Shown here piece after piece: positions 1-64,000 of a stretch of 64,000 bases of DNA; the first letter of the stretch is position 1; every line of letters starts with the position of its first letter. Under the pieces are notes generated by a model that worked only from the letters and a program-made list of their open reading frames with translations, did not search any database and had not been told where the DNA came from. Source of the stretch: Crateriforma spongiae (GTDB lineage: Bacteria > Planctomycetota > Planctomycetia > Pirellulales > Pirellulaceae); the NCBI RefSeq assembly GCF_012290005.1, contig NZ_JAAXMS010000001.1, positions 992,001-1,056,000 of the forward strand, written 5' to 3'. Both the position numbers and the translations under genes were made by a program.

Positions 1-606
1 CAACACGGTTCCCAACTCGGGACACCAATTCACCAACGCGTCGTCTTGATAGGCCAGACGATGATCGTCCTGGTACGATTCGATCGCCGCATCACCTTGG
101 GCGGCGATTTCCGCTGGGATCGGCAATTCGGAAATCGGACGACCCTTTTGTTGTTCGTCGTCGAACCAGGTGTCGTACAGGACCAGAAAGATCCACTGGG
201 TCCAACGGAAATAGTCTTCGTCGGTTGTCGCGACGACCCGATCCCAGTCGTAGCTGAAACCCAGCATCTTCAGCTGGCGTGTGAAGTTGTCGATATTCCG
301 TTGCGTCTGGATCCGCGGATGCTCGCCGGTGCTGATTGCGTGTTCCTCGGCGGGCAATCCGAACGAATCGAAACCGATCGGGTGCAGCACGCTTTCGCCG
401 CGCAGACGCGCGAACCGTGAAACAATGTCCGTCGCCGTGTAGCCTTCGGGGTGACCGACGTGCAGACCGTCGCCGCTGGGATAGGGGAACATGTCCAGCA
501 CGTAGCGTTTGGTCCCGCCGGGCAAACGTGGCGTGGCGAACGTGCGATGGGTCTGCCAGTATTCTTGCCAGCGGGGTTCGATTTCGGCGGGGTTGTAACG
601 CGGCAT
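1..606 (-). CDS. leuS: Leucyl-tRNA synthetase, N-terminal part (runs off the left edge)
   Basis: Charges tRNA-Leu with leucine in the cytoplasm (class I aminoacyl-tRNA synthetase). The 202 codons present read [17 protein letters not shown] at the start, then [17 protein letters not shown], which holds the class I HIGH signature as HVGH at residues 49-52. This is followed by the LPAEEHAI and [12 protein letters not shown] blocks usual for bacterial LeuRS. The editing domain, KMSKS loop and anticodon-binding domain lie outside the window. I chose the ATG at 606 because bacterial LeuRS proteins usually begin just before the N-P-x-x-I-E-x-x-W block. In-frame ATGs about 57 and 66 bases further upstream would add 19-22 residues with no family similarity. 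Confidence 0.95.
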
Positions 607-1209
607 CGGTATCGCAGTCGAGTCGTCGGGAAAGAGGGGATCACGGCGGAGCGCCAGCATCGCCGCCATCGCCCGGGACAAAGGATTCGGCGGGCTGGGC
701 AACGCCAGGGCATCGCGAGGCGGGATTCTAGGACAACGTCGTGGAAGCTTCCATGACCGGGCAATCGCCGACGGGGGACCTACGTGTCACCGCAATCGAC
801 GTTGACAGCGGTCCGCGGCGGCTGTTATCCCGCGATTGACGACCGGATCCGTCCCCCTTTCAGCGATCCCTTTGTGGCCAAATCGGCGAACCTGCCGGAG
901 ACATGTTCACACAGGCGGTCGTGCTGTTGACCGACGTTTGTGACCGCCCGCCGGATGTGAAGGTTCGGCAGCGACGGATCCCCCCACCGACCAACCAGGC
1001 TTCATCGCCAGCGTTCTTTTTGCGGGAAAAGGACGCCATCCGTGCCTGTCAAAGGTTTCGCAGCCGCGTGACCTTTGGTGTACGGACGTGTCAGGATCAC
1101 CGCGCGACGATTACTGGGTCAATCGTCTCGACAATGACCTGCGGCGATGAAGTCACGACGCACCGGGGTGCGCTACGACGTGCCCCGGTGCGGGGATACA
1201 ATCGCCAGC
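607..1209. other. Intergenic spacer between divergent leuS and the LRR gene
   Basis: About 600 bases with no ORF that looks like a real protein; the short ORFs here are Arg/Pro-rich and overlap neighbouring genes out of frame. The only clear structure is the GC-rich inverted repeat at 1159-1192, listed separately. No tRNA-like or Rho-independent terminator structure was seen. Confidence 0.6.
1159..1192 (+). repeat. Perfect 10-bp inverted repeat just upstream of the LRR gene
   Basis: CGCACCGGGG at 1159-1168 is repeated in inverse orientation as CCCCGGTGCG at 1183-1192, with a 14-base loop. It ends 17 bases before the chosen ATG at 1210, so in an mRNA it would form a stable hairpin in the leader. 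There is no U-tract after it, so it is not a terminator. It could be a translational control element or an operator. Confidence 0.5.
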
Positions 1210-2175
1210 ATGCCGACCAACGATCCCCAGCGCGAAGCCGCGACTGACGACGCAGCGTCTGACGAACAAGTCAACGCCGATGCAGCCACCGACGTCGAAA
1301 ACGGAACCGACCAAGATCCCGCTTCGCCGGGTGTCCAAGGTGATTCGGTGTCTGACCCCGCCGATGACGTCCTGCCAGGCGATGACACGGGTTTGGACGA
1401 CGCTCCGCCGGTGACCGTCCAGGATGAACGACGGCGTCGACGCCGAAAGAAACAGTTGGCTGTGGCCGTCGCAGTGATCGCGGCGGTGATTGCTGTGGTC
1501 GTGTTCTGGGGCGGCGAATCGCTGGACGTGATGCCCGAGACGACTGAGGAAGTTCCCGCGGCCCAGCGATTTCACGCTCTGGTTGAACAGATTCGTGCCG
1601 ATGAACTGCAGTCGATCCACGTGACCGAATATGAGGTCACCGACGCGATGTGCCAGCAATTGCGGGGCTTGGACAGTTTGCAACACGTGATCTTTGACCA
1701 AGGCAGCATTGGTGACGAAGGCTTGGCGGCGATCGCTTCGCTGCCCAAGCTGCAGCACGTCCGCTTGCGGTTGTCGCCGATCACCGACAAAGGCTTGGCG
1801 TCGCTGACCGAATGTTCCGATCTGTGGCTGATCAATCTGCCGCACAGCCGGGTGACGGCCGACGGCGTCGCTCAACTTGGCAAACTTCCGCGGTTAAGAC
1901 AGCTGCGTTTGGGAACCGATCGAGCGGGCAATGACATTTGCCGCGCGATCGCCGGTTTGACTTCGCTGCGCGGCATTCATCTGATCGGCATCGGGGTGAC
2001 CGACGAAGGCATGAAGTTGATGGCGGAAATGCCCTACCTAGAATCGCTGTATTTGGACGATTCCGCGGTGACCGATGTCGGATGGCAATGGTTGTTCGAC
2101 ACCAAGCCGCAATTACACGTGCACGTCGATCAGCAGCACCACGATCGCGACCCCCACGCCCATCGCCACGACTGA
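1210..2175 (+). CDS. Membrane-anchored leucine-rich-repeat protein with His-rich tail
   Basis: Predicted 321-residue protein of unknown function. The N-terminal 75 residues are acidic and low in complexity (Asp, Ala, Glu). Then comes a basic RRRRRKK stop-transfer block followed by one hydrophobic helix (AVAVAVIAAVIAVVVFW), so most of the protein should be extracytoplasmic. Residues from about 140 form LRR units with the spacing L-x-x-L-x-x-[VI]-x-L-x-x-x-x-[IV]-T-D-x-G-[LM], as in the segment VRLRLSPITDKGLASL. This LRR type is very common in planctomycetes and is thought to serve protein-protein contacts. The C-terminus is His/Asp-rich and might bind metal. I chose the ATG at 1210 because the upstream extension has no membrane-protein character and would cover the leader hairpin. 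Confidence 0.75.
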   Translation: MPTNDPQREAATDDAASDEQVNADAATDVENGTDQDPASPGVQGDSVSDPADDVLPGDDTGLDDAPPVTVQDERRRRRRKKQLAVAVAVIAAVIAVVVFWGGESLDVMPETTEEVPAAQRFHALVEQIRADELQSIHVTEYEVTDAMCQQLRGLDSLQHVIFDQGSIGDEGLAAIASLPKLQHVRLRLSPITDKGLASLTECSDLWLINLPHSRVTADGVAQLGKLPRLRQLRLGTDRAGNDICRAIAGLTSLRGIHLIGIGVTDEGMKLMAEMPYLESLYLDDSAVTDVGWQWLFDTKPQLHVHVDQQHHDRDPHAHRHD

Positions 2176-2251
2176 TCGATGACCGGCCGTCGCGTCGAAT
2201 CCCATTCGCACAGACTTGGATCGACGCGACCGAACCGTCATGATTGGCGGC

Positions 2252-3367
2252 ATGAATGCGAAAGCCCCCCACGCCGATCGTTTGCGCTCGTTGCGTCAGT
2301 CCTTCGAAACGCACCAGATCGATGCGTTGTTGGTGACCGACGAGATCAACGTCGGCTATTTGTCCGGGTTCACCGGTGACAGTTCTTACCTGTTGGTCGG
2401 CACCGGCGAAGCGACGCTGTTGAGCGACCGGCGATACGAAACACAGATCGCCCAGGAGTGTCCCGATTTGGCCGCCGCGGTTCGGCCGCCCTCGCAATCA
2501 ATGCCGGACTTGCTGGCGGAGGTTTTGGCCGGATCCTGTTACCGTCGCGTCGGCGTCGAATCATCCAGCGTCACGTTGGCCCAGTGGGACGCTTGGCAAG
2601 ACCGATTGGCCGATGCCTCGCCGTCGATCCAGTGGGTGCCGACCGCGGGCGTGGTCGAAGCGTTGCGGCAAATCAAAGACGAATTCGAAATTGGTCGAAT
2701 CCGCCAATCCATCGACATCGCCGAACGGGCGTACGTTTCGGTGACCAGCCGTTTGACGTCACGGATGACCGAACGCGAAGTCGCCCATGACTTGGAATCC
2801 GTGATGCGGACCTTGGGGGCATCGGGGGTCAGTTTTGAACCCATCGTCGGTGCCCAGCCCAGTGGTGCCCTGCCCCATTATCGGCCCGATGCGGTGCCGC
2901 TGGGCGATGCCCCGACGCTGTTGATCGACTGGGGGGCTTTTTATCAGGGCTATGCCAGCGATCTGACGCGGACGCTGCATCGTGACGCCGCCAGCGACGC
3001 GTTTCGTCGCGCCTACGATGTGGTCCTGGCGGCTCAATTGGCGGCCATCGAACGCATTGGCAACGGCGTCGCGGCCAGCGACGTCGATGCGGCTGCCCGC
3101 AATGTGATCGAAGCGGCGGGGATGGGCGACGCGTTCAAGCATGGGCTGGGGCACGGAATCGGGCTGCAGATCCACGAATCCCCCCGGATGGCGTCGGTCA
3201 GCCCGCAGGTGTTGTCCAGCGGGATGGTCGTCACGGTCGAACCCGGTGTCTATTTCGAAGGCGAATTCGGCATCCGAATCGAAGATGACGTCTTGGTGAC
3301 TGATTCCGGGTGCGAAGTGCTAACGCGACTGCCCAAGGGCCTCGATGATTGTCGGCTGATTCTGTAA
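2252..3367 (+). CDS. pepP: Xaa-Pro aminopeptidase / M24 family metallopeptidase
   Basis: Cleaves N-terminal residues preceding proline; a cytoplasmic metalloenzyme of the creatinase/pita-bread fold. The 371-residue protein has a creatinase-like N-terminal domain (about 1-130, with GYLSGFTGDSSYLLV). The catalytic domain carries all metal-ligand blocks: DWGAFYQGYASDLTRT (two Asp), HGLGHGIGLQIHE (His), VVTVEPGVYF (Glu) and GIRIEDDVLV (Glu). It lies 161 bases upstream of accB on the same strand. In many bacteria pepP-like genes precede efp and accBC; here efp is absent from the interval. The start could also be the ATG at 2240 (four residues longer). Confidence 0.9.
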   Translation: MNAKAPHADRLRSLRQSFETHQIDALLVTDEINVGYLSGFTGDSSYLLVGTGEATLLSDRRYETQIAQECPDLAAAVRPPSQSMPDLLAEVLAGSCYRRVGVESSSVTLAQWDAWQDRLADASPSIQWVPTAGVVEALRQIKDEFEIGRIRQSIDIAERAYVSVTSRLTSRMTEREVAHDLESVMRTLGASGVSFEPIVGAQPSGALPHYRPDAVPLGDAPTLLIDWGAFYQGYASDLTRTLHRDAASDAFRRAYDVVLAAQLAAIERIGNGVAASDVDAAARNVIEAAGMGDAFKHGLGHGIGLQIHESPRMASVSPQVLSSGMVVTVEPGVYFEGEFGIRIEDDVLVTDSGCEVLTRLPKGLDDCRLIL

Positions 3368-3442
3368 AGTCTGCGATCTGATCTTTTGGGGCCACAGCGC
3401 CGATACTGTTTCGCCACCGGAGCCCAAAGGGGCTGGGGCGGC

Positions 3443-3456
3443 CCGGTCGGGGCACC
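3443..3456 (+). repeat. 14-base intergenic motif shared with 17614-17627
   Basis: CCGGTCGGGGCACC occurs here in the pepP-accB spacer and again, exactly, in the spacer after the kinase gene. It is short and of unknown meaning; it might be the core of a dispersed intergenic repeat. Confidence 0.3.
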
Positions 3457-3528
3457 CACCACGAAGCCTCGCGCTGCTGAAAATCATCCGTGGCTTTTCC
3501 CGTCACCTCCGCGATAGAACGATAAAGA

Positions 3529-4020
3529 ATGAGCAAGGGAGAAAAGTCAAACACCGGCGTGTTTGACATCGATCGCATCCGTCAAATCGTCCAGTTGATG
3601 GAACAGCACGAGCTTGGCGAAGTCGATCTTCAGCAAGGCGACGAAAAAATCAAACTGTGCCGTGGGGTTGCCCCGGCTGCCGTGCCCGTTGCTGCACCGG
3701 CACCGGTCGCGGCTGCACCGGTCGCGGCTGCACCGGCCGCGGCGCCTGCCGATGCATCGGCCGACACGTCGGGCACGATCACGATCAACGCGCCGATGGT
3801 GGGTACTTTCTATTCACGCCCCAATCCCGAATCGGAAGCGTTCGTCAAAGTCGGCACGGTGGTCAGCCCCGATACGGTGTGTTGCATTGTCGAAGCGATG
3901 AAGGTCTTCAACGAAATCCCCGCCGAATGCAGCGGCAAGATCGTCGAAGTGTTGGCCCAAGACCAACAAGCCGTCGACTTTGGCAAACCGTTGTTCCGTG
4001 TCCAGCCGCTGGACGGTTGA
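3529..4020 (+). CDS. accB: Biotin carboxyl carrier protein of acetyl-CoA carboxylase
   Basis: Carries the covalently bound biotin between the carboxylase and transferase subunits in the first step of fatty-acid synthesis. The protein has 163 residues, normal for the family. Residues 1-48 form the AccC-interacting segment (IDRIRQIVQLMEQHELGEVDL), about 49-80 a flexible Ala/Pro linker, and the last 80 the biotinyl domain. The domain has APMVGTFYSRPNPESEAFVKVG and the biotinylation motif EAMKV, where the Lys is the attachment site. It sits 18 bases upstream of accC and is surely co-transcribed with it. Confidence 0.96.
   Translation: MSKGEKSNTGVFDIDRIRQIVQLMEQHELGEVDLQQGDEKIKLCRGVAPAAVPVAAPAPVAAAPVAAAPAAAPADASADTSGTITINAPMVGTFYSRPNPESEAFVKVGTVVSPDTVCCIVEAMKVFNEIPAECSGKIVEVLAQDQQAVDFGKPLFRVQPLDG
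3705..3734 (+). repeat. Two tandem 15-bp repeats inside accB linker
   Basis: GGTCGCGGCTGCACC is repeated head to tail and encodes the Ala/Pro-rich hinge of the biotin carrier. Such repeats can expand or contract without loss of function, so linker length may vary between strains. Confidence 0.6.
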
Positions 4021-4038
4021 AGCAAAACCTGACGTTCT

Positions 4039-5385
4039 ATGTTTAAGAAAATTTTGGTCGCCAACCGCGGCGAAATCGCGCTGCGCGTGATCCGCGCTTG
4101 TCGTGAAATGGGCATCACCAGTGTCGCCGTCTTCAGCGAAGCCGACCGTGATTCGATGCACGTCCAATTGGCCGACGAAGCGTACTGTGTCGGTACCGCT
4201 CGCAGTGCCGACAGCTATCTGCGGATCGATCAAATCATCGCGGCTGCAGAAGTTTCCGATGCCGACGCGGTCCACCCGGGCTACGGCTTTCTGTCGGAAA
4301 ACGCCCACTTCAACGAAGTCTGTCGTGAAAGCGGATTCGAGTTCATCGGCCCCAGTGCCGATGCGATGCGCAAACTGGGTGACAAAAACACCGCCCGGTC
4401 AATCGCCATCGCCAATGAAGTCCCCGTCGTTCCGGGCAGCGACGGGTTGATCGAATCGGACGACGTGGCACGACAGACCGCGGCGGAAATCGGCTATCCC
4501 GTATTGATCAAAGCAACCGCCGGTGGTGGCGGCAAAGGGATGCGGATCGCCGAAAGCGAAGACGTTTTGGCCAGTGCATTGAAAGCCGCCCGGAACGAAG
4601 CTGCTGCGGCGTTCGGCAACGGTGGGGTCTACCTGGAAAAGTTCATCGATCGCCCACGCCACATCGAAGTCCAAGTCATCGCCGACACCCACGGCAACGT
4701 TTGCCACTTGTTCGAACGTGATTGCAGCGTTCAGCGTCGGCACCAAAAGCTGATCGAAGAAGCACCTTGCAGCACGCTGACGCCCGAGCGACGCGACGCA
4801 ATTTGCCAAGCGGCGGTGCGGATGATTCGCGGTGCCGATTATGCCAACGCGGGAACCGTTGAATTCATCGTTGACCAAAACAACGATTTCTATTTCATCG
4901 AAGTCAACGCTCGGATCCAAGTCGAACACCCGGTCAGCGAACTGGTCGCCGGCGTGGACTTGATCAAAGAACAGATCCGCGTGGCCGCTGGCCAACCGCT
5001 GTCATTCAAGCAAGAGGATCTGGTCTGCACCGGGACGGCGATCGAATGTCGCATCAATGCGGAGAATCCGGATCGCAATTTCCAGCCTTCACCCGGCCGA
5101 ATTGAATCGATGTTTGCCCCCGGCGGAATGGGCGTCCGTTTCGATTCGCACGTCTACGCGGGCTACACCGTGCCGCCACACTACGATTCGATGATCGGCA
5201 AGCTGATCGTGCACCGCCCGACGCGTGAAGAAGCGATCGCCACGATGCGGCGTGCTTTGGCGGAACTGCAGATCAAGGGCATTTCCACCACGGCGTCCTT
5301 CCATGATGTCGTGCTGGGGCACCCCGAGTTTGTGGCTGCGACCATCGATACGAAGTGGGTCGATCGCGAATTCCAAAAGCCCTGA
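4039..5385 (+). CDS. accC: Biotin carboxylase subunit of acetyl-CoA carboxylase
   Basis: ATP-dependent carboxylation of the biotin on AccB with bicarbonate. The 448 residues match the family length. Visible features are the N-terminal [21 protein letters not shown] block, the ATP-grasp glycine loop [12 protein letters not shown], the HIEVQV strand, the [17 protein letters not shown] signature and the catalytic region [14 protein letters not shown] (metal-binding Glu, catalytic Arg). The start ATG follows accB by 18 bases. It is convergent with the HEAT-repeat gene, with only 24 bases between the stop codons. Confidence 0.97.
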
Positions 5386-5409
5386 TCAATCGGTCGTGGT
5401 TCGATCGAT

Positions 5410-6150
5410 TTAAAATCGCTCGGTCGACGCTTCGGTGTCGGCCGAATCGGATCCAGCGGCGTCCAACGCCGCGATCCATTCTTGCGGTTGGTCACCGAAG
5501 TCTTTGCCGGTGGCGTCACGCAGCGAGTTGACTGCCAAACGCTGGGTCGACGGGTCGCTGTCATTCAATGCGATGCGTAGCGCGTCCACGGCGACCGGAG
5601 ATTGAAATCGTCCGAGTGCGGCGATCGCGGAATTGCGGACATCATCATCGGGGTCGGCGTTGACCGTGGTGGCCAACAGCCGCGCCGCTTCCTCGTCACC
5701 CCGTTTACCCAGCCCACGACAAGCTTCCATTCGGACTTTGAAGTCGTCGTCATCCAGGCCCTTGCGCAACAGGTCCAATCCGTTGGCTTCGTCGGCACGG
5801 CCCGCGGCGACGACGGCCAACCGCCGCATTTCCGCGCTGGGGTCGTGTTCGTAAATCTTGTCCAGTTCACTTAGCCAATACTGTTGGCGATCGGCGGTCA
5901 TCCGGGCAATGCCACCAGCGACGTCCTGCAGTTCTTGGTGTCTTTCAAAGTCGGTGATGCCCAACTGACGGTCGTCGCGCCATTCCTTCATCACAAAGTA
6001 CGGATTGACCTTTTTCAACGCGTACAGCGGTCCGTCGTGACAACCCGGTGCGATCGTCATGATCGTGCCAAGCAGAACGGCGGATCGTATCGCGAAACCG
6101 AGGCGAATGGCCTTAGCAGGACGACTCGGTTCGATTCGGCTGCGGATCAT
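5410..6150 (-). CDS. HEAT-repeat lipoprotein
   Basis: Predicted 246-residue lipoprotein. The start at 6150 gives a short basic N-terminus, a hydrophobic stretch (AVLLGTIMTIAPGC) and a lipobox Cys at about residue 36. Upstream in-frame codons lack protein-like composition, so the longer reading is rejected. From about residue 90 there are three to four HEAT/PBS-lyase-type repeats, such as EMRRLAVVAAGRADEANGL, KVRMEACRGLGKRGDEEAA and DVRNSAIAALGRFQSPVAV. HEAT scaffolds usually mediate protein contacts; no enzymatic motif is visible. Planctomycetes encode many envelope proteins of this kind. The exact role is unknown. Confidence 0.8.
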   Translation of the reverse strand: MIRSRIEPSRPAKAIRLGFAIRSAVLLGTIMTIAPGCHDGPLYALKKVNPYFVMKEWRDDRQLGITDFERHQELQDVAGGIARMTADRQQYWLSELDKIYEHDPSAEMRRLAVVAAGRADEANGLDLLRKGLDDDDFKVRMEACRGLGKRGDEEAARLLATTVNADPDDDVRNSAIAALGRFQSPVAVDALRIALNDSDPSTQRLAVNSLRDATGKDFGDQPQEWIAALDAAGSDSADTEASTERF

Positions 6151-6566
6151 GCGTGAATCAAGGCTCGTGAAGGAACGCGTTAGGGAAGGTCCGTCGCCAA
6201 GGCAACGCGACCGTTTTGCGATGTAGCAAACCACGATGGCTGCCTCCAAGGGCAGTTTATCGGCAACTGTGAAACTGCCAGTTTCCGCAACCGCCGTGAT
6301 AGGCACCGAATGCGGGCCGGCGCAATCCCCCCCGCCCAATCGATCCATTCGGATCAGTTGGCCCCATCGGATTGTCTTCCCATGGTTTCTAAATGAACAC
6401 ACGCCCCATGTGCTAACAGTCAACGGCACAGTTTCGATAGAGCCGAACGAAACGCGATCTGGGTATCGCGTCGACGAACCAATGCGACTTGGCAGAGTTG
6501 CGGTTTGTGACGACGTCATCCCGTTGCGATGCGATGCTTCGGCACAAGCAAACTGATGGGGGCATC
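6151..6566. other. Divergent intergenic region before the receptor-kinase-regulator operon
   Basis: No credible gene. It contains an 8-bp inverted repeat, GGCAGTTT at 6251-6258 and AAACTGCC at 6272-6279, with a 13-base loop and no T-run. This could lie in the leader of the HEAT-repeat gene or serve as an operator. Promoters for both flanking genes must lie here but I cannot place them. Confidence 0.5.
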
Positions 6567-7907
6567 ATGGCACTTTCCATTCACTCGAACCGTTGGACGA
6601 CTTTTGCGCTGTTGATTGCGTCGGCTTGGATTGCATCCATCGCCCAGGCGCCCAGGGCACAATCCATCCACGATTCCATCGCTTCGCGCACGTCCAACGT
6701 CCGTGTCGATCCCGTTGGGACGGACTTGCCCGAGTCGATCACAACCGAGTCACACTCGTTCCAACGCGATCCAACATCCGACAGCGTGAATACCCAGGAT
6801 CGGATCACGATTCATGTGGGAACGTCCACATCGATGACCGGGCCATGCGCTGATTTAGGCAATTCCGTTTTGGACGGCATTCGGGCCTCCTTCCATCAGG
6901 CGAACGCCGAAGGCAAGCGGTATCGATTTCAAATCACGGCGATGGACGATGCCTATGATCCTGCTAAAACGGCGTCGAACACGAAACGGTTGCTGGCCGA
7001 TCCGACAATCTTGGCGGTGATCGGCAACGTCGGAACTCCGACCGGCGTGGTTGCCGCGACGATGTGTTGCCACACAGACACGTTGTTTTTCGCACCGATC
7101 TCAGGCGCGCAGATCCTGCGAACCGAAGGGACGCAGACGCTTCAGCATTTTCGCGGCAGCTATGAAGACGAAGTGTTGGCGTCGATCAACGCGATCCTTC
7201 GCTGCAGCGACATTCCAGCCGACCAGATCGGCTTTTTCTGCCTGCGGGACGGACTCGGGATGGCAGGATTCAAGGCCGCTTGTCGGGTATTGGAGCAGCA
7301 CGGTGGTATTCCCGCGCATCGCATACCGGTCGGGTTGTACGCCAGAGATTCGCTGGCCATTCAAAACGGTTTGGCGGACCTGCTGAATCACCAGCGACCG
7401 CCAAAAGCAATCATCGTCGGCGCGTCCACCGACGCGACGAAAGAGTTTGTGTCCCATGCACGACGCCATGGCTATCGCGGCTGGATCATCTGTATCAGTT
7501 TCGTCCAAACGGATTCACTGGCACGTGTCATCGCCGTCGACGATCGGCGAGTGATCGCGACTCAAGTGGTCCCGGATCCGCTTTCAAACCACGATATTGC
7601 CATCCGGTATCGCGATGCATTGAAAGACTTTGCTCCACAATCGCATCCGAATCCCGCATCATTCGAAGGCTATTTGCTTGGATCCGCGTGGGTGCATGCC
7701 GTCGATTCATTGGAAGTCCATCCGAACCGGAAATCGGTGGTTCAGGCCGTTGAAAACATCTTCACGGGGACCACGCCGGTTCCCTGGTTGGAAGAATTCC
7801 GCAGTCTGCAAAACGCTGATGGCAAGCGGATCTGGGCCACCCGGCTGACGTCATCGGGAGTCCAATATGAAACGTGGGATCAGATCTTTGCATCGGAGGC
7901 GTTGTAA
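6567..7907 (+). CDS. Periplasmic LIVBP-type ligand-binding protein (receptor for the adjacent kinase)
   Basis: A 446-residue exported protein of the branched-chain amino-acid/amide receptor type (Peripla_BP_6). The start at 6567 gives a signal peptide with hydrophobic core FALLIASAWIASIAQAP. The mature part has the family landmarks IHVGTSTSMTGPCADLGNSV, then GIRASFHQANAEG, DDAYDPAKTASNTKRLL and AVIGNVGTPTGVVAA. It overlaps the histidine kinase start by one base (TAATG), and no permease or ATPase genes of an ABC importer are present. The context therefore suggests a sensory receptor rather than a transporter subunit. The ligand is unknown. Confidence 0.85.
   Translation: MALSIHSNRWTTFALLIASAWIASIAQAPRAQSIHDSIASRTSNVRVDPVGTDLPESITTESHSFQRDPTSDSVNTQDRITIHVGTSTSMTGPCADLGNSVLDGIRASFHQANAEGKRYRFQITAMDDAYDPAKTASNTKRLLADPTILAVIGNVGTPTGVVAATMCCHTDTLFFAPISGAQILRTEGTQTLQHFRGSYEDEVLASINAILRCSDIPADQIGFFCLRDGLGMAGFKAACRVLEQHGGIPAHRIPVGLYARDSLAIQNGLADLLNHQRPPKAIIVGASTDATKEFVSHARRHGYRGWIICISFVQTDSLARVIAVDDRRVIATQVVPDPLSNHDIAIRYRDALKDFAPQSHPNPASFEGYLLGSAWVHAVDSLEVHPNRKSVVQAVENIFTGTTPVPWLEEFRSLQNADGKRIWATRLTSSGVQYETWDQIFASEAL
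7895..7899 (+). promoter_or_regulatory. Strong ribosome binding site for the histidine kinase
   Basis: GGAGG lies inside the end of the receptor gene, seven bases before the kinase ATG at 7907. With the TAATG stop/start overlap it fixes the kinase start and indicates translational coupling. Confidence 0.7.
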
Positions 7908-10699
7908 TGCATCGAGTCATTCCACCCCATAAACCCATTACGGCAATGCTTGTTGCCGGGGTCGTCTCGGGAATCATTTTGCTGGTCAGCTGCGTGGTGA
8001 CGCTTCAGCGGCTGAACGACCAACGTTTGCAAGCGGCCAAAGCTGAGATCCGAGCACGCGAGCTGGTCGATCAGACCCGGCGTTTCCGCAGTTCGATTGA
8101 AAACATCGTATTGCGTCCCGAGCGGCAGGATTGGGAACAGGTCGGCGGTCAAGCAGAAAGGGAACGTGATCAACTGCGCGAAGCTTTACAGTTCGTCGAT
8201 TGCGGCCAGCAGCATCGTCCCGACGACTGCCAGTGCCAGAAACTGTACGATTCCCTGGATGAAATCGTTCTTGAAATCCGAGACTTGGGGAGATCCAGCG
8301 AGGTCCTGCGCGGCGATCTGCAAGTGTTGAAGCAACAGTTTCGCGTCGCACGAGATGCTTTGTTGCGAATCCGTTCCGCCGCTGAGTCCGTCGAAGGACG
8401 CTACCGTTTGAATGGGATCATTTCACCGGGAGACGAAATCCACCGCAACGTTCAAGCAACCATCTTGGAATGCAGCGACGCTTTGCATTACTTGGAACGC
8501 ACGAAAGTTGCGTCCAACGTCAGCGACCTGCTTCGATTGCGTGAAGGCGCTTATCGACCATTGTTGATGCGTTTGGAGCTTTCGCTTCACCGGCTTGCCG
8601 AGCTAGACGATGCTCAGGCGATCGCGACGATCGATGACTTTGCCAAACTTCGACAGGCTGCTTTCGATCATTCTAAATCTGCCGATTTGTTTTTTCACCC
8701 GGATTGCGAAAGCATCTTCTGCCTGCGTTTCAAGGTGATCGAAAATCAAAAACAGATCGCTGCATCACAGAAACGCCTGACCGGTCTGGTAACGCAAGTC
8801 AGCACGAACGTTGCAAATCGGTTGGTCGCCCTGTCTGGTGACGATTCCCAACGCACCGCCGAAGTGGGGAACCCGTTGCAATCCGCCATTTGGACGATGG
8901 TTGTCTTGGGCGTGATTTTGTGCGTGACCTTTGTGGGGTTGGCGGTCGCAGTACGAAGGCTGTTGATCCGGACGTTCGAAGCGACCGAAGAGAAACGTCT
9001 GGAGGCGGAAAAGCTGGCGCTGGTGGCGAAGTACACGGTGAATTCCGTCGCGATTACCGACGAAAAAATTCGTGTCGAATGGGTCAACGAAGCGTTCACA
9101 CGAAACACGGGGTACACCCTGAATGAAGTCGTTGGGTTGTCGCCCGGTAAGTTTCTGCAGGGGCCCCTGACCGATCCCAAGATCATCCGAAGGATGCGAG
9201 CGGCGCTCCGTAAAGATCTCGGTTTTCGCACGCGAATCTTGAACTACAAAAAGGACGGAACTCCCTATTGGAACGATTTGGAAGTTAGGCCTATTCGGAA
9301 TCAAGACGGCGATGTCACCAAGTACATCAGCATCCAAACCAATGTCACTTCTCAGGTGGAAGCCGAACAGCGACAAGCAAAGCTTCAGCAGGAATTGACA
9401 CAACAGAAAACCTTGCTGGATACGATCGTCCAGCACATTCCGGCGGGGGTCATCGCCGCCGGACCTGACGGAAACGTCACTTGCTTCAACGCGAAGGCGG
9501 AAAAACTGCTGGCGGCCAGTTGTGATGACTTGAAACGTGTGGACCAGGTGGACGCAATCTGGCGTTTCCAAGAAGACGACGGGAATGCGGAATCGGAATT
9601 CCAATGCCCGCTGGGGCGCGCGGTCAACGGCGAAGACATTCCCAATCGTCAATTTCGTGTGCAGGTGGGCGGCGATGACCGTTGGCTGTTGTTGGGCGCG
9701 GTCGCGTTTGATAGCGAACACGTCAACGGCGGCGTGGTGATCTTCAACGACGTGACGGAACAGGTCGCAACCGAACACGGCCAGCGGCAATCGCAAAAGC
9801 TGGAAGCCATAGGACAATTGGCCGCCGGAATCGCTCACGAAATCAATACGCCGATGCAGTACATCGGGGACAACATTGATTCGTTGGCCGAATGGATGGA
9901 CGAGTTCGGTACGTTCTTGGAACAAGCCAACGATGGCGGCAATGACGAGGACCCCGATCGATGCGATTCGATGGACCAACCGGCACAGCGTATCCAACGA
10001 CTGCAACAAATGGTCGCCGAAGCGTTGCAGGATTGTCGCGAAGGATTTGATCAAGTGACCGGCATCACTCGCGCGATGAAGGAGTTATCGCACCCGGGGG
10101 AAGCCACCTATCAGTGGGCCGATCTGAATCGGCTGGTGGTGGGCGCCATCACGCTGTCGAAGAATCGCTACAAGTATCACGCCGAATTGGTGAAAGATCT
10201 GGAAGCTGATCTTCCAGAAATTCAATGCCGGTCGGCCGAGATCAGCCAAGTCGTTTTGAACTTGGTCGTCAACGCTTCTGATGCGATCAGCGAACGTTTG
10301 GAATCCGACGATTCCCAAGGCGGGGTGATTCGAGTCGAAACGCGCCGACAAGATGATCAGGTCATCTTAAGTGTCAGCGACAACGGTTCAGGGATGGACG
10401 AAGCCACCATCGAACGCATTTTCGATCCGTTCTTTACGACCAAAGACGTCGGCAAGGGGACGGGACAGGGATTAACGATTTCGTATGACATCGTGGTGGC
10501 AAAACATCAAGGCAAACTGCTGGTCGATAGCGAACCGGGGGTGGGAACGACGTTTACGGTTTCTTTGCCTATTGAACGTGAAAGCGATGGTGAATCGGAA
10601 TCCTACTCTCGGGACTTGGGTGACCCAGACGTTTGGCTGGACGAAGATCCAAACGTGTTGGATTCATTGCAGGACACCGATGATTTGATCATCACCTGA
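7907..10699 (+). CDS. Membrane PAS sensor histidine kinase
   Basis: A 930-residue sensor kinase. TM1 (about 13-35) and TM2 (about 326-350) enclose a 290-residue helical extracytoplasmic domain with no family I recognise. Then follow a PAS/PAC domain (about 373-485) and a second PAS (about 500-620). The HisKA H-box is [17 protein letters not shown] with the phosphoacceptor His at residue 644. HATPase motifs are N-box [11 protein letters not shown]1 DNGSGM, F-box IFDPFFTTK and G2 GKGTGQGL. The first PAS contains FLQGPLTDP, as in LOV domains, but Gly/Pro stands where the photoactive Cys would be. Translational coupling to the receptor gene and a regulator 75 bases downstream mark a single signalling unit. 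Confidence 0.92.
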
Positions 10700-10774
10700 A
10701 CAATCCAGATGAAAACGAACCAACAAACGAACGAAACGGCTGTCTTGTCGAATCACAGATGGGGTGAATGAAAG

Positions 10775-12061
10775 ATGAACGATCGAGTCTTATTCGTCGA
10801 CGACGAACAAAAAATGCTCGACGCGGTGGCGCGTCGCTTCGAAGGGACGTTTGAAATTCATACGGCTTCTTCGGGGGCAATGGCTCTGCAGATGATGGAG
10901 CATCAAGACCCGTTCGGTGTTGTGATCTGTGATATGAGAATGCCGCAGATGGACGGCTTGCAATTGATCAAAGAAGCACGGAAGAAGTTCCCCGACAGCA
11001 TCTACATGATGCTGACTGGTAACCAAGATCTGACGACCGCGTGCAACGCGGTCAACGTTGGTCAGGTGTTCCGATTGCTTCACAAACCATGTCACAGTTC
11101 GGTGCTGCATCGCGCGATCGAAGATGGATTGATGCAATATGATTTGCTCAATGGTCGCGAAGATTTGCTACGCCGCACCTTTGGCGGTGCACTGACCGTA
11201 TTGACGGAAATCTTGGAATTGACGCATCCCATCGTTTTCCAGCGTTCGCACACCGTGATGCGGTTCGTGGACGAATTGGCAGATCAGATGGGCCTGGGCA
11301 AACCTTGGGATTATCGCGTCGCCGCATCGCTTGCCAACATCGGCCGGGTCGTCGTGGGCGAACATGACCAGGACCGTTCCGACACTTATGGTGTTTGCAT
11401 CGATTCGGAAGCCGAGATCGCTGGTCGCTTGATCGCCAATATTCCGCGTTTGACTGATGTGGCGGAAATCGTTCGCCGGCATCCCAATGCCAGTCGAATT
11501 CCCGATCATCCCGAACAGTCCCGCGAAACGCGAATCGAAGCCGGCGCTTTGTTGCTTCGTACCGCGATCGTGTACGAATTTCATTTGCGAAGTGGGCTGA
11601 AGCCTGACCGGGCTTTGACTCAATTGACGCACGCAATCCCTGGGCTTGCCAAGTCCGTATTGGATGCGGCGGCCAGGTTGGACGTGTCGGAATTCTCGGC
11701 ACCGGACGATGAAAGACCGGATGTTGAAATTCGACCTTACGCGTTGAAAGAAGGCATGATCCTGGCGCAAAACGTCCAAACCCGCGATGGTTCCCTGCTG
11801 TTGTCCAAGGGGACCCGGTTGAGCCAAGCGTTCATTGAACGTTTACAACAAATGGCGATTCGCGATGATTTGCGGCCGCTGTTTGTCCAGGCCATTGTGG
11901 AAACACCCGATGCCCAGGAGGCGTCGGAGGAATCCGAACCGAACGCGGCGGATGAATCCCAGGGACAGAGCGACGGCGATACCGACGTCGGTGCGAACGC
12001 GGATCACGTTGCGGCCGATTCATTCAGCGGTGCCGACGAACCGGTTGCCGCACCGATCTAG
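10775..12061 (+). CDS. Response regulator with REC and degenerate HD-type output domain
   Basis: A 428-residue regulator. The REC domain (1-120) is intact: acidic pair D9-D10, phosphoacceptor D53 in VVICDMRMPQMDG, T81 and K104 in LLHKP. Residues about 140-310 resemble the HD domain of RpfG-type regulators in their helical pattern (RSHTVMRFVDELADQMGL). Where the metal-binding HD-x-G-K should be, the sequence is SLANIGR (185-191), so the HD pair is lost and phosphodiesterase activity is unlikely. Residues 310-375 form a small beta-rich domain (EIRPYALKEGMILAQNVQ). The last 45 residues are acidic and disordered. It is probably the partner of the upstream kinase, acting by protein contact rather than DNA binding, since no HTH is seen. 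Confidence 0.85.
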   Translation: MNDRVLFVDDEQKMLDAVARRFEGTFEIHTASSGAMALQMMEHQDPFGVVICDMRMPQMDGLQLIKEARKKFPDSIYMMLTGNQDLTTACNAVNVGQVFRLLHKPCHSSVLHRAIEDGLMQYDLLNGREDLLRRTFGGALTVLTEILELTHPIVFQRSHTVMRFVDELADQMGLGKPWDYRVAASLANIGRVVVGEHDQDRSDTYGVCIDSEAEIAGRLIANIPRLTDVAEIVRRHPNASRIPDHPEQSRETRIEAGALLLRTAIVYEFHLRSGLKPDRALTQLTHAIPGLAKSVLDAAARLDVSEFSAPDDERPDVEIRPYALKEGMILAQNVQTRDGSLLLSKGTRLSQAFIERLQQMAIRDDLRPLFVQAIVETPDAQEASEESEPNAADESQGQSDGDTDVGANADHVAADSFSGADEPVAAPI

Positions 12062-12076
12062 CCGTGTGAAGGTGGG

Positions 12077-13393
12077 TTAATCAGATGCGATCGCGGCCAA
12101 GACCTGTTGCGCCGCTTCGATCGTTTCGTCGATCATCGCTTCGGTGTGCGTGCGGCTGAAGAATAACGCTTCGAATTGGCTGCATGGCATGTAGACGCCC
12201 TGGCCGATCATGCCCCAAAAGTACTTGGCGAACCGATCGCGATCGCAATGATCGGCTTCGTCCCAGCTGTTGACCGGTTGATCGTGAAAGAACAGCGTCA
12301 TCATGCTGCCGACTTGTTGGACTTGGTGCGGGATCTCGGCCGACGTTGCCGCCGCGTCCAAACCATCGGCTAACTTTTTGCCCAGACGTTCCAGTTGTTC
12401 GTAGGGCGGTTGGCGTTTCAAGATTTCCAGGGTCTTGCTGCCGGCTGCTACGGCCACCGGATTGCCGCTTAGGGTTCCCGCTTGAAAGACTTTTCCGGCG
12501 GGCAGCACCTGATCCATGATGTCCTTTCGGCCGCCGTAGGCGCCCAGCGGCATGCCCCCGCCGACGATTTTGCCAAGCGTCGTCATGTCGGGGGTGATCC
12601 CATAGCGTTCTTGTGCACCGCCGTAAGCCAATCGGAATCCGGTCATCACTTCATCAAAGATCAGCACGCATCCGTCATCGGCGGTCAGCCGACGGACTTC
12701 TTTCATGAAGACCTCGCTGGCCGGCACGCACCCCATGTTTCCGACCACCGGTTCCATGATCACGGCTGCGATTTGGCCGGGATGATCGGCAAAGCACTGG
12801 GTGATGGCATCGACGTCGTTGTATCGCAGGACGATGGTGTCGCGGCTGGCGCCCGCGGTCACACCGGGGGAATCGGGCGTGCCCAAGGTTGCCGCGCTGC
12901 TGCCGGCGGCGACTAAAAGGCTGTCGACGTGGCCGTGATAGTTGCCGGCGAACTTGATGACTTTGTCTCGACCGGTGGCGCCACGTGCCACGCGAATCGC
13001 GCTCATCGTCGCTTCGGTGCCGCTGTTGACCAGACGCACTTTTTCAATTGAATCCACCGCGTCGATGATCTGTTGCGCAAGCACCGATTCGGCTTCCGTG
13101 GGTGCGCCATAGCTGGTCCCACGCGATGCGGCTGCGGTGATGGCATCGATCACTTCGTCTTGGGCGTGACCCAAAATCATGGGGCCCCATGATCCGATGT
13201 AGTCCAAGTACCGATTGCCATCGATGTCGAAAAGGTGCGGGCCTTTGGCGTGATCGATGAACAGCGGTGTTCCGCCCACGGCGCCGAAAGCGCGTGCGGG
13301 GCTGTTCACCCCACCGGGCATCAGTTGTCGCGCGGATTCGAAAGCGGCACGGCTCTTTTCGCCGGCGGCGGCCGTCAATGAAATCGATGTCAT
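12077..13393 (-). CDS. hemL: Glutamate-1-semialdehyde 2,1-aminomutase
   Basis: Converts glutamate-1-semialdehyde to 5-aminolevulinate, the C5-route precursor of haem; a PLP enzyme of aminotransferase class III. The 438-residue product is full length. Visible blocks are MPGGVNSPARAFGAVGG near the N-terminus, LVNSGTEATMSAIRVARG, the PLP-binding acidic stretch LIFDEVMTGFRL, and TTLGKIVGGGMPLGAYGG with the Schiff-base Lys. hemC lies 68 bases upstream on the same strand, so the two form a haem-synthesis operon. The gene is convergent with the response regulator, with 15 bases between stops. Confidence 0.96.
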   Translation of the reverse strand: MTSISLTAAAGEKSRAAFESARQLMPGGVNSPARAFGAVGGTPLFIDHAKGPHLFDIDGNRYLDYIGSWGPMILGHAQDEVIDAITAAASRGTSYGAPTEAESVLAQQIIDAVDSIEKVRLVNSGTEATMSAIRVARGATGRDKVIKFAGNYHGHVDSLLVAAGSSAATLGTPDSPGVTAGASRDTIVLRYNDVDAITQCFADHPGQIAAVIMEPVVGNMGCVPASEVFMKEVRRLTADDGCVLIFDEVMTGFRLAYGGAQERYGITPDMTTLGKIVGGGMPLGAYGGRKDIMDQVLPAGKVFQAGTLSGNPVAVAAGSKTLEILKRQPPYEQLERLGKKLADGLDAAATSAEIPHQVQQVGSMMTLFFHDQPVNSWDEADHCDRDRFAKYFWGMIGQGVYMPCSQFEALFFSRTHTEAMIDETIEAAQQVLAAIASD

Positions 13394-13461
13394 GTCGTGG
13401 GACCTGTGCAGTGATTGCTGTGTATGTCAGGCGTTGAGGCTTTTGATGTGACGGTGATGGG

Positions 13462-14400
13462 TTACAGGTTGGACGATCGTTCTTGTTCGATCATTTCTCT
13501 GGCTCCTGATTCGATCAACCGGTTCGCAATGTTGGTGGCCAACTGGATCGTCGATTTCGCATCGGGAGAATCCAATTCACCCGTTTCGTTCAAGCATTGT
13601 CGGCCGTCGTGTGACAAGACGCGAGCGTGGACGTTCACGCGATCGTCAACGATGGTTGCCAGCACGGCGATGGGCGCCAGACAACCGCCGTGCAATTGCG
13701 ACAGAATGGTTCGTTCCGCTGTGACGCACAGCCGACTGTTGGGATCGTCCAGTTTTGAAACCGCATCCAGTGTCGCTGTGTCACCGGCGCGAACTTCGAT
13801 ACCCAGCGCACCCTGCCCCGGTGCCGGCAGCATCTGTGAAAGCTCAATTGTTTGACGCGGCAGGTCGTTCATCTCCAGCCGACGGATGCCGGCTTCGGCC
13901 AACAGGATTGCATCGAATTCGCCGCTGTTCAGTTTCGAAAGTCGGGTTTGGACGTTGCCACGGATCGGCCGAATGTCCAAGTCGTTTCGCAGCGCCTTCA
14001 ACTGGGCCATGCGGCGGCGACTGCCCGTGCCGACGACCGACGCTTTCGGCAAAGTGTCCACGTCGTATCGCTGGGGCGAAACCAGACTGTCGCTAACCGT
14101 TTCGCGGGTCGGCACGGCGGCCAACGTGAAACGCTCGTCCGGTTCGGTCGGCAAATCCTTCAGCGAATGCACCGCCACATCGGCTTCGTCTTCGATCAAT
14201 GCCTGCTGAATCCGTTTGGTGAACAAACCGACGCTCCGCGATCCGTCGATCGGATGCTGGTCGACATCGCCACCACTGACCAGTGGGACCAGACGAGTGT
14301 CGTAGCCGGCATCCGTCAGTTTCTGGGCAACGAAACGCGCCTGCCACATCGCCAAAGGGCTCTCACGCGTGGCAATTCGCACGATCGGTAAATCTGTCAT
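13462..14400 (-). CDS. hemC: Porphobilinogen deaminase (hydroxymethylbilane synthase)
   Basis: Polymerises four porphobilinogen molecules into hydroxymethylbilane in haem synthesis. The 312-residue product begins [20 protein letters not shown]. It has HSLKDLPTE (with the catalytic Asp region), [27 protein letters not shown], and [11 protein letters not shown] with the Cys that binds the dipyrromethane cofactor. The ORF extends 36 codons further upstream, but the family always starts just before the R-I-A-T-R-x-S block, so I chose the ATG at 14400. It is first in the hemC-hemL operon. Confidence 0.95.
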
Positions 14401-14801
14401 CAAGCAAAAAGTCCAAAAACTGCGGATGCCGGATCGGCTTTCTCGGGCTCGCGTTGGGGCTGCGAAACCTGGATCATCCGGCACGGTGGCTAGAATGGGA
14501 ACCGCCAAGCGAAGGGGCGACCTGTTGACACATCGGTGTTTCCGCCGACCCCGTGGGTTCGTCGATTCGCACGTCGACGGGTACGATCACGGCTCGGTTT
14601 GCGTTCGATGGGCGGATCGTCCCGGTGTTGGGCGATTCGATTTTCGACGTCCGAACCGGTGTTTTTTCGCGCCTCACGGCCGACGTGAATGTTGCCCCCG
14701 TAGTCAGGCATCAGGTTCCGCACCATTAAACGTTAGCCAATGCGGTGTGACGACCCCGGCGGTCGCCCCACCGCGAACCGTGCGGCCGAATTTTGTATTG
14801 A
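14401..14801. other. Divergent spacer between hemC and the kinase-Hsp70 gene
   Basis: About 400 bases without a believable ORF, terminator or RNA gene. It must hold promoters for both divergent units; I could not assign them. Confidence 0.5.
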
Positions 14802-17603
14802 ATGTTCACCGTCCCGGCCGTCATCCATCTGGTATTTGATCCCAACGTGTCCGCAAATCCACCAACCGGCGATTTTCGCGACGACGATGCGACCCGAGAA
14901 TGGTCCACCGGCGATGGGGAGGCGGGTTCACACGACTTTACCGAAGCGGGGTTGTTCGAAGTTTCTTCTGGTGATTCGGCCGATGACGTCCTGGAGGTCC
15001 ATGACCGCCTGGGCGATTACGAAATCAAGTCGCTGTTGGGCTCCGGCGGCATGGGCCAAGTCTTCTTGGCCGAACATGTGCGGATGCAGCGAACCGTCGC
15101 GCTGAAGACACTGCCCGTTCACCGGCTGGGCGATGCCAAAGCAATCGAACGATTCTTTTCGGAGGTCCGTGCCGCCTCTCGCGTCATGCATCCGAACATC
15201 GTCACCGCGTTTGACGCGGGCGAACAAGATGGTGTGCCCTATCTGGCGATGGAATACGTCGATGGAAAAACGTTGACCCAGATCGTCTCCGAAGGCGGGC
15301 CACTGACCGTCGGCGATGCGGCGGATGTCATTCGGCAAGCCGCGCTGGGGTTGCTGCACGCGCACCGGGCCGGCGTGGTGCACCGCGACGTCAAGCCGGG
15401 AAACTTGATGCGAACCACCGACGGGACGGTCAAGGTATTGGATCTGGGTTTGGCCCAAATCAGCTCGCTAGCGGTCGACGCGATTCGGCCGTCGGCTAAG
15501 ACCGACGCAGGAACCAGTGCGGCCGATGCCAAATCGCAAAACCACGGCGATGACAAAACCGCTGGCAAAAAACAATCACGGGTCAAACGCCGACCGGGAA
15601 AGCTGATCGGCACCCTGTCGTTCATGTCGCCCGAACAGTTGGAAGACCCCGAATCGATTGATTCACGCAGCGATATCTATTCGTTGGGGGCGACGCTGTA
15701 TTTCTTGTTGACCGGACGCACGCCATATCCCGGCGAATTCTTGGACCAAGTGTACGGTCATCGCCACGGCGAAATTCCCGATCTGATGCAGATCCGCGAT
15801 GACGTCGACATGAATTTTGCCAACGTGTTTCGACGCATGATGGCAAAGTCACCGGGCGCCCGATACAACTCGCTGGATGAAGTGATCGAAGACCTGTCAG
15901 GTTACGTCGCATCGGATTCCGCGCCGTCTTGGCTGCAACAGTTGGCGCCCATGCAGGCGATCGCACAAGACAGCAGCACGATCATTGGCGGTTCGACCTA
16001 TGGCGGTGAATCCACCGTGGCGCGTCGGACCGAGATTGTCGGTTTGGATCTGGGAATGTTCGACTTGGCCGCCGCCAGTGCGGACTTAAGCGGATCGCTG
16101 CGGAATTTGACGCCCGGCGAACTGGGCCAACCGCTGTTTCGAATGGTGATGACCGGCAGCGACGGGACGATGCGATTCGGTGACGTCGCAACTCAGCGGC
16201 AATCGACCAATCCCGACCAAGTGATTCGGTGTTTGCCGATGTATTTCGGCCAGCCAACAATCGGTCGGCAAGTTTGTGGACGCAATTGTCCACCGGAAGT
16301 CTTGATGGGCGCGATGATCCGCCGCGCGATGCGTCAGGCGTGGAATCGCAAACAGCCGCCCGAAGCGGTGGCGATCACTGTCCCATCGATTTATGACCAG
16401 CTGCATCGCCGCAGCATCATGCAATCGGCGACCATCGCCGGCCTGCGTTCGGTTCGCTTGGTGGACCGATCCTTGGCGTGCGTGCAATTGATGATGATGC
16501 AACATCAATGTGGCGGAACTGCATCGGCCCCCACGGACGACAATCCGTTGGTGTTGGATGACCCGGCCGAATCCGAACCCATGCCGGGCGACGAAAGCCG
16601 TCATGTGTTGTTTGTCGGACTGACCGGCCAGGCATGCGAGGCGGTGGTCGTTCGGTGTGAAAACGGTCGGCTGGAACAGTTGGGGGCCAGTGGGCATTGG
16701 AACCACGGCACACTGATCTGGATTCAACGTCTGGTCGACTTGGCCGCGGAGATGTACAGCCGGTCGATCGATCTGGATCCACGAAAAACCCTGCGACGAG
16801 CCGCTCGGTTGCAGACCGCATGTGAGCGTGCGATTCAGTCGCTGATCATGTTGCCCAGCGTCAAGATTACGATCGAAGCCGCATCGCATCCCGTGTCCGT
16901 CGTCGTGGATCGCATGCAGTGGATGCTGCGATGTGAAGACTTGATCGACCAAGTCACCGAACATATCCAACAGGCCTGTGAACGCGCGTCGATCCGGCCC
17001 GACGAAGTTGACCATGTGGTCGGTCTGGGACCGCTGTTGCGGATGCCGGAATTGAAGAAGCGAATCTTTGCCGGGGTTCCTGCCGCCGCGAATGTCACGA
17101 TGGCGGATCGCCATGATGTGGCTTGTGGTGCAGCGATTTGCCTTTCAGGTGAATTGCCCGGTCGCGGTGATATCCCGATGCCGCCGCGAAACGTGGCCAG
17201 CCAACAGATCGGCGTTCTGGTCGAAGACGCGCAGGGACGCAGCCGCATTCTGCCCATCATTCCGCGAGGCACGATCTTGCCGGCTCGGACGAATCGCCGA
17301 ATCAGTGCCGGGAAACAAAAGGAATCGTTGACGCTGTCCCTGGTCGAAAGCTCCGGGCCTCTTGGCAAACACTGGCAATCCCTGGGACAATATGATTTCG
17401 ACTTGGATTTGGCGAAGGATTCGTCGGCCAAACGGGCTCGCATGATCGGCTTCGAAGTCGACATCAATGGCCTTTTGACCGTACGTGCCCAGACCCCGGG
17501 CGTTCCCGGAAGTAACAAGTTGCCGTCACTTCCAAAGCCGGCGATTGACGAAAGCGATCTGGCAGGCTGGATCCAGTGGTTGAACGAACAGCCCGTCGAA
17601 TAA
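14802..17603 (+). CDS. Ser/Thr protein kinase fused to a degenerate Hsp70-like domain
   Basis: A 933-residue two-part protein. Residues about 73-370 are a Pkn2-type kinase: glycine loop GSGGMGQVFLAEH, catalytic K102, HRDVKPGN at 194-201, DLG (214-216) in place of DFG, SPEQL, and SRSDIYSLGATLYFLLTGR. A Ser/Lys-rich insert of about 50 residues fills the activation segment. Residues about 411-780 align by motif to the Hsp70 ATPase fold: EIVGLDLGMFD (for G-I-D-L-G-T-T), AITVPSIYDQLHRRSIMQSA (for the V-P-A-Y-F-x-x-x-Q-R block) and VGLGPLLRMPELKKRI (for G-G-S-T-R-M-P). The C-terminal 150 residues resemble the substrate-binding beta-sandwich. Nucleotide-binding Thr/Gly residues are replaced, so the Hsp70 part is probably non-hydrolysing. 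No membrane segment is seen. An alternative GTG start near 14848 is possible. Confidence 0.85.
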   Translation: MFTVPAVIHLVFDPNVSANPPTGDFRDDDATREWSTGDGEAGSHDFTEAGLFEVSSGDSADDVLEVHDRLGDYEIKSLLGSGGMGQVFLAEHVRMQRTVALKTLPVHRLGDAKAIERFFSEVRAASRVMHPNIVTAFDAGEQDGVPYLAMEYVDGKTLTQIVSEGGPLTVGDAADVIRQAALGLLHAHRAGVVHRDVKPGNLMRTTDGTVKVLDLGLAQISSLAVDAIRPSAKTDAGTSAADAKSQNHGDDKTAGKKQSRVKRRPGKLIGTLSFMSPEQLEDPESIDSRSDIYSLGATLYFLLTGRTPYPGEFLDQVYGHRHGEIPDLMQIRDDVDMNFANVFRRMMAKSPGARYNSLDEVIEDLSGYVASDSAPSWLQQLAPMQAIAQDSSTIIGGSTYGGESTVARRTEIVGLDLGMFDLAAASADLSGSLRNLTPGELGQPLFRMVMTGSDGTMRFGDVATQRQSTNPDQVIRCLPMYFGQPTIGRQVCGRNCPPEVLMGAMIRRAMRQAWNRKQPPEAVAITVPSIYDQLHRRSIMQSATIAGLRSVRLVDRSLACVQLMMMQHQCGGTASAPTDDNPLVLDDPAESEPMPGDESRHVLFVGLTGQACEAVVVRCENGRLEQLGASGHWNHGTLIWIQRLVDLAAEMYSRSIDLDPRKTLRRAARLQTACERAIQSLIMLPSVKITIEAASHPVSVVVDRMQWMLRCEDLIDQVTEHIQQACERASIRPDEVDHVVGLGPLLRMPELKKRIFAGVPAAANVTMADRHDVACGAAICLSGELPGRGDIPMPPRNVASQQIGVLVEDAQGRSRILPIIPRGTILPARTNRRISAGKQKESLTLSLVESSGPLGKHWQSLGQYDFDLDLAKDSSAKRARMIGFEVDINGLLTVRAQTPGVPGSNKLPSLPKPAIDESDLAGWIQWLNEQPVE

Positions 17604-17613
17604 TCTTGCCGGG

Positions 17614-17627
17614 CCGGTCGGGGCACC
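17614..17627 (+). repeat. Second copy of the 14-base intergenic motif (see 3443-3456)
   Basis: An exact match to CCGGTCGGGGCACC, here in the spacer between the kinase stop and dapF. Two copies in 64 kb would not be expected by chance, but the motif is too short to classify. Confidence 0.3.
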
Positions 17628-17790
17628 GTCGCTTCGGATCGGCGATCACGCCCGTTGTTGGTACTTGCTCGTGTGTTGGTGCACTTGGATGCTTCCTACA
17701 CGGTCAGGTTGGCGGCCATCGCATCGCGAACCCGTTGACGACAGGTTCGCTCGTCTAAAGAACACCCCCACCCAACACGCGAAAGGTCTC

Positions 17791-18627
17791 ATGGAATTTG
17801 TCAAAATGCACGGTGCGGGCAACGACTATGTTTATGTCGATTGCTTCGATCAAACCGTGCCGTCGGATCTGCCGGAATTGGCGCGACGCATTTCCCATCG
17901 CCGTTTCGGAGTGGGGGCTGATGGGCTGATTTTGGTTCGTCCCAGCGAACAGGCCGACGCGTGGATGCACATGTTCAACGCTGACGGCAGCGAAAGCGAA
18001 ATGTGTGGCAACGGGATTCGTTGTGTCGCCAAGTTGGTCCAGGACCGCGGGTACGCCAACGCATCGCCGCTGACCATCGAATCGGGGGGCCAGGTTTATA
18101 CGATCCAAACGCAATGCGATGACGACGGAAAGGTTTGTCAGGTCACCGTTGACATGGGCAAGCCGATTCTGCAGCCCGAACGGATACCGACACTGATTTC
18201 GGGCGACCCTCATGTCGTTGACGTGCAAGTGGAAGTCGACGGACGTCGTTTTCCCGTGACCTGTGTTTCGATGGGCAACCCGCACTGTGTCGTGTTCGTT
18301 GATCATGCCGACGACGAATGGGTGCTGAAGATTGGCCCACAGTTGGAAAACGATCCCCGTTTTCCAAAACGTGTAAACGTCGAATTTGTCGAAGTCCTGT
18401 CACCGACCGAAGTCCGACAGCGGACTTGGGAACGGGGCAGCGGCGAAACTTGGGCGTGTGGCACCGGTGCGTCGGCGGTTTGTGTCGCCGGTGTTTTGAC
18501 GGGACGAACCGAACGAACCATCTTGAATCACTTGCTCGGTGGCGACCTGACACTGCGGTGGGATGAAGACAGCGATCATGTGTTCATGACCGGCGGAGCG
18601 ACCGAGGTCTTCCGCGGGACTTGGTGA
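17791..18627 (+). CDS. dapF: Diaminopimelate epimerase
   Basis: Interconverts LL- and meso-diaminopimelate for lysine and peptidoglycan synthesis. The 278-residue protein starts MEFVKMHGAGNDYVYVD, as usual for the family. Both catalytic cysteines are present: C72 in EMCGNGIRC and C223 in ETWACGTGASAVC. A GAAAGG ribosome binding site at 17781-17786 supports the ATG at 17791 rather than the upstream in-frame Met. The finding of dapF fits the now accepted presence of peptidoglycan in planctomycetes. Confidence 0.96.
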   Translation: MEFVKMHGAGNDYVYVDCFDQTVPSDLPELARRISHRRFGVGADGLILVRPSEQADAWMHMFNADGSESEMCGNGIRCVAKLVQDRGYANASPLTIESGGQVYTIQTQCDDDGKVCQVTVDMGKPILQPERIPTLISGDPHVVDVQVEVDGRRFPVTCVSMGNPHCVVFVDHADDEWVLKIGPQLENDPRFPKRVNVEFVEVLSPTEVRQRTWERGSGETWACGTGASAVCVAGVLTGRTERTILNHLLGGDLTLRWDEDSDHVFMTGGATEVFRGTW

Positions 18628-18771
18628 ACGACGGGATCGCCGATGGGATGAAATCGGGGCGGGACGCAAAGCGACGCGGTTTGGTTTAGAATGCGCGCTT
18701 CGCTTGACGTCGCCGCTGCTGCAGCGACCCTTCCTGATTTGCCCCCCCGCACCGATTTCGAGAATTCCGGA

Positions 18772-20340
18772 ATGATGTTCCGACCTGTTGTTTTCACGCT
18801 GTGTTTGTCGGCGTGGTGTCTTGCTTCGTGTTTGTCCAACGGCTTGGTGTTCGCTCAAGGCGATGATTTGCCATCGGTTCAGCAACGTGCCGGAGTCCAG
18901 CCGCGCAACGTCATTTTCATTTTGACCGATGACCATCGCTATGATGCGATGAGTTTCATGGGGCATCCCTTTTTGGAAACCCCGCACTTGGATTCGCTGG
19001 CATCCAACGGTGTTCATCTAAAGAATGCGTTTGTCACGACATCGCTGTGTTCGCCCAGCCGCGCGTCGATTCTGACCGGTCTGTACACCCACAAACACCG
19101 TGTGATCGACAACAACCGTGCCGTTCCCGAGGGCACCTTGTTCTTTCCGCAATACTTGCAACAAGCCGGATACAACACCGGGTTCTTCGGCAAATGGCAC
19201 ATGGGTGGCGGAAACGATGATCCAAGACCGGGCTTTGACCATTGGGTCAGTTTTCGCGGTCAAGGCAACTACCTGCCGCCAGGCCCCAATTACACGTTGA
19301 ACGTCAACGGCGAAAGGGTCAAACAGAAAGGCTATATCACCGACGAACTGACCGATTACGCGTTGGATTGGTTAGATCAACAAAGCGACGATCAACCTTT
19401 CTTTATGTATCTGTCGCACAAGGCGGTTCACGCGAACTTTACCCCAGCCGAGCGTCACCAAGATCGATATGCCGATGCTGACCTAAGCTTTTTGCCTCGT
19501 GGCAAAGACATCACCGCCGAAAACAATTCACCACGATGGGTTCGTGATCAACGCAACAGCTGGCACGGCATCGATTTTTCGTACCACAGTGATCGTGGAC
19601 TGGATTACTTGTATCGGCGTTACTGTGAATCGTTGCTGGCCGTTGACGATAGCGTCGGCCGGGTGTTGCAGCGTTTGAAAGATAAGGGCATCCATGACGA
19701 AACATTGATTGTCTACATGGGCGACAACGGTTTCATGTGGGGGGAACACGGTTTGATTGATAAACGTGTTTCCTACGAAGAATCCATTCGTGTTCCGATG
19801 ATGATGCAGTGTCCCGATCTGTATGACGGCGGCAAGGTTGTCGAACAAGTCATCGGGAACATTGATGTCGGCCCGACGATCATGCATGCCGCCGGGTTGA
19901 CGACCCCCGAATACATGGATGGTCGCAGTTTCTTGGAATTGCCGAATGATGCGGATCAGCCGTGGCGTGACTACTTCTTGTACGTGTATTACTGGGAAAA
20001 GAACTTTCCCCAATCACCGACGCAATTCGCGTTGCGAGGGGATCGATTCAAATACATCACGTATTACGGATTGTGGGATACCGACGAACTGTACGATTTG
20101 TCAAAGGACCCGAAGGAAACCCAGAACTTGATCCATGATCCTGAATATCAAAACGTGGTTCAGGAAATGGAAAACCAGCTGTATTCCATGCTTGGTCAGG
20201 CCGGCGGGATGGACATTCCGATGAATCAGCCCGCGGGCAGAAGCCAGAACAAGCGTTGGGACGACCGCGGCGGGAATGATGCAGCGGCGTTTCCCAAGGC
20301 GATGGTCGTGGACGAACCGATCAACCGCCAGGCGAAGTAG
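18772..20340 (+). CDS. Exported Cys-type sulfatase (S1 family)
   Basis: Hydrolyses sulfate esters, probably on algal polysaccharides. The 522-residue protein has a signal peptide (FTLCLSAWCLASCLSNGLVFAQ). It then has the alkaline-phosphatase-fold start NVIFILTDDHRYDAMSF with two metal Asp. The formylglycine motif is C93-S-P-S-R followed by ASILTG. Further conserved blocks are GKWHMGG, YMGDNGFMWGEHGL and the C-terminal ELYDLSKDPKETQNL. The Cys must be converted by a sulfatase-maturing enzyme encoded elsewhere. Such sulfatases occur in very high numbers in marine Pirellulaceae. The substrate cannot be fixed from sequence. The start could also be the next codon (ATG at 18775). Confidence 0.93.
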   Translation: MMFRPVVFTLCLSAWCLASCLSNGLVFAQGDDLPSVQQRAGVQPRNVIFILTDDHRYDAMSFMGHPFLETPHLDSLASNGVHLKNAFVTTSLCSPSRASILTGLYTHKHRVIDNNRAVPEGTLFFPQYLQQAGYNTGFFGKWHMGGGNDDPRPGFDHWVSFRGQGNYLPPGPNYTLNVNGERVKQKGYITDELTDYALDWLDQQSDDQPFFMYLSHKAVHANFTPAERHQDRYADADLSFLPRGKDITAENNSPRWVRDQRNSWHGIDFSYHSDRGLDYLYRRYCESLLAVDDSVGRVLQRLKDKGIHDETLIVYMGDNGFMWGEHGLIDKRVSYEESIRVPMMMQCPDLYDGGKVVEQVIGNIDVGPTIMHAAGLTTPEYMDGRSFLELPNDADQPWRDYFLYVYYWEKNFPQSPTQFALRGDRFKYITYYGLWDTDELYDLSKDPKETQNLIHDPEYQNVVQEMENQLYSMLGQAGGMDIPMNQPAGRSQNKRWDDRGGNDAAAFPKAMVVDEPINRQAK

Positions 20341-20401
20341 TTCGGCCCGCAACGCCGACGTGCTCCCATTGATATTGTCAACTTCCAGAAAGAATGAATC
20401 G

Positions 20402-21769
20402 ATGAAGTGGATGCTGCGCGGCGTTTCGGCCGCGACGATCATGTTGTTGGTCTCCGGCGGAGATCATGCCGCTTTGCCCGCTGCGGAACCCTCCGGCAGC
20501 GCGGCCAAGGCGGCTTGGTGGCCACAGTTCCGCGGGCCGAGTGGTGACGGCGTCGCGATGCAACAGAATCCGCCCGTCGAATTCGGTGGCGAAACAACGT
20601 CGCTTTGGCGGACGGAGCTTGTCGGCAAAGGTTGGTCGTCACCAGTCGTTGCCGATGGAGTGGTTTGGATGACCACCGCGGTGGAACGTCAGCCGACCGA
20701 AGAAGAACGCTTGGAGTTGCTGCGAAAAACGGACAACGATGAAAAGAAGTTTCGCACCCTTGCGATCGCTGCTTCGATCAAATTGAAATTGTTGGCCGTC
20801 GATTTGCAGTCGGGCAGTCTGACCAAGACGATCGACCTGACCACGGTTCAGCAACCTGACGCGATTCACTCGCTGAACAGTTACGCGTCACCGACGCCCG
20901 TGATCGACGGCGGTTCCGTTTTTTGCCACTTCGGCACGTTTGGCACCTTTTGCATTGACCGTGACAGTGGCGACGTCGTGTGGTCACGAGTCTTGCCGCT
21001 GAAGCATGCGGTCGGACCCGGCAGTTCGCCAATGGTGTACGACGACAAACTGATCCTGATCCAAGACGGGATGGAGCAGCAGTATGTTGTGGCACTGGAC
21101 AAAGCGACCGGCGAAACCATTTGGAAGGCCGATCGTCCGCCGATGCGGGCCAGCAATGGTGACCAGCGAAAATCCTATTGCACTCCCATCGCGATTGAAG
21201 ATTCCAAGGGACGTGATCAACTGATCTGCATGGGCGCCCAATGGATGATTTCGTTGGACCCGTCCAGCGGTAAAGAAATCTGGCGCGTGGATCACGGCAG
21301 CGGGTTTTCGGTTGTGCCGCGTCCGGTGGTGCATCAGGATCTGGTGATCTTTGCCACCGGCTTTGGCAGCAAAGAATTGTGGGCGGTCGATGTGACCGGT
21401 AACGGCGACGTCAGCAACACGCACGTCCGCTGGACGGTGTCACGGGGTGTGCCGACCAAGCCGTCGCCGTTGTTGTTAGATGGGCTGCTTTACATCGTCG
21501 ATGATTCCGGCGTGGCTTCCTGTTTTGCCGCCGAAGACGGCAGCGTTGTTTGGAAGAAACGGCTGGGAGGCAATTTTTCGGCTTCACCGCTGTTGGCCGG
21601 TGGCCGAATCTACTTTGCCAACCACGATGGTGACGTCTTCGTCGTCCGTCCGGGCGAAGAATTCGACTTGGTCCAAGAAAATCACTTGGGCGAACAGATC
21701 ATGGCGTCGCCGGTGGCGGTGGACGATTCGCTGCTGATTCGCACCGATCAAGCGATCTATCGCTTTTGA
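20402..21769 (+). CDS. Exported PQQ-like (BamB-like) beta-propeller protein
   Basis: A 455-residue protein with a signal peptide and then the WWPQFRGPSGDGVA block characteristic of planctomycete PQQ-like repeat proteins. The repeats have the W-x-x-x-L...SSPVVADGVVW and ASPLLAGGRIYFANHDGDVFV pattern of BamB-like propellers. No catalytic dehydrogenase residues are evident, so a role as a scaffold or oxidoreductase-like binding protein is open. It lies 61 bases after the sulfatase and may be co-transcribed with it. It is convergent with the GT4 gene. Confidence 0.85.
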   Translation: MKWMLRGVSAATIMLLVSGGDHAALPAAEPSGSAAKAAWWPQFRGPSGDGVAMQQNPPVEFGGETTSLWRTELVGKGWSSPVVADGVVWMTTAVERQPTEEERLELLRKTDNDEKKFRTLAIAASIKLKLLAVDLQSGSLTKTIDLTTVQQPDAIHSLNSYASPTPVIDGGSVFCHFGTFGTFCIDRDSGDVVWSRVLPLKHAVGPGSSPMVYDDKLILIQDGMEQQYVVALDKATGETIWKADRPPMRASNGDQRKSYCTPIAIEDSKGRDQLICMGAQWMISLDPSSGKEIWRVDHGSGFSVVPRPVVHQDLVIFATGFGSKELWAVDVTGNGDVSNTHVRWTVSRGVPTKPSPLLLDGLLYIVDDSGVASCFAAEDGSVVWKKRLGGNFSASPLLAGGRIYFANHDGDVFVVRPGEEFDLVQENHLGEQIMASPVAVDDSLLIRTDQAIYRF

Positions 21770-21853
21770 ATCTATTCGGTCGAATTTCGCTGGCCGTCGG
21801 CGGCGACGGTATGCGTAAGTCGTGCAATTCGATGGTGCGATCGATTGATGGAT

Positions 21854-23065
21854 TTAATCGATGTCCAGCACACGTCGGTAAACATCGGCGACCCCATTGC
21901 TCATGGCCAAGTCCGAAAACTGCCGACCGTGACGTTGATAGGCGGCTTCGGACATAGCGGTCCAGTCATGGCGACCGGTGACCAATTCGGTGATCTTGTC
22001 CGCTAGGCTTTCGGCATTTCCGGCTTCGGCCAGCAAGCCTTCGACACCATCGGTGATCGCTTCGGGGGTGCCTTCGACGTGCGTCGCGATCACCGGAACC
22101 GCTGCGGCCATTGCTTCCAGTACGACCATGGGCAGCCCTTCGCCGAAAAGGCTTGGCAATAGCATGGCGTCCAATTGCGATAGCGCCGCGGGGACGTCAT
22201 CGGTGAAGCCCACCCACTGGACGTTGTCGCCCAGATTCAAGCCATCGGCTTGCTGTTTGACTTGGCGTTCGTATTCCGGTGTCTCAAACGGACCGATGCA
22301 CCGGAGCACGACATCGTGGCCTGACTGTCGCAACAGAGCCAACGCGTCCAACGCGACCTCCACGCCTTTTCGCGGCCGCATCAACGCGATCATGCCGATC
22401 GTCCATCGCTGTCCGACACTTGGAAAACGTTCCCGACGCGGTCGGATGCCGGGCACGCCGTTGTGGACCACGCTGATGCGATCGTCGGCGATGCCACCGG
22501 CCCGGCAATGGTCTCGCAGGCTTTCGGACACGGTGATCAGGTGATCGGCGCTACGCAAAGCGGCCTTTTCGGTCCACGCGTTGATCCGATTCAGCCAAGG
22601 TCGATCGGAATCACGCGATGCTGGGCTGTGCACGTGATACACCCAGGGACGCGACGTCAAACGCGACACGATCGCCGCCAACAACGCGGTCCGCGGTGTG
22701 TGGGCATGCAGCAATTCGTATCCGTGATCTTTGACCAGTGTCGCGATTCGACCCGTCACGGCCATGTCGAATCGGCCCGACATCGGAACGTCGAAAGCGC
22801 TGCCCCATGCCCCGCGTTTTTCATGCAGCATTTCAGAAAAGCGACCTGGTTTGACGCATGCGAAATCGGCAAAGAATCCGTGCGACGGCAGGCATCGTCC
22901 CAAGTGCGATTGGACACGTTCGGCACCGGCAAAGTGTTCGCCGTTGACCAAGTGCAAAACCTTGGTGGTCCGCATCGCCACCGGCGTTTTGGCTTTGGGC
23001 GTCGCCATGACTGCGACCGGGCCGACGGTTGCTTCGATTGATGTGGGAACCATGGGCGTAAGCAT
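21854..23065 (-). CDS. GT4-family glycosyltransferase
   Basis: A 403-residue nucleotide-sugar transferase with the GT-B fold. The acceptor domain starts at about residue 34 with KVLHLVNGEHFAGAERV (glycine-rich loop plus GAE). The donor domain carries VVHNGV, GMIALMRPRKGVEVALDAL and the E-x7-E motif in FGEGLPMVVLEAMAAAVPVIAT. This pattern is typical of envelope or exopolysaccharide assembly enzymes. The sugar and acceptor are unknown. The first 30 residues are not conserved in appearance, so a start at the internal ATG (MRTTKVLHLVNG) is possible. Confidence 0.88.
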   Translation of the reverse strand: MLTPMVPTSIEATVGPVAVMATPKAKTPVAMRTTKVLHLVNGEHFAGAERVQSHLGRCLPSHGFFADFACVKPGRFSEMLHEKRGAWGSAFDVPMSGRFDMAVTGRIATLVKDHGYELLHAHTPRTALLAAIVSRLTSRPWVYHVHSPASRDSDRPWLNRINAWTEKAALRSADHLITVSESLRDHCRAGGIADDRISVVHNGVPGIRPRRERFPSVGQRWTIGMIALMRPRKGVEVALDALALLRQSGHDVVLRCIGPFETPEYERQVKQQADGLNLGDNVQWVGFTDDVPAALSQLDAMLLPSLFGEGLPMVVLEAMAAAVPVIATHVEGTPEAITDGVEGLLAEAGNAESLADKITELVTGRHDWTAMSEAAYQRHGRQFSDLAMSNGVADVYRRVLDID

Positions 23066-23448
23066 CGGGCGTGTCCTGCGAAAACGCGGGTGTACAGACG
23101 GCAGATCGGACCGCGGGCGGGTGTCGTTACTGGTTTTGTCTGACCAGGTGACTGTCTAATCTTTGCTTGCCACTTGGTAACGTGACCTGTCACCGTCACC
23201 GCCGGGCCTGTGACCGGGGATCGTCTTGTTCGACTTTGCGGATTGTGCCGGTCGATCCGAAGCCGTGGTCGCCGGCAAATTCGGCCGACCGTGTTTGGCG
23301 GGCGGTGGAACTGGATTTGGCCCGTCTACGTCATCCGGCCGGCTTGGTTTAAGCTGACGCGTCCCCGGCGATACCGTTCGGTGTTCTGATGGAGCGCCGT
23401 CGGCCAATTTTCCCCGTTCAATCCCCCTGTTTGTGACGAAGCATCCCC
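23066..23448. promoter_or_regulatory. Divergent regulatory region with clustered GTGAC half-sites
   Basis: The 383-base spacer between the GT4 gene and leuB holds five GTGAC pentamers within 67 bases: plus strand at 23148-23152, 23182-23186 and 23210-23214, and minus strand at 23189-23193 and 23195-23199. The pair 23182-23193 forms the inverted repeat GTGAC-CT-GTCAC. This looks like an operator array for an unidentified regulator. No gene is visible in the spacer. Confidence 0.35.
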
Positions 23449-24519
23449 TTGAAAGCCAACCTTGTCTTGTTGCCCGGCGATGGCATCGGGCCGGAAATCG
23501 TGGAATCGGCCAAGAGCGTTTTGGAAGTGGTCGCCAAGCGGTTTGGCCATGAATTCCAGTACACCAGTTGTCTGATCGGTGGGATCGCCATCGATGAAAC
23601 CGGCGATCCTCTGCCTCAGGACACCGTGGACGCTTGCCGGCAAAGCGATGCGATTCTGCTGGGCGCCGTTGGTGGACCCAAATGGGACGACCCCAATGCC
23701 AAGACACGCCCCGAAGCCGGGTTGTTGCGGATCCGCAAGGAACTGGGGCTGTTCGCCAACCTGCGTCCGATCAAGATGTTCGATCAATTGGCCGACGCTT
23801 CACCGCTGCGGCCCGACATCATCAAAGGAACGGACATTCTGTTCTTCCGCGAATTGACCGGCGGGATCTATTTCGGCCAGTCGGGCAGCGGAGAAGTCGA
23901 TGGACACGAATCGGCCTATCAATCGATGGTCTACAGCGTTCCGGAAGTGGAGCGTATTGTTCGCTTGGCCGCCAAAGCGGCTCAGGGTCGCGACAACCGC
24001 TTGACCAGTGTCGACAAGGCCAACGTGTTGGAACCCAGCCGGCTTTGGCGTCGTACCGCCGCACGCGTGATGGCTGATGAATTTCCCGAGGTGCAGTACG
24101 ACGTCGTCTTGGTCGACGCGATGGCGATGCACTTGATCAATCGTCCGGCCGATTTTGACGTCGTGGTGACCGGGAACATGTTCGGTGACATTTTGACCGA
24201 CGAAGCATCGATGTTGCCGGGTTCGCTGGGCATGTTGCCCAGTGCTTCGCTGGGCGATGGTGGTCCCGGATTGTACGAACCGATCCACGGCAGCGCACCG
24301 GACATCGCCGGCAAAGGCATCGCCAATCCGCTGGCGACGATTCTGGCGTCCGCCATGTTGCTGCGTCATTCGTTGGACTTGAATGAAGAAGCCGCGGCGG
24401 TCGAATCCGCCGTTCAGGAAGTCCTGGCCGACGGATTGCGGACCGCGGATATCGCCCGCGGAGGTGATTCGGTCAGCACCGAAGTCATGGGCCAGGCGGT
24501 CACGGCCAAGTTGGCCTAA
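23449..24519 (+). CDS. leuB: 3-Isopropylmalate dehydrogenase
   Basis: NAD-dependent oxidative decarboxylation of 3-isopropylmalate in leucine synthesis. The 356-residue protein starts with [21 protein letters not shown]. An in-frame stop lies 15 bases further upstream, so no longer form is possible. Landmarks are [32 protein letters not shown] (substrate Arg/Tyr region), the metal-binding DAMAMHL region and [24 protein letters not shown]. The NAD-specific [14 protein letters not shown] segment is intact. It stands alone, with no leuCD genes adjacent. Confidence 0.96.
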
Positions 24520-24641
24520 CGCCGCCGACTGACCATGGGTTCGCATACGGCGGCGTGACCAGCGGGGGCGCCGCGATCTGATTCAGTTTGCGATTTTGAA
24601 TTCGCCCCAGACGTCATTGGACCGCAGGGCACAGGTGGATC

Positions 24642-25685
24642 ATGACGAATTTTGCCGCCACGGTTTCGATGCCGGCGACTCCGGTGCAACAGGCTGCCCA
24701 GTCGGCATCGCTGACCCCGACGTATTTGTTGCTGGCCTTGATTCTGGGAACGCTGGGGATCGCCAGTGTCGTCGGATGGTTCTTGTCACGCCGTGAAAAA
24801 CTGGGTGTCGAAAACACCTTAATCACGCGGTTCAACTACAAGATCCGTGTGTGGTGGATGATGCTGGCGATCTTTGCGATCGGGCTGTTGCTTCACCGCA
24901 TCGGGGTCGTCGTGCTGTTCTTTTTGGTGTCGTTTTGGGCATTACGAGAATTCATCACCATGACGCCGACACGTCGTGGAGATCACCGGACGTTGTTTTG
25001 GATCTTTTTCATCTTCACCCCACTGCAATACATCCTGATCGGGCTGGGCAGCGGTTATTACGACTACTACAGCATCGTCATTCCCGTTTACGCCAGCCTG
25101 TTCATTCCCGCTCGGGCCGCGATCGCGGGTGATTACAAGCGATTCCTGGAACGCAGTGCCAAGATTCAATCAGGGCTGCTGATTTGTGTTTACTCGCTAA
25201 GCCACGCACCGGCGTTGTTGGACCTGGAATTGGTGCGGACACCGATCCGCAGCGGTGCCGAAAAAATTCCGTGGGAAGGCAACAACCTGAGCGTGATGAT
25301 CTTCTTCGTTCTGATCGCCCAACTGTCGTTGGTGATGGAGCGTGCCTGGAGCGTGTTTGCCGGGCGAACGGTGATCGCCGAAAAGATCAACGCGTCCAGA
25401 ACTTGGGAAGGCGTCCTGGGGTCGATCGTCAGCACGGGTATCATTGCCGCCGCCCTGTCGTGGGCCACGCCGTTTTACCCATGGGAAGCCGGTGTGATGG
25501 GCGGCGTCGTCACGATCATGGCCAGCGCGGGAACGTTGACGATGAGTGCGATCAAACGCGACCGCGGGGTCAAGGACACGGGAACGCTGGTCCAGGGGCA
25601 CGCGGGAGTGTTGGACCAGATCGACAACATCTGCTTTGCAGCGCCGATTTTCTTTCACGTCACGCGTTTCTTCTTCACCGCTTGA
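24642..25685 (+). CDS. cdsA: Phosphatidate cytidylyltransferase (CdsA type)
   Basis: Makes CDP-diacylglycerol from phosphatidate and CTP for phospholipid synthesis in the cytoplasmic membrane. The 347-residue protein has about eight hydrophobic helices. Near the C-terminus is the CDS signature SAIKRDRGVKDTGTLVQGHAGVLDQID in place of the usual S-x-x-K-R-x-x-x-x-K-D-x-G-x-x-x-P-G-H-G-G-x-x-D-R-x-D. The R of D-R-x-D is Gln here. The RTWEGVLGS block (for K-T-W-E-G) is also present. It lies between leuB and tatD on one strand. Confidence 0.9.
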   Translation: MTNFAATVSMPATPVQQAAQSASLTPTYLLLALILGTLGIASVVGWFLSRREKLGVENTLITRFNYKIRVWWMMLAIFAIGLLLHRIGVVVLFFLVSFWALREFITMTPTRRGDHRTLFWIFFIFTPLQYILIGLGSGYYDYYSIVIPVYASLFIPARAAIAGDYKRFLERSAKIQSGLLICVYSLSHAPALLDLELVRTPIRSGAEKIPWEGNNLSVMIFFVLIAQLSLVMERAWSVFAGRTVIAEKINASRTWEGVLGSIVSTGIIAAALSWATPFYPWEAGVMGGVVTIMASAGTLTMSAIKRDRGVKDTGTLVQGHAGVLDQIDNICFAAPIFFHVTRFFFTA

Positions 25686-25739
25686 TCACGACCCAAGCCG
25701 AAAACCCCTCGAACCGAATCCCGTTTCCGCGAAACGATC

Positions 25740-26519
25740 ATGACGTTGACCCTGTTTGACACCCACGCGCACCTGAACATCGACGATTTCGCCGACAACG
25801 TTGACCAGGTGGTCGATCGCGCGAAACAGGTCGGGCTGGTCGGCATCGCCGTGATCGGCATTGATCGTCCGACCAGTGTGCGTGCGGTCGAATTGGCCGC
25901 GGCGTATCCCGATTTTTTGTACGCCGTCGTGGGAATCCAGCCGAACTCGGTGGCTTCGGCGGCCGAAGGCGATTGGCAGTTTGTCGCCGATCTAGCCGGC
26001 AGTCCCGGGGTGCGGGCGATCGGCGAAACCGGTTTGGATTGCTATTGGGACGACACGCCCATCGACGACCAAAAGGTCTATTTTGATCGGCACATGGATT
26101 TGTGCCTGCAGACGGGCTTGCCGATGGTGATTCACATGCGTGAGAGCTGTGAACTGATTTTGCAGCAGATGCAAAGCCGTTCCAAATTACCCGCCGGCGT
26201 GATGCACTCGTTCACCGGAACCATCGACCAAGCACGACAGTGTTTGGATCTTGGAATGATGATCAGCTTTGCAGGTATGGTCACGTTTAAGAAAAGCCAC
26301 GACCTACGCGAAGTCGCCGCGATGGTCCCGGAGGACCGGTTGTTGGTCGAAACTGATTCGCCGTACCTCAGTCCAGAGCCGCTGCGGGGGAAACGCCCCA
26401 ACGAACCGGCCCGCGTTGAACATACGCTGCGGTGTTTGGCTGATGTGCGCGGTGTTGCACCGGAGCACTTGGCGGATGCGACCACGGCGAATGCGAAGCG
26501 ATTCTTTCAGCTTCGTTGA
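25740..26519 (+). CDS. tatD: TatD-family metal-dependent hydrolase / DNase
   Basis: A 259-residue TIM-barrel hydrolase. All metal-binding blocks are present: DTHAHLN (HxH), IGETGLD (Glu), VIHMRES (His), MHSFTGT (His) and VETDSPYLSPEP (Asp). The family acts as 3'-5' deoxyribonucleases in DNA repair and turnover. It starts 54 bases after cdsA and is convergent with mutS, 22 bases apart. Confidence 0.93.
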   Translation: MTLTLFDTHAHLNIDDFADNVDQVVDRAKQVGLVGIAVIGIDRPTSVRAVELAAAYPDFLYAVVGIQPNSVASAAEGDWQFVADLAGSPGVRAIGETGLDCYWDDTPIDDQKVYFDRHMDLCLQTGLPMVIHMRESCELILQQMQSRSKLPAGVMHSFTGTIDQARQCLDLGMMISFAGMVTFKKSHDLREVAAMVPEDRLLVETDSPYLSPEPLRGKRPNEPARVEHTLRCLADVRGVAPEHLADATTANAKRFFQLR

Positions 26520-26541
26520 TCGACCGCTTTTGTTCTTCGAT

Positions 26542-29160
26542 TCAGACGCGGGCTGATTTCAATTTTTCTTTTGCTTCCTGCAAAAATTGCAACGCGTCCA
26601 TCGGCGTCATCGCGTTGATGTCCAGTTTTTGCAAATCTTCCAGCAATGGATGATCAGCAAATCCGAACAGCGTCAATTGAAATTGCCCACCGCCTTGGTT
26701 GTCATCCGGGGCGCTGATGGTCGGACGATCAAACGCGTCTCGGTGATCCGCTTCCAACTGTGCCAGAACATCCTTGGCGCGTTCGCCAACGGCCTTGGGA
26801 ACACCCGCCAAGCGGGCCACGTGAATGCCGTAACTCTTGTCCGCACCGCCACTGACGATGCGATGCAGAAACACGACTTCGTCGTTCCATTCCTTGACGG
26901 CGACGTTCAAATTGGCAACCCGCGGAAGCATTTCTTCCAGTTGGGTCAGTTCGTGATAGTGGGTTGCGAAAAGTGTCCGGCAACCGATCTGTTCGTGCAG
27001 GTATTCGGTGATTGCCCAGGCCAGCGAGAGGCCGTCATAGGTGCTGGTGCCTCGTCCGATCTCATCCAGAATGACCAGACTGCGTGACGTTGCGGTGTTC
27101 AGGATCCGCGCCGTTTCGACCATCTCCACCATGAACGTACTTTGCCCGCGATTCAGTTCATCGCTGGCACCAACGCGGGCAAAGATCCGGTCGGTCAGCC
27201 CGATTTCCGCCTTGTCGGCAGGCACGAACGAGCCGGTTTGCGCCAATAGCGTGATCAGTGCGACTTGGCGGATGTACGTGCTCTTTCCCGCCATGTTGGG
27301 GCCGGTGATCAACAGGATCATGCCCGCTTCGGGCGAATGCACACAGTCGTTGGGAACGAATTCGCCCTGAGGCATGGTGATGTCCAGCACCGGGTGACGT
27401 CCGTTTTCGATCCGCAGGATCGAATCGTCGGTCAACTGGGGACGCACCCATCCGCGATGACTGGCGATTTCGGCCAATGCCGCCAGGACGTCCAGCTGTG
27501 CCATCGCATCGGCGACTTCTTGCAGGATCGCCAAATGCTGATGGGTCGCGGTTCGAAGTTCTTGGAAGATGTGCTGTTCGCGTGCCGCGGCCTTTTCGTC
27601 GGCCGCCAACACCTTTTCTTCGTACTCTTTCAGCTCCGGTGTGATGTATCGTTCGGCGTTCTTCAGCGTTTGTTTGCGAATGAAGTCGTCCGGGACGCTG
27701 TCGCGATGTGCGTTGCTGACTTCCAGGTAATAGCCGAACACCCGGTTGTAACCGACCTTCAAATTGGTGATGCCGGTTTCGTCCATTTGACGTTGTTGAT
27801 ACGCGGCAATCCATTCTTTGCCGCCTTTGGCCAAATCCCGCAGCTGATCCAGTTCTTCGTCGTAGCCTTCGCGGATGAAGTTACCGTCGGCGGCCGACAG
27901 CGGGCATTCGTCGGCCAAGCCACGTTCCAGCTTCGAACGCAGTTCGGGACACAGATGCAGTGATGATTCGATCTGCACCAACTGTGCCGGTTTGCGGTCG
28001 GTCAACCGAGCTTTCAACGTCGGCAGCCCGGCCAGCGTGCGTGCGACTTGTTGCAAATCACGAGGCCCGGTTCGACCCGTCGCCAATCGGGCAAGCAGTC
28101 GTGTCAGGTCGAACGTTTGCTTCAAAGTCGCGCGGATATCGTCCCGTAAATTTTCGTTGTTGACGAATTCTTCGACCGCATCCAATCGGTGGTTGATCGG
28201 ATCAATTTCGATCAGCGGACCGGCCACCCAGTCGCCCAGCATCCGCGAACCCATCGGCGTGCAGGTGCGGTCGATCACGTCCAACAACGATCCTTCGCGC
28301 GATGCGGTCCGCAGGGTTCGTGTGATCTCCAGACTACGTCGGCTGGCCGCATCAATTTGCAAGACGCGGCTTTGACGGTGCGATGTCAAAGACCGAAAGT
28401 GATCCAAACCCGACGGCTGGGTTTCTTGCAGGTAGGTCATCACCGCGCCGGCCGCGGCGATCGCCGGTGCGTCTTCGGTGGCGAATCCGAAGCCGTCCAG
28501 ATTGTGCACGCCCAACTGTTTGCACAATGTTTCTTCGGCGGCGTCCTGGGCAAACGTCCATGCCGGTCGGCGTGTCCAGGACCACGGGGCGGTGGTGTCG
28601 GGGGAAAACCGTCCATCGTCTTCGCGGTACAGGACTTCGGCCGGCCCGATCCGTTCCAATTCATCTTCCAAGCGGTGTCGTGGGAACACGCCGGCTTCGA
28701 AACGTCCGCTGGAAAGTTCCGCCCATGCCAGGCCGACGATCGGATCGTCCGCGTTGTCCGCCTTGGCGGGTGGCAGGAAAACGCAGGCCAAATAATTCGC
28801 TTCGCGGGGATCCAGCAAACCGTCGTCGGTCAGCGTGCCGGCGCTGACGACGCGGGTGATTTTTCGGCGGACCAGCCCTTTGGCCTGCTTGGGGTCTTCG
28901 ACCTGTTCGCACACGGCGGCTCGGTAGCCCGCACGAATCAATTTGTGCAGGTACTGGTCCAGCTGGTGGTGGGGAAAGCCCGCCATTGCCGTGGGATTGG
29001 CACTGTCCTTGTCCCGGCTGGTCAGAGTCAGCCCCAAGACCCGGGCGGCCGTTTCGGCGTCCTCCAGAAATAATTCATAGAAGTCGCCCATGCGAAACAG
29101 CAGCAGGGCATCGCCACAGGCTGTCTTCGCCTCGTGATACTGTTTCATCATTGGTGTCAT
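26542..29160 (-). CDS. mutS: DNA mismatch repair protein MutS
   Basis: Recognises mismatches and small loops and signals to MutL. The protein has about 872 residues. The N-terminal mismatch-binding domain has TPMMKQYHEAK, then the F-x-E element as FRMGDFYELF. Connector, lever and clamp domains follow. The ATPase domain carries Walker A TGPNMAGKST, the Q-loop region GRGQSTF-like GASDELNRGQSTFMVEM, Walker B LVILDEIGRGTSTYDG and THYHELTQL. Near the C-terminus QLTLF fits the beta-clamp-binding motif. I chose ATG 29160; ATG 29178 adds six residues. The ORF extends to 29283, but that part is not MutS-like. Confidence 0.95.
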   Translation of the reverse strand: MTPMMKQYHEAKTACGDALLLFRMGDFYELFLEDAETAARVLGLTLTSRDKDSANPTAMAGFPHHQLDQYLHKLIRAGYRAAVCEQVEDPKQAKGLVRRKITRVVSAGTLTDDGLLDPREANYLACVFLPPAKADNADDPIVGLAWAELSSGRFEAGVFPRHRLEDELERIGPAEVLYREDDGRFSPDTTAPWSWTRRPAWTFAQDAAEETLCKQLGVHNLDGFGFATEDAPAIAAAGAVMTYLQETQPSGLDHFRSLTSHRQSRVLQIDAASRRSLEITRTLRTASREGSLLDVIDRTCTPMGSRMLGDWVAGPLIEIDPINHRLDAVEEFVNNENLRDDIRATLKQTFDLTRLLARLATGRTGPRDLQQVARTLAGLPTLKARLTDRKPAQLVQIESSLHLCPELRSKLERGLADECPLSAADGNFIREGYDEELDQLRDLAKGGKEWIAAYQQRQMDETGITNLKVGYNRVFGYYLEVSNAHRDSVPDDFIRKQTLKNAERYITPELKEYEEKVLAADEKAAAREQHIFQELRTATHQHLAILQEVADAMAQLDVLAALAEIASHRGWVRPQLTDDSILRIENGRHPVLDITMPQGEFVPNDCVHSPEAGMILLITGPNMAGKSTYIRQVALITLLAQTGSFVPADKAEIGLTDRIFARVGASDELNRGQSTFMVEMVETARILNTATSRSLVILDEIGRGTSTYDGLSLAWAITEYLHEQIGCRTLFATHYHELTQLEEMLPRVANLNVAVKEWNDEVVFLHRIVSGGADKSYGIHVARLAGVPKAVGERAKDVLAQLEADHRDAFDRPTISAPDDNQGGGQFQLTLFGFADHPLLEDLQKLDINAMTPMDALQFLQEAKEKLKSARV

Positions 29161-29626
29161 GGCGGAAATCGTACCCATCGACCTTGCATCCGCCCAGTCA
29201 GGATGGATCTCGCGACGCCACGGTTTCCGCGTATCCCGTGACGATCGTCCGACTGGGGCAACTTTTGCGGGCTGGACCAGCAACCGGAGATTAAGGATGC
29301 GTCGTTTCTAAACGCCCACGGGCCACTCTCGTATGCACCGAGAGCTTTTCGATGCCTGGCAAAGTTTGACGATTGGGCGGTGAAATCCGAGGTTCGGGGC
29401 CGTGACGGGCGCCGGGGGTAGCTGGAACGATCGTCAAAACCGTCAAAGCTTTCCAATGCCGGGTTCGGTCTGTAGTGCCTGTACCACCCGCACCGATGAA
29501 TCCGATTGAACGGGAGAGCGTTTTGTGCCGGTCGTGACACCGACCCAGGACCCATGAGGTCTGTCCGCGTCCGGCATGAACCCGTGATTGCTAATACGTC
29601 ACCTGAACCAAAGACGGAAATACATC
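29161..29626. other. Divergent spacer between mutS and the secretin gene
   Basis: Some 470 bases with no convincing ORF or RNA structure. Promoters for both divergent genes are expected here but none could be assigned with confidence. Confidence 0.5.
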
Positions 29627-32600
29627 ATGCGTCGCTCCTTCACTCGGGCATGTGCCGCGGCCCTGCTGATGGCCCAGACCGGATGGGTGGCTGCCCAGTA
29701 TCCGAATCCAGTGCCGGTCAGCCAAACGGTTGGCCAGGCGGCTGCCGATGCGCCGCAGCTGAAAAAGCTTCGCGTTCCCGGATCCGCCGCGCGGCGAATC
29801 GCAACGACGATGAGTTTGCGATATCGCGACGTGCCGGGCATCTCCATCCAACCCGACCCGCAGAACAACCAGGTCGTCGTGTTGGCACCGGCTCGCGAGC
29901 ATGGCCGGATCGCCAGCGAAGTCCGAAAGCTGGTGACATCCGCGGTGCAACCGGCATCGGCCCAGACCGAAGGCCCGCTGAAAGTCCAGCTGACCGCGGT
30001 GACGTGGCGCGAATTCGAAGACGCCATCGCTCAGGTGATCCCCGAAGGCACGCCGGTAACGACCAGTCGCAATGGCGAACGGGCGGCTTTCCAATTGACC
30101 AGTGCTCCCCTGACTGGAACCACAGTCCAGGTGGATCGACGGCTGAACACGGTCACCGTCATCGCGCCGCAGCCCGCCGTTCCGGGGTGGCAAGAAATGA
30201 TCGATGCGATCGACGGTGGCATCCGTTCGCCCGGCGATGTGATGCAACTGGTGCGATTGCAGAACGCCGAACCGGCGCCGATCCAACGCGCGATTCGGTT
30301 GCTACGCGAAGTCGAATCGAACCAAGCCGAAGCGATGGCCGCGATCCCCGCACCGGCCGGCCGGCTGGCTCAGGTGCCGTTGCAAAACGCCATGTTCCAA
30401 GCCCCTGCCCCGCAAGACGGTGCGAGCGATGCGGGTGAACCACCCGCGAACGAAGACGAATTGGGTGCGCAGGGTGTTGCCGGTGATACGGAACTGCAGT
30501 TCATTCCCGAACTGGGAATGATCATCATCAAGGGGGCCAAGAAGGACGTCCAACGTGTCCGCGAGATCATCAGTGAGATCGAACGTCAAAGCGAACTGAC
30601 GCGACCCGAGGTCGAAGTCGTTCGCTTGGAACATGCCGACGCCAATGCCGTCGAAACCTTGCTGCAACAGTTGTACGAAGACGTTTTGTCGACGCGACAG
30701 GGCGAAGTCAGCATCACGTCGCTGGACACGCCCAATGCATTGCTGTTGATCGGACGCCAGGAAGCGATCGCCAGCTTGATGGACTTGATCCAAAAGATTG
30801 ATCAACCCATCAATGAGAACGATCGATTGCGGGTGTTTCGTCTGCAACACGCATCGGCCGTCGATGCAGAAGAAACGATTCGCGGCTTCTTCACCGAGCA
30901 ACCCGGCAGCAGTGACGACCCGCGGCCCGGATTGGGGATTCGCGTTCGTATCAGCGCCGATTATCGCACCAACAGTTTGATCGTCAGTGCGTCGCAGCGT
31001 GACTTGGCCGAGGTGACTCGTCTGATCAACGAATTGGACGTACAGCAGATCGCGGCACAAAGCGAGATCCGCACATTCACGCTTCGCAACACGCTTGCCG
31101 AAGACTTGGCTGACACGCTGAACGAAATCATCGCGCCGGGCGAAGGTGACGAAGCGTCCCCGCCGTCGACGACGCTGTCGATCGTCAAACTGGGCAGCGA
31201 AGGCAGCGAGCAATTGGACAGTGGCGTCTTGGTGGGCGCTGTTGTCACCGCCGATACGAACACCAATACGATCATCGTCAAAGCACCGTCGACCAGCATG
31301 CCGCTGATCGGTGAACTGATCCGGCAGTTGGATCGTCCGGCCGATGTCGAGTCGCTGGTGAAGGTTTTCACGCTGGAAAACGGCGACGCGACCAACCTGA
31401 CCGCCGCACTGCAATCGTTGTTCGGCGATGATGCGGCGACATCCGGCACCAGTGTCGGGGCGGGCAACTTGGCCGATTCGACGGCGTCGGAAAGCTCGCT
31501 GACGCCACTGCGGTTCAGCGCCGAAATTCGCACCAACAGCATCGTCGCCAGCGGCAGTGCAGAGGACTTGGAAGTCGTCGAGAGCATTCTGTTGCGTCTG
31601 GACAGCGAAGGTTTTGCCGAACGAATCACCGAAGTGATCTGGCTGCGTCACCAGGACGCCACCCAAATGGCCGAAGCCCTGCAACAGTACGTCAGTTCGC
31701 GAAGCCAGTCACAGAATCAATACACCCAATTCCAACAAGGCGGTCTGGGACCGTTCGACATGTTGGACCGCGACTTGATCGTCGTGCCGGAAGACCGCAC
31801 CAACAGTCTGATCATCAGTGTTGCCCCGCGGTTGTATCCGGACGTCCGGCGACTGGTCGACCGACTGGATCGTCGTCCGCCGATGATCATGGTCAAAACC
31901 GTGATCGCCGAAGTTCGATTGAACGATCGATTCGAAATCGGTGGCGAACTAGGCCTGCAAGACTCGCTGTTGTTCGACCGTGACATTGCGGGCGGTGCGA
32001 CCGGTGTCCCGCCGTACAGCGACAACGGATACAACTTCAACGGAACCAACCTGCCGAACATCAACAACGTGTTCCCCAACACACTGGCCTCACGCGGCGT
32101 GACCACGTTCGGTGTGGGGACGTCCAGTGCCGATGCCGGTGTGGGTGGATTCGTGCTGAATGCGGCCAGCGAATCGGTCAACATGCTGTTTCGTACGCTG
32201 CAAACCGCCGGCCGATTGCAAATCATCAGCCGTCCGCAGATCACCACGGCGGACAATACCGAAGCGTTGATCCAGGTCGGCCAGGACGTCGCACGGCCCC
32301 AAGACGTCGTCGTAACGAACAATAACACGGCGATCGGTGTCGAAGACGTCAGCGTCGGCTTGATCTTGCGAATCTTTCCGCGTGTCGGATCAGACGGCCA
32401 GATCTATATGGAAATCGATGCCGAACGATCGGCCATCAACAACACCGACCCGGGACAAGTCATCGGTAACTTCGATGGTGCACCCGTCGTCGTCCCGCCG
32501 ATTGACATCACTCGAGCTCAATCGACCTTGACCGCATACAGCGGACAAACCGTGATCTTTGGTGGTCTGATCCAAAAGACCCGAGAGAACGTGACTCGTC

Positions 32601-33559
32601 GCGTGCCCTACCTGTCGAACATCCCGTTGCTGGGTTACATGTTCAAGTATGACGAGGAAACGGAAGCACGTAGCGAGCTGCTGCTGGTCATGACGCCGAT
32701 GCTGATCAACGGCGAAGAGGATTTGGAATACATCAAGCAGACCGAATCCAGCCGCATGTCCTGGTGCTTGGCCGACGTGGTCGAAGCTCACGGTGACGTC
32801 GGGCTTAGCCATGGCTATGGACTGTGGGGACCCGCGGTTGGTCCGACGATCTATCCCGATATGACACCGACCATTGATGGTGTGATGCAGGAACAGATCA
32901 TCAGCCAACAGGTGGTCAACGGAAACGCGTCCGGCGAAGCTTGTGTCCAGGAAGGTGCGGTCATCCAGTCACAACCCGTTGAATTGAACGACGGCATGAT
33001 GATCCAGCCGCAACCGTATCAGCCGCCCGCTGGTGCTGAGATCCCCTTCGAATCGACGCTGCCCGCCGACGCGCCGATCATGACCGCACCGTCGGCCATG
33101 CAAGCACCGACGCAGCCGCGTGCACCCCAGCGGATTCATTCGCCTGAAAATGTCCAGCCGCCCGTCACGATGACGCCCGCGTCGCCGGTCAGTCACCGCA
33201 TGCCGACATCCGGCGTTCAGCCGTCGCCGGCAATGCAGCAAAGTGGATCGGCTGGCCAAAGCGGCAACGTGGGCGGATTCCAACTGCCATCAAGCGGCGG
33301 TGCCGCGGCAAACCCTGAACCCGTCGTGGCACCGATCCCGACTGAGGCGATGCGTCAGGCATCTTGGAATTCGCAGTCCAGTTGGTCATCGCCAGCCCCG
33401 GCCAGCACCACGCCGCAGGCAACCCAAAGCGGCAAAGTGATCCGTCTGGGACAGGGGGCCACCGAAGTTTCCGCCAACGCGGGTGACACGACTGGGCAGG
33501 AACCGGCCAAGCCCAAGCGTCGCTTCCCCAAGGTCTCGCCTTTGTCTTGGCTGCGATAG
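29627..33559 (+). CDS. Giant secretin (GspD/PilQ-like outer-membrane channel)
   Basis: A 1310-residue exported protein with signal peptide MRRSFTRACAAALLMAQTGWVAA. Between residues 60 and 750 I count about eight N-type ring modules, each ending in a pattern like T-N-S-[LI]-I-[VI]-S-A...[LI]-I-x-x-L-D. Examples are NALLLIGRQEAIASLMDLIQ, RTNSLIVSASQRDLAEVTRL and RTNSLIISVAPRLYPDVRRL. The secretin C-domain (about 750-1030) has MVKTVIAEVRLNDRFEIGGE, the FRTLQTAGRLQIISRPQ region and VPYLSNIPLLGYMFKYDE with LLLVMTPMLI. The last 280 residues are Pro/Gln/Ala-rich. Ordinary GspD has four N domains. No type II secretion or pilus motor genes are adjacent; a lipoprotein gene follows by 33 bases. Confidence 0.92.
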   Translation: MRRSFTRACAAALLMAQTGWVAAQYPNPVPVSQTVGQAAADAPQLKKLRVPGSAARRIATTMSLRYRDVPGISIQPDPQNNQVVVLAPAREHGRIASEVRKLVTSAVQPASAQTEGPLKVQLTAVTWREFEDAIAQVIPEGTPVTTSRNGERAAFQLTSAPLTGTTVQVDRRLNTVTVIAPQPAVPGWQEMIDAIDGGIRSPGDVMQLVRLQNAEPAPIQRAIRLLREVESNQAEAMAAIPAPAGRLAQVPLQNAMFQAPAPQDGASDAGEPPANEDELGAQGVAGDTELQFIPELGMIIIKGAKKDVQRVREIISEIERQSELTRPEVEVVRLEHADANAVETLLQQLYEDVLSTRQGEVSITSLDTPNALLLIGRQEAIASLMDLIQKIDQPINENDRLRVFRLQHASAVDAEETIRGFFTEQPGSSDDPRPGLGIRVRISADYRTNSLIVSASQRDLAEVTRLINELDVQQIAAQSEIRTFTLRNTLAEDLADTLNEIIAPGEGDEASPPSTTLSIVKLGSEGSEQLDSGVLVGAVVTADTNTNTIIVKAPSTSMPLIGELIRQLDRPADVESLVKVFTLENGDATNLTAALQSLFGDDAATSGTSVGAGNLADSTASESSLTPLRFSAEIRTNSIVASGSAEDLEVVESILLRLDSEGFAERITEVIWLRHQDATQMAEALQQYVSSRSQSQNQYTQFQQGGLGPFDMLDRDLIVVPEDRTNSLIISVAPRLYPDVRRLVDRLDRRPPMIMVKTVIAEVRLNDRFEIGGELGLQDSLLFDRDIAGGATGVPPYSDNGYNFNGTNLPNINNVFPNTLASRGVTTFGVGTSSADAGVGGFVLNAASESVNMLFRTLQTAGRLQIISRPQITTADNTEALIQVGQDVARPQDVVVTNNNTAIGVEDVSVGLILRIFPRVGSDGQIYMEIDAERSAINNTDPGQVIGNFDGAPVVVPPIDITRAQSTLTAYSGQTVIFGGLIQKTRENVTRRVPYLSNIPLLGYMFKYDEETEARSELLLVMTPMLINGEEDLEYIKQTESSRMSWCLADVVEAHGDVGLSHGYGLWGPAVGPTIYPDMTPTIDGVMQEQIISQQVVNGNASGEACVQEGAVIQSQPVELNDGMMIQPQPYQPPAGAEIPFESTLPADAPIMTAPSAMQAPTQPRAPQRIHSPENVQPPVTMTPASPVSHRMPTSGVQPSPAMQQSGSAGQSGNVGGFQLPSSGGAAANPEPVVAPIPTEAMRQASWNSQSSWSSPAPASTTPQATQSGKVIRLGQGATEVSANAGDTTGQEPAKPKRRFPKVSPLSWLR

Positions 33560-33592
33560 TCGACGAATCAATCGAAAGGAAGGATCCGAACG

Positions 33593-34483
33593 ATGAAAAA
33601 GAAATCACGCCCAATCGTCGCCGTCGCACTGTTGGTCGGCGGATGCACCACCATGACCGGTTGTGCATCATTGACGGCCAAACAAGACACGGGGCGTCCG
33701 ACGACGGCCAACGCATCGAAGACCGATGAAACGCTGTGGGAAAAATTGCCGCTGATCGGAAAGAAAGACGACCAGCCCAAACCGTATCCCAATCCGGTGC
33801 AAGTCGCCGCGACGTGGACGCCCGATACGCTGATGCAAACCGGACGGGTCCCGACTCGTGGTTTCGGCGGACGGATTTTCTTCTTCGATGAAAAATCGCA
33901 CGCCGTTCCGGTCGAAGGGACCTTGGTCGTGCACGCGTTCAACGAAGACGCGACTGATCCGAAGGAACAAGTGAAGCGGTACGAATTCACGCCGGAGCAA
34001 TTCACAAAGCACTACAGCCAATCTGATCTGGGCGCGTCGTACAGCGTTTGGATTCCGTTCGATGCCGTCGGCGGCGAACAGCGTAAAATTTCGCTGGTCG
34101 CATCCTTCGTGACTGAAAGTGGCAAGCCGATTCAGTCCAGTCCGGCCAAGGTGGTGCTGCCCGGTCAAGTTGAAAAAACGCAAGAGACGTTGGCACAACG
34201 TTTTGCACCGGAGTACAAGGACTGGCAGGCGGCCAACGCCGGTGGGACCACGCGAGCCTCGGGATTAACGACGACGACAATCCAGCGTCGCCGCTCGGTG
34301 CCGGGGTCGACCAGGATTGGTGGCGCCACCGAAAGCCGATCCATGTTGGCGTCCAGCGATGCGACGCCCGCGAGTGATGTTTCGATGCGTCGACGGCCGA
34401 TGACCCAGTCGGTCGATGTGATGCCGGCCAGTGCGACGATGCCCGCCAGTGCGACGATGCCATCTAATCAAACGCAGCGTTGA
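33593..34483 (+). CDS. Lipoprotein downstream of the secretin, function unknown
   Basis: A 296-residue protein with a basic N-terminus and lipobox candidates (ALLVGGC at Cys17 or TMTGC at Cys24). The middle region has a beta-rich segment GRIFFFDEKSHAVPVEGTLVVHAF and YSVWIPFDAVGGEQRKISLVASF. The C-terminal third is Ser/Thr/Met-rich and disordered. A GAAAGGAAGG ribosome binding site precedes the ATG. The 33-base gap to the secretin suggests one transcript. A pilotin-like or periplasmic partner role is an inference from position only. Confidence 0.75.
   Translation: MKKKSRPIVAVALLVGGCTTMTGCASLTAKQDTGRPTTANASKTDETLWEKLPLIGKKDDQPKPYPNPVQVAATWTPDTLMQTGRVPTRGFGGRIFFFDEKSHAVPVEGTLVVHAFNEDATDPKEQVKRYEFTPEQFTKHYSQSDLGASYSVWIPFDAVGGEQRKISLVASFVTESGKPIQSSPAKVVLPGQVEKTQETLAQRFAPEYKDWQAANAGGTTRASGLTTTTIQRRRSVPGSTRIGGATESRSMLASSDATPASDVSMRRRPMTQSVDVMPASATMPASATMPSNQTQR
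34421..34456 (+). repeat. Tandem 18-bp repeat at the lipoprotein C-terminus
   Basis: Two near-identical 18-base units encode MPASAT twice (one synonymous change), followed by MPSN. They are likely products of replication slippage in a disordered tail. Confidence 0.6.
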
Positions 34484-34495
34484 TTGCCGCAGGGA

Positions 34496-35275
34496 TCAAA
34501 CATCCACGGCGCGCTCGAAACGTTGGATCGATGTGGCTTTCCCATCGGAATCCGTCTCGATCACCGCGCCGCATAGACGGACGTCGCGGGTGGCGACATA
34601 GAAATGGGTCGGTTGGAACGTTCGCGTGGTTTCCATCACGCGACGGATGTCCCGTCCGATGATGCTGTCGTACGGCCCAGTCATTCCGACGTCACATTGG
34701 AACGCCGTTCCGCCGGGCAGAACGGCTGCGTCGGCGGTCGGCACGTGCGTGTGGGTGCCCAATACAGCGGTGACACGACCGTCCAGATAACGTCCCAGCG
34801 TTTGTTTATCGCTGGTCGCTTCGGCGTGGACGTCGACCAGAATGCAGTCGACCTTGGATTCGATTTCGCCCAGCACACGATCAATCGCATCGAAAGGGCA
34901 ATCGACCGGACGCATATAGACGCGTCCCAGCAGCGACACGACGCCAAGCTTTCCGGCCGGTGTGTCGACGATGCAGTGCGTGTGACCCGCGGCGGTCGAC
35001 GGGTAATTCGCCGGTTTGACGATCCGGTCGCTGGACTGCAACGTGTCCATGATCTCTTTGCGACGATAGATGTGATCGCCCATCGTCATCGCATCGACGC
35101 CGGCGTCGCACAGACGCTGGAACTGACGTGGCGTCAAACCGGAACCATCGGATGCATTTTCAGCGTTCGCGACGATGGCATCTAAACCCAGTTCTTTCTT
35201 CAGCGGTGCCGCGTGCTGCAGCACCGCGGTGTAGCCAGGTTTTCCAACGATGTCACCGAGGAACAGAAAACGCAT
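34496..35275 (-). CDS. ymdB: YmdB-family metallophosphoesterase (2',3'-cyclic nucleotide phosphodiesterase)
   Basis: A 259-residue calcineurin-fold phosphodiesterase of the TIGR00282/YmdB type. The metal-binding blocks are visible: FLGDIVGKPG (Asp), NAENASDGSGLT (Asn/Glu), TMGDHIYR (Asp-His), DVHAEATSDK and GTHTHVPTADA (HxH). In Bacillus subtilis YmdB is a 2',3'-cAMP phosphodiesterase affecting RNA decay and development. The ATG shares one base with the stop of the S1 gene (TAATG), so translation is coupled. Confidence 0.92.
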   Translation of the reverse strand: MRFLFLGDIVGKPGYTAVLQHAAPLKKELGLDAIVANAENASDGSGLTPRQFQRLCDAGVDAMTMGDHIYRRKEIMDTLQSSDRIVKPANYPSTAAGHTHCIVDTPAGKLGVVSLLGRVYMRPVDCPFDAIDRVLGEIESKVDCILVDVHAEATSDKQTLGRYLDGRVTAVLGTHTHVPTADAAVLPGGTAFQCDVGMTGPYDSIIGRDIRRVMETTRTFQPTHFYVATRDVRLCGAVIETDSDGKATSIQRFERAVDV

Positions 35276-37002
35276 TACCAGCGGAGCCCAAACCGTTCGC
35301 CACCGGTGTCACGGTTATTGCCGCCTTTCAGCGGACCGTCATGGCGTGACTTGACGGCCATTTCGCGTGGCGGTTCGATCTCTTCTTCGGTCGGTTTGGT
35401 TTTCGCGGTGTCAGCGGCCGAGGTTTGGGCCGCTTTGATCGACAATGCGATTTTTTGGGTATCGCGATCGAACGACAGCACTTTGACTTCGACTTCGTCG
35501 CCTTCGGAAACGAAAGCACTGATTTTCGAAACGCGATGATGAGCCAATTCGCTGATGTGCACCAAGCCTTCGATGCCGGCGGCCAAACGGACGAAGCAGC
35601 CAAAGTTGGCGATCCGGGTCACCGTGCCTTTGTGAACCGTGCCCGCGGCGAAGGTGGCTTCGGCGGTGTCCCAAGGGTTTTCCAGCAGGTCGCGATAGGA
35701 AAGACTGATCTTTCCAGTCGCCTTGTCGACCTTTTCCAGTTTGACCTGAACCTCTTGGCCTTCTTCCAACACTTCGCTGGGGTGTTTGACGCGATCCCAG
35801 CTGAGCTTGCTGATGTGGATCAGCCCGTCCAGTCCGCCCAGATCGACGAAGGCGCCGAAGTCTTTGATGCTGCGGACCGTGCCCTTCAATTCATCGCCGA
35901 CTTCCAGCTTTTCCAACTGCTCCTTGCGTTTTTCTTCTCGCTCACGCTCCAAAATCGCGCGACGCGAAAGCACCAGGTTACCGCGTCGCTCGTTGGCTTC
36001 GGTCACGAGACAGATCATGCGTTGGTCGACGAATTCCGATAGGTCTTCGACGCGATACTCGGTGACTTGGCTGATCGGGATGAAGCCACGGACGCCGCCG
36101 ACCTTGCATTCCAAACCGCCGGCGTTGTGTCCCGTGATCGTGGCTTCGACGACGGATCCTTCTTCCATGTCCGCCCAGTCACTGACGTCGACCGCCTGGC
36201 CGGGCAAGGTCAGGACGTACAAGCCGTCTTCGCCGTTGAAACCGCGAACCATCACTTCGACGGAGCTGCCGATTTCCGGCTCTTGTTCGAACTGTTCGAA
36301 GGGCACGACGCCTTCATCCGGGCCGCCCATGCCGATGAAGACGCTGTCGTCATGGATTTTCAGGACGCGGCCTTGTAACCGCGAACCTTCGGCCAGCGGT
36401 TCTTTGCGGTCCGGCATGCCGGCACCGCCACCCAGAATCGAATCGATGTCCGAATCGGCCAGTTGCATGTCCAATTCGGCCTGCAGGTCGTCGGACAACG
36501 GTTGCCGCAAACTCGGGACGGCGACCTTGCCTTGCTTGGGCGGCGCCTTGGCGGCGGCCGGAGTGGTCACGCCGCTGGGAACGACTTTGGGAGCGTTGTC
36601 GGTCGAACCTCGTTCGCCGGCCAAGCGAGGACGCGGGGCTTTTTTGCCGCCCGGCTTTTTCTTCTTGGCGGGCTTGTTCGATGGGGCGGCCCCGGCGTCG
36701 GTCGTCGCGACCGGCGACGCGGGTTTGGCCAGCCCCAGCCCACGTGCGGCAAGCGGACCGCTGCCTCGTGCCACCGGTTTGGCATCGTCACCGGCCGACG
36801 AATCGGATTCCGCAGCCGGGGCGGCCGACGGCGTGTCCACCGGCGCCGGATCCGGTGTCACCGTGTTTTCCGACGCGTTTTCCGGATTCGGGACAGCGTC
36901 GTCCGGGCGAGGTGTGGGGGCGGTTGCGTTGGCGGGATCTTGCGGGCTGGCGCTGTCCGACGCAGGGGACCCGGTTTCGGGCGTCTGTTCGCCGTTGGTC
37001 AT
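35275..37002 (-). CDS. rpsA: Ribosomal protein S1-like protein with long N-terminal extension
   Basis: A 575-residue RNA-binding protein of the bacterial S1 family, expected to bind mRNA at the 30S subunit. Four S1 (OB-fold) domains are visible from about residue 205. The last two are most typical: GTVRSIKDFGAFVDLGGLDG with LIHISKLSW, and GTVTRIANFGCFVRLAAGIEG with LVHISELAH. The first ~200 residues are low in complexity (Ala, Pro, Asp, Ser) with a Lys-rich patch NKPAKKKKPGGKKAPRPR near the middle. Escherichia coli S1 has six domains, Firmicutes YpfD four. The acidic/Pro extension is unusual and probably disordered. Confidence 0.9.
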   Translation of the reverse strand: MTNGEQTPETGSPASDSASPQDPANATAPTPRPDDAVPNPENASENTVTPDPAPVDTPSAAPAAESDSSAGDDAKPVARGSGPLAARGLGLAKPASPVATTDAGAAPSNKPAKKKKPGGKKAPRPRLAGERGSTDNAPKVVPSGVTTPAAAKAPPKQGKVAVPSLRQPLSDDLQAELDMQLADSDIDSILGGGAGMPDRKEPLAEGSRLQGRVLKIHDDSVFIGMGGPDEGVVPFEQFEQEPEIGSSVEVMVRGFNGEDGLYVLTLPGQAVDVSDWADMEEGSVVEATITGHNAGGLECKVGGVRGFIPISQVTEYRVEDLSEFVDQRMICLVTEANERRGNLVLSRRAILEREREEKRKEQLEKLEVGDELKGTVRSIKDFGAFVDLGGLDGLIHISKLSWDRVKHPSEVLEEGQEVQVKLEKVDKATGKISLSYRDLLENPWDTAEATFAAGTVHKGTVTRIANFGCFVRLAAGIEGLVHISELAHHRVSKISAFVSEGDEVEVKVLSFDRDTQKIALSIKAAQTSAADTAKTKPTEEEIEPPREMAVKSRHDGPLKGGNNRDTGGERFGLRW

Positions 37003-37129
37003 CGGTGGTGGTGCCGTGATCGGTTAGTAAATTAGGCGGCCACAACGTCAATCGCTGGGCATCGCCGTTGATGCTAAGGGCGAACAGTCTAACAACCCGA
37101 TTCTCGATCAGATAGAGTCAACTCCAGCC

Positions 37130-37690
37130 ATGCCCCAACTGCGGATCATCGGACCAGGCCACTCGACCGACAGCGACTTTGAAAGCCAGTTAAGACAAGC
37201 TTTGGATGGCGAACTGGTCGATCGAATCGTCGCCGCCGCCGTGCCACCGCTGGATGACAGCGGCCGGGATGCCCCATTGGATGACTTCCTGACCAGAACG
37301 CCCGCGAAACAGTGGTGCCAGGCGTCCGCCGCGGCCAACCGGGATCCCATCGCCAGCACGCTGTGGTTGTTGGCAGGCGATCTGGACCGCAGCCACAGCA
37401 TCAGTCAACGTCTGCACACGCCCACCGGCAGCTACCTGCATGGCGTGATGCACCGCCGCGAAGGCGATTATGGCAACGCCAAGTATTGGTTCCGCGGTGC
37501 CGGACAGCATCCAGTCGAAATCGCCCTGCAATCGGAATTCCCCGACTGGTATCCGTCGGCCGACGGATTCGTCGATCGGTGTCAGAAATCCGTCCGTTCA
37601 TCGCAACCGGAAAATCCTGACCTGACAGAGGTTCAGTGGGTGGAATGGTGTCAACTGCTGTGGGGGATGATAGCGACGTCGAAACCCTGA
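37130..37690 (+). CDS. Conserved hypothetical protein
   Basis: A 186-residue soluble protein without signal peptide or membrane segment. The best conserved-looking segment is GSYLHGVMHRREGDYGNAKYWF followed by RGAGQHP, a block I recognise from uncharacterised bacterial proteins. The function is unknown. It is divergent from rpsA (127 bases) and is followed by the structured intergenic element. Confidence 0.75.
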   Translation: MPQLRIIGPGHSTDSDFESQLRQALDGELVDRIVAAAVPPLDDSGRDAPLDDFLTRTPAKQWCQASAAANRDPIASTLWLLAGDLDRSHSISQRLHTPTGSYLHGVMHRREGDYGNAKYWFRGAGQHPVEIALQSEFPDWYPSADGFVDRCQKSVRSSQPENPDLTEVQWVEWCQLLWGMIATSKP

Positions 37691-37738
37691 AATCTGTGTT
37701 TTTGCCGCCTTTTTCAGGACGCAAAACGAAACATGTTC

Positions 37739-37744
37739 GATAAT
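37739..37744 (+). promoter_or_regulatory. Possible -10 element (GATAAT) before the structured element
   Basis: GATAAT is one mismatch from the TATAAT consensus and lies about seven bases before the first paired base of the structured element. No good -35 hexamer is found at 16-18 bases, so support is weak. Confidence 0.25.
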
Positions 37745-37749
37745 AAAGA

Positions 37750-37888
37750 CAGGAGCAGTTGCTCATAATGAGCATGTGTGGGGCACGCGAAATACGAGTG
37801 CTGCTCCGGTGAGCGGCCCGGGTTTTTTTTCAGCCGTCCGATGGGTGAGCATCGGCAGGTTGGGGCACAAAACCCGGGCCGTTTTTTT
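37750..37888 (+). ncRNA. Candidate structured small RNA or leader ending in an intrinsic terminator
   Basis: Several pairings nest in about 140 bases. GGAGCAG (37752-37758) pairs with CTGCTCC (37801-37807) and encloses the palindrome TGCTCAT-A-ATGAGCA (37760-37774). GCAC (37783-37786) can pair with GTGC (37798-37801). Next comes a 13-bp stem (37814-37826 with 37869-37881) enclosing an inner hairpin CCGATG/CATCGG (37838-37855), and a T7 tract. TGAGCAT and TGGGGCAC each occur twice, in the same order, in the two halves. No family of known RNA is recognised. It could also be an attenuator or riboswitch, although the next start codon is 400 bases away. Confidence 0.35.
37814..37888 (+). terminator. 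Long-stem Rho-independent terminator
   Basis: A perfect 13-bp stem, CGGCCCGGGTTTT (37814-37826) with AAAACCCGGGCCG (37869-37881), is followed by seven T residues (37882-37888). The 42-base loop is itself folded (hairpin 37838-37855). It would terminate plus-strand transcripts from the upstream gene or the candidate RNA. Confidence 0.55.
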
Positions 37889-38289
37889 ATGCGCCGGCGG
37901 AACATCCGGCCTCATCTTGTCCGCCCATCCAATCTGCCGATCCGCCGGTTTTGCGACATCCATGTCGCCGGGACGCAACGTCCGTGATGCCGGCAGGCAA
38001 CATCGCTTTTGCCGCTGGGCGTTGCCGAAGCAGTCCACGCGGATCATTCGCAATGCGGTGGACGTGCGTTGGAGCCCGCAATTTCCGGGCATTTCAATTC
38101 TTCGCAGGACGCCCATGGCGATCTGTGGCAACGCGGTCGCGGGCGGTCGGCACATCGTCTGCTTTTGCATCGTGTCGCAGGCACGTCAGCGCGGGGAAAG
38201 ACGTGTCGACATCACTGCGCCCTTTTCGATCGGTCCACCTCCGAACGACTTCGGCGTCCGACCATTTGCCCCGTCTGCCAAGACCGCCC

Positions 38290-39390
38290 ATGCACTGTCT
38301 ACAGTTGGCCAATCTGGCTTCGCTGCTGGCCCAACGAGGTCACGCCATCGCTTACCGCGAAGACGCGATCTGTCCCCGCGCTTTGACTGATTACTGGGTG
38401 GCCTGTCGATCGCGTTCAGATTTGTGGCATCAAGCGATGGCACGGAATCGCCAGACGCATCAGGCCGGCGATTGGGTCGCCCTGCGGCGTTGGTGGGATG
38501 ATCACCTGGTGGTTTTACAGGAGATTCTGGTCAGCGAAATGTTGTCCCGTGTGGTCGCATGCTTGGCCGCCGCCTCGGATCAACAGTTTCGATCGGCACC
38601 GATTTGCTCAAAAACTTGGTCCGATGAAGACGCGATCGATGGCCCCCTGCCCGACGCGGACGACTGGGCGATCGATCCTTGGGGCGAAATCGTTGTCGGT
38701 GGCGATTCGGTTTCGGGATACAGCATGTCCCACGACAAGGATCGCGATGCGTCTTCGTCTGGCGACGCTTCGACAACTTCATCCAAAGATTCGACGGCGG
38801 CTGGTTCGGGTAAACAAGATCTGAGTCCCATCACCGATGCCATTCAGTCCAGCCACTTGGATGCTCGAAATCGCGTCCAGTTTTTGATGCTGCACAATCG
38901 CGGTTGTCGCGTGACCGACGCGGTTCGCTTGAATCGATTACGAATGACAGTGGAACGCTGGACCGATGCATTGTTGGGACGCATGCCGGTTCGATTGTCG
39001 ACGGCGATGAAGTATGGCTTCGACAAAGAACTGATTCGCAGCTATGCCGATGAAACTGCCGAACTGGGGCCGACGATCGGATACAGCGCCGCTGCCGCAC
39101 TGTTGAATGCGTCGATGATGAACACGCTTTCGCGTCATGTCGATCGAACCCCCGCGCTACCCCAAGCCAACCGGCGGGTCGCACAATCGGTGATCAAGAT
39201 GCTGCGTCCCAACTTGTTCGATGATTGGGGTGAACTGAAATCACTTCGTCAGCATCGCATCGAATGCGATCATCGACACAGTGAACTGGACGGCAAGACG
39301 CCGACAGCGTGGCACATGGACGGCGACGATTCCGGTGATCGTGGAGATGCCGGGGCGAAGGATTCGCTGCAGCGATGGTACCTGGCGTGA
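38290..39390 (+). CDS. Hypothetical protein with acidic Ser/Asp linker
   Basis: A 366-residue protein, no family recognised. Residues 1-100 are helical (LANLASLLAQRG, DWVALRRWWDDHLVVLQEIL). About 110-190 is a disordered acidic Ser/Asp/Thr linker. About 195-320 is a second helical domain (RVQFLMLHNRGCRVTDAVRL, PVRLSTAMKYGFDKELIRSY). There is no signal peptide or membrane helix. I chose the ATG at 38290 because the in-frame upstream extension to 37951 has no protein-like composition. It is convergent with putA; the stops are 59 bases apart. Confidence 0.65.
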   Translation: MHCLQLANLASLLAQRGHAIAYREDAICPRALTDYWVACRSRSDLWHQAMARNRQTHQAGDWVALRRWWDDHLVVLQEILVSEMLSRVVACLAAASDQQFRSAPICSKTWSDEDAIDGPLPDADDWAIDPWGEIVVGGDSVSGYSMSHDKDRDASSSGDASTTSSKDSTAAGSGKQDLSPITDAIQSSHLDARNRVQFLMLHNRGCRVTDAVRLNRLRMTVERWTDALLGRMPVRLSTAMKYGFDKELIRSYADETAELGPTIGYSAAAALLNASMMNTLSRHVDRTPALPQANRRVAQSVIKMLRPNLFDDWGELKSLRQHRIECDHRHSELDGKTPTAWHMDGDDSGDRGDAGAKDSLQRWYLA

Positions 39391-39449
39391 CGCGTCTTGG
39401 TCGGACGACTGGTTCGGTGAAGGTGATTCGGATCGACCCGTTGTTCCAG

Positions 39450-42400
39450 TCATTCAGCTCGCGATTCTGAACCGCGTTCAAAACTTGCGGATCGACGTCC
39501 AAGGTTTCCATATCGGTGGTAATCGTGCGAAATGGATTGTTCGTTCAAGTACCGCAGACATTCGATGCGCCCGTGATCGACAACCGGTTCATCAATCACG
39601 GTAATGAACCTTTTGCCGCATGCACGCCGGATGGACTCGCCGGCGACCGATACGGTGCGAAGTCGGCTGACGCACCCGGATTCGATCCGTTGCACCAATT
39701 GTGCCATCGTTTCTTCGATCGGATCGATCAGGCTGGGTAACCAATCCGCGCTGCTCTCCAACCAATCGCGGGCGACTTGGTCCATTTCAGGTGCAAGAGA
39801 AAGCGTGATCGGTGTTCCCACGCAAACGGCAGCCGAGATCGCCACCACAGCGTCCGCCAAGTCATCACCCGACTCGACGCGAACCGTCATCCCGTCGACC
39901 GGACGATAACGCCGCACATTGTCCTGTCCGACCAATTGAAAGGTGTCGTGTTCCTTCGCAAAGTCGGTTTGATGAGCCAGCGATTGTGACGCAACGGCAC
40001 GCCGGAATCGGAAGCGTTGGTCACTGCCAAAAATAGATTCGGACGATTCGTTGTCTTTCATCCACTGGCACAATGGCCCCAAAGACTGGTGCGGCGTGTC
40101 GGTTTCTTGTCCGGCGGGTTCCCAATCGTTGGTGTGGCTGATGCGAGAAAACGCCAATACATAGTTCGGTCCGCCCGCTTTGATTCCCGGACCATAGGCA
40201 GAAAGACCCACACCGCCGAACGGTTGTCGCAAAACAATGGCACCCGTTGTCGGGCGGTTGATGTACAGGTTGCCTGCGGGGATGGACTCACGCCAAAGTC
40301 GGATCTCGCGATCGTCCAAACTCTCCAATCCGCTGGTCAGCCCATAGCCCGTGTTGCGAACCATTTCGATCGCTTCTTCCAGACGACCAAAACGCATCAC
40401 GCCCAAAACGGGACCGAACAGTTCGGTGGTGTGAGTGAAGCTTCCCGGCTGGACGTTCCACTTCACCCCCGGTCGGTACAGCGTCGGGTGACCGTCGACG
40501 CGTTCGGACATGACCAGCCAAGTTTCATCGGATTCCAATTCCTGTAGGCCACGCCGAAGCTTTTCCGTCGGCGGATCGACCAAAGGAGTCACGCGGGTGT
40601 GCAAATCCCATGCGGATCCCACCGGCAGGCTGCGAACCGCGTCCGCCAAGGTTTCGCGAAACACTGGATCGTCGAAGACTTCGTTTTCCAATAACAGCAG
40701 CGAAGTCGCACTGCATTTTTGACCGCTGTGTCCGAAAGCCGAGTGCAATACGTGTTTGATTGCCAAGTCACGGTCCGCCATTGCCGTGACAATCGTCACG
40801 TTTTTGCCACCGGTTTCGGCCAGCAGGTGCAGGTCCGGACGAACGTCCAGCATTCGCATCGCGGTTGACGTTCCGCCGGTCAGCACCACCGTGTCGACTG
40901 TCGGATTCTTGACCAAGCATTCTTCGGCGACGTCATCGTCACAGATGATCAATTGCAACGCTTCCTTGGGCACGCCCGCGTCCCAAAAGGCTTGGCACAG
41001 CAACCATGCGGGCAGCAACGTTTGCGTCGAAGGTTTCAACACGACGGGGTTACCTGCCGAGATTGCCGCCGAGATCCCGCCGCACGCAATCGCCAGCGGA
41101 AAGTTCCATGGTGTGATCACCGAAACCACGCCACGAGGACGACATTCGATGCCGGGGCATTCGTCCCATGCCTTCATCGTCAGTGGATAGAACTCCAGAA
41201 AATCCACCGCCTCGCTGACTTCGGGGTCTGCTTCGGCGACGGTCTTTCCGGCACCTGCCACCATGCTGCCGATCAAATCGCCGCGTCGAGTACGGATAAG
41301 TTGAGCGACCTTGCGAAGCACCGCATGACGTTCGTCGACGGATCGGTCGGCGGCCCACGTTGATTTCGATGCGATGTTCACCGCCATCATCACCGTGGCG
41401 ATATCGGCCTTTCGATAGCGACAGGTGACCACGCCGGGACGGGACACATCGTCGTTGGTGAACCACTGATGTGCGTCCGCCCTATCATCGTTTGAAGTTT
41501 CCGCCACCGAATGACCGGCAATCACTGATGTCACGCGTATCGCGTTGTCGTCGCACTTTGTTTGCCATTGATCCAGTGTTTCCTGGGCCCAACGCCCGTG
41601 GTGCGGCAGCGACCAATCGGTGTCGGGTTCGTTGACGAATTGCGTCCAGTGTTTTGCCGCCGGCGGCGGTGTCGGTGGCAGACAGCGATTTTGTGTTCGG
41701 CGTGGCTGTACCGAAACTCTTGGGCTGTCGATCAGGGCGGCTTCGAATCGATCTGCCAAACGCTTGAAATCAGGTGTGTTGGGTTGCAAACGATAGGCGT
41801 GCCGCAGGAAGTTTTCCGCACCCGTGTTTTCATCCAACCGGCGAATCAGATACGTGATGGCGTGCAAAAAGTCTTTCTTGCGACATGCCGGTGCGTACAA
41901 CAACATCGATGCGTCACGCTCGGTCAGGGCGCGTCGCTGATGATTGGCCATGCCTTCCAGCATTTCAAACTGGACGGCATCGGCGGCACCGAAACGCTGA
42001 GTCCAAATCATTGCCAACGCCACATCGAATAAGTTGTGTGACGCGACGCCGACCCGAACGTGTCCGGCCGACGCTGCGGTGATCAATTCCCACAACATCC
42101 GCTTGTAATTGGCGTCCGTGTCGTGCTTGTTGGTGTACGGTGCAAGCGGCCAACCGCTAACCGACGCATGGACGCGTTCCATTTCCAGGTTGGCGCCTTT
42201 GACCAAGCGGATCGTAAGGGGAACACCGCCCCACTTCACGCGATCGGCCGACCACTGGATCAGATCGCACATCACCAAATAGGAATCAGGGACATAGGCC
42301 TGCAGTGCGATGCCTGCCTTCACCGATTCCAAGTCGTCGCGCTGCAGCGTCGTGCGCAACACTTCGGCGGTTAAGTGCAAATCGCTGTACTCCTCCATGT

Positions 42401-43121
42401 CCAAATAGACGAATTTGGCTTGCCGATCCCCATTGCCGTCGTCGTGGTTGGCGTTGCGATACAAACGTTCCAAGCGATTGGACACCGCACGGATCGTGTG
42501 ATCGAAAGCCAGCGGAGAAACCTGGCTGTACAGCGTCGTTAGCTTGACGGAAATGCACTGTACCGCGGGCATTCGCAACAGATCGCAAAACGCTTGCATT
42601 CGCCGTCGCGTTTCGTCTTCACCCAACAACGCCTCACCCAACAAGTTGACATTCATGGCCACACCATGGCTCTGACGCGATTCCAGATGGGAAGCTAATA
42701 AGTCAGGTTCGGCTGGCAATATCACGTTCGCCGTTTCGCGACGCATCTTTTCCTTGACCAGCGGCACCGCCACGCCGGGCAAGTATTCGCCGAAGGCTTG
42801 GAAACCTTTCAGCATCGCTTGTTCGACCGGGTTGAAAAAACGAGGGATGCCTTGCAGATCCAACAGGTGAGTCATCTGGTCCGCCACCCGCGCCGACGTG
42901 TGCGTGCGGAACGCTTGGTCGGTCATTTCCACCAGCGTGGCTTTGTCTCCTTCGTGGCCGATCATGCGATCCAGTTCGGATTGCTGGCGTCGTTCTTGCG
43001 GCGTTTGAAGACGTCGAGATTCGGTCAGCAAATCGGCTGCCAGTTCGATGGCTTCGGCCGCATCACGCCGGGCATCCAATGCGGGATATGCTGACGGCGA
43101 TTTGGGTTCATGCGTAGGCAA
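39450..43121 (-). CDS. putA: Bifunctional proline dehydrogenase / glutamate-semialdehyde dehydrogenase
   Basis: Oxidises proline to glutamate in two steps with substrate channelling. The 1223-residue protein has a proline dehydrogenase barrel (about 60-480; MNVNLLGEALLGE, ISVKLTTLYSQ, FVYLDMEEYSD, RLVKGANLEMER). The aldehyde dehydrogenase domain (about 560-1000) carries VISVITPWNFPLAI-like SVITPWNFPLAIACGG, LLAETGGKN (Glu) and FGHSGQKCSATS (catalytic Cys). About 200 residues follow, as in PutA proteins with a C-terminal ALDH-like domain. The N-terminal ribbon-helix-helix repressor domain of enteric PutA is absent. The start is TTG at 43121, supported by AAGGA at 43130-43134 seven bases upstream. 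Confidence 0.93.
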   Translation of the reverse strand: MPTHEPKSPSAYPALDARRDAAEAIELAADLLTESRRLQTPQERRQQSELDRMIGHEGDKATLVEMTDQAFRTHTSARVADQMTHLLDLQGIPRFFNPVEQAMLKGFQAFGEYLPGVAVPLVKEKMRRETANVILPAEPDLLASHLESRQSHGVAMNVNLLGEALLGEDETRRRMQAFCDLLRMPAVQCISVKLTTLYSQVSPLAFDHTIRAVSNRLERLYRNANHDDGNGDRQAKFVYLDMEEYSDLHLTAEVLRTTLQRDDLESVKAGIALQAYVPDSYLVMCDLIQWSADRVKWGGVPLTIRLVKGANLEMERVHASVSGWPLAPYTNKHDTDANYKRMLWELITAASAGHVRVGVASHNLFDVALAMIWTQRFGAADAVQFEMLEGMANHQRRALTERDASMLLYAPACRKKDFLHAITYLIRRLDENTGAENFLRHAYRLQPNTPDFKRLADRFEAALIDSPRVSVQPRRTQNRCLPPTPPPAAKHWTQFVNEPDTDWSLPHHGRWAQETLDQWQTKCDDNAIRVTSVIAGHSVAETSNDDRADAHQWFTNDDVSRPGVVTCRYRKADIATVMMAVNIASKSTWAADRSVDERHAVLRKVAQLIRTRRGDLIGSMVAGAGKTVAEADPEVSEAVDFLEFYPLTMKAWDECPGIECRPRGVVSVITPWNFPLAIACGGISAAISAGNPVVLKPSTQTLLPAWLLCQAFWDAGVPKEALQLIICDDDVAEECLVKNPTVDTVVLTGGTSTAMRMLDVRPDLHLLAETGGKNVTIVTAMADRDLAIKHVLHSAFGHSGQKCSATSLLLLENEVFDDPVFRETLADAVRSLPVGSAWDLHTRVTPLVDPPTEKLRRGLQELESDETWLVMSERVDGHPTLYRPGVKWNVQPGSFTHTTELFGPVLGVMRFGRLEEAIEMVRNTGYGLTSGLESLDDREIRLWRESIPAGNLYINRPTTGAIVLRQPFGGVGLSAYGPGIKAGGPNYVLAFSRISHTNDWEPAGQETDTPHQSLGPLCQWMKDNESSESIFGSDQRFRFRRAVASQSLAHQTDFAKEHDTFQLVGQDNVRRYRPVDGMTVRVESGDDLADAVVAISAAVCVGTPITLSLAPEMDQVARDWLESSADWLPSLIDPIEETMAQLVQRIESGCVSRLRTVSVAGESIRRACGKRFITVIDEPVVDHGRIECLRYLNEQSISHDYHRYGNLGRRSASFERGSESRAE

Positions 43122-43508
43122 GACATGATCCTTGGATTGGTGTCGAACGAGATACCGGGCGGACCCATTGCTTGACCGCAGTGCTAGGGTGTGTCGATCG
43201 CCCGTCGAAGTGGATCAATCAATACGATCCGCGTGGGAGATCCGGTGGTGGTTCCGCCCTGTTTCATTGTAGGCGTGCTTCGCTTTTGCTCGGTTACTTT
43301 TCCCGTGACCAGCCAGGGCCAAGCTGAACAATTTCCCAGTGGACGCGATACGCCGGCGCGGCGTCCGTCCTTTTCACGCCATGCGTCAACGACGATAACG
43401 TGTGCTGGCCGATCGGCCCGTTGCAGGTGCAGCTTTCGCTACCACCGGCGGTCCAATGGCCATCTGGACTGACACCGTTTCTGCGTCGCCAACCCTCGTG
43501 ACATTGCC
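43122..43508. other. Divergent spacer between putA and a small membrane-protein gene
   Basis: About 390 bases; apart from the putA ribosome binding site (43130-43134) nothing specific is seen. No RNA gene, terminator or additional ORF is supported. Confidence 0.5.
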
Positions 43509-44225
43509 GTGACCGACGATTCCCCCCGACCTGAAACTCCTGAACATGCACAGGCCGGTGCGGTGACAGGCGATGAAGAGGAAAAGGCTGGGTGTTTTCC
43601 GGCGATCCTTGCCGCCACGCTGATCATGGGCATGGTGTTCTGCATCGGTTGCGGCTTGTCGGCGTGGGTGATTTTCGGCAAGCGTACCGAGATGGCCATC
43701 GTGACGATGGAGAAGAACTTTGTGCCGATGGTCCAACAAAGTCGTTTGGAATCGGATGACAAAGCCGCGGTCCTGGAACAATTCGAAGACTTCATCCGTG
43801 ACATGAAAGCGGACAATGTCGAAAATTGGCAGGCCAGCGGCGTGCTGCAGCGTTTGGTCAATTTGCCGATCGTCGAATGGGGGGATTTGCAGGCGGTCGA
43901 AGCCTACGCTCAAACGCGGGATCCCGAACTGGCCGACGAGGCACGGTTGCAGCTTTCTCGCCTTCGCCGGGCGATCGAATTGCAGGAAGCCGTTCGGATC
44001 GATGTGACCGATGCGCTGAAACCAGTGATGCGTCCCAGTGACGATCCTTTGATGGTGCAGGTGTTGATCGATCCGCTGAATGACGACGCGGTCAAGGAGA
44101 CGGTTTTGCGAGCGAAGCTGTTGGCCGATCGTGCAGGAATACCCGACAAACCGTTTGAAGACGTACAGATTGGGCGGATTGTGCGGCGACAAATCGAAGC
44201 GGGAATGCTGAAGGGCACGTATTGA
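43509..44225 (+). CDS. Single-pass membrane protein, unknown function
   Basis: A 238-residue protein. An acidic N-terminal cytoplasmic segment (1-27) precedes one hydrophobic helix (about 29-56, PAILAATLIMGMVFCIGCGLSAWVIF). The extracytoplasmic part is mostly helical and charged (residues 60-238) without a domain I recognise. The start codon is GTG at 43509. It lies 102 bases upstream of the carotenoid desaturase on the same strand; a link is not evident. Confidence 0.65.
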   Translation: MTDDSPRPETPEHAQAGAVTGDEEEKAGCFPAILAATLIMGMVFCIGCGLSAWVIFGKRTEMAIVTMEKNFVPMVQQSRLESDDKAAVLEQFEDFIRDMKADNVENWQASGVLQRLVNLPIVEWGDLQAVEAYAQTRDPELADEARLQLSRLRRAIELQEAVRIDVTDALKPVMRPSDDPLMVQVLIDPLNDDAVKETVLRAKLLADRAGIPDKPFEDVQIGRIVRRQIEAGMLKGTY

Positions 44226-44327
44226 AGCCGCGTTTGGTTCCCCGGGGACTCGGCAAGGCTCTACAGTGACGGCGGTTCGGGCGAATCCCGACCGTGTTCA
44301 ATTGGGTTCGGTGGAAGGGAAGAATCG

Positions 44328-45887
44328 TTGGCGACCAAGAAGATTGTCATTGTCGGGGCCGGGCCCGGCGGGCTGGCCAGTGCCATGCAATTGGCCAAAG
44401 CGGGTTGTGATGTGACCGTCCTGGAACGGCGGGATCGCGTCGGCGGGCGGACATCGGCGATTCATCAAGACGGCTTTCGGTTCGATTGTGGGCCGACGTT
44501 CTTTCTGTACCCTCGGGTGCTGACGGAAATCTTTGCATCCTGTGGCTACGACCTCATGGATGAATGTCCGATGCAGCGGTTGGACATCCAGTATCGGCTG
44601 ACGTTCGGCGGCGGCGGCGTGCTGGATTGTTCCGCCGACATGGACGAAATGGATCGCCAAATCGCCCAGATTTCCCCCGGCGATGTGGGTGCCCTCCGGC
44701 GATACATCGACGACAACCGGGTCAAGCTGGAACGCTTTCGGCCGATTTTGGAATCACCGTTTTCGTCACCAATGGATCTGCTGCGTCCGTCCGTTCTGGC
44801 GGCCGCGCTTTATGTGAACCCGCAACGTTCGTTGGGACGCGAACTGCAACGGTACTTCCAAGATCCACGGCTGGTCATCGCATTTGCGTTCCAGTCCAAG
44901 TACTTGGGAATGTCTCCGTTCAATTGCCCCAGCTTGTTCAGCATCCTGTCCTTCTTGGAATACGAACACGGCGTCTATCATCCGATGGGCGGATGCAGTC
45001 GTGTCAGCGAAGTGATGGGGGATTTGGCCCGGTCGATGGGCGTAAAGATTCACTTGGACCAGGAGGTCCGTTCGGTGGAACTGCAAGGTCGACGGTTAAA
45101 GGCTTTGCACACCGATGATGAACGCTATGAAGCCGACAGCTTTGTGATCAACGCCGACTTCGCCGACTGGATCAGCAAAAACATTCCCAACGCGATGCGT
45201 CGCCGATGGAGCGATCAGCAACTGGCCAAGAAGCGTTATTCGTGCAGCACTTACATGCTGTATCTGGGCATCGATGGTCTGTACGAAGACCTGCCGCACC
45301 ACAACATCTACATCAGCTCGGATTACGAACAAAACCTTCGCGACATTGAACACGATCATGTTCTCAGCGATGATCCGTCGGTTTACGTCCAGAACGCTTG
45401 CGTGACCGATCCATCATTGGCTCCGCACGGCCAAAGCACTTTGTACGTTTTGGTGCCCGTCACTCATGAACACGCCAACGTCGATTGGTCGGTCCACGCC
45501 GATCCGCTGCGTGAAAAAACGTTGGATCAGTTGGCCAAGATCGGCCTGACCGACGTGCGAGATCGTATTCGCACCGAACACCGAATCACGCCGGTGGACT
45601 GGAAGAAAGACTACGCGATCTATCGCGGCGCCACATTCAACTTGGCTCACAACTTGGGACAAATGCTGCACCGTCGTCCGCAAAATCGATTTGAGGAATT
45701 GGACGGTGTGTATTTGGTTGGCGGCGGAACGCATCCCGGCAGCGGTTTGCCGGTGATCTACGAATCCAGTCGCATCACGTCGCGGTTGCTGTTGTCCGAC
45801 TTGGGGATCAGCACGGACTTCATCGATGCATCGGCCACCGGCATCACGGCAAAAAAGCCTGCCGTCGCGGCGATGGTACCGGCGTGA
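44328..45887 (+). CDS. Phytoene desaturase-family FAD oxidoreductase (CrtI/CrtN type)
   Basis: A 519-residue carotenoid desaturase/oxidase. The N-terminal dinucleotide fold is [22 protein letters not shown] followed by [14 protein letters not shown] typical CrtI-like stretch follows: [20 protein letters not shown]. The C-terminal FAD signature is [19 protein letters not shown]. The start is TTG at 44328 with GGAAGGGA just upstream (44312-44319). Pigmented Pirellulaceae make pink C30-type carotenoids, and this enzyme fits that pathway, but the substrate (phytoene, squalene derivative or apocarotenoid) cannot be told from the sequence. Confidence 0.88.
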
Positions 45888-45903
45888 ACGTCGTGATCAA
45901 CAC

Positions 45904-45928
45904 GATGCCACGCAGTTGACGTGGCATC
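45904..45928. terminator. Hairpin between convergent desaturase and flgN genes
   Basis: A perfect 9-bp stem, GATGCCACG (45904-45912) with CGTGGCATC (45920-45928), and a 7-base loop lie exactly between the two stop codons. No real T-run follows on either strand, so it may be a weak bidirectional terminator or an mRNA 3'-end stabiliser. Confidence 0.4.
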
Positions 45929-45936
45929 AGGCAAGC

Positions 45937-46437
45937 TTAGGCCGCTTCGTTAAACAGCCCGCCACCGCGACCGCGTTCGGTCGTGTCCGGTTTGCCGATT
46001 TTGTGTCCGTATGTGTCGCCGCCGGTCGATCCGCTCAGCAGACGGATCAATTCCTGGCCCAGATTGGCCAGGTGGTACTGGCAAACGAACAGGGCAACCG
46101 AACGTTCTCGCGTGACTTCGATTTGACGGCCGACTTCGTCCAGACGTTTGGCCAGGCGTGCATCATCGATGCGACGCGTCGACATCAGTCTCGCTCGCAA
46201 GGTCGTTCCGCTGCCCACCGCGTCATCGGCTGCCAGCAGTTCCTCGCGTTCGGCCAGCATGTTTTGCAGGTTTTGCACCTGTGCAGACAATGCGTCCTGT
46301 GAAGCCTTCAGCTCCTCACTTTTGACGTTGACCGTGCCGACACGTGTCTCGTCCAAAATCAGGTCGATCGATTCGTTGATTTCAGCTAGACGTTCGGCGT
46401 AGTCGGCAACACGTTGTTGCCATGTGGGGTTTGTCAT
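45937..46437 (-). CDS. flgN: FlgN-like flagellar assembly chaperone (by position and helical pattern)
   Basis: A 166-residue, mainly helical protein. Residues 1-130 contain long amphipathic helices with heptad character (LKASQDALSAQVQNLQNMLAEREELL), as in FlgN-type chaperones for hook-associated proteins. The C-terminus is Gly/Arg-rich. The assignment rests on gene order: its ATG overlaps the flgJ stop by four bases (ATGA), at the end of the flgFGAHIJ cluster. Sequence alone would not prove it. Confidence 0.6.
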   Translation of the reverse strand: MTNPTWQQRVADYAERLAEINESIDLILDETRVGTVNVKSEELKASQDALSAQVQNLQNMLAEREELLAADDAVGSGTTLRARLMSTRRIDDARLAKRLDEVGRQIEVTRERSVALFVCQYHLANLGQELIRLLSGSTGGDTYGHKIGKPDTTERGRGGGLFNEAA

Positions 46438-46781
46438 GATTGTCGCTGCAAGTTGAACAGTTCGAACATTGGATCGCTGATCGTCGACGCTGACGATTCG
46501 GTCAGATCTTCGACGATGTATTGGTCCATTTGGTTTTGAAATACTTCTTCGGCCCGACCACCATGCATGTACGCCGGTTTGCCCGCCGTTTGACGCATGG
46601 CCTTTAACATCGAACCGAACATGGTTTGCCCGACGAAGTCTTGGAAAGCTTCACGCAGTGGCTCTGACTCGCCGGCCGATTTGGTTGCCGCATCCAAGGA
46701 TGAATCGCTTTCCAGATTGGGACGCCGCGGTGCGGCAGCCAAGTGGGAACCGAATGAATTCTGGCTGGGCAGGACGTTCAT
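46434..46781 (-). CDS. flgJ: FlgJ-like rod-binding protein lacking the muramidase domain
   Basis: A 115-residue protein matching only the N-terminal rod-capping half of FlgJ. The segment EAFQDFVGQTMFGSMLKAMRQT followed by FQNQMDQYI is the rod-binding (PF10135-like) pattern. The peptidoglycan hydrolase half found in enterobacterial FlgJ is missing, as in many non-enteric bacteria. It lies downstream of flgI by 78 bases and overlaps flgN. Confidence 0.8.
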   Translation of the reverse strand: MNVLPSQNSFGSHLAAAPRRPNLESDSSLDAATKSAGESEPLREAFQDFVGQTMFGSMLKAMRQTAGKPAYMHGGRAEEVFQNQMDQYIVEDLTESSASTISDPMFELFNLQRQS

Positions 46782-46859
46782 CGAAACACTTTTGGAAACG
46801 AAGCACTTGGGTGGGACAATCGGTCAGCGCGATGAGGCAACCGGATTGCAAATCAATCA

Positions 46860-48095
46860 CTACTGAAAAACGACTTCGCCGTACAAGTCACCTTTGGCCT
46901 TTAGTGTCTTGATAATCGCAATCAGATCTTCGGTGGAAACATCCAACGCGTTGAGCGCGTCGGCCAGGTCTTTCAATTTGGCGTTGGTTTCCGGCGAAGC
47001 GTCTTGACCGATTTCCACGAATTCAGGTCCGCCGGCTTCGATTCGCAAATTGCGATGGGTCACCAGGACCGGCGCAATTTCCACGTCTTTGCCGATAACC
47101 ACGATGCCATCGGATTCATTGATCACGACGCGGTTGGATTTGGACTGTAGATGGATGGTGGTGTCCAGCAACAGGGAGATGAAACGCACGGGACTAGCGC
47201 GATCCAGTTCCGGAATTTCAACTTCGATGTGCAGCTGATCGATCGCGCGGGCGGTCGAAAGGTTGCTGCTGAGTCGTGCCGATCCGGGGGTTAGGTTGGA
47301 TCCGTTTGCCAATCCACCCCGCGATGCCGTAGCGGAATCGCCTGCGATGATCGCCATGTAATTGTTGATTTCGTCTTCGACCCGTTGGGCAGTGATGAAG
47401 TCGGCAAAGTCCTGATCCAGAATCAATGTGATCCGCCCGTCGGTATGGAAGTTCGCCTTGATGGTGGATTCCATCTTGGCACCGCCTTCGACGGTCGCCA
47501 CGGTCGCCGGCCCGTCAGGCGACACTCGCAATTGGCCCTGTGCCAGGGCATACACATTCCGGTCATCGGTTCGCGGCCCCAGCATGGGCGTGGTCAACAG
47601 CCGACCGCCTTCCAGGCTTTTGGCGCTGATGGCACTGACCGATACGTCCAGCAAATCACCTTGCTGGGCACCCACGGCGGGGACGACCGCAGTCACAACG
47701 ACCATCGCCACGTTCTTGGCATCGGCAACATCGTCCAGGTTCAATTGCCCCGTCGTGTCACTGGAAACGGGACCACCCATCAATTGCATGGCTCGAGCCA
47801 AGGCGCGCGAGGTTGTCGCAGCGTCACCGTCACCGGTACCCCGCAATCCGACCACCAGCCCCAGGCCTTGCAGCGTGTTCGTTTCCTGGCCGCGGACACG
47901 ACAGATATCGCCCAAACGCATTCCGGCGGCGTCGCACCGGTATTCCACGGCATTGAACACCAGCGACAAAAACACCGCGATGCACCGGAGCAAAGCGGTT
48001 GGGTTGAATTGTGCTCGAGCGATCGCGTGATCGGTCGATCGATTCGGATCGGGCGACGGCACTTGGACGTCCTTGTCAGTGGGGTTGGTCTTCAT
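46860..48095 (-). CDS. flgI: Flagellar P-ring protein FlgI
   Basis: Forms the periplasmic P ring around the flagellar rod. The 411-residue protein has a 60-residue N-terminal extension containing a hydrophobic export segment (LLRCIAVFLSLVFNAV). It then has the FlgI core: RLGDICRVRGQETNTLQGLGLVVGLRGTGDG, VAMVVVTAVVPAVGAQQGDLLDV-type segments, GGRLLTTPMLGP, and the C-terminal DLIAIIKTLKAKGDLYGEVVF. The extension before the export segment may be untranslated if an internal start is used. It lies 19 bases after flgH. Confidence 0.93.
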   Translation of the reverse strand: MKTNPTDKDVQVPSPDPNRSTDHAIARAQFNPTALLRCIAVFLSLVFNAVEYRCDAAGMRLGDICRVRGQETNTLQGLGLVVGLRGTGDGDAATTSRALARAMQLMGGPVSSDTTGQLNLDDVADAKNVAMVVVTAVVPAVGAQQGDLLDVSVSAISAKSLEGGRLLTTPMLGPRTDDRNVYALAQGQLRVSPDGPATVATVEGGAKMESTIKANFHTDGRITLILDQDFADFITAQRVEDEINNYMAIIAGDSATASRGGLANGSNLTPGSARLSSNLSTARAIDQLHIEVEIPELDRASPVRFISLLLDTTIHLQSKSNRVVINESDGIVVIGKDVEIAPVLVTHRNLRIEAGGPEFVEIGQDASPETNAKLKDLADALNALDVSTEDLIAIIKTLKAKGDLYGEVVFQ

Positions 48096-48114
48096 CCAAT
48101 TCGCGTCCGTGCGA

Positions 48115-48912
48115 TCAGAAAGGCTGGAGTCGGTCGAACCACCGTGTGAACCAACCTCGTTTGTATCCGTCCCGCAATTGTCCTTGATCTTGCTTGTCGA
48201 TTTCCAGATCGATCAGGTCGCGGCTAAGCACCACGTTGTCGGGGCCCACGTCTTGGGCGCGGCAAATTCCGGATAGGGCGGTTTCCCAAAGGTTGTCGTT
48301 GACCCGAAACTTTTTGCGGGCTTCCAAGACCAGATTTCCGTTGGGCCGAATGTCGACGATGCGAGCGGCAATGTTGAAGGTTAGGGCTTCGCTGGTATCG
48401 ACGTCGGATTCCGCACGGTACTGGTTGTTCGTATTTCCCGCGACGCTGGGGTCGCCGTTGGGCTGCTCGTCGGGTTGCAACCGGCCCTGGGTCAAACGAA
48501 TCCAATCGCTCAGCACGGCGCTGTATTGGGTGATTTTGCGGCTCTCGGCGCTTCCCTCGGCCAGGACCCGAGCGATTTCGTCGACCCGGATGGTGACGAT
48601 GTCGTGGATTTGGAAAACGCGTCGTGGCAATGGCGGCGTGTATGTCCAACTGACAGCAGCCAATCCCGGATGTGGCGGCGGGGTTTGACCGTAGGGCGCA
48701 GAGATCACCGGTGCATCAGATCCGTGTGGGCCGACCACTTGGCTGTTGGACCCTTGTGACGATCCGTTGACATCATCGCCGTGAAAAAGTGAAGTCGACT
48801 GGGCCAACCCCATTGATGGCGCCGCCAGCAGGACGCTTAACACCAGTGCCAGGATCCGTAACCCGCGGTGACCGATGATCGAAGGTGCGTTTGTGTTCAT
48901 TGAATTTTGCAT
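48115..48912 (-). CDS. flgH: Flagellar L-ring protein FlgH
   Basis: Builds the outer-membrane L ring of the flagellum. The 265-residue protein has a signal peptide (LRILALVLSVLLAAPSMGLAQ) but no lipobox Cys, unlike enterobacterial FlgH. The core includes IHDIVTIRVDEIARVLAEG, FNIAARIVDIRPNGNLVLEARK (FlgH family block), and ETALSGICRAQDVGPDNVVLS. Its start overlaps the flgA stop (TAATG). A Gly/Ser/Pro-rich linker (45-85) is added before the core. Confidence 0.92.
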   Translation of the reverse strand: MQNSMNTNAPSIIGHRGLRILALVLSVLLAAPSMGLAQSTSLFHGDDVNGSSQGSNSQVVGPHGSDAPVISAPYGQTPPPHPGLAAVSWTYTPPLPRRVFQIHDIVTIRVDEIARVLAEGSAESRKITQYSAVLSDWIRLTQGRLQPDEQPNGDPSVAGNTNNQYRAESDVDTSEALTFNIAARIVDIRPNGNLVLEARKKFRVNDNLWETALSGICRAQDVGPDNVVLSRDLIDLEIDKQDQGQLRDGYKRGWFTRWFDRLQPF

Positions 48913-50246
48913 TAGCGCACTCTGGGGGACCGAGTCACGATTTCGGCAAGGCCGGACGCAGCGACGCGGGCGACCATTCGGCGTCTCGGTTCGGTCGTCT
49001 CGACTTCGATCAACTGTGACAAATGACCATCGTCCAGCGCTTTGGCCATCGTGGTGACGCGGACTCCGCCACCGACGACTCGCAATTCGATTTGATCACC
49101 GCGATGGATCAGCACCGGCGGCGCCACTGCCGACACCGAAAGCGGCGCGTCTTGTCGTGCCAAGCCGACGATCTCTTTCCCGATGAAGTCGTCGACGTCG
49201 GAACTGTAGTCGTCGCGTTGTTGGTCTTCCGGGACGGGAACCCAGGTTAGATCTTCCACGCGAATTCGATGGCCGCGACGAAGTGGCATCTTTGGAGCAA
49301 CGAACATGGGATGCGGCTTCAACTGAAGCACGACCTGCGCGTCGATGGGGCCATCCACTCCACGCCCGGTCACCATGATCGCACGTCGGATCGGTGTCGA
49401 TTGCTCGACAGGTTCTTGGGGCGGCAAGACGGCTTCGCGGAAACTGGTGTGCATGATTCCGCCGGCCGATTGAAGTTGCGTGAATCCGGCCAGGTTTTCC
49501 GATGACGACGCCAACTGAACGTCATAGTGCTTCATCAGCTCGGGGTTTTGTCGCTGAACCGACATCCGGATCCAAGATTCCAGTCGCGATACGACGTGTG
49601 GCGAAGGCGGATCCGCCACAGGCATGGCGGCGGGTACCGACGTGTTGCCCGACGGTCGAACAGCGGATTCGGTTGATGTTGGTGAAGTCGAAAGCGTCGG
49701 GCTCGATTCGTTTGGTGCGGACACCTTTTGCACGGAAGATCGCCTCGGTGCGGGACGGTCACCCAATCGTTGCAGCGGAGACGGTCCGGCAAGGCTTTGC
49801 CGTGGCGGATGCTGTTTTCGCAACGAGACTTCGATCATGTCCGGGCCGATCCATTCGATCGGTTGTTCGGTGCCCTCGGATCTTGCGACCGCCTGCGCCA
49901 AACGGTCGCGTTCGATCCTTGCACGGCCCTGGCCGACGGGAATGAGACCAATGATGCCGCCCCGAAGCCGCGTCCAGACGTCCGTGGGGACTCCGATCGG
50001 TTCGGCAACGTCGCCCAATCGGATGACGGTCGTTTCCAGATTCGTGCGACCAACACAGCGGAAACGCCAAAGCGATTTGACGGGTTCATCGTTCAGTGCC
50101 GATGTCGACGGTGCTGATGGAGGTTCCTGTGCGAAGCAATCGATCGACGAAGGATTCCAGTACCATCCAACCAGCAGCGCAGCAAACAACGTCGATCGAG
50201 CGATCGACGTGCGTTGACAACGGTTTGCGGCGTCCGCCTGGTTCAC
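48912..50246 (-). CDS. flgA: FlgA-like P-ring chaperone with long insertion
   Basis: A periplasmic chaperone for P-ring assembly. The 444-residue product is about twice the usual FlgA length. It has an N-terminal export segment, a first domain (about 60-150; ETTVIRLGDVAEPIG), a Pro/Ser/Thr-rich disordered insertion (about 150-225), and a C-terminal SAF/FlgA core. The core has MPLRRGHRIRVEDLTWVPVP, FIGKEIVGLARQDAPLSVSAV, PPVLIHRGDQIEL and a GLAEIVTRSPRVR end. Coupled to flgH by TAATG. Confidence 0.85.
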   Translation of the reverse strand: MNQADAANRCQRTSIARSTLFAALLVGWYWNPSSIDCFAQEPPSAPSTSALNDEPVKSLWRFRCVGRTNLETTVIRLGDVAEPIGVPTDVWTRLRGGIIGLIPVGQGRARIERDRLAQAVARSEGTEQPIEWIGPDMIEVSLRKQHPPRQSLAGPSPLQRLGDRPAPRRSSVQKVSAPNESSPTLSTSPTSTESAVRPSGNTSVPAAMPVADPPSPHVVSRLESWIRMSVQRQNPELMKHYDVQLASSSENLAGFTQLQSAGGIMHTSFREAVLPPQEPVEQSTPIRRAIMVTGRGVDGPIDAQVVLQLKPHPMFVAPKMPLRRGHRIRVEDLTWVPVPEDQQRDDYSSDVDDFIGKEIVGLARQDAPLSVSAVAPPVLIHRGDQIELRVVGGGVRVTTMAKALDDGHLSQLIEVETTEPRRRMVARVAASGLAEIVTRSPRVR

Positions 50247-50333
50247 GGTGTTCCTTTGCGAAGGGTTGAGTGGGGGGCTGATTCGGCGTCTGAGTATGGA
50301 TGCCGGATCGCGACCCGCTAACGATCAAACGGG

Positions 50334-51140
50334 TTAGAACCGACGCAGGTTGGAGATGTTCTGCATCACTTGGTCGCCGGCTTGAACTGCTTGGCTGTTC
50401 ATCTCGAACGCGCGTTGCGTGGTGATCAGATCGATCAGTTCCTGGACGGGTTCGACGTTGGATGCTTCCAAGTTGCCCTGTCGCAGCAATCCCAATCCGT
50501 CGACTCCCGGATTACTGACCTGTTCAGGTCCCGACGCGTCCGTCGCTTCGTACATATTTTCGCCAACCTTTAGCAATCCATCGGGGTTGATGAATTGGGA
50601 CATTTGAATTTGCCCCTGGACGGCCAGTTCGGTCACGCCCGGTTGTCGAACCATGACTTCGCCATTGGTATTGATCACGATCTTCGTGGCGTCCGGCGGG
50701 ATGTTGACCGGCGGATCCAACAGGCGACCGGTTTGAGCCGAACCGATCACCAGGTTTCCGTCGGCATTGATGTCCAGGTTGCCCGCCCGTGTGTACATCG
50801 GCTGTTGGCTGGACGGATCAAGCACACGCAAGAATCCGTCGCCTTGGATTGCGATGTCCAATTCACGACCGGTTTGTTGCAGCGTGCCCTGGCGATGATC
50901 GGTCTGGGTGCTGGTCACGCGAACGCCCAAGCCGACTTGTGTTCCCACGGCTGTTGGCGTTTGTGTGGCGTCACGAACCCCCGGATAAACTTCCGTTCGG
51001 TACAGCAAGTCTTCGAAATTGGCGCGGTCTTTCTTGAAGCCGGTCGTGTTAACGTTGGCCAAGTTGTTGGCGATCACGTCCAACTTGGTTTCCATCGCTT
51101 CCATGCCGGTCGCGGCGGTGTACAGCGTTTGAACACTCAT
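50334..51140 (-). CDS. flgG: Flagellar distal rod protein FlgG
   Basis: Forms the distal rod. The 268-residue protein starts MSVQTLYTAATGMEAMETKLDVIANN and continues LANVNTTGFKKDRANFEDLLY, the N-terminal signature of rod/hook proteins. The C-terminal coiled-coil half is VQELIDLITTQRAFEMNSQAV followed by QAGDQVMQNI. Length and motifs match FlgG rather than FlgE. It is 71 bases downstream of the flgF-like gene. Confidence 0.95.
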   Translation of the reverse strand: MSVQTLYTAATGMEAMETKLDVIANNLANVNTTGFKKDRANFEDLLYRTEVYPGVRDATQTPTAVGTQVGLGVRVTSTQTDHRQGTLQQTGRELDIAIQGDGFLRVLDPSSQQPMYTRAGNLDINADGNLVIGSAQTGRLLDPPVNIPPDATKIVINTNGEVMVRQPGVTELAVQGQIQMSQFINPDGLLKVGENMYEATDASGPEQVSNPGVDGLGLLRQGNLEASNVEPVQELIDLITTQRAFEMNSQAVQAGDQVMQNISNLRRF

Positions 51141-51211
51141 GTTTGGTTTTCCGTTGACGCGGCAGATTGACGAAGTGAATTACGAACGGGTTCGTGGCGG
51201 CAAGGCCACGA

Positions 51212-51961
51212 CTACTGCAGCAGACGACCGACGAGTGACCCCATCAGGTTGTCTTGGTTTTTGATCATTTGGACGTTGGCTTCGTAGACGCGGCTGGTCT
51301 CGATCAATTCCATCATGGCGGTGGTGGGCCGGACGGATGATTTTTCCAGCGAACCCGCTACTACGTCGCGTTCTTGCGGGGACACAAGGTCAAACGACTT
51401 GGTCGGCTTGAACAGGTTGCCGCCCAGATGCTCCAAATCACCCAGCTGTTTGGGTTTGGCCAGCATCAGCGACCAACGATTGTTGCCCTGGATCAGTGTC
51501 CCCTGAGGACCCACATCGAACGGTCGATCGGACTGTAATTGGATCGGGCTGCCGTCGGACGCAAGCACTTGGTGTCCGTTTTGGGTGACCAAGTAGCCGC
51601 GGGAATCCAGCACGAATTCGCCGGCACGCGTCATCATTTGTTCTTCGCCATGTTGGATGACAAAGAAGGCTTCGCGGTCGTGGATCGCAAAGTCGGTTTT
51701 TCGGCCGGTGACCTGGATCGGTCCGACATCAAAGGCCGTTTGCGTGGGCTGGATTGTGACTCCGCCGCCCAAATCGTCGGCCCCACTCAAGCCTTCGCTG
51801 ACTTCGCCACGCTCGATCAATTCCGCGAATCGGGCCTGAAGGATGGTTTCTTGAGGCTTAAAGCCGGGCGTTTCCACGTTGGCCAAATTGTGGCTCAGCG
51901 TGCGCAGACGCTGATCCTGGGCATGCGCGCCGGCGGCAGAGAGGTAAAGGCCGTAGGGCAT
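51212..51961 (-). CDS. flgF: Flagellar basal-body rod protein FlgF-like
   Basis: A proximal-rod family protein of 249 residues. The N-terminus has MPYGLYLSAAGAHAQDQRLRTLSHN and LANVETPGFKPQET. The C-terminus has MMELIETSRVYEANVQMIKN and QDNLMGSLVGRLL, the paired helices that pack in the rod. Position immediately upstream of flgG supports FlgF. It is the first gene of the flgF-G-A-H-I-J-N operon on the minus strand. Confidence 0.85.
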   Translation of the reverse strand: MPYGLYLSAAGAHAQDQRLRTLSHNLANVETPGFKPQETILQARFAELIERGEVSEGLSGADDLGGGVTIQPTQTAFDVGPIQVTGRKTDFAIHDREAFFVIQHGEEQMMTRAGEFVLDSRGYLVTQNGHQVLASDGSPIQLQSDRPFDVGPQGTLIQGNNRWSLMLAKPKQLGDLEHLGGNLFKPTKSFDLVSPQERDVVAGSLEKSSVRPTTAMMELIETSRVYEANVQMIKNQDNLMGSLVGRLLQ

Positions 51962-52470
51962 GAGAAACTAAGTGGCTTCGAACTTGGCGTGTGACCGAAT
52001 CACCAGGGGCGATTCACCGGTTTGGAATCAAATCAACCAGCGCGTCACGTCGGACTTGAGCAAATCTTCACCGCAGGTAAGAAATTTTCGATTCCCCTGG
52101 CAAGGGCGAATCAGTGTTGGACGAGTGTTTGCAAGTTCTTCGGAGAGATGCGAAAACACACGAAACGTTCGTGTCGGCGCGGTTTCGGTGCCAACGGCAG
52201 CGTTTGGCGGCTCTTCGACGGGCTCTCGCGCCCCGAATCGTCGTGAAACTGGCCTAAAGAGATGGCCTGGTTTGGTCACATTCGAACCAAGGCGACGCTT
52301 GGAGTTTGCGTCGGCAACCGTCGTGTCGTGAAATCACGCAGAAGGCGTTTCACAGAACCGGCGGTGACGTGCTGGGGCAATCGATCGCTGACCAGACTTT
52401 GACGCATGAAACGACAACCGCTGGCAAAAGTGCACTGAGCCCACACGACGGAAGGAACAAACGAGAGGCG
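51962..52470. other. Divergent spacer between the flagellar operon and the voltage-sensor-like gene
   Basis: About 510 bases with no credible gene. I looked for a sigma-54 (GG-N10-GC) or sigma-28-type flagellar promoter upstream of flgF and found none convincing. The plus-strand end holds GAAGGA (52451-52456) and GAGAGG (52463-52468) before the next start codon. Confidence 0.5.
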
Positions 52471-53574
52471 ATGACGATGCTATCCGCAGCAACTCGAATC
52501 ACGATCGCTCGGATAACGGCACCGCTGTTCTTCTGGTTGTCGCTGGCGTTTTTGGTCGGACAAGCTTGCTTGGTCGTGCTGTGGGTGGACGTGCCCAACT
52601 TGCGCGAATCTGCCTTGGTCGCTTTGGAAGAAGTCGATCCGGAACAGGAATTGAATCTTGCCGACATCGGTCAAGCACGCGCGATCGGCTTGGGATTGGA
52701 TCCGCAGACGCAAAGGGAAGAACTTGCAACGCAGCATCGCGTCGTGACGTTGCTGTTGTTGATCTGGCCGTTGATCATCGCCGAGTCGGCGTTCCACTGG
52801 CTGACTCGTTCCTGGTCGCGGGCGAACCGCTGGTTTCATTTTTACGGCTTCCTTTTCTGCTTGTGTCCGTCATTGCGTTTGTGCGCACGCAGCGTCGAAA
52901 TGGATCGCCGATTGTGGTTGCCGGGCCTTGGGTGGCGACGCAGCGACAAGCGACTGCGTCGACGACTGGAACGCACCTTCAGCTTGCCGATGATTGCGAT
53001 CGCATTGTTGATCTTGCCCGTGCTGGCGATCGAATTCTTTTTCAAAACCCAAGTCGTGCAGCACGAATGGTTGCGTTTCGCTCTGCATGTATCGACCGGC
53101 GTGATCTGGTTTGCTTTCGCGCTGGAGTTCATTCTGATGGTCAGCGTGGCGGAGAAGAAGTTCGATTACATCCGCACCAACTGGATCGACTTGGCGATCA
53201 TCTTGCTGCCGTTGCTTTCGTTTCTTCGTTCGCTTTCGCTGGTCCGCAGCACCAAGGTGGCGAAGTTGTTGCGGGTGTCCAAGTTGACTCGTTTGGCCAG
53301 CATGTATCGCATGCGTGCCACAGCGGTCAAAGCCCTGCGGGCATTGATTTTGTGGGATGTCTTGGAGCGACTGTTGCGGCCGGATCCGGAAAAGCAACTT
53401 CAAAAGCTGAAAGAGGATCTGAATCAGCGTGAGCTGGAAATTCGCATTTTGAAACGAGAGATCTATCGGGCGGAACGCAAGCTTCGACGCGACGTTGGTG
53501 ATAGCGAGCCGGTAATGACCGGGGCCGACATCGCGGTTGCCTCGGATACGACTCTGGCTTCCGACGAAGTGTGA
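52471..53574 (+). CDS. Pore-less voltage-sensor-like membrane protein with C-terminal coiled coil
   Basis: A 367-residue membrane protein. Two N-terminal hydrophobic helices (about 13-36 and 90-111) precede an S1-S4 unit like that of voltage-gated cation channels. S1 is about 169-191 (MIAIALLILPVLAIEFFF). S2 is about 201-226 (VIWFAFALEFILMVSVA). S3 is about 236-252, with NWIDLAIILLPLL matching the N-x-x-D-x-x-A-I-L-P channel pattern. S4 has Arg/Lys at 253, 259, 262, 265, 268, 271 and 274, every third residue except Ser256. No pore helix, selectivity filter or further membrane segment follows. Instead residues about 305-345 form a charged coiled coil. This resembles proton-channel (Hv1) or sensor-only architecture. 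The start is ATG 52471, with GAGAGG upstream; ATG 52477 is possible. Confidence 0.75.
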   Translation: MTMLSAATRITIARITAPLFFWLSLAFLVGQACLVVLWVDVPNLRESALVALEEVDPEQELNLADIGQARAIGLGLDPQTQREELATQHRVVTLLLLIWPLIIAESAFHWLTRSWSRANRWFHFYGFLFCLCPSLRLCARSVEMDRRLWLPGLGWRRSDKRLRRRLERTFSLPMIAIALLILPVLAIEFFFKTQVVQHEWLRFALHVSTGVIWFAFALEFILMVSVAEKKFDYIRTNWIDLAIILLPLLSFLRSLSLVRSTKVAKLLRVSKLTRLASMYRMRATAVKALRALILWDVLERLLRPDPEKQLQKLKEDLNQRELEIRILKREIYRAERKLRRDVGDSEPVMTGADIAVASDTTLASDEV

Positions 53575-53670
53575 CGTTTTGACTCACTGCTGGACTGTTG
53601 TTGATTGTCGACATTCGTGTGGCCATGGGGACCATCTTGGTTCAAGTTGTCACCGGCGAATGGAATGGTC

Positions 53671-56241
53671 ATGCGGATTCAACGAGGTTTGGTCGCTGCG
53701 CGAAAACGGTTTCGATTATCTGCGTTGACGGTCGCCGCACTGTGCTGCCTTGGCGTATCGTGCCCGTCAGCAAAAGCGCAGCCGGGCGCTGGTGATCTGA
53801 TTCGAACCGGAAATCTGGTCCAAGACCTCAGCGGCTATCGCTGGAAGCTGAAGCGAATGCATCCGGGTCAGGGTGTGGTTCAGGGGCTGCACGAATTGCC
53901 ACCCGCTGATATCGAAACCCACGTGTGGATTTCTGGCCGCGTTCCCGGGGACGTCTATACCGACCTTTGGAAAGCCGGCGTTTTGGAAGATCCCTACTGG
54001 GGACGCAATAGCACCAAGGCGCAATGGGTCATGTTGGATGAGTGGTGGTATTCGCTGCAATTCGATGTCGGCGAAACACTGAAAGACAAAGTCGTGCGAC
54101 TGGAATTCGACGGGGTGGATTATGCATGTGACGTCTGGCTGAACGGGAACAAGCTTGGCCGTCACGAAGGGATGTTCAGCCCGTTTGCATTTGACGTCAC
54201 GGACTTCGTCAACAGCGGCCCTCGATGGGACAAGGGCCGAAATATCCTGATGGTCAAGCTGGATCCACCACCGCAGGTCAATCACAAGGTGGCAGGGTTG
54301 AAGACGCCTTGGTTTGGTGACTATTGGCGTGATCTGGTGCCTTTCGGGATTTGGCGTCCGGTTCGGTTGGTGGCGTCAGGCAAAGTGCGGATCGACGACG
54401 TCTACGTGAAGCCCGTGGTGCGCGATGATGGTACAGCGGTGGTTAAATTCGAAGTCACCCTTGAGAACCACGCGGACCAGGCGATGGAAATCAAGATGCC
54501 CATCGCCATCGAAGGGAAAAACTTCTCATCCGAACCCGTGGCGACTGAAGTACAGACCCGAGTGGAGCCTGGTAAGCAAGTGGTGACGGCGGAGGTCGAT
54601 GTCGCCGATCCGCAACTTTGGTGGCCTTGGGATCTGGGCAAACCCAATCTGTACAACGCAACGATCGAAGTGCGCCTTGGAGATGTCGTCCATCACCAAC
54701 AAACCGAGACCTTTGGAATTCGCCAAATCAAAATGGAATGGAATCCGGGTTTTGGTCCGGATGAGGTTAGCTTTCCTCGCACGGTGATGCTCAACGGCAA
54801 GCGGCATTTCATTCGTTCGGCATGTTGGGGCGGGCCGCCGGACATCTTTGTGGGGCGAACGTCGCCGGATGAATACAAGACGCTGATCGATTTAGCCAAA
54901 GCGGCCAACATGAACAACATCCGGATCTTTGGGTGGCATCCGCCTGAGATTCCTGAGTTCTATCAGTACTGCGATGAAGCGGGCCTGACCGTCTGGCAGG
55001 ACGTCATTCCCCTGGGGACGGCGAATATTTCTCAGGAGCCATCGTTCGTTGAGCGGATCTACCGCGAAGCCGTGACAGTCATCAAAGAACGCCGCAATCA
55101 TCCGTGTTTGATTTTGATCGAAGGTGGTGAGGAGGCCTTTCTGCGAGCCGCTGATCCGGTGTTTACGAAAGGATTCCTTGAAGAACTTGGTCGACGTTTA
55201 CAACAGCACGTCGATTTGCCCTACGTGCCAGATTCCCCGCTGACCTGTGCGATCGCGCAAAGCGTCGGTTACAAGCCGAAAGAGGCGGTGCACGCGTTGG
55301 CCTATTTCTATTCGATGGGCCGATGGCTGATGGAGGACTGGTACCGATCGCTGGACTTCCCCATCGTTCCCGAGTTGGCGATCACATCGGTTCCGTCGGT
55401 TGAAAGCCTGAAGCGGTTCATTCCGCCGGATGAGCTTTGGCCTCCCGGGCCGAGTTGGGGACATCACTGGGCCGATTTGGACCGTCTGCGGATGCAGAAC
55501 TTCGATTGCTTCGGCGACGAGCGAACCGGATCGTTGGAAGAATTTGTCAACGCAACGCAGGACGCACAGGGCACGATCTTTCAATTGGCCGTTGAGCATT
55601 TTCGTCGGGCCAAACCTAGATGCAGCGGAGTCTCGCTGTGTCACTTCATTACGTATTGGCCGGACATGAAATGGGGGATCGTTGATGCGTATCAAGAACC
55701 CAAACGTTCGTACGAGTATGTCAAACGGGCGTACCAACCGTTGCTGGTCAGTCTGGATTTTGAACGACGGCGATGGAAACCCGGCGAGTCATTGGATGCC
55801 AAGGTTTGGTTGATCAATGACACCTATCAATCGCATCAGGATTGTGTGGTTCGGTTGAACATCAAAAATTCCGATGGAGCGGAGTTGGCGGTCAATGAAT
55901 TTGATGTCGCTTCGGTGGACGAAGACAGTTCGCTCGCGATCGGCGAACTGAAGTGGCAGGTCGATGCGACGGTCGAGGACTCGTTTAACGTGTCGCTGTC
56001 TTTGCTGGATGCTGACGGAGCTGTGCTTTCCAGCAATCAATACCAGTTGCTAATCGGCGATCAGGAACAGGCACGTCTGCGGATGGCGGCGATGGGTAAA
56101 ACAAGATCCCAAGCGAACCTAAAGTACACCTACGGCAACTACTACCGCTTCTTCCCGTCGATGATCGGCGAAGGGGATGCATCCTCGGACTCTGCCGATG
56201 GCGTTCCTCGCGCCGGAGCGTTTTCAAAGGATCAGCCATAG
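53671..56241 (+). CDS. Exported GH2-family beta-mannosidase-like enzyme
   Basis: An 856-residue glycoside hydrolase with signal peptide (LTVAALCCLGVSCPSAKAQ). The N-terminal jelly-roll sugar-binding domain has VPGDVYTDLWKAGVLEDPYWG and WYSLQFDVG. An Ig-like domain and a TIM barrel follow; WWPWDLGKPNLYN is typical of the beta-mannosidase clade. The expected acid/base region reads LIEGGEE (484-488) where W-S-G-N-N-E is usual. The nucleophile region is VPELAITSVPS with E568. Both glutamates can be aligned, but the Asn before the acid/base is replaced. Start choice lies between ATG 53671 and 53665. A terminator between convergent genes follows. Confidence 0.85.
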   Translation: MRIQRGLVAARKRFRLSALTVAALCCLGVSCPSAKAQPGAGDLIRTGNLVQDLSGYRWKLKRMHPGQGVVQGLHELPPADIETHVWISGRVPGDVYTDLWKAGVLEDPYWGRNSTKAQWVMLDEWWYSLQFDVGETLKDKVVRLEFDGVDYACDVWLNGNKLGRHEGMFSPFAFDVTDFVNSGPRWDKGRNILMVKLDPPPQVNHKVAGLKTPWFGDYWRDLVPFGIWRPVRLVASGKVRIDDVYVKPVVRDDGTAVVKFEVTLENHADQAMEIKMPIAIEGKNFSSEPVATEVQTRVEPGKQVVTAEVDVADPQLWWPWDLGKPNLYNATIEVRLGDVVHHQQTETFGIRQIKMEWNPGFGPDEVSFPRTVMLNGKRHFIRSACWGGPPDIFVGRTSPDEYKTLIDLAKAANMNNIRIFGWHPPEIPEFYQYCDEAGLTVWQDVIPLGTANISQEPSFVERIYREAVTVIKERRNHPCLILIEGGEEAFLRAADPVFTKGFLEELGRRLQQHVDLPYVPDSPLTCAIAQSVGYKPKEAVHALAYFYSMGRWLMEDWYRSLDFPIVPELAITSVPSVESLKRFIPPDELWPPGPSWGHHWADLDRLRMQNFDCFGDERTGSLEEFVNATQDAQGTIFQLAVEHFRRAKPRCSGVSLCHFITYWPDMKWGIVDAYQEPKRSYEYVKRAYQPLLVSLDFERRRWKPGESLDAKVWLINDTYQSHQDCVVRLNIKNSDGAELAVNEFDVASVDEDSSLAIGELKWQVDATVEDSFNVSLSLLDADGAVLSSNQYQLLIGDQEQARLRMAAMGKTRSQANLKYTYGNYYRFFPSMIGEGDASSDSADGVPRAGAFSKDQP

Positions 56242-56308
56242 ATGGTCGGGGCGATCTAAGTTTGTCGCTGCGACTGATGGTTGGAGCGGGTACGACAGTC
56301 TGGCAACG

Positions 56309-56346
56309 AAAAAACGCCCCCGAGAAGCATGCTTCTCGAGAGCGTT
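56309..56346 (-). terminator. Intrinsic terminator of the Wza-like gene
   Basis: Read on the minus strand, a 15-bp stem (56346-56332 with 56327-56313, including G-U pairs) with the loop CATG is followed by a T-tract (56312-56309). The core CGAGAAGCATGCTTCTCG (56321-56338) is a perfect 18-base palindrome. It lies between the convergent GH2 and export genes. Confidence 0.8.
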
Positions 56347-56376
56347 GATCGGTTCAGTCTGTTCGGAGACGAGTTC

Positions 56377-57759
56377 TTAGTTTCTCAAGATCTCAGCAAT
56401 CCCGAAGGTGAAGAACGTTCCAATACCGGCGTTGATGATTTCTTCTTCGCACTTGTACTGCAGCAGCACCACGTCACCTGGCTGGATCAGCACCCGAGCG
56501 GCCGGATTGTTGGTCGCTTCGGAAATATCAACCTCGATGGCGACTTGCTGGTTGCACGGCAGTTTGCGAAGGATGTAGACGCGTCCCGGCGGCACACCAG
56601 CGACCGGCGAACGGCCAAGACTGATTCCGCCACCGCTGTTTTGAGCCGTACCACCGACTCCGGCACCGGCCAGAGCCAAGGCCCCAAGCACGTCCAAGTC
56701 ATAGTCACGAGGCAGCGGGAATTCACCACCCGGCAACAAACCACCGGTGTAGAAGACTTCCGTTTCACGCGATTCGATGTACACGATATCGCCATCATTC
56801 AGCGTGATGTCCTCGTCGCTGATGTCGGGGAATTCACCCGGACGGACACGTAGCGGCACCCTCAAGATCGACGGGTCTTCTGGTAATTCCGGCGGACAGT
56901 AGCACGGGTCTCGCTGCAAACATTCTTGCTGTGCATAGAACTGTTTGACGAACTCGCGATACTTCTCTTGGTTCGCACGATTGGCCCGCAGCACCTTGAC
57001 CTGGTTCTTGGCGTTCAAGCCAGGCAGACCGCCGGTTTCGACCAAAGCGTGCAGGATGTCGTTCTCGTACGCATTCAGCTTGACCATCGAACCGCTACCG
57101 CTGCGGTCGCTGCCGCCACGGATGAACTGCGACGCGACGTCTTGCGACTGAAGGCCTCTGCTCGTGCGACCGTCACCCAAGCCGTCTTCACGGATGACGA
57201 TGATGTTGTAGGTCCGCTTTTGGATCAGCGTCACGATCGGCCGAGCCTTTTCCTCGATCAAGATTTCTTCATCGATGTAGGCATCGCGGATCTTGTCACG
57301 CACCTGTTCCAGGGTCAGCCCTGCGACGTCCAACGGCTCGATCAACGGCAGCGCCAGCGTTCCATCGTCTTGGATAGCGATCGGGTATCCGATCGATGGC
57401 GGCAGCGTGTTGTCGGCTTCTGGGAAGTTCACCGGCGGCGGTTCCGGCGGCTCGTTGGGCGGGTTGAAAGGCAGAACGCCTTCGATGTAAACGCCCAAAA
57501 TGTCGCCACCGTCCAGCAAGTATTCACGCGGTGGTTCCAGCGACAGCAAAGAGATGTCGACCGGGACCAAGTCGTTTTTAGGCTCCGGGAAAAATTCCGG
57601 AGGCAGTCGATTCGCGGGCACCCCGTTGATCGGTTGAGTCAACGTGCTGCAGCCGGTGATTGCCGTCACGGCGACGCCGGCGGCAAGCGCGGTTGCGGCG
57701 GTTCGCAGCGTCCTGATGCAGCGATGGATCCGCCGGCCGGCTGAAAGTGTCTTAGTCAT
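56377..57759 (-). CDS. Polysaccharide export lipoprotein (Wza family)
   Basis: An outer-membrane export channel subunit of 460 residues. The N-terminus is a lipoprotein signal (AAGVAVTAITGC). The polysaccharide export domain has YLLDGGDILGVYIEGVLP and GTLALPLIEPLDVAGLTLEQV. SLBB-like domains follow: NDILHALVETGGLPGLNAKN, DLDVLGALALAGAGVGGTA and ARVLIQPGDVVLLQYK. A Cys-rich insert (CLQRDPCYCPPE) is unusual. It lies 30 bases downstream of another lipoprotein gene and near the WecA-like gene, pointing to exopolysaccharide secretion. Confidence 0.92.
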   Translation of the reverse strand: MTKTLSAGRRIHRCIRTLRTAATALAAGVAVTAITGCSTLTQPINGVPANRLPPEFFPEPKNDLVPVDISLLSLEPPREYLLDGGDILGVYIEGVLPFNPPNEPPEPPPVNFPEADNTLPPSIGYPIAIQDDGTLALPLIEPLDVAGLTLEQVRDKIRDAYIDEEILIEEKARPIVTLIQKRTYNIIVIREDGLGDGRTSRGLQSQDVASQFIRGGSDRSGSGSMVKLNAYENDILHALVETGGLPGLNAKNQVKVLRANRANQEKYREFVKQFYAQQECLQRDPCYCPPELPEDPSILRVPLRVRPGEFPDISDEDITLNDGDIVYIESRETEVFYTGGLLPGGEFPLPRDYDLDVLGALALAGAGVGGTAQNSGGGISLGRSPVAGVPPGRVYILRKLPCNQQVAIEVDISEATNNPAARVLIQPGDVVLLQYKCEEEIINAGIGTFFTFGIAEILRN

Positions 57760-57789
57760 CCTTGAACTCTCTTGCTAAGGCCTATCAGC

Positions 57790-58812
57790 TCACTCGAAGG
57801 TGAACGGAATCGACTCGAACGTGTTCGTGTCTTCCGCGTCGTCAGACGCTGGAGACTGCGGTTTGCCAAAGATGTCGTCGATAACGGCATCAATTTCTTC
57901 TTGACTGGGTTCGTCCAACCGATAGGCGTCGGCTTGGATTGGCGTCGCACCGACCTGATCGCTCAAATTCAGTGAAACGGCCGGCGGCTGGGCTTGCGTC
58001 GGTGCTACGTCCGCCTCCAACGGCGCCACGTCGACCGGTTGATCGTCAGCTTCGACGATGGCGGGAATTTGCACCGCGTTTTCAACCGGCTCTCCGATGG
58101 CACGGTCGACGACCGTGCCTTTCCCGGCCAGGTTTCCGTTCTTGTCGTAGAAGTCGCCGTTTTGGCTGATATAGCCTCCCGGCACTGGGATCATTTCTGC
58201 GACGGAAGGTTTCGCCGGCTCCGGTTTCGCCTCTGCGATCGTATTGATCGTTCCGGGCGTGGATGTCTGCCGCGTCGGTAAGTTGGTCATTTGGATACTG
58301 GCGTAGTGGCCAATACCGTCCTGTTCGGCCGCTTTGACGCCGATCGGGTAACCTTGGAACCATGAGTTCACCGCGGCGTGACCGTTGGCCGATTGGTACC
58401 GCCATCCCCAGTATTCACGGGGTGCGACGGTCGGCGTGCATCCGGTCCCGCCCTTGGCGACGTCTTTGTAGGCGTCCATGAATCCGCGTTTGATATCACG
58501 CAGATTGCGATGGTTGCCGAAGCATTTCTTCTCACGTTGCCAAGCTCGGGCGGCCATGACTCGATGATGATGGGACATCATGAAGTCATTCAGGCAGCCT
58601 TCGTCACACAGTGACTGCGTGGCCGTGTTGAACATGGTGCAGCCGGTCGATGCGACCAAAGCCAGACCCAGACAACCGCTGGCAAGCAGTCGGAAACGTC
58701 GACGACGCGACGAATCCGGCTTGTCGGACCGGGAGCTGCTTGTTGATGAAGTGTCGCTATGGGTAACAGATTCCGCTGACGCGGTCGTTACCGTCATTTT
58801 GCGAATCGCCAT
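57790..58812 (-). CDS. Lipoprotein upstream of the Wza-like gene, unknown function
   Basis: A 340-residue lipoprotein. The basic, Ser/Arg-rich N-terminus precedes a hydrophobic stretch with lipobox LVASTGC (Cys at about 57). The next segment has several Cys and His residues (LCDEGCLNDFMMSHHHRVMAARAW). Then comes a conserved-looking FMDAYKDVAKGGTGCTPTVAP followed by REYWGWRYQS. The C-terminal half is acidic and Pro-rich. ATG 58812 is preferred over 58839 because an AGGGGGG ribosome site lies just upstream of it. It probably shares a transcript with the export gene and may act in the same envelope complex. Confidence 0.75.
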   Translation of the reverse strand: MAIRKMTVTTASAESVTHSDTSSTSSSRSDKPDSSRRRRFRLLASGCLGLALVASTGCTMFNTATQSLCDEGCLNDFMMSHHHRVMAARAWQREKKCFGNHRNLRDIKRGFMDAYKDVAKGGTGCTPTVAPREYWGWRYQSANGHAAVNSWFQGYPIGVKAAEQDGIGHYASIQMTNLPTRQTSTPGTINTIAEAKPEPAKPSVAEMIPVPGGYISQNGDFYDKNGNLAGKGTVVDRAIGEPVENAVQIPAIVEADDQPVDVAPLEADVAPTQAQPPAVSLNLSDQVGATPIQADAYRLDEPSQEEIDAVIDDIFGKPQSPASDDAEDTNTFESIPFTFE

Positions 58813-58839
58813 TGGGCCCCCCTTGGCTGCTGGCGGCAT

Positions 58840-59355
58840 TCGATGTGTCTTTACGCAAGGGACCTGACGGAACGACAGGACCCCCTCCTGGGATACAAAT
58901 CGTCGTTACCGTCGTTGCGGATTAGCCAAAAGTGACGGAAACGCGGGCTGGACCGTTGAGAATGCTCTGCACTGTCGCGACAGACATCGGGAATGTCGGG
59001 ATCCGACGCCTCAAGACAGGCCGGTGGTGGGGGCCGATAGCAGTCTTTTGTGTGCTGGGGCTGTGTACGAAATTCCACTTTTCTTCAGGTTTCGCCAGTG
59101 TGTCGCGTTGGCGACGCAATGAGCCGTATCGATTGGGCGGATTGCACAAGTCAGTCAAAAACTAGCGTTTCCCGCGTGAAATCTAAAGGAATTTGATCGA
59201 TGCACGGGTTCGTTTGGTGGAGGGGACTTTTATACTGATGGTCGATCGCCGGTTTCGAATGGCTGATGGAATTGGGCAAAGCTTTCGGACACCGACGATC
59301 AGACGCCTGCTCAACATGCTACTCCCACTCTGATTTCATCACGGCGGAACACACT
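58840..59355. other. Divergent spacer between the export operon and the WecA-like gene
   Basis: About 515 bases without a credible ORF. TATACT at 59231-59236 is a near-consensus -10 hexamer on the plus strand, but the matching -35 position is poor, so a promoter for the transferase gene is only possible. No terminator or RNA gene is seen. Confidence 0.4.
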
Positions 59356-60981
59356 ATGCAGTGGATGATTGCGATTTCGTTCATCCTTTCCCTCGCTTGT
59401 TCGCTGTTATTGGTTCGAATTGTCCGGGCATTTGCGCGGACGGTTGGGTTGGTGGACCGTCCCGATGCCGAGCGAAAAGTGCACGAAAAGCCGGTCGCTT
59501 TGGCCGGCGGTGTCGCTGTCTATCTGGCGGTGGCGATCACTTTTGCGTTGTCTCTAATTCTGGACCGAACCCTGGGCTACCACTCGCTGGGGACGATCCA
59601 GATGCGTTGGTACGTACTTTTCGGGGCGGCACTGGCCATCATGGCTGTCGGGCTGATCGACGATGCTTGGTCGCTCCGAGGACGGCAGAAGCTGCTGCTG
59701 CAGATCGTGATCATCGGGTTGATGATCGGGGCGGGAACTCAGATCCACCAGATCGGATTGTTTGGGTACGAAATCAAGCTGGGAGCCTTCAGCATTCCCG
59801 TCACCATGCTTTGGTTGCTGTTGGCGGTCAACGCACTGAATCTGATTGACGGTGCGGACGGGATGGCCAGTACGGTCGGAATGATTATCGCCGTTGGTCT
59901 AGGTATTTTAGGGTTCGTCGGGGCTTCGTCGCTCTCCGGTGTGGTCGGTTTTGCACTCGCGGGCGCCTTGCTCGGCTTCCTGGTTTACAACAAACCCCCC
60001 GCCAGTATTTACCTTGGCGATGCCGGCAGCATGATGATCGGCCTGTTCGTGGGAACCTTGGCGATCTGGTCCAGCTTGAAGGAATCCACCGTTCTGGCTT
60101 CGGCACCGTTGGCGATTCTTGCGATCCCGCTGTTTGATTCCTCAGCCGCCATTGTGCGGCGTCGGTTGACGGGCCGCAGCATCTACGCGACCGATCGTGG
60201 TCATATGCACCACCTGCTGCAATTGAAATATGGGCCACACGGGCTTTTGATCGTGGTTGGTCTGGCCTGTCTGGTCACGACCGTGGTCGCGGTATTGGGC
60301 GAGGTTTACAGCGAACCGTGGTGGGCGATGCTTGGCGTCATTTTGGTGATCGCGGTACTGATCCAAACACGTTCATTTGGACACAGCGAAGCCCGGTTGA
60401 TCTTTAATCGCGCGGCACACTTCATCGAATCGTTTTTCATGCATCCCGAACGTTGTGAGCAGTCCAAGCAGCATCGTCGATTGCAACTCCAGGGGGATGC
60501 GCCTTGGGAACTGGTCTGGGAACCGTTGGTCGAGTTCGCGAAGAAGCACGATCTGGCCAAGATGAAGGTCAATATTTCCATGCCTTGGCTTCACGAGAGT
60601 TATCACGCAACTTGGCAAAGTGTGCGTCTTCCCGAGCGTGCCCAGCAGATGGTGATGGAAGTGCCGTTGTTCGCAGAACGTCAGAACGGCGACGAAATGG
60701 TCGACATTTCAGTTGGCAAATTGGAGCTGGTCGCGTTGGGCAAGAGCACCGCGATTTACCAAAACCTGGAAGATTTCCTAACTAAATTGGACGAAAGCAA
60801 AGGTCCGATCACCAAGATTATGTTGGACTTGGAACGCCGCCAGCTGAAGGGCAAAGGTACAATGGTCGCTCCGGTCAGCCGTCCGGAAACCGAGACTTCC
60901 GAGACCGTGGCTTCCAAAGCCGGCGAAACTGCTGAACAGCCACAAGTGGATTCGGCATCTCACGCGGTTTCGTCTTCCTAG
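59356..60981 (+). CDS. WecA/TagO-like polyprenyl-phosphate sugar-1-phosphate transferase with C-terminal extension
   Basis: Starts polysaccharide synthesis by moving a sugar-1-phosphate (often GlcNAc-1-P) to undecaprenyl phosphate. The 541-residue protein has about ten membrane helices in residues 1-345. Signatures are VDRPDAERKVHEKPVALAGG, GLIDDAWSLRGRQKLLLQ (Asp pair), NALNLIDGADGMAS, IYLGDAGSMMIG and TDRGHMHHLL (for H-x-H-H). The extra C-terminal 190 residues are soluble, with beta/alpha content (PWELVWEPLVEFAKKHDLAKM). This is beyond the ~350-residue family norm. The start ATG at 59356 is preferred because the upstream 30 codons are hydrophilic and unlike the family. Confidence 0.9.
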   Translation: MQWMIAISFILSLACSLLLVRIVRAFARTVGLVDRPDAERKVHEKPVALAGGVAVYLAVAITFALSLILDRTLGYHSLGTIQMRWYVLFGAALAIMAVGLIDDAWSLRGRQKLLLQIVIIGLMIGAGTQIHQIGLFGYEIKLGAFSIPVTMLWLLLAVNALNLIDGADGMASTVGMIIAVGLGILGFVGASSLSGVVGFALAGALLGFLVYNKPPASIYLGDAGSMMIGLFVGTLAIWSSLKESTVLASAPLAILAIPLFDSSAAIVRRRLTGRSIYATDRGHMHHLLQLKYGPHGLLIVVGLACLVTTVVAVLGEVYSEPWWAMLGVILVIAVLIQTRSFGHSEARLIFNRAAHFIESFFMHPERCEQSKQHRRLQLQGDAPWELVWEPLVEFAKKHDLAKMKVNISMPWLHESYHATWQSVRLPERAQQMVMEVPLFAERQNGDEMVDISVGKLELVALGKSTAIYQNLEDFLTKLDESKGPITKIMLDLERRQLKGKGTMVAPVSRPETETSETVASKAGETAEQPQVDSASHAVSSS

Positions 60982-61048
60982 CACTTGCTCGTGGAGAGGT
61001 AACGGACCGAGGTTTTGGTGAAAGATGGACGGTGCCATGAACCGTCGG

Positions 61049-62062
61049 TCAGTTGACGTATTCCTCTTCGTTTTCGCCACTGGGACGAGAGATTTCGCCG
61101 GTATCTTCGAGGTGCCGTACGATGTCGACGATTTTCTGCTGGACGGATTCCACTTCGCTGACGCGGACGCTTCCCAGGAATCCCATCTCGTCTTTCAGGT
61201 TTTCGGCGGCACGTGAACTCATGTTCTTCATGACTTTTTCCTGAAGCGTTTCGCTGGCCCCCTTCAAAGCCATCGCCCACTGAGCGGTTTCGACGTTTTT
61301 CAGCAAGGCCTGAATATCGCGATCGCCCAACTTGGCGATGTCTTCGAAAACGAACATCAGCCGGCGAATGTCATCGGAGAGTTCTGGTTCGTCGCGACCC
61401 AGGGATTCCATGATCATCCGTTCGACGGAGCGTTCGCAAACGTTCAGGATTTCGGCGACGCTTTCCACGCCCCCAGCGGACGTGTGGCTTTGATTCACCA
61501 TGCTGGATAGGCGTTGTTCGAGGCCGTATTCCAGCTCCTCGATGGCATCGGGACTGGTGCGGCCGATGGAAGCCACCCGGCGAATCACATCCAGTTGCTT
61601 CTCGGAATCCAGGCCACCCAAGACTTCCGCGGCGTATGACGCGGGCACGTGACTTAACAGCAACGCGATGGTTTGCGGATGTTCTTCGCCGATGAATTGC
61701 ATCAGCGTCTGCGAATCCACCTTTTTGACGAACGCAAAAGGCATCGATTCGATCGTTTGCTGCAAATTGCCGATCAGTTCCGATGCGTCGCGTCCCAATG
61801 CCTCCTTGATCAGTTCCTTTGCTCGCTCCAAGCCGCCCGGGCTGGCGTAAATCGAACTGGCTTTGCTGGTCAGAAATTCCGCGATCACGATTTCTTGGTC
61901 ATCGCCACCGACGGATTCGGTTTGCGCGATGCGAATGCTGATCTGTTCGATCAATCGCGGCGGCAACTGCTGCATGATCCGAGCAGCAGTCTTGGTCGGC
62001 AAGCTCATCAACAAGATGGCCGCTTTGCGAAGCCCGTCGTTATCGGTATTGACCGTCTGCAC
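61049..62062 (-). CDS. fliG: Flagellar motor switch protein FliG
   Basis: A rotor protein that transmits stator torque and switching. The 337-residue product has the N-terminal block LRKAAILLMSLPTKTAARIMQQL, the middle domain with FAFVKKVDSQTLMQFIGEEHPQ (the E-H-P-Q motif), and the C-terminal torque helix region (RAAENLKDEMGFLGSVRVSEVE) with charged residues. Length and motifs are complete. The start appears to be GTG at 62062 without an obvious ribosome binding site. It lies apart from the flg cluster and no fliM or fliF is adjacent. Confidence 0.95.
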   Translation of the reverse strand: MQTVNTDNDGLRKAAILLMSLPTKTAARIMQQLPPRLIEQISIRIAQTESVGGDDQEIVIAEFLTSKASSIYASPGGLERAKELIKEALGRDASELIGNLQQTIESMPFAFVKKVDSQTLMQFIGEEHPQTIALLLSHVPASYAAEVLGGLDSEKQLDVIRRVASIGRTSPDAIEELEYGLEQRLSSMVNQSHTSAGGVESVAEILNVCERSVERMIMESLGRDEPELSDDIRRLMFVFEDIAKLGDRDIQALLKNVETAQWAMALKGASETLQEKVMKNMSSRAAENLKDEMGFLGSVRVSEVESVQQKIVDIVRHLEDTGEISRPSGENEEEYVN

Positions 62063-62295
62063 CGTGAGGAATCCCTTCGCGTTCGCGTCAGCCCGGTCTG
62101 GCCCGATTGACGCTGTTTCGATTGAAGCTGCTTCGCCATCCTGGCGTCTTTCGGCTTATCGACGTTTTGGGGATCGATCCGGCGATAACGCGACGCATTT
62201 GCCGGATTCGACGGAGCTAGAGCCTGTAGTGGTGACTTGAACCATACCGGCAAGGCAAACAGTGACGGTTGTCACTGAATCTGAGCTGAAACCGT

Positions 62296-62820
62296 CTACT
62301 GGGAGGCAGACGGTCGTTTCCAAGGCAGACGACAGACGCCCCACTGGCCCTGGTTCTCATCCACGGCGACTTCGATCCACGACAAGTGGTCGCCAAATTT
62401 GTCGAACGTTTGATCGATCACCCGCCGACCGATGTACTCAGCCAACTCTTCGGCCGTGGTGTTGGTCACAGGTAAATGGACACAGTCCTCATTTGGAAAA
62501 ACCCAGCGGCGGTCTCGAAATGTCGCCGTGGTTTCCTTTTCATCCTTCGTCACTCGAATCTGGGCGTGCCGGTCGGGTAACAAGACGTGATGGTCCAGGC
62601 TTCCCGTTTCCGCAAGAACGGCATCACGCAACGCGATAAAGTCGACGACGTAGCGGTTTTCGTCCAAAGGACCTTCGACCGACACGCGGACGCCGTAATT
62701 GTGGCCGTGGATCCTTTCGCAAATGTCGCCGGCGAAGGTGATGAAATGCGCCGCCGAAAAAACAAATTGTTCTTTGCTGACGTCGACTCGGAACACAGGT
62801 TGTTCGGTGGAGTGTGTCAC
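62296..62820 (-). CDS. 6-Pyruvoyl-tetrahydropterin / 6-carboxytetrahydropterin synthase family protein
   Basis: A 174-residue T-fold enzyme. It has the zinc ligands in FVFSAAHFI and ERIHGHNYGV, plus VVDFIALRDAV and SLDHHVLLP blocks, and a catalytic Glu region WIEVAVDENQGQ. In the family these enzymes act in pterin or queuosine synthesis. I chose GTG 62820 because it overlaps the upstream stop as GTGA, as its neighbour also does. GTG 62853 would add 11 residues and a 37-base overlap. It is third in the operon, after the CitG-like gene. Confidence 0.85.
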   Translation of the reverse strand: MTHSTEQPVFRVDVSKEQFVFSAAHFITFAGDICERIHGHNYGVRVSVEGPLDENRYVVDFIALRDAVLAETGSLDHHVLLPDRHAQIRVTKDEKETTATFRDRRWVFPNEDCVHLPVTNTTAEELAEYIGRRVIDQTFDKFGDHLSWIEVAVDENQGQWGVCRLPWKRPSASQ

Positions 62821-63734
62821 GCTGATCTTTCGGATTGCAATGGAGTGGGACACAGAAGGACAAACAGTGCTGCCGCCAGAAGGTCGGCGGTGGTACCCGG
62901 ATTCAAACGGTTCCCATCTGATCTTAGACGTTCGTCCAATGTCCGGATCGAAGACGGGGATTCACAGTCGGTTTCGCGGAACCACTGCCGGACATTCAAC
63001 GCGATTTCCGTCCCGCATTTGCGGCCGATCAGCGAGTCGGTGTTTTCTTGCAGCCATCGATGTTGCGCCAAGCAGATTCCTTGGATCGTGTCACCCGTTT
63101 CATCGATGCAATGCTTCAATAGCGGTGTCATTTGGTGAAGCAGTCCATCGAATCCGTTGACGTACTCCCGGGCGATCCCATCACGTTTCGAAGCCAGACG
63201 CATCGCGGCCATCAGATCATCATGATTTGCTCGGTCGTCGTGGACGTCCATTTCCAAGTCGTCTGATTCGTCACTCGGGTTCATCCCGCCGGCCATTGCA
63301 TGGGCGATTGCACGAAAGACCGCCCTGCTCTGTCGGACGCTGATCGACGACAGCACATTCGTGACCGACTGAAAACGCGACCATGGCGATTGGTTGCCCA
63401 CCGATGCCAGAAAATTGGTTCGCATGACCGCTTCCGCCAACGGGGCGATCAACAAAGCAATTCCCAGATTCACATTCGTGCCGGTTACCCGCCGTGTCTG
63501 CACCACAGTGGATTCGATTCGTTGGCCCCAACCCAGATCAGTGCGAGTCAGCTGGACCGCGGCGATTTCTGCTGCCTGGGCAAAGTGTGCGAACGAAAGG
63601 TCATCAAATACGCGGCCCGGATGCACGTTGCCTGGTTTCGGAGCGGTCGCCTCAAGAACGCAGGCCCAGCGGACGGCATCGCCCACCGTGTGAATCATCG
63701 GCGCGAAAGCATTCAGAGGGCTGTTGTCATTCAC
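62817..63734 (-). CDS. CitG/MdcB-like triphosphoribosyl-dephospho-CoA synthase family protein
   Basis: A 305-residue protein of the CitG (PF01874) type. It has the conserved ACVLEATAPKPGNVHPGR block, GTNVNLGIALLIAPLAEAV, and a C-terminal LNPGTTADLLAAALFV. Classical members build the prosthetic-group precursor of citrate or malonate lyases, but no lyase genes are near. Similar genes are also found in organisms with tetrahydromethanopterin-linked C1 metabolism. The GTG start at 63734 overlaps the stop of the hydrolase (GTGA); ATG 63698 is an alternative. Confidence 0.85.
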   Translation of the reverse strand: MNDNSPLNAFAPMIHTVGDAVRWACVLEATAPKPGNVHPGRVFDDLSFAHFAQAAEIAAVQLTRTDLGWGQRIESTVVQTRRVTGTNVNLGIALLIAPLAEAVMRTNFLASVGNQSPWSRFQSVTNVLSSISVRQSRAVFRAIAHAMAGGMNPSDESDDLEMDVHDDRANHDDLMAAMRLASKRDGIAREYVNGFDGLLHQMTPLLKHCIDETGDTIQGICLAQHRWLQENTDSLIGRKCGTEIALNVRQWFRETDCESPSSIRTLDERLRSDGNRLNPGTTADLLAAALFVLLCPTPLQSERSA

Positions 63735-64000
63735 GTCGATTGCAGAAATTCGTCGATCGCATTCAGAGTTTCGTTCGGTGCGTCTTCCAGCACATAGTGC
63801 CCCGCATCCTCGATCGGCACCACAGTGGCGTTGGGCCAGTGCCCTTGGAAACGCTCCAGGCATTCGGGTCGAAAACACCAATCCTGCATGCCCCAGATCA
63901 ACAAGATTGGAAGACCGGAAAGCGACGGCAGCTCCGATTCAAGCTTTTGTAACACCGGAAACGTCCGGTGCGACCGATGCATCGGAATGTCTTGGACAAA
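63731..64000 (-). CDS. Alpha/beta hydrolase, C-terminal part (runs off the right edge)
   Basis: Only the last 89 codons are in the window. The segment PILLIWGMQDWCFRPECLERF has the Asp region before the cap return and the end ATVVPIEDAGHYVLEDAPNE has the catalytic His (AGHYVLED), both typical of the haloalkane-dehalogenase-like alpha/beta hydrolases. The Ser nucleophile lies outside. Its stop overlaps the CitG-like start by four bases, so it heads or continues the operon. Confidence 0.85.
   Translation of the reverse strand, partial: FVQDIPMHRSHRTFPVLQKLESELPSLSGLPILLIWGMQDWCFRPECLERFQGHWPNATVVPIEDAGHYVLEDAPNETLNAIDEFLQST

Follow-up and report, generated by a model that had tools for sequence, protein, structure and literature searches.

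An open reading frame on the forward strand (52471–53574) of the Crateriforma spongiae window, that is, of the whole 64,000-nucleotide stretch of DNA that was analysed, encodes a protein of 367 amino acids, P0001, which contains voltage-sensor helices S1–S4 and no pore. Its translation and its relatives identify it as a pore-less voltage-sensor-type protein, and the sequence features described below make it rather probable that the protein is a voltage sensor whose S4 movement is relayed to a coiled coil. Homology to bacterial Kv channels, charge-transfer residues, an S4 charge ladder, the absence of a pore, heptads and an internal similarity can all be read from the sequences of the family. 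A GAGAGG motif (52463–52468, +), read directly just 5′ of the ATG, is a likely ribosome-binding site.

Relation of S1–S4 to the sensors of bacterial Kv channels

The sole Pfam match of P0001 was Ion_trans (PF00520), found over S1–S4 with an E-value of 1.4e-4. The score of 21.6 bits is under the curated cut-off of 25 bits, and positions 4–130 of the 241 are matched in a model that spans sensor and pore. Ion_trans was found at an E-value of 0.1 or better in 15 of 60 homologues. An NCBIfam search with P0001 returned one match at chance level, and a single-sequence search of PDB returned one weak match, to a NaChBac-Nav1.7 chimera (E 0.032).

For family-wide comparisons 160 unique proteins were extracted, of which 149 covered the model sufficiently; filtering at 88% identity left 127. 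A strict motif was failed by 39 of the 160 extracted proteins; those of them within the 127 were measured via alignment columns. When a 60-sequence family profile was compared by hhalign with a profile of planctomycete Kv channels (26 of 31 channels, after three duplicates and two divergent ones were dropped), a match with a probability of 96.0% (P 4.2e-9) was obtained over residues 161–291. Controls with the same 60-sequence profile gave 4% for the N-terminal half, 9% and 26% for reversed profiles and less than 1% for each of 10 column shuffles. The 127-sequence profile matched Kv at 95% (reversed, 10%), and the C-terminal half of ten gammaproteobacterial homologues, taken alone, at 96.6% (P 6.4e-10).

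The residues that form the gating-charge transfer site are kept throughout the family. In S2 (residues 204–226; 53080–53148) W213, F216 and E219 are invariant in 127/127 homologues, and in S3 (237–252; 53179–53226) position 240 has Asp in 122 homologues and Glu in the other 5, with P247 invariant. The spacing between F216 and W238 is identical in all 127. S1 (171–190; 52981–53040), assigned by alignment and model, carries an invariant P183 and an outer E188 that is acidic in 112 of the 127. Profile comparison shows S1–S4 to be homologous to the sensors of bacterial Kv channels; together with the charge-transfer residues of S2 and S3 this bears out, at the level of sequence, the S1–S4 arrangement that the first-pass annotation had placed at about residues 169–274.

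The likeness to the Kv sensor domain comprises the profile homology (95–97%), the S2 FxxE motif, the S3 Asp and Lys or Arg at every third residue of S4. The P0001 family differs from Kv channels in lacking S5, pore loop and S6, in having almost no S3–S4 loop, and in possessing a longer S4 ladder, an extra N-terminal half and a coiled coil. A Kv-type channel with a TTVGYGD filter is encoded in the same genome (L112, G000:C1:771019-771687) and would be an obvious candidate for a partner of the sensor protein, or for a control.

Structure models

Two AlphaFold2 models were considered, one of P0001 built with 60 alignment rows (mean pLDDT 82.5) and one of a homologue whose S4 span has 21 residues, built with 127 rows (mean pLDDT 85.4). 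In both, S1, S2 and S3 are helical and confidently modelled, and the S4 stretch has a pLDDT of about 50–65. In the first model the S3 helix stops at residue 254 and the next long helix begins at 270; in the second the S3 helix continues into the S4 stretch and a new helix starts four residues on. Foldseek returned no match at an E-value of 0.001 for either model. Among the best 50 rows, voltage-gated-type channels accounted for 2 with the first model and 24 with the second (best E 0.65), the latter including KCNQ2, NavMs, CavAb, NavAb and a bacterial cyclic-nucleotide-regulated channel. The channel share among the rows of the second model is suggestive and is not evidence of the fold.

The S4 charge ladder

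S4 (residues 253–280; 53227–53310) carries eight Lys or Arg residues on ten triplet positions, at 253, 259, 262, 265, 268, 271 and 274 and then at R280. The seven basic positions counted earlier up to 274 stand, but the statement that Ser256 alone breaks the series does not: Ser277 is a second neutral triplet position, after which R280 resumes the ladder. The chance that eight Lys or Arg residues among 28 (253–280) all fall in that phase is about 1.4e-5.

The same regularity is seen across the family. Counted by phase, Lys or Arg occupied 515/717, 5/805 and 0/717 S4 positions in the 88 own-family homologues, 79/148, 23/169 and 1/155 in group f21, and 88/180, 2/186 and 2/181 in group f112. The span holds at least five Lys or Arg residues in 121 of the 127 homologues, and in 105 of these 121 the charges are in a single phase throughout, compared with 2 perfectly single-phase windows among 4,891 other 21-residue stretches with at least five Lys or Arg. 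The exceptions are the 16 imperfect spans among the 121 and the six of 127 that have fewer than five basic residues and were left unscored; some family members have only 3–4. Six of the ten gammaproteobacterial homologues have an unbroken every-third series of nine basic residues, counting the closing Arg. In nine of the ten the S4 span is single-phase and its length is a multiple of three; the tenth, L303, has neither property and has lost most of the ladder. The regularity of S4 exceeds chance. Homologues lacking periodic charges or carrying a fused pore had been named in the first-pass annotation as what would speak against a sensor; the outcome was mostly favourable, with 105 of 121 spans perfect and a pore pattern in 0 of 127.

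The spectrum of S4 Lys and Arg positions has a 120-degree peak in the own family, f21 and f112, and this is the period of S4; in an ordinary amphipathic helix it would be 100 degrees. The period bears directly on the alternative raised at first, that P0001 is an unrelated membrane protein whose basic amphipathic helix resembles S4 by chance. Such a protein would suit the sub-threshold Pfam match and the lack of a significant structural match. It would not be expected to match the Kv profile at 95–97% with much weaker controls, to align its S2 and S3 motifs with Kv, or to space its charges at 120 rather than 100 degrees, and we consider this explanation highly improbable.

Length variation of S4

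The distance between F251 and Y279 also varies in a regular manner. In the own family it corresponds to 12, 18, 21, 24 or 27 residues, multiples of three in 88/88 proteins, and the charges stay in one phase across several of these lengths. Lengths of 22, 25, 28, 31 and 32 are seen additionally in f21 and f112, so that the range over the whole homologue set is 12–32 residues. The TM1–TM2 loop of the same proteins follows no multiple-of-three rule. Length changes were counted by simple parsimony on a quickly built tree, for which four root states tied and the first was taken; events were named after the first leaf of a clade, and one 'f112' clade also contains an own-family row. By this count 12 of 19 changes kept to multiples of three (P 0.0074, tested against a share of one third), and so did all 6 changes in clades that carry the own-family label (P 0.0014, likewise tested); the seven changes off the rule all lie in f21 and f112. 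A strict rule that S4 changes only by threes was rejected, since it fits the own family (88/88) but only 12 of the 19 changes on the tree. Triplet steps are therefore favoured and not absolute, given the tree count and the lengths found in f21 and f112.

Variation of this extent, together with members that have 3–4 basic residues, is loose for a calibrated sensor. The spread of 12–32 residues and the low model confidence of S4 would fit a sensor fold reused as a structural or a lipid- or partner-binding membrane anchor, in which the ladder is immobile and serves salt bridges or folding. We regard such an anchor as unlikely, though the most serious competitor: Phe and Glu of the charge-transfer site do not vary, and the S4 charges hold a single phase over several own-family lengths.

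The C-terminal tail

S4 is followed by an amphipathic helix (residues 281–301; 53311–53373) that, according to model and alignment, is placed like an S4–S5 linker, and then by a heptad coiled coil (306–343; 53386–53499). No S5, selectivity filter or S6 follows, and the pore-motif pattern occurs in 0 of 127 C-terminal tails; in two of the 127 tails the 19-residue hydropathy maximum is slightly above 1.2. In the heptad repeat the hydrophobic fraction is 0.92 for one of the two core phases and 0.60 for the second, and a helix is predicted over 306–343. Both the lack of a pore after S4 and the coiled coil had been proposed from the letters alone, and both were confirmed by these data. A profile search of PDB gave 46 matches at E-values up to 10, all of them over the coiled-coil part of the profile (positions 266–339) and none to a voltage sensor. 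Pfam detected no phosphatase domain in P0001. The protein resembles Ci-VSP in coupling a pore-less sensor to a cytoplasmic part and differs from it in that this part is a coiled coil only.

Comparison with Hv1

A sensor without a pore and a coiled coil past S4 are also found in Hv1, and to this extent the Hv1-like layout described earlier holds. Close kinship with Hv1 is not supported: the profile match was 3% for the 127-sequence profile and 0.1% for the gammaproteobacterial C-terminal half, with an Hv1 profile of two sequences only. As a yardstick, the Kv and Hv1 profiles match each other at 57%. No acidic residue is present at S1 positions 170–187 in any of 60 homologues. The proton-selecting Asp of Hv1 sits in S1 (D112 in human), and because it lies at that place, the missing acid counts against Hv1. 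There is also no Trp at residues 253–282 of P0001, and the Hv1-type RxWRxxR motif is absent; in a few homologues (e.g. L030 and L032) a Trp stands near the beginning of the S4 span, outside such a motif. The S4 Trp is described as a conserved Hv feature in excerpts from a 2023 review (PMC10377628). The S4 of Hv1 carries 3 charges, compared with 8 in P0001. Membership in Hv1 was rejected, given the lack of the S1 Asp and of the S4 Trp in P0001 and the profile comparison (3% or less, against 95–97% for Kv).

Another reading is that the sensor itself leaks protons or cations under the control of voltage, Hv1-like in function though not closely related to Hv1. The missing pore, the coiled coil past S4 and the neutral S256 and S277 of the P0001 S4 would accommodate it, against which stand the absence of an S1 acid in 60/60 homologues, of a Trp in the P0001 S4 and of more than a 3% match to the Hv1 profile; we consider a leak improbable. 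Transmission of S4 movement to the coiled coil is the reading followed below. The extra N-terminal helices that had been said to set P0001 apart from Hv1 remain a difference, which we now read as a degenerate duplicate.

The N-terminal half

The N-terminal half contains TM1 (residues 16–38; 52516–52584), which is S1-like by alignment and lies in a modelled helix of residues 6–54; TM2 (91–110; 52741–52800), which is S2-like by hhalign; an S3-like helix region (117–135; 52819–52875; modelled helices 117–131 and 133–136); and a beta hairpin, WLPGLGW (147–157; 52909–52941), located by AlphaFold2 and conservation at the place where the S4 of a first repeat would be expected. When residues 5–142 were aligned with 158–300 by hhalign, a probability of 92.9% was obtained (P 3.6e-7, score 41.5). 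Reversed halves gave 0.1–0.2%, 20 block shuffles gave at most 2.6%, and the top score of 150 further block shuffles was 22.7. With circular shifts that cut the aligned stretch the score fell to 23–33 and persisted.

The alignment pairs F20 (Met in 120/127) with M174, W99 (87 Trp, 32 Tyr) with W213, E105 (119 Glu, 8 Asp) with E219, and P133 with P247. In f112 the Met-Glu-Pro spacings are 44 and 27 in both repeats (15/18 and 16/18 in the N-terminal, 17/18 and 18/18 in the C-terminal repeat). The C-terminal repeat keeps these spacings in the own family and f21, where the N-terminal one has drifted: in the own family its first spacing is longer and variable and its second is 27 in 58/88 and 21 in 21/88, and in f21 the first is 43 in 13/21 and the second 21 in 19/21. 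By hhalign the gammaproteobacterial C-terminal half matches the planctomycete N-terminal half at 92.8% (P 3.9e-7). The gammaproteobacterial N-terminal half, as a ten-sequence profile, reaches 23% against the planctomycete C-terminal half and 7% against its own, which counts against the repeat. The N-terminal half alone matches the Kv profile at 3–4%. An S4 ladder is missing from repeat 1, and in P0001 the position of this repeat that corresponds to the Phe of FxxE holds another residue. On balance the N-terminal half looks like a degenerate duplicate of S1-S2-S3, which best explains the similarity between the halves.

The stretch 137–168 is polar and strongly basic and by the positive-inside rule should be cytoplasmic; therefore, a membrane crossing by the third helix of repeat 1 is unlikely. 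As judged from its charges, helix 117–135 is probably interfacial or re-entrant. P133, R136, W149 and P151 are invariant in 127/127. Such conservation outside the sensor suggests another function and speaks for reuse of the fold as a membrane anchor.

Distribution and gene neighbourhood

Matches at an E-value of 0.001 were found in 107 of 241 own-family genomes, or in 105 of 241 without the weakly matching G005 and G245, a frequency that does not fit the description 'rare in bacteria' given in the first-pass annotation. In the class sample 96 of 397 genomes matched at 1e-15, and in the phylum sample 30 of 294 did, 17 strongly and 13 weakly. A contig search with P0001 as a single protein gave no match; with the family alignment, 136 stretches encoding relatives were obtained. 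Among 80 of these 136 that were listed, at least 10 are on contigs with Gammaproteobacteria in their titles, 7 of them Granulosicoccus or Granulosicoccaceae; the other 70 have planctomycete or unassigned titles (e.g. Rhodopirellula, Blastopirellula, Gimesia, Gemmata). Since all 10 gammaproteobacterial contigs are metagenome-assembled genomes, mis-binning is possible. Locus L159 (G542:C1:4806490-4817681) has two divergent weak matches in frames of 334 and 276 amino acids on opposite strands (E 2.4e-9 and 5.6e-8), which are possible paralogues.

Four of the 13 weak phylum matches (G300, G314, G352 and G385) are giant sensor-containing proteins. A second family with a voltage-sensor-like stretch (L140:3954-8132, L143:3543-8072, L144:3789-8147 and relatives; alignment A3) consists of planctomycete proteins of about 1,300–1,500 amino acids with a mid-protein match to the sensor half of Ion_trans only (E 1.2e-10 to 1.3e-4; above the cut-off in 2 of 3 scanned). 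No further Pfam family was found in them at an E-value of 0.05. Of 149 phylum genomes 29 encode such proteins, and none of these 29 belongs to the class of C. spongiae. The restriction of the match to the sensor half of Ion_trans is shared with P0001, and the position of the sensor midway in a large conserved protein is the difference.

Clustering of neighbours revealed no constant partner gene; like the sub-threshold Pfam score, the PDB profile search, the low-confidence S4 models and the Foldseek results, this counts against the sensor reading. In the window, a run of five flagellar basal-body-like genes (46860–51961, −; FlgI, FlgH, FlgA, FlgG, FlgF in this order, from translations) is divergent from the sensor gene. 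A flagellar link was discarded, as only the same-genus locus among 58 long loci (51 with the sensor gene) has flagellar-like neighbours. Just downstream (53605–56241, +) lies an 878-residue reading frame whose translation resembles a family-2-type glycoside hydrolase. In two Granulosicoccus-titled loci, L290 and L324, the translations of the downstream genes resemble a small regulator and cytochrome bd oxidase subunits; the bd-like neighbours are absent from the other eight gammaproteobacterial loci.

Proposed function

In the mechanism we favour, the complete C-terminal S1–S4 bundle would reside in the membrane, and upon a change in potential S4 with its eight positive charges would slide through the Phe/Glu/Asp site of S2 and S3. 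The movement would be transmitted by the helix past S4 to the cytoplasmic coiled coil, whose probable roles are to hold two copies of the protein together and to bind a partner. The N-terminal half, presumably a degenerate S1-S2-S3 copy whose S4 has been replaced by the conserved Trp-Pro hairpin, probably packs on the working sensor, perhaps at the site usually taken by a pore domain. The isolated Shaker sensor, with its pore removed, conducts protons, according to the abstract of PMC5092046; for this reason one may speculate that repeat 1 could seal the sensor in the pore domain's stead.

The best functional analogue of the P0001 family is human TMEM266, which in excerpts from PMC6392501 is described as a sensor with a coiled coil, no pore and no proton current. 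The same excerpts term it the closest relative of Hv1, predict its long C-terminal tail to be disordered and make no mention of an internal repeat; TMEM266 is eukaryotic, and the P0001 family appears to have such a repeat. The most likely function is that voltage moves S4 and that this movement is coupled to a coiled-coil dimer, in the manner of TMEM266.

According to excerpts from the 2023 review (PMC10377628), every prokaryotic voltage-sensing domain known from database searches carries a pore, and Hv1-type channels are without evidence in bacteria or archaea. A pore-less bacterial sensor is not mentioned in excerpts from another review (PMC13095418), nor in the titles and abstract openings among the matches listed from open-licence PubMed Central. 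At the sequence level the P0001 family contradicts the pore statement as worded in those excerpts of PMC10377628, and the giant A3 family probably does so too. Tentatively, and with a little more doubt than confidence, we propose that P0001 stands for a class of pore-less voltage sensors that would be the first of its kind in bacteria. Its members would consist of two tandem sensor repeats, the first of which has lost S4, would convert membrane potential into a signal of the cytoplasmic coiled coil, and would have an S4 ladder that evolves largely by threes. If voltage sensing holds true, bacteria would own a stand-alone reader of membrane potential, which would bear on the origin of Hv1 and of voltage-sensing phosphatases and would give physicists and engineers a small sensor of bacterial origin to work with.
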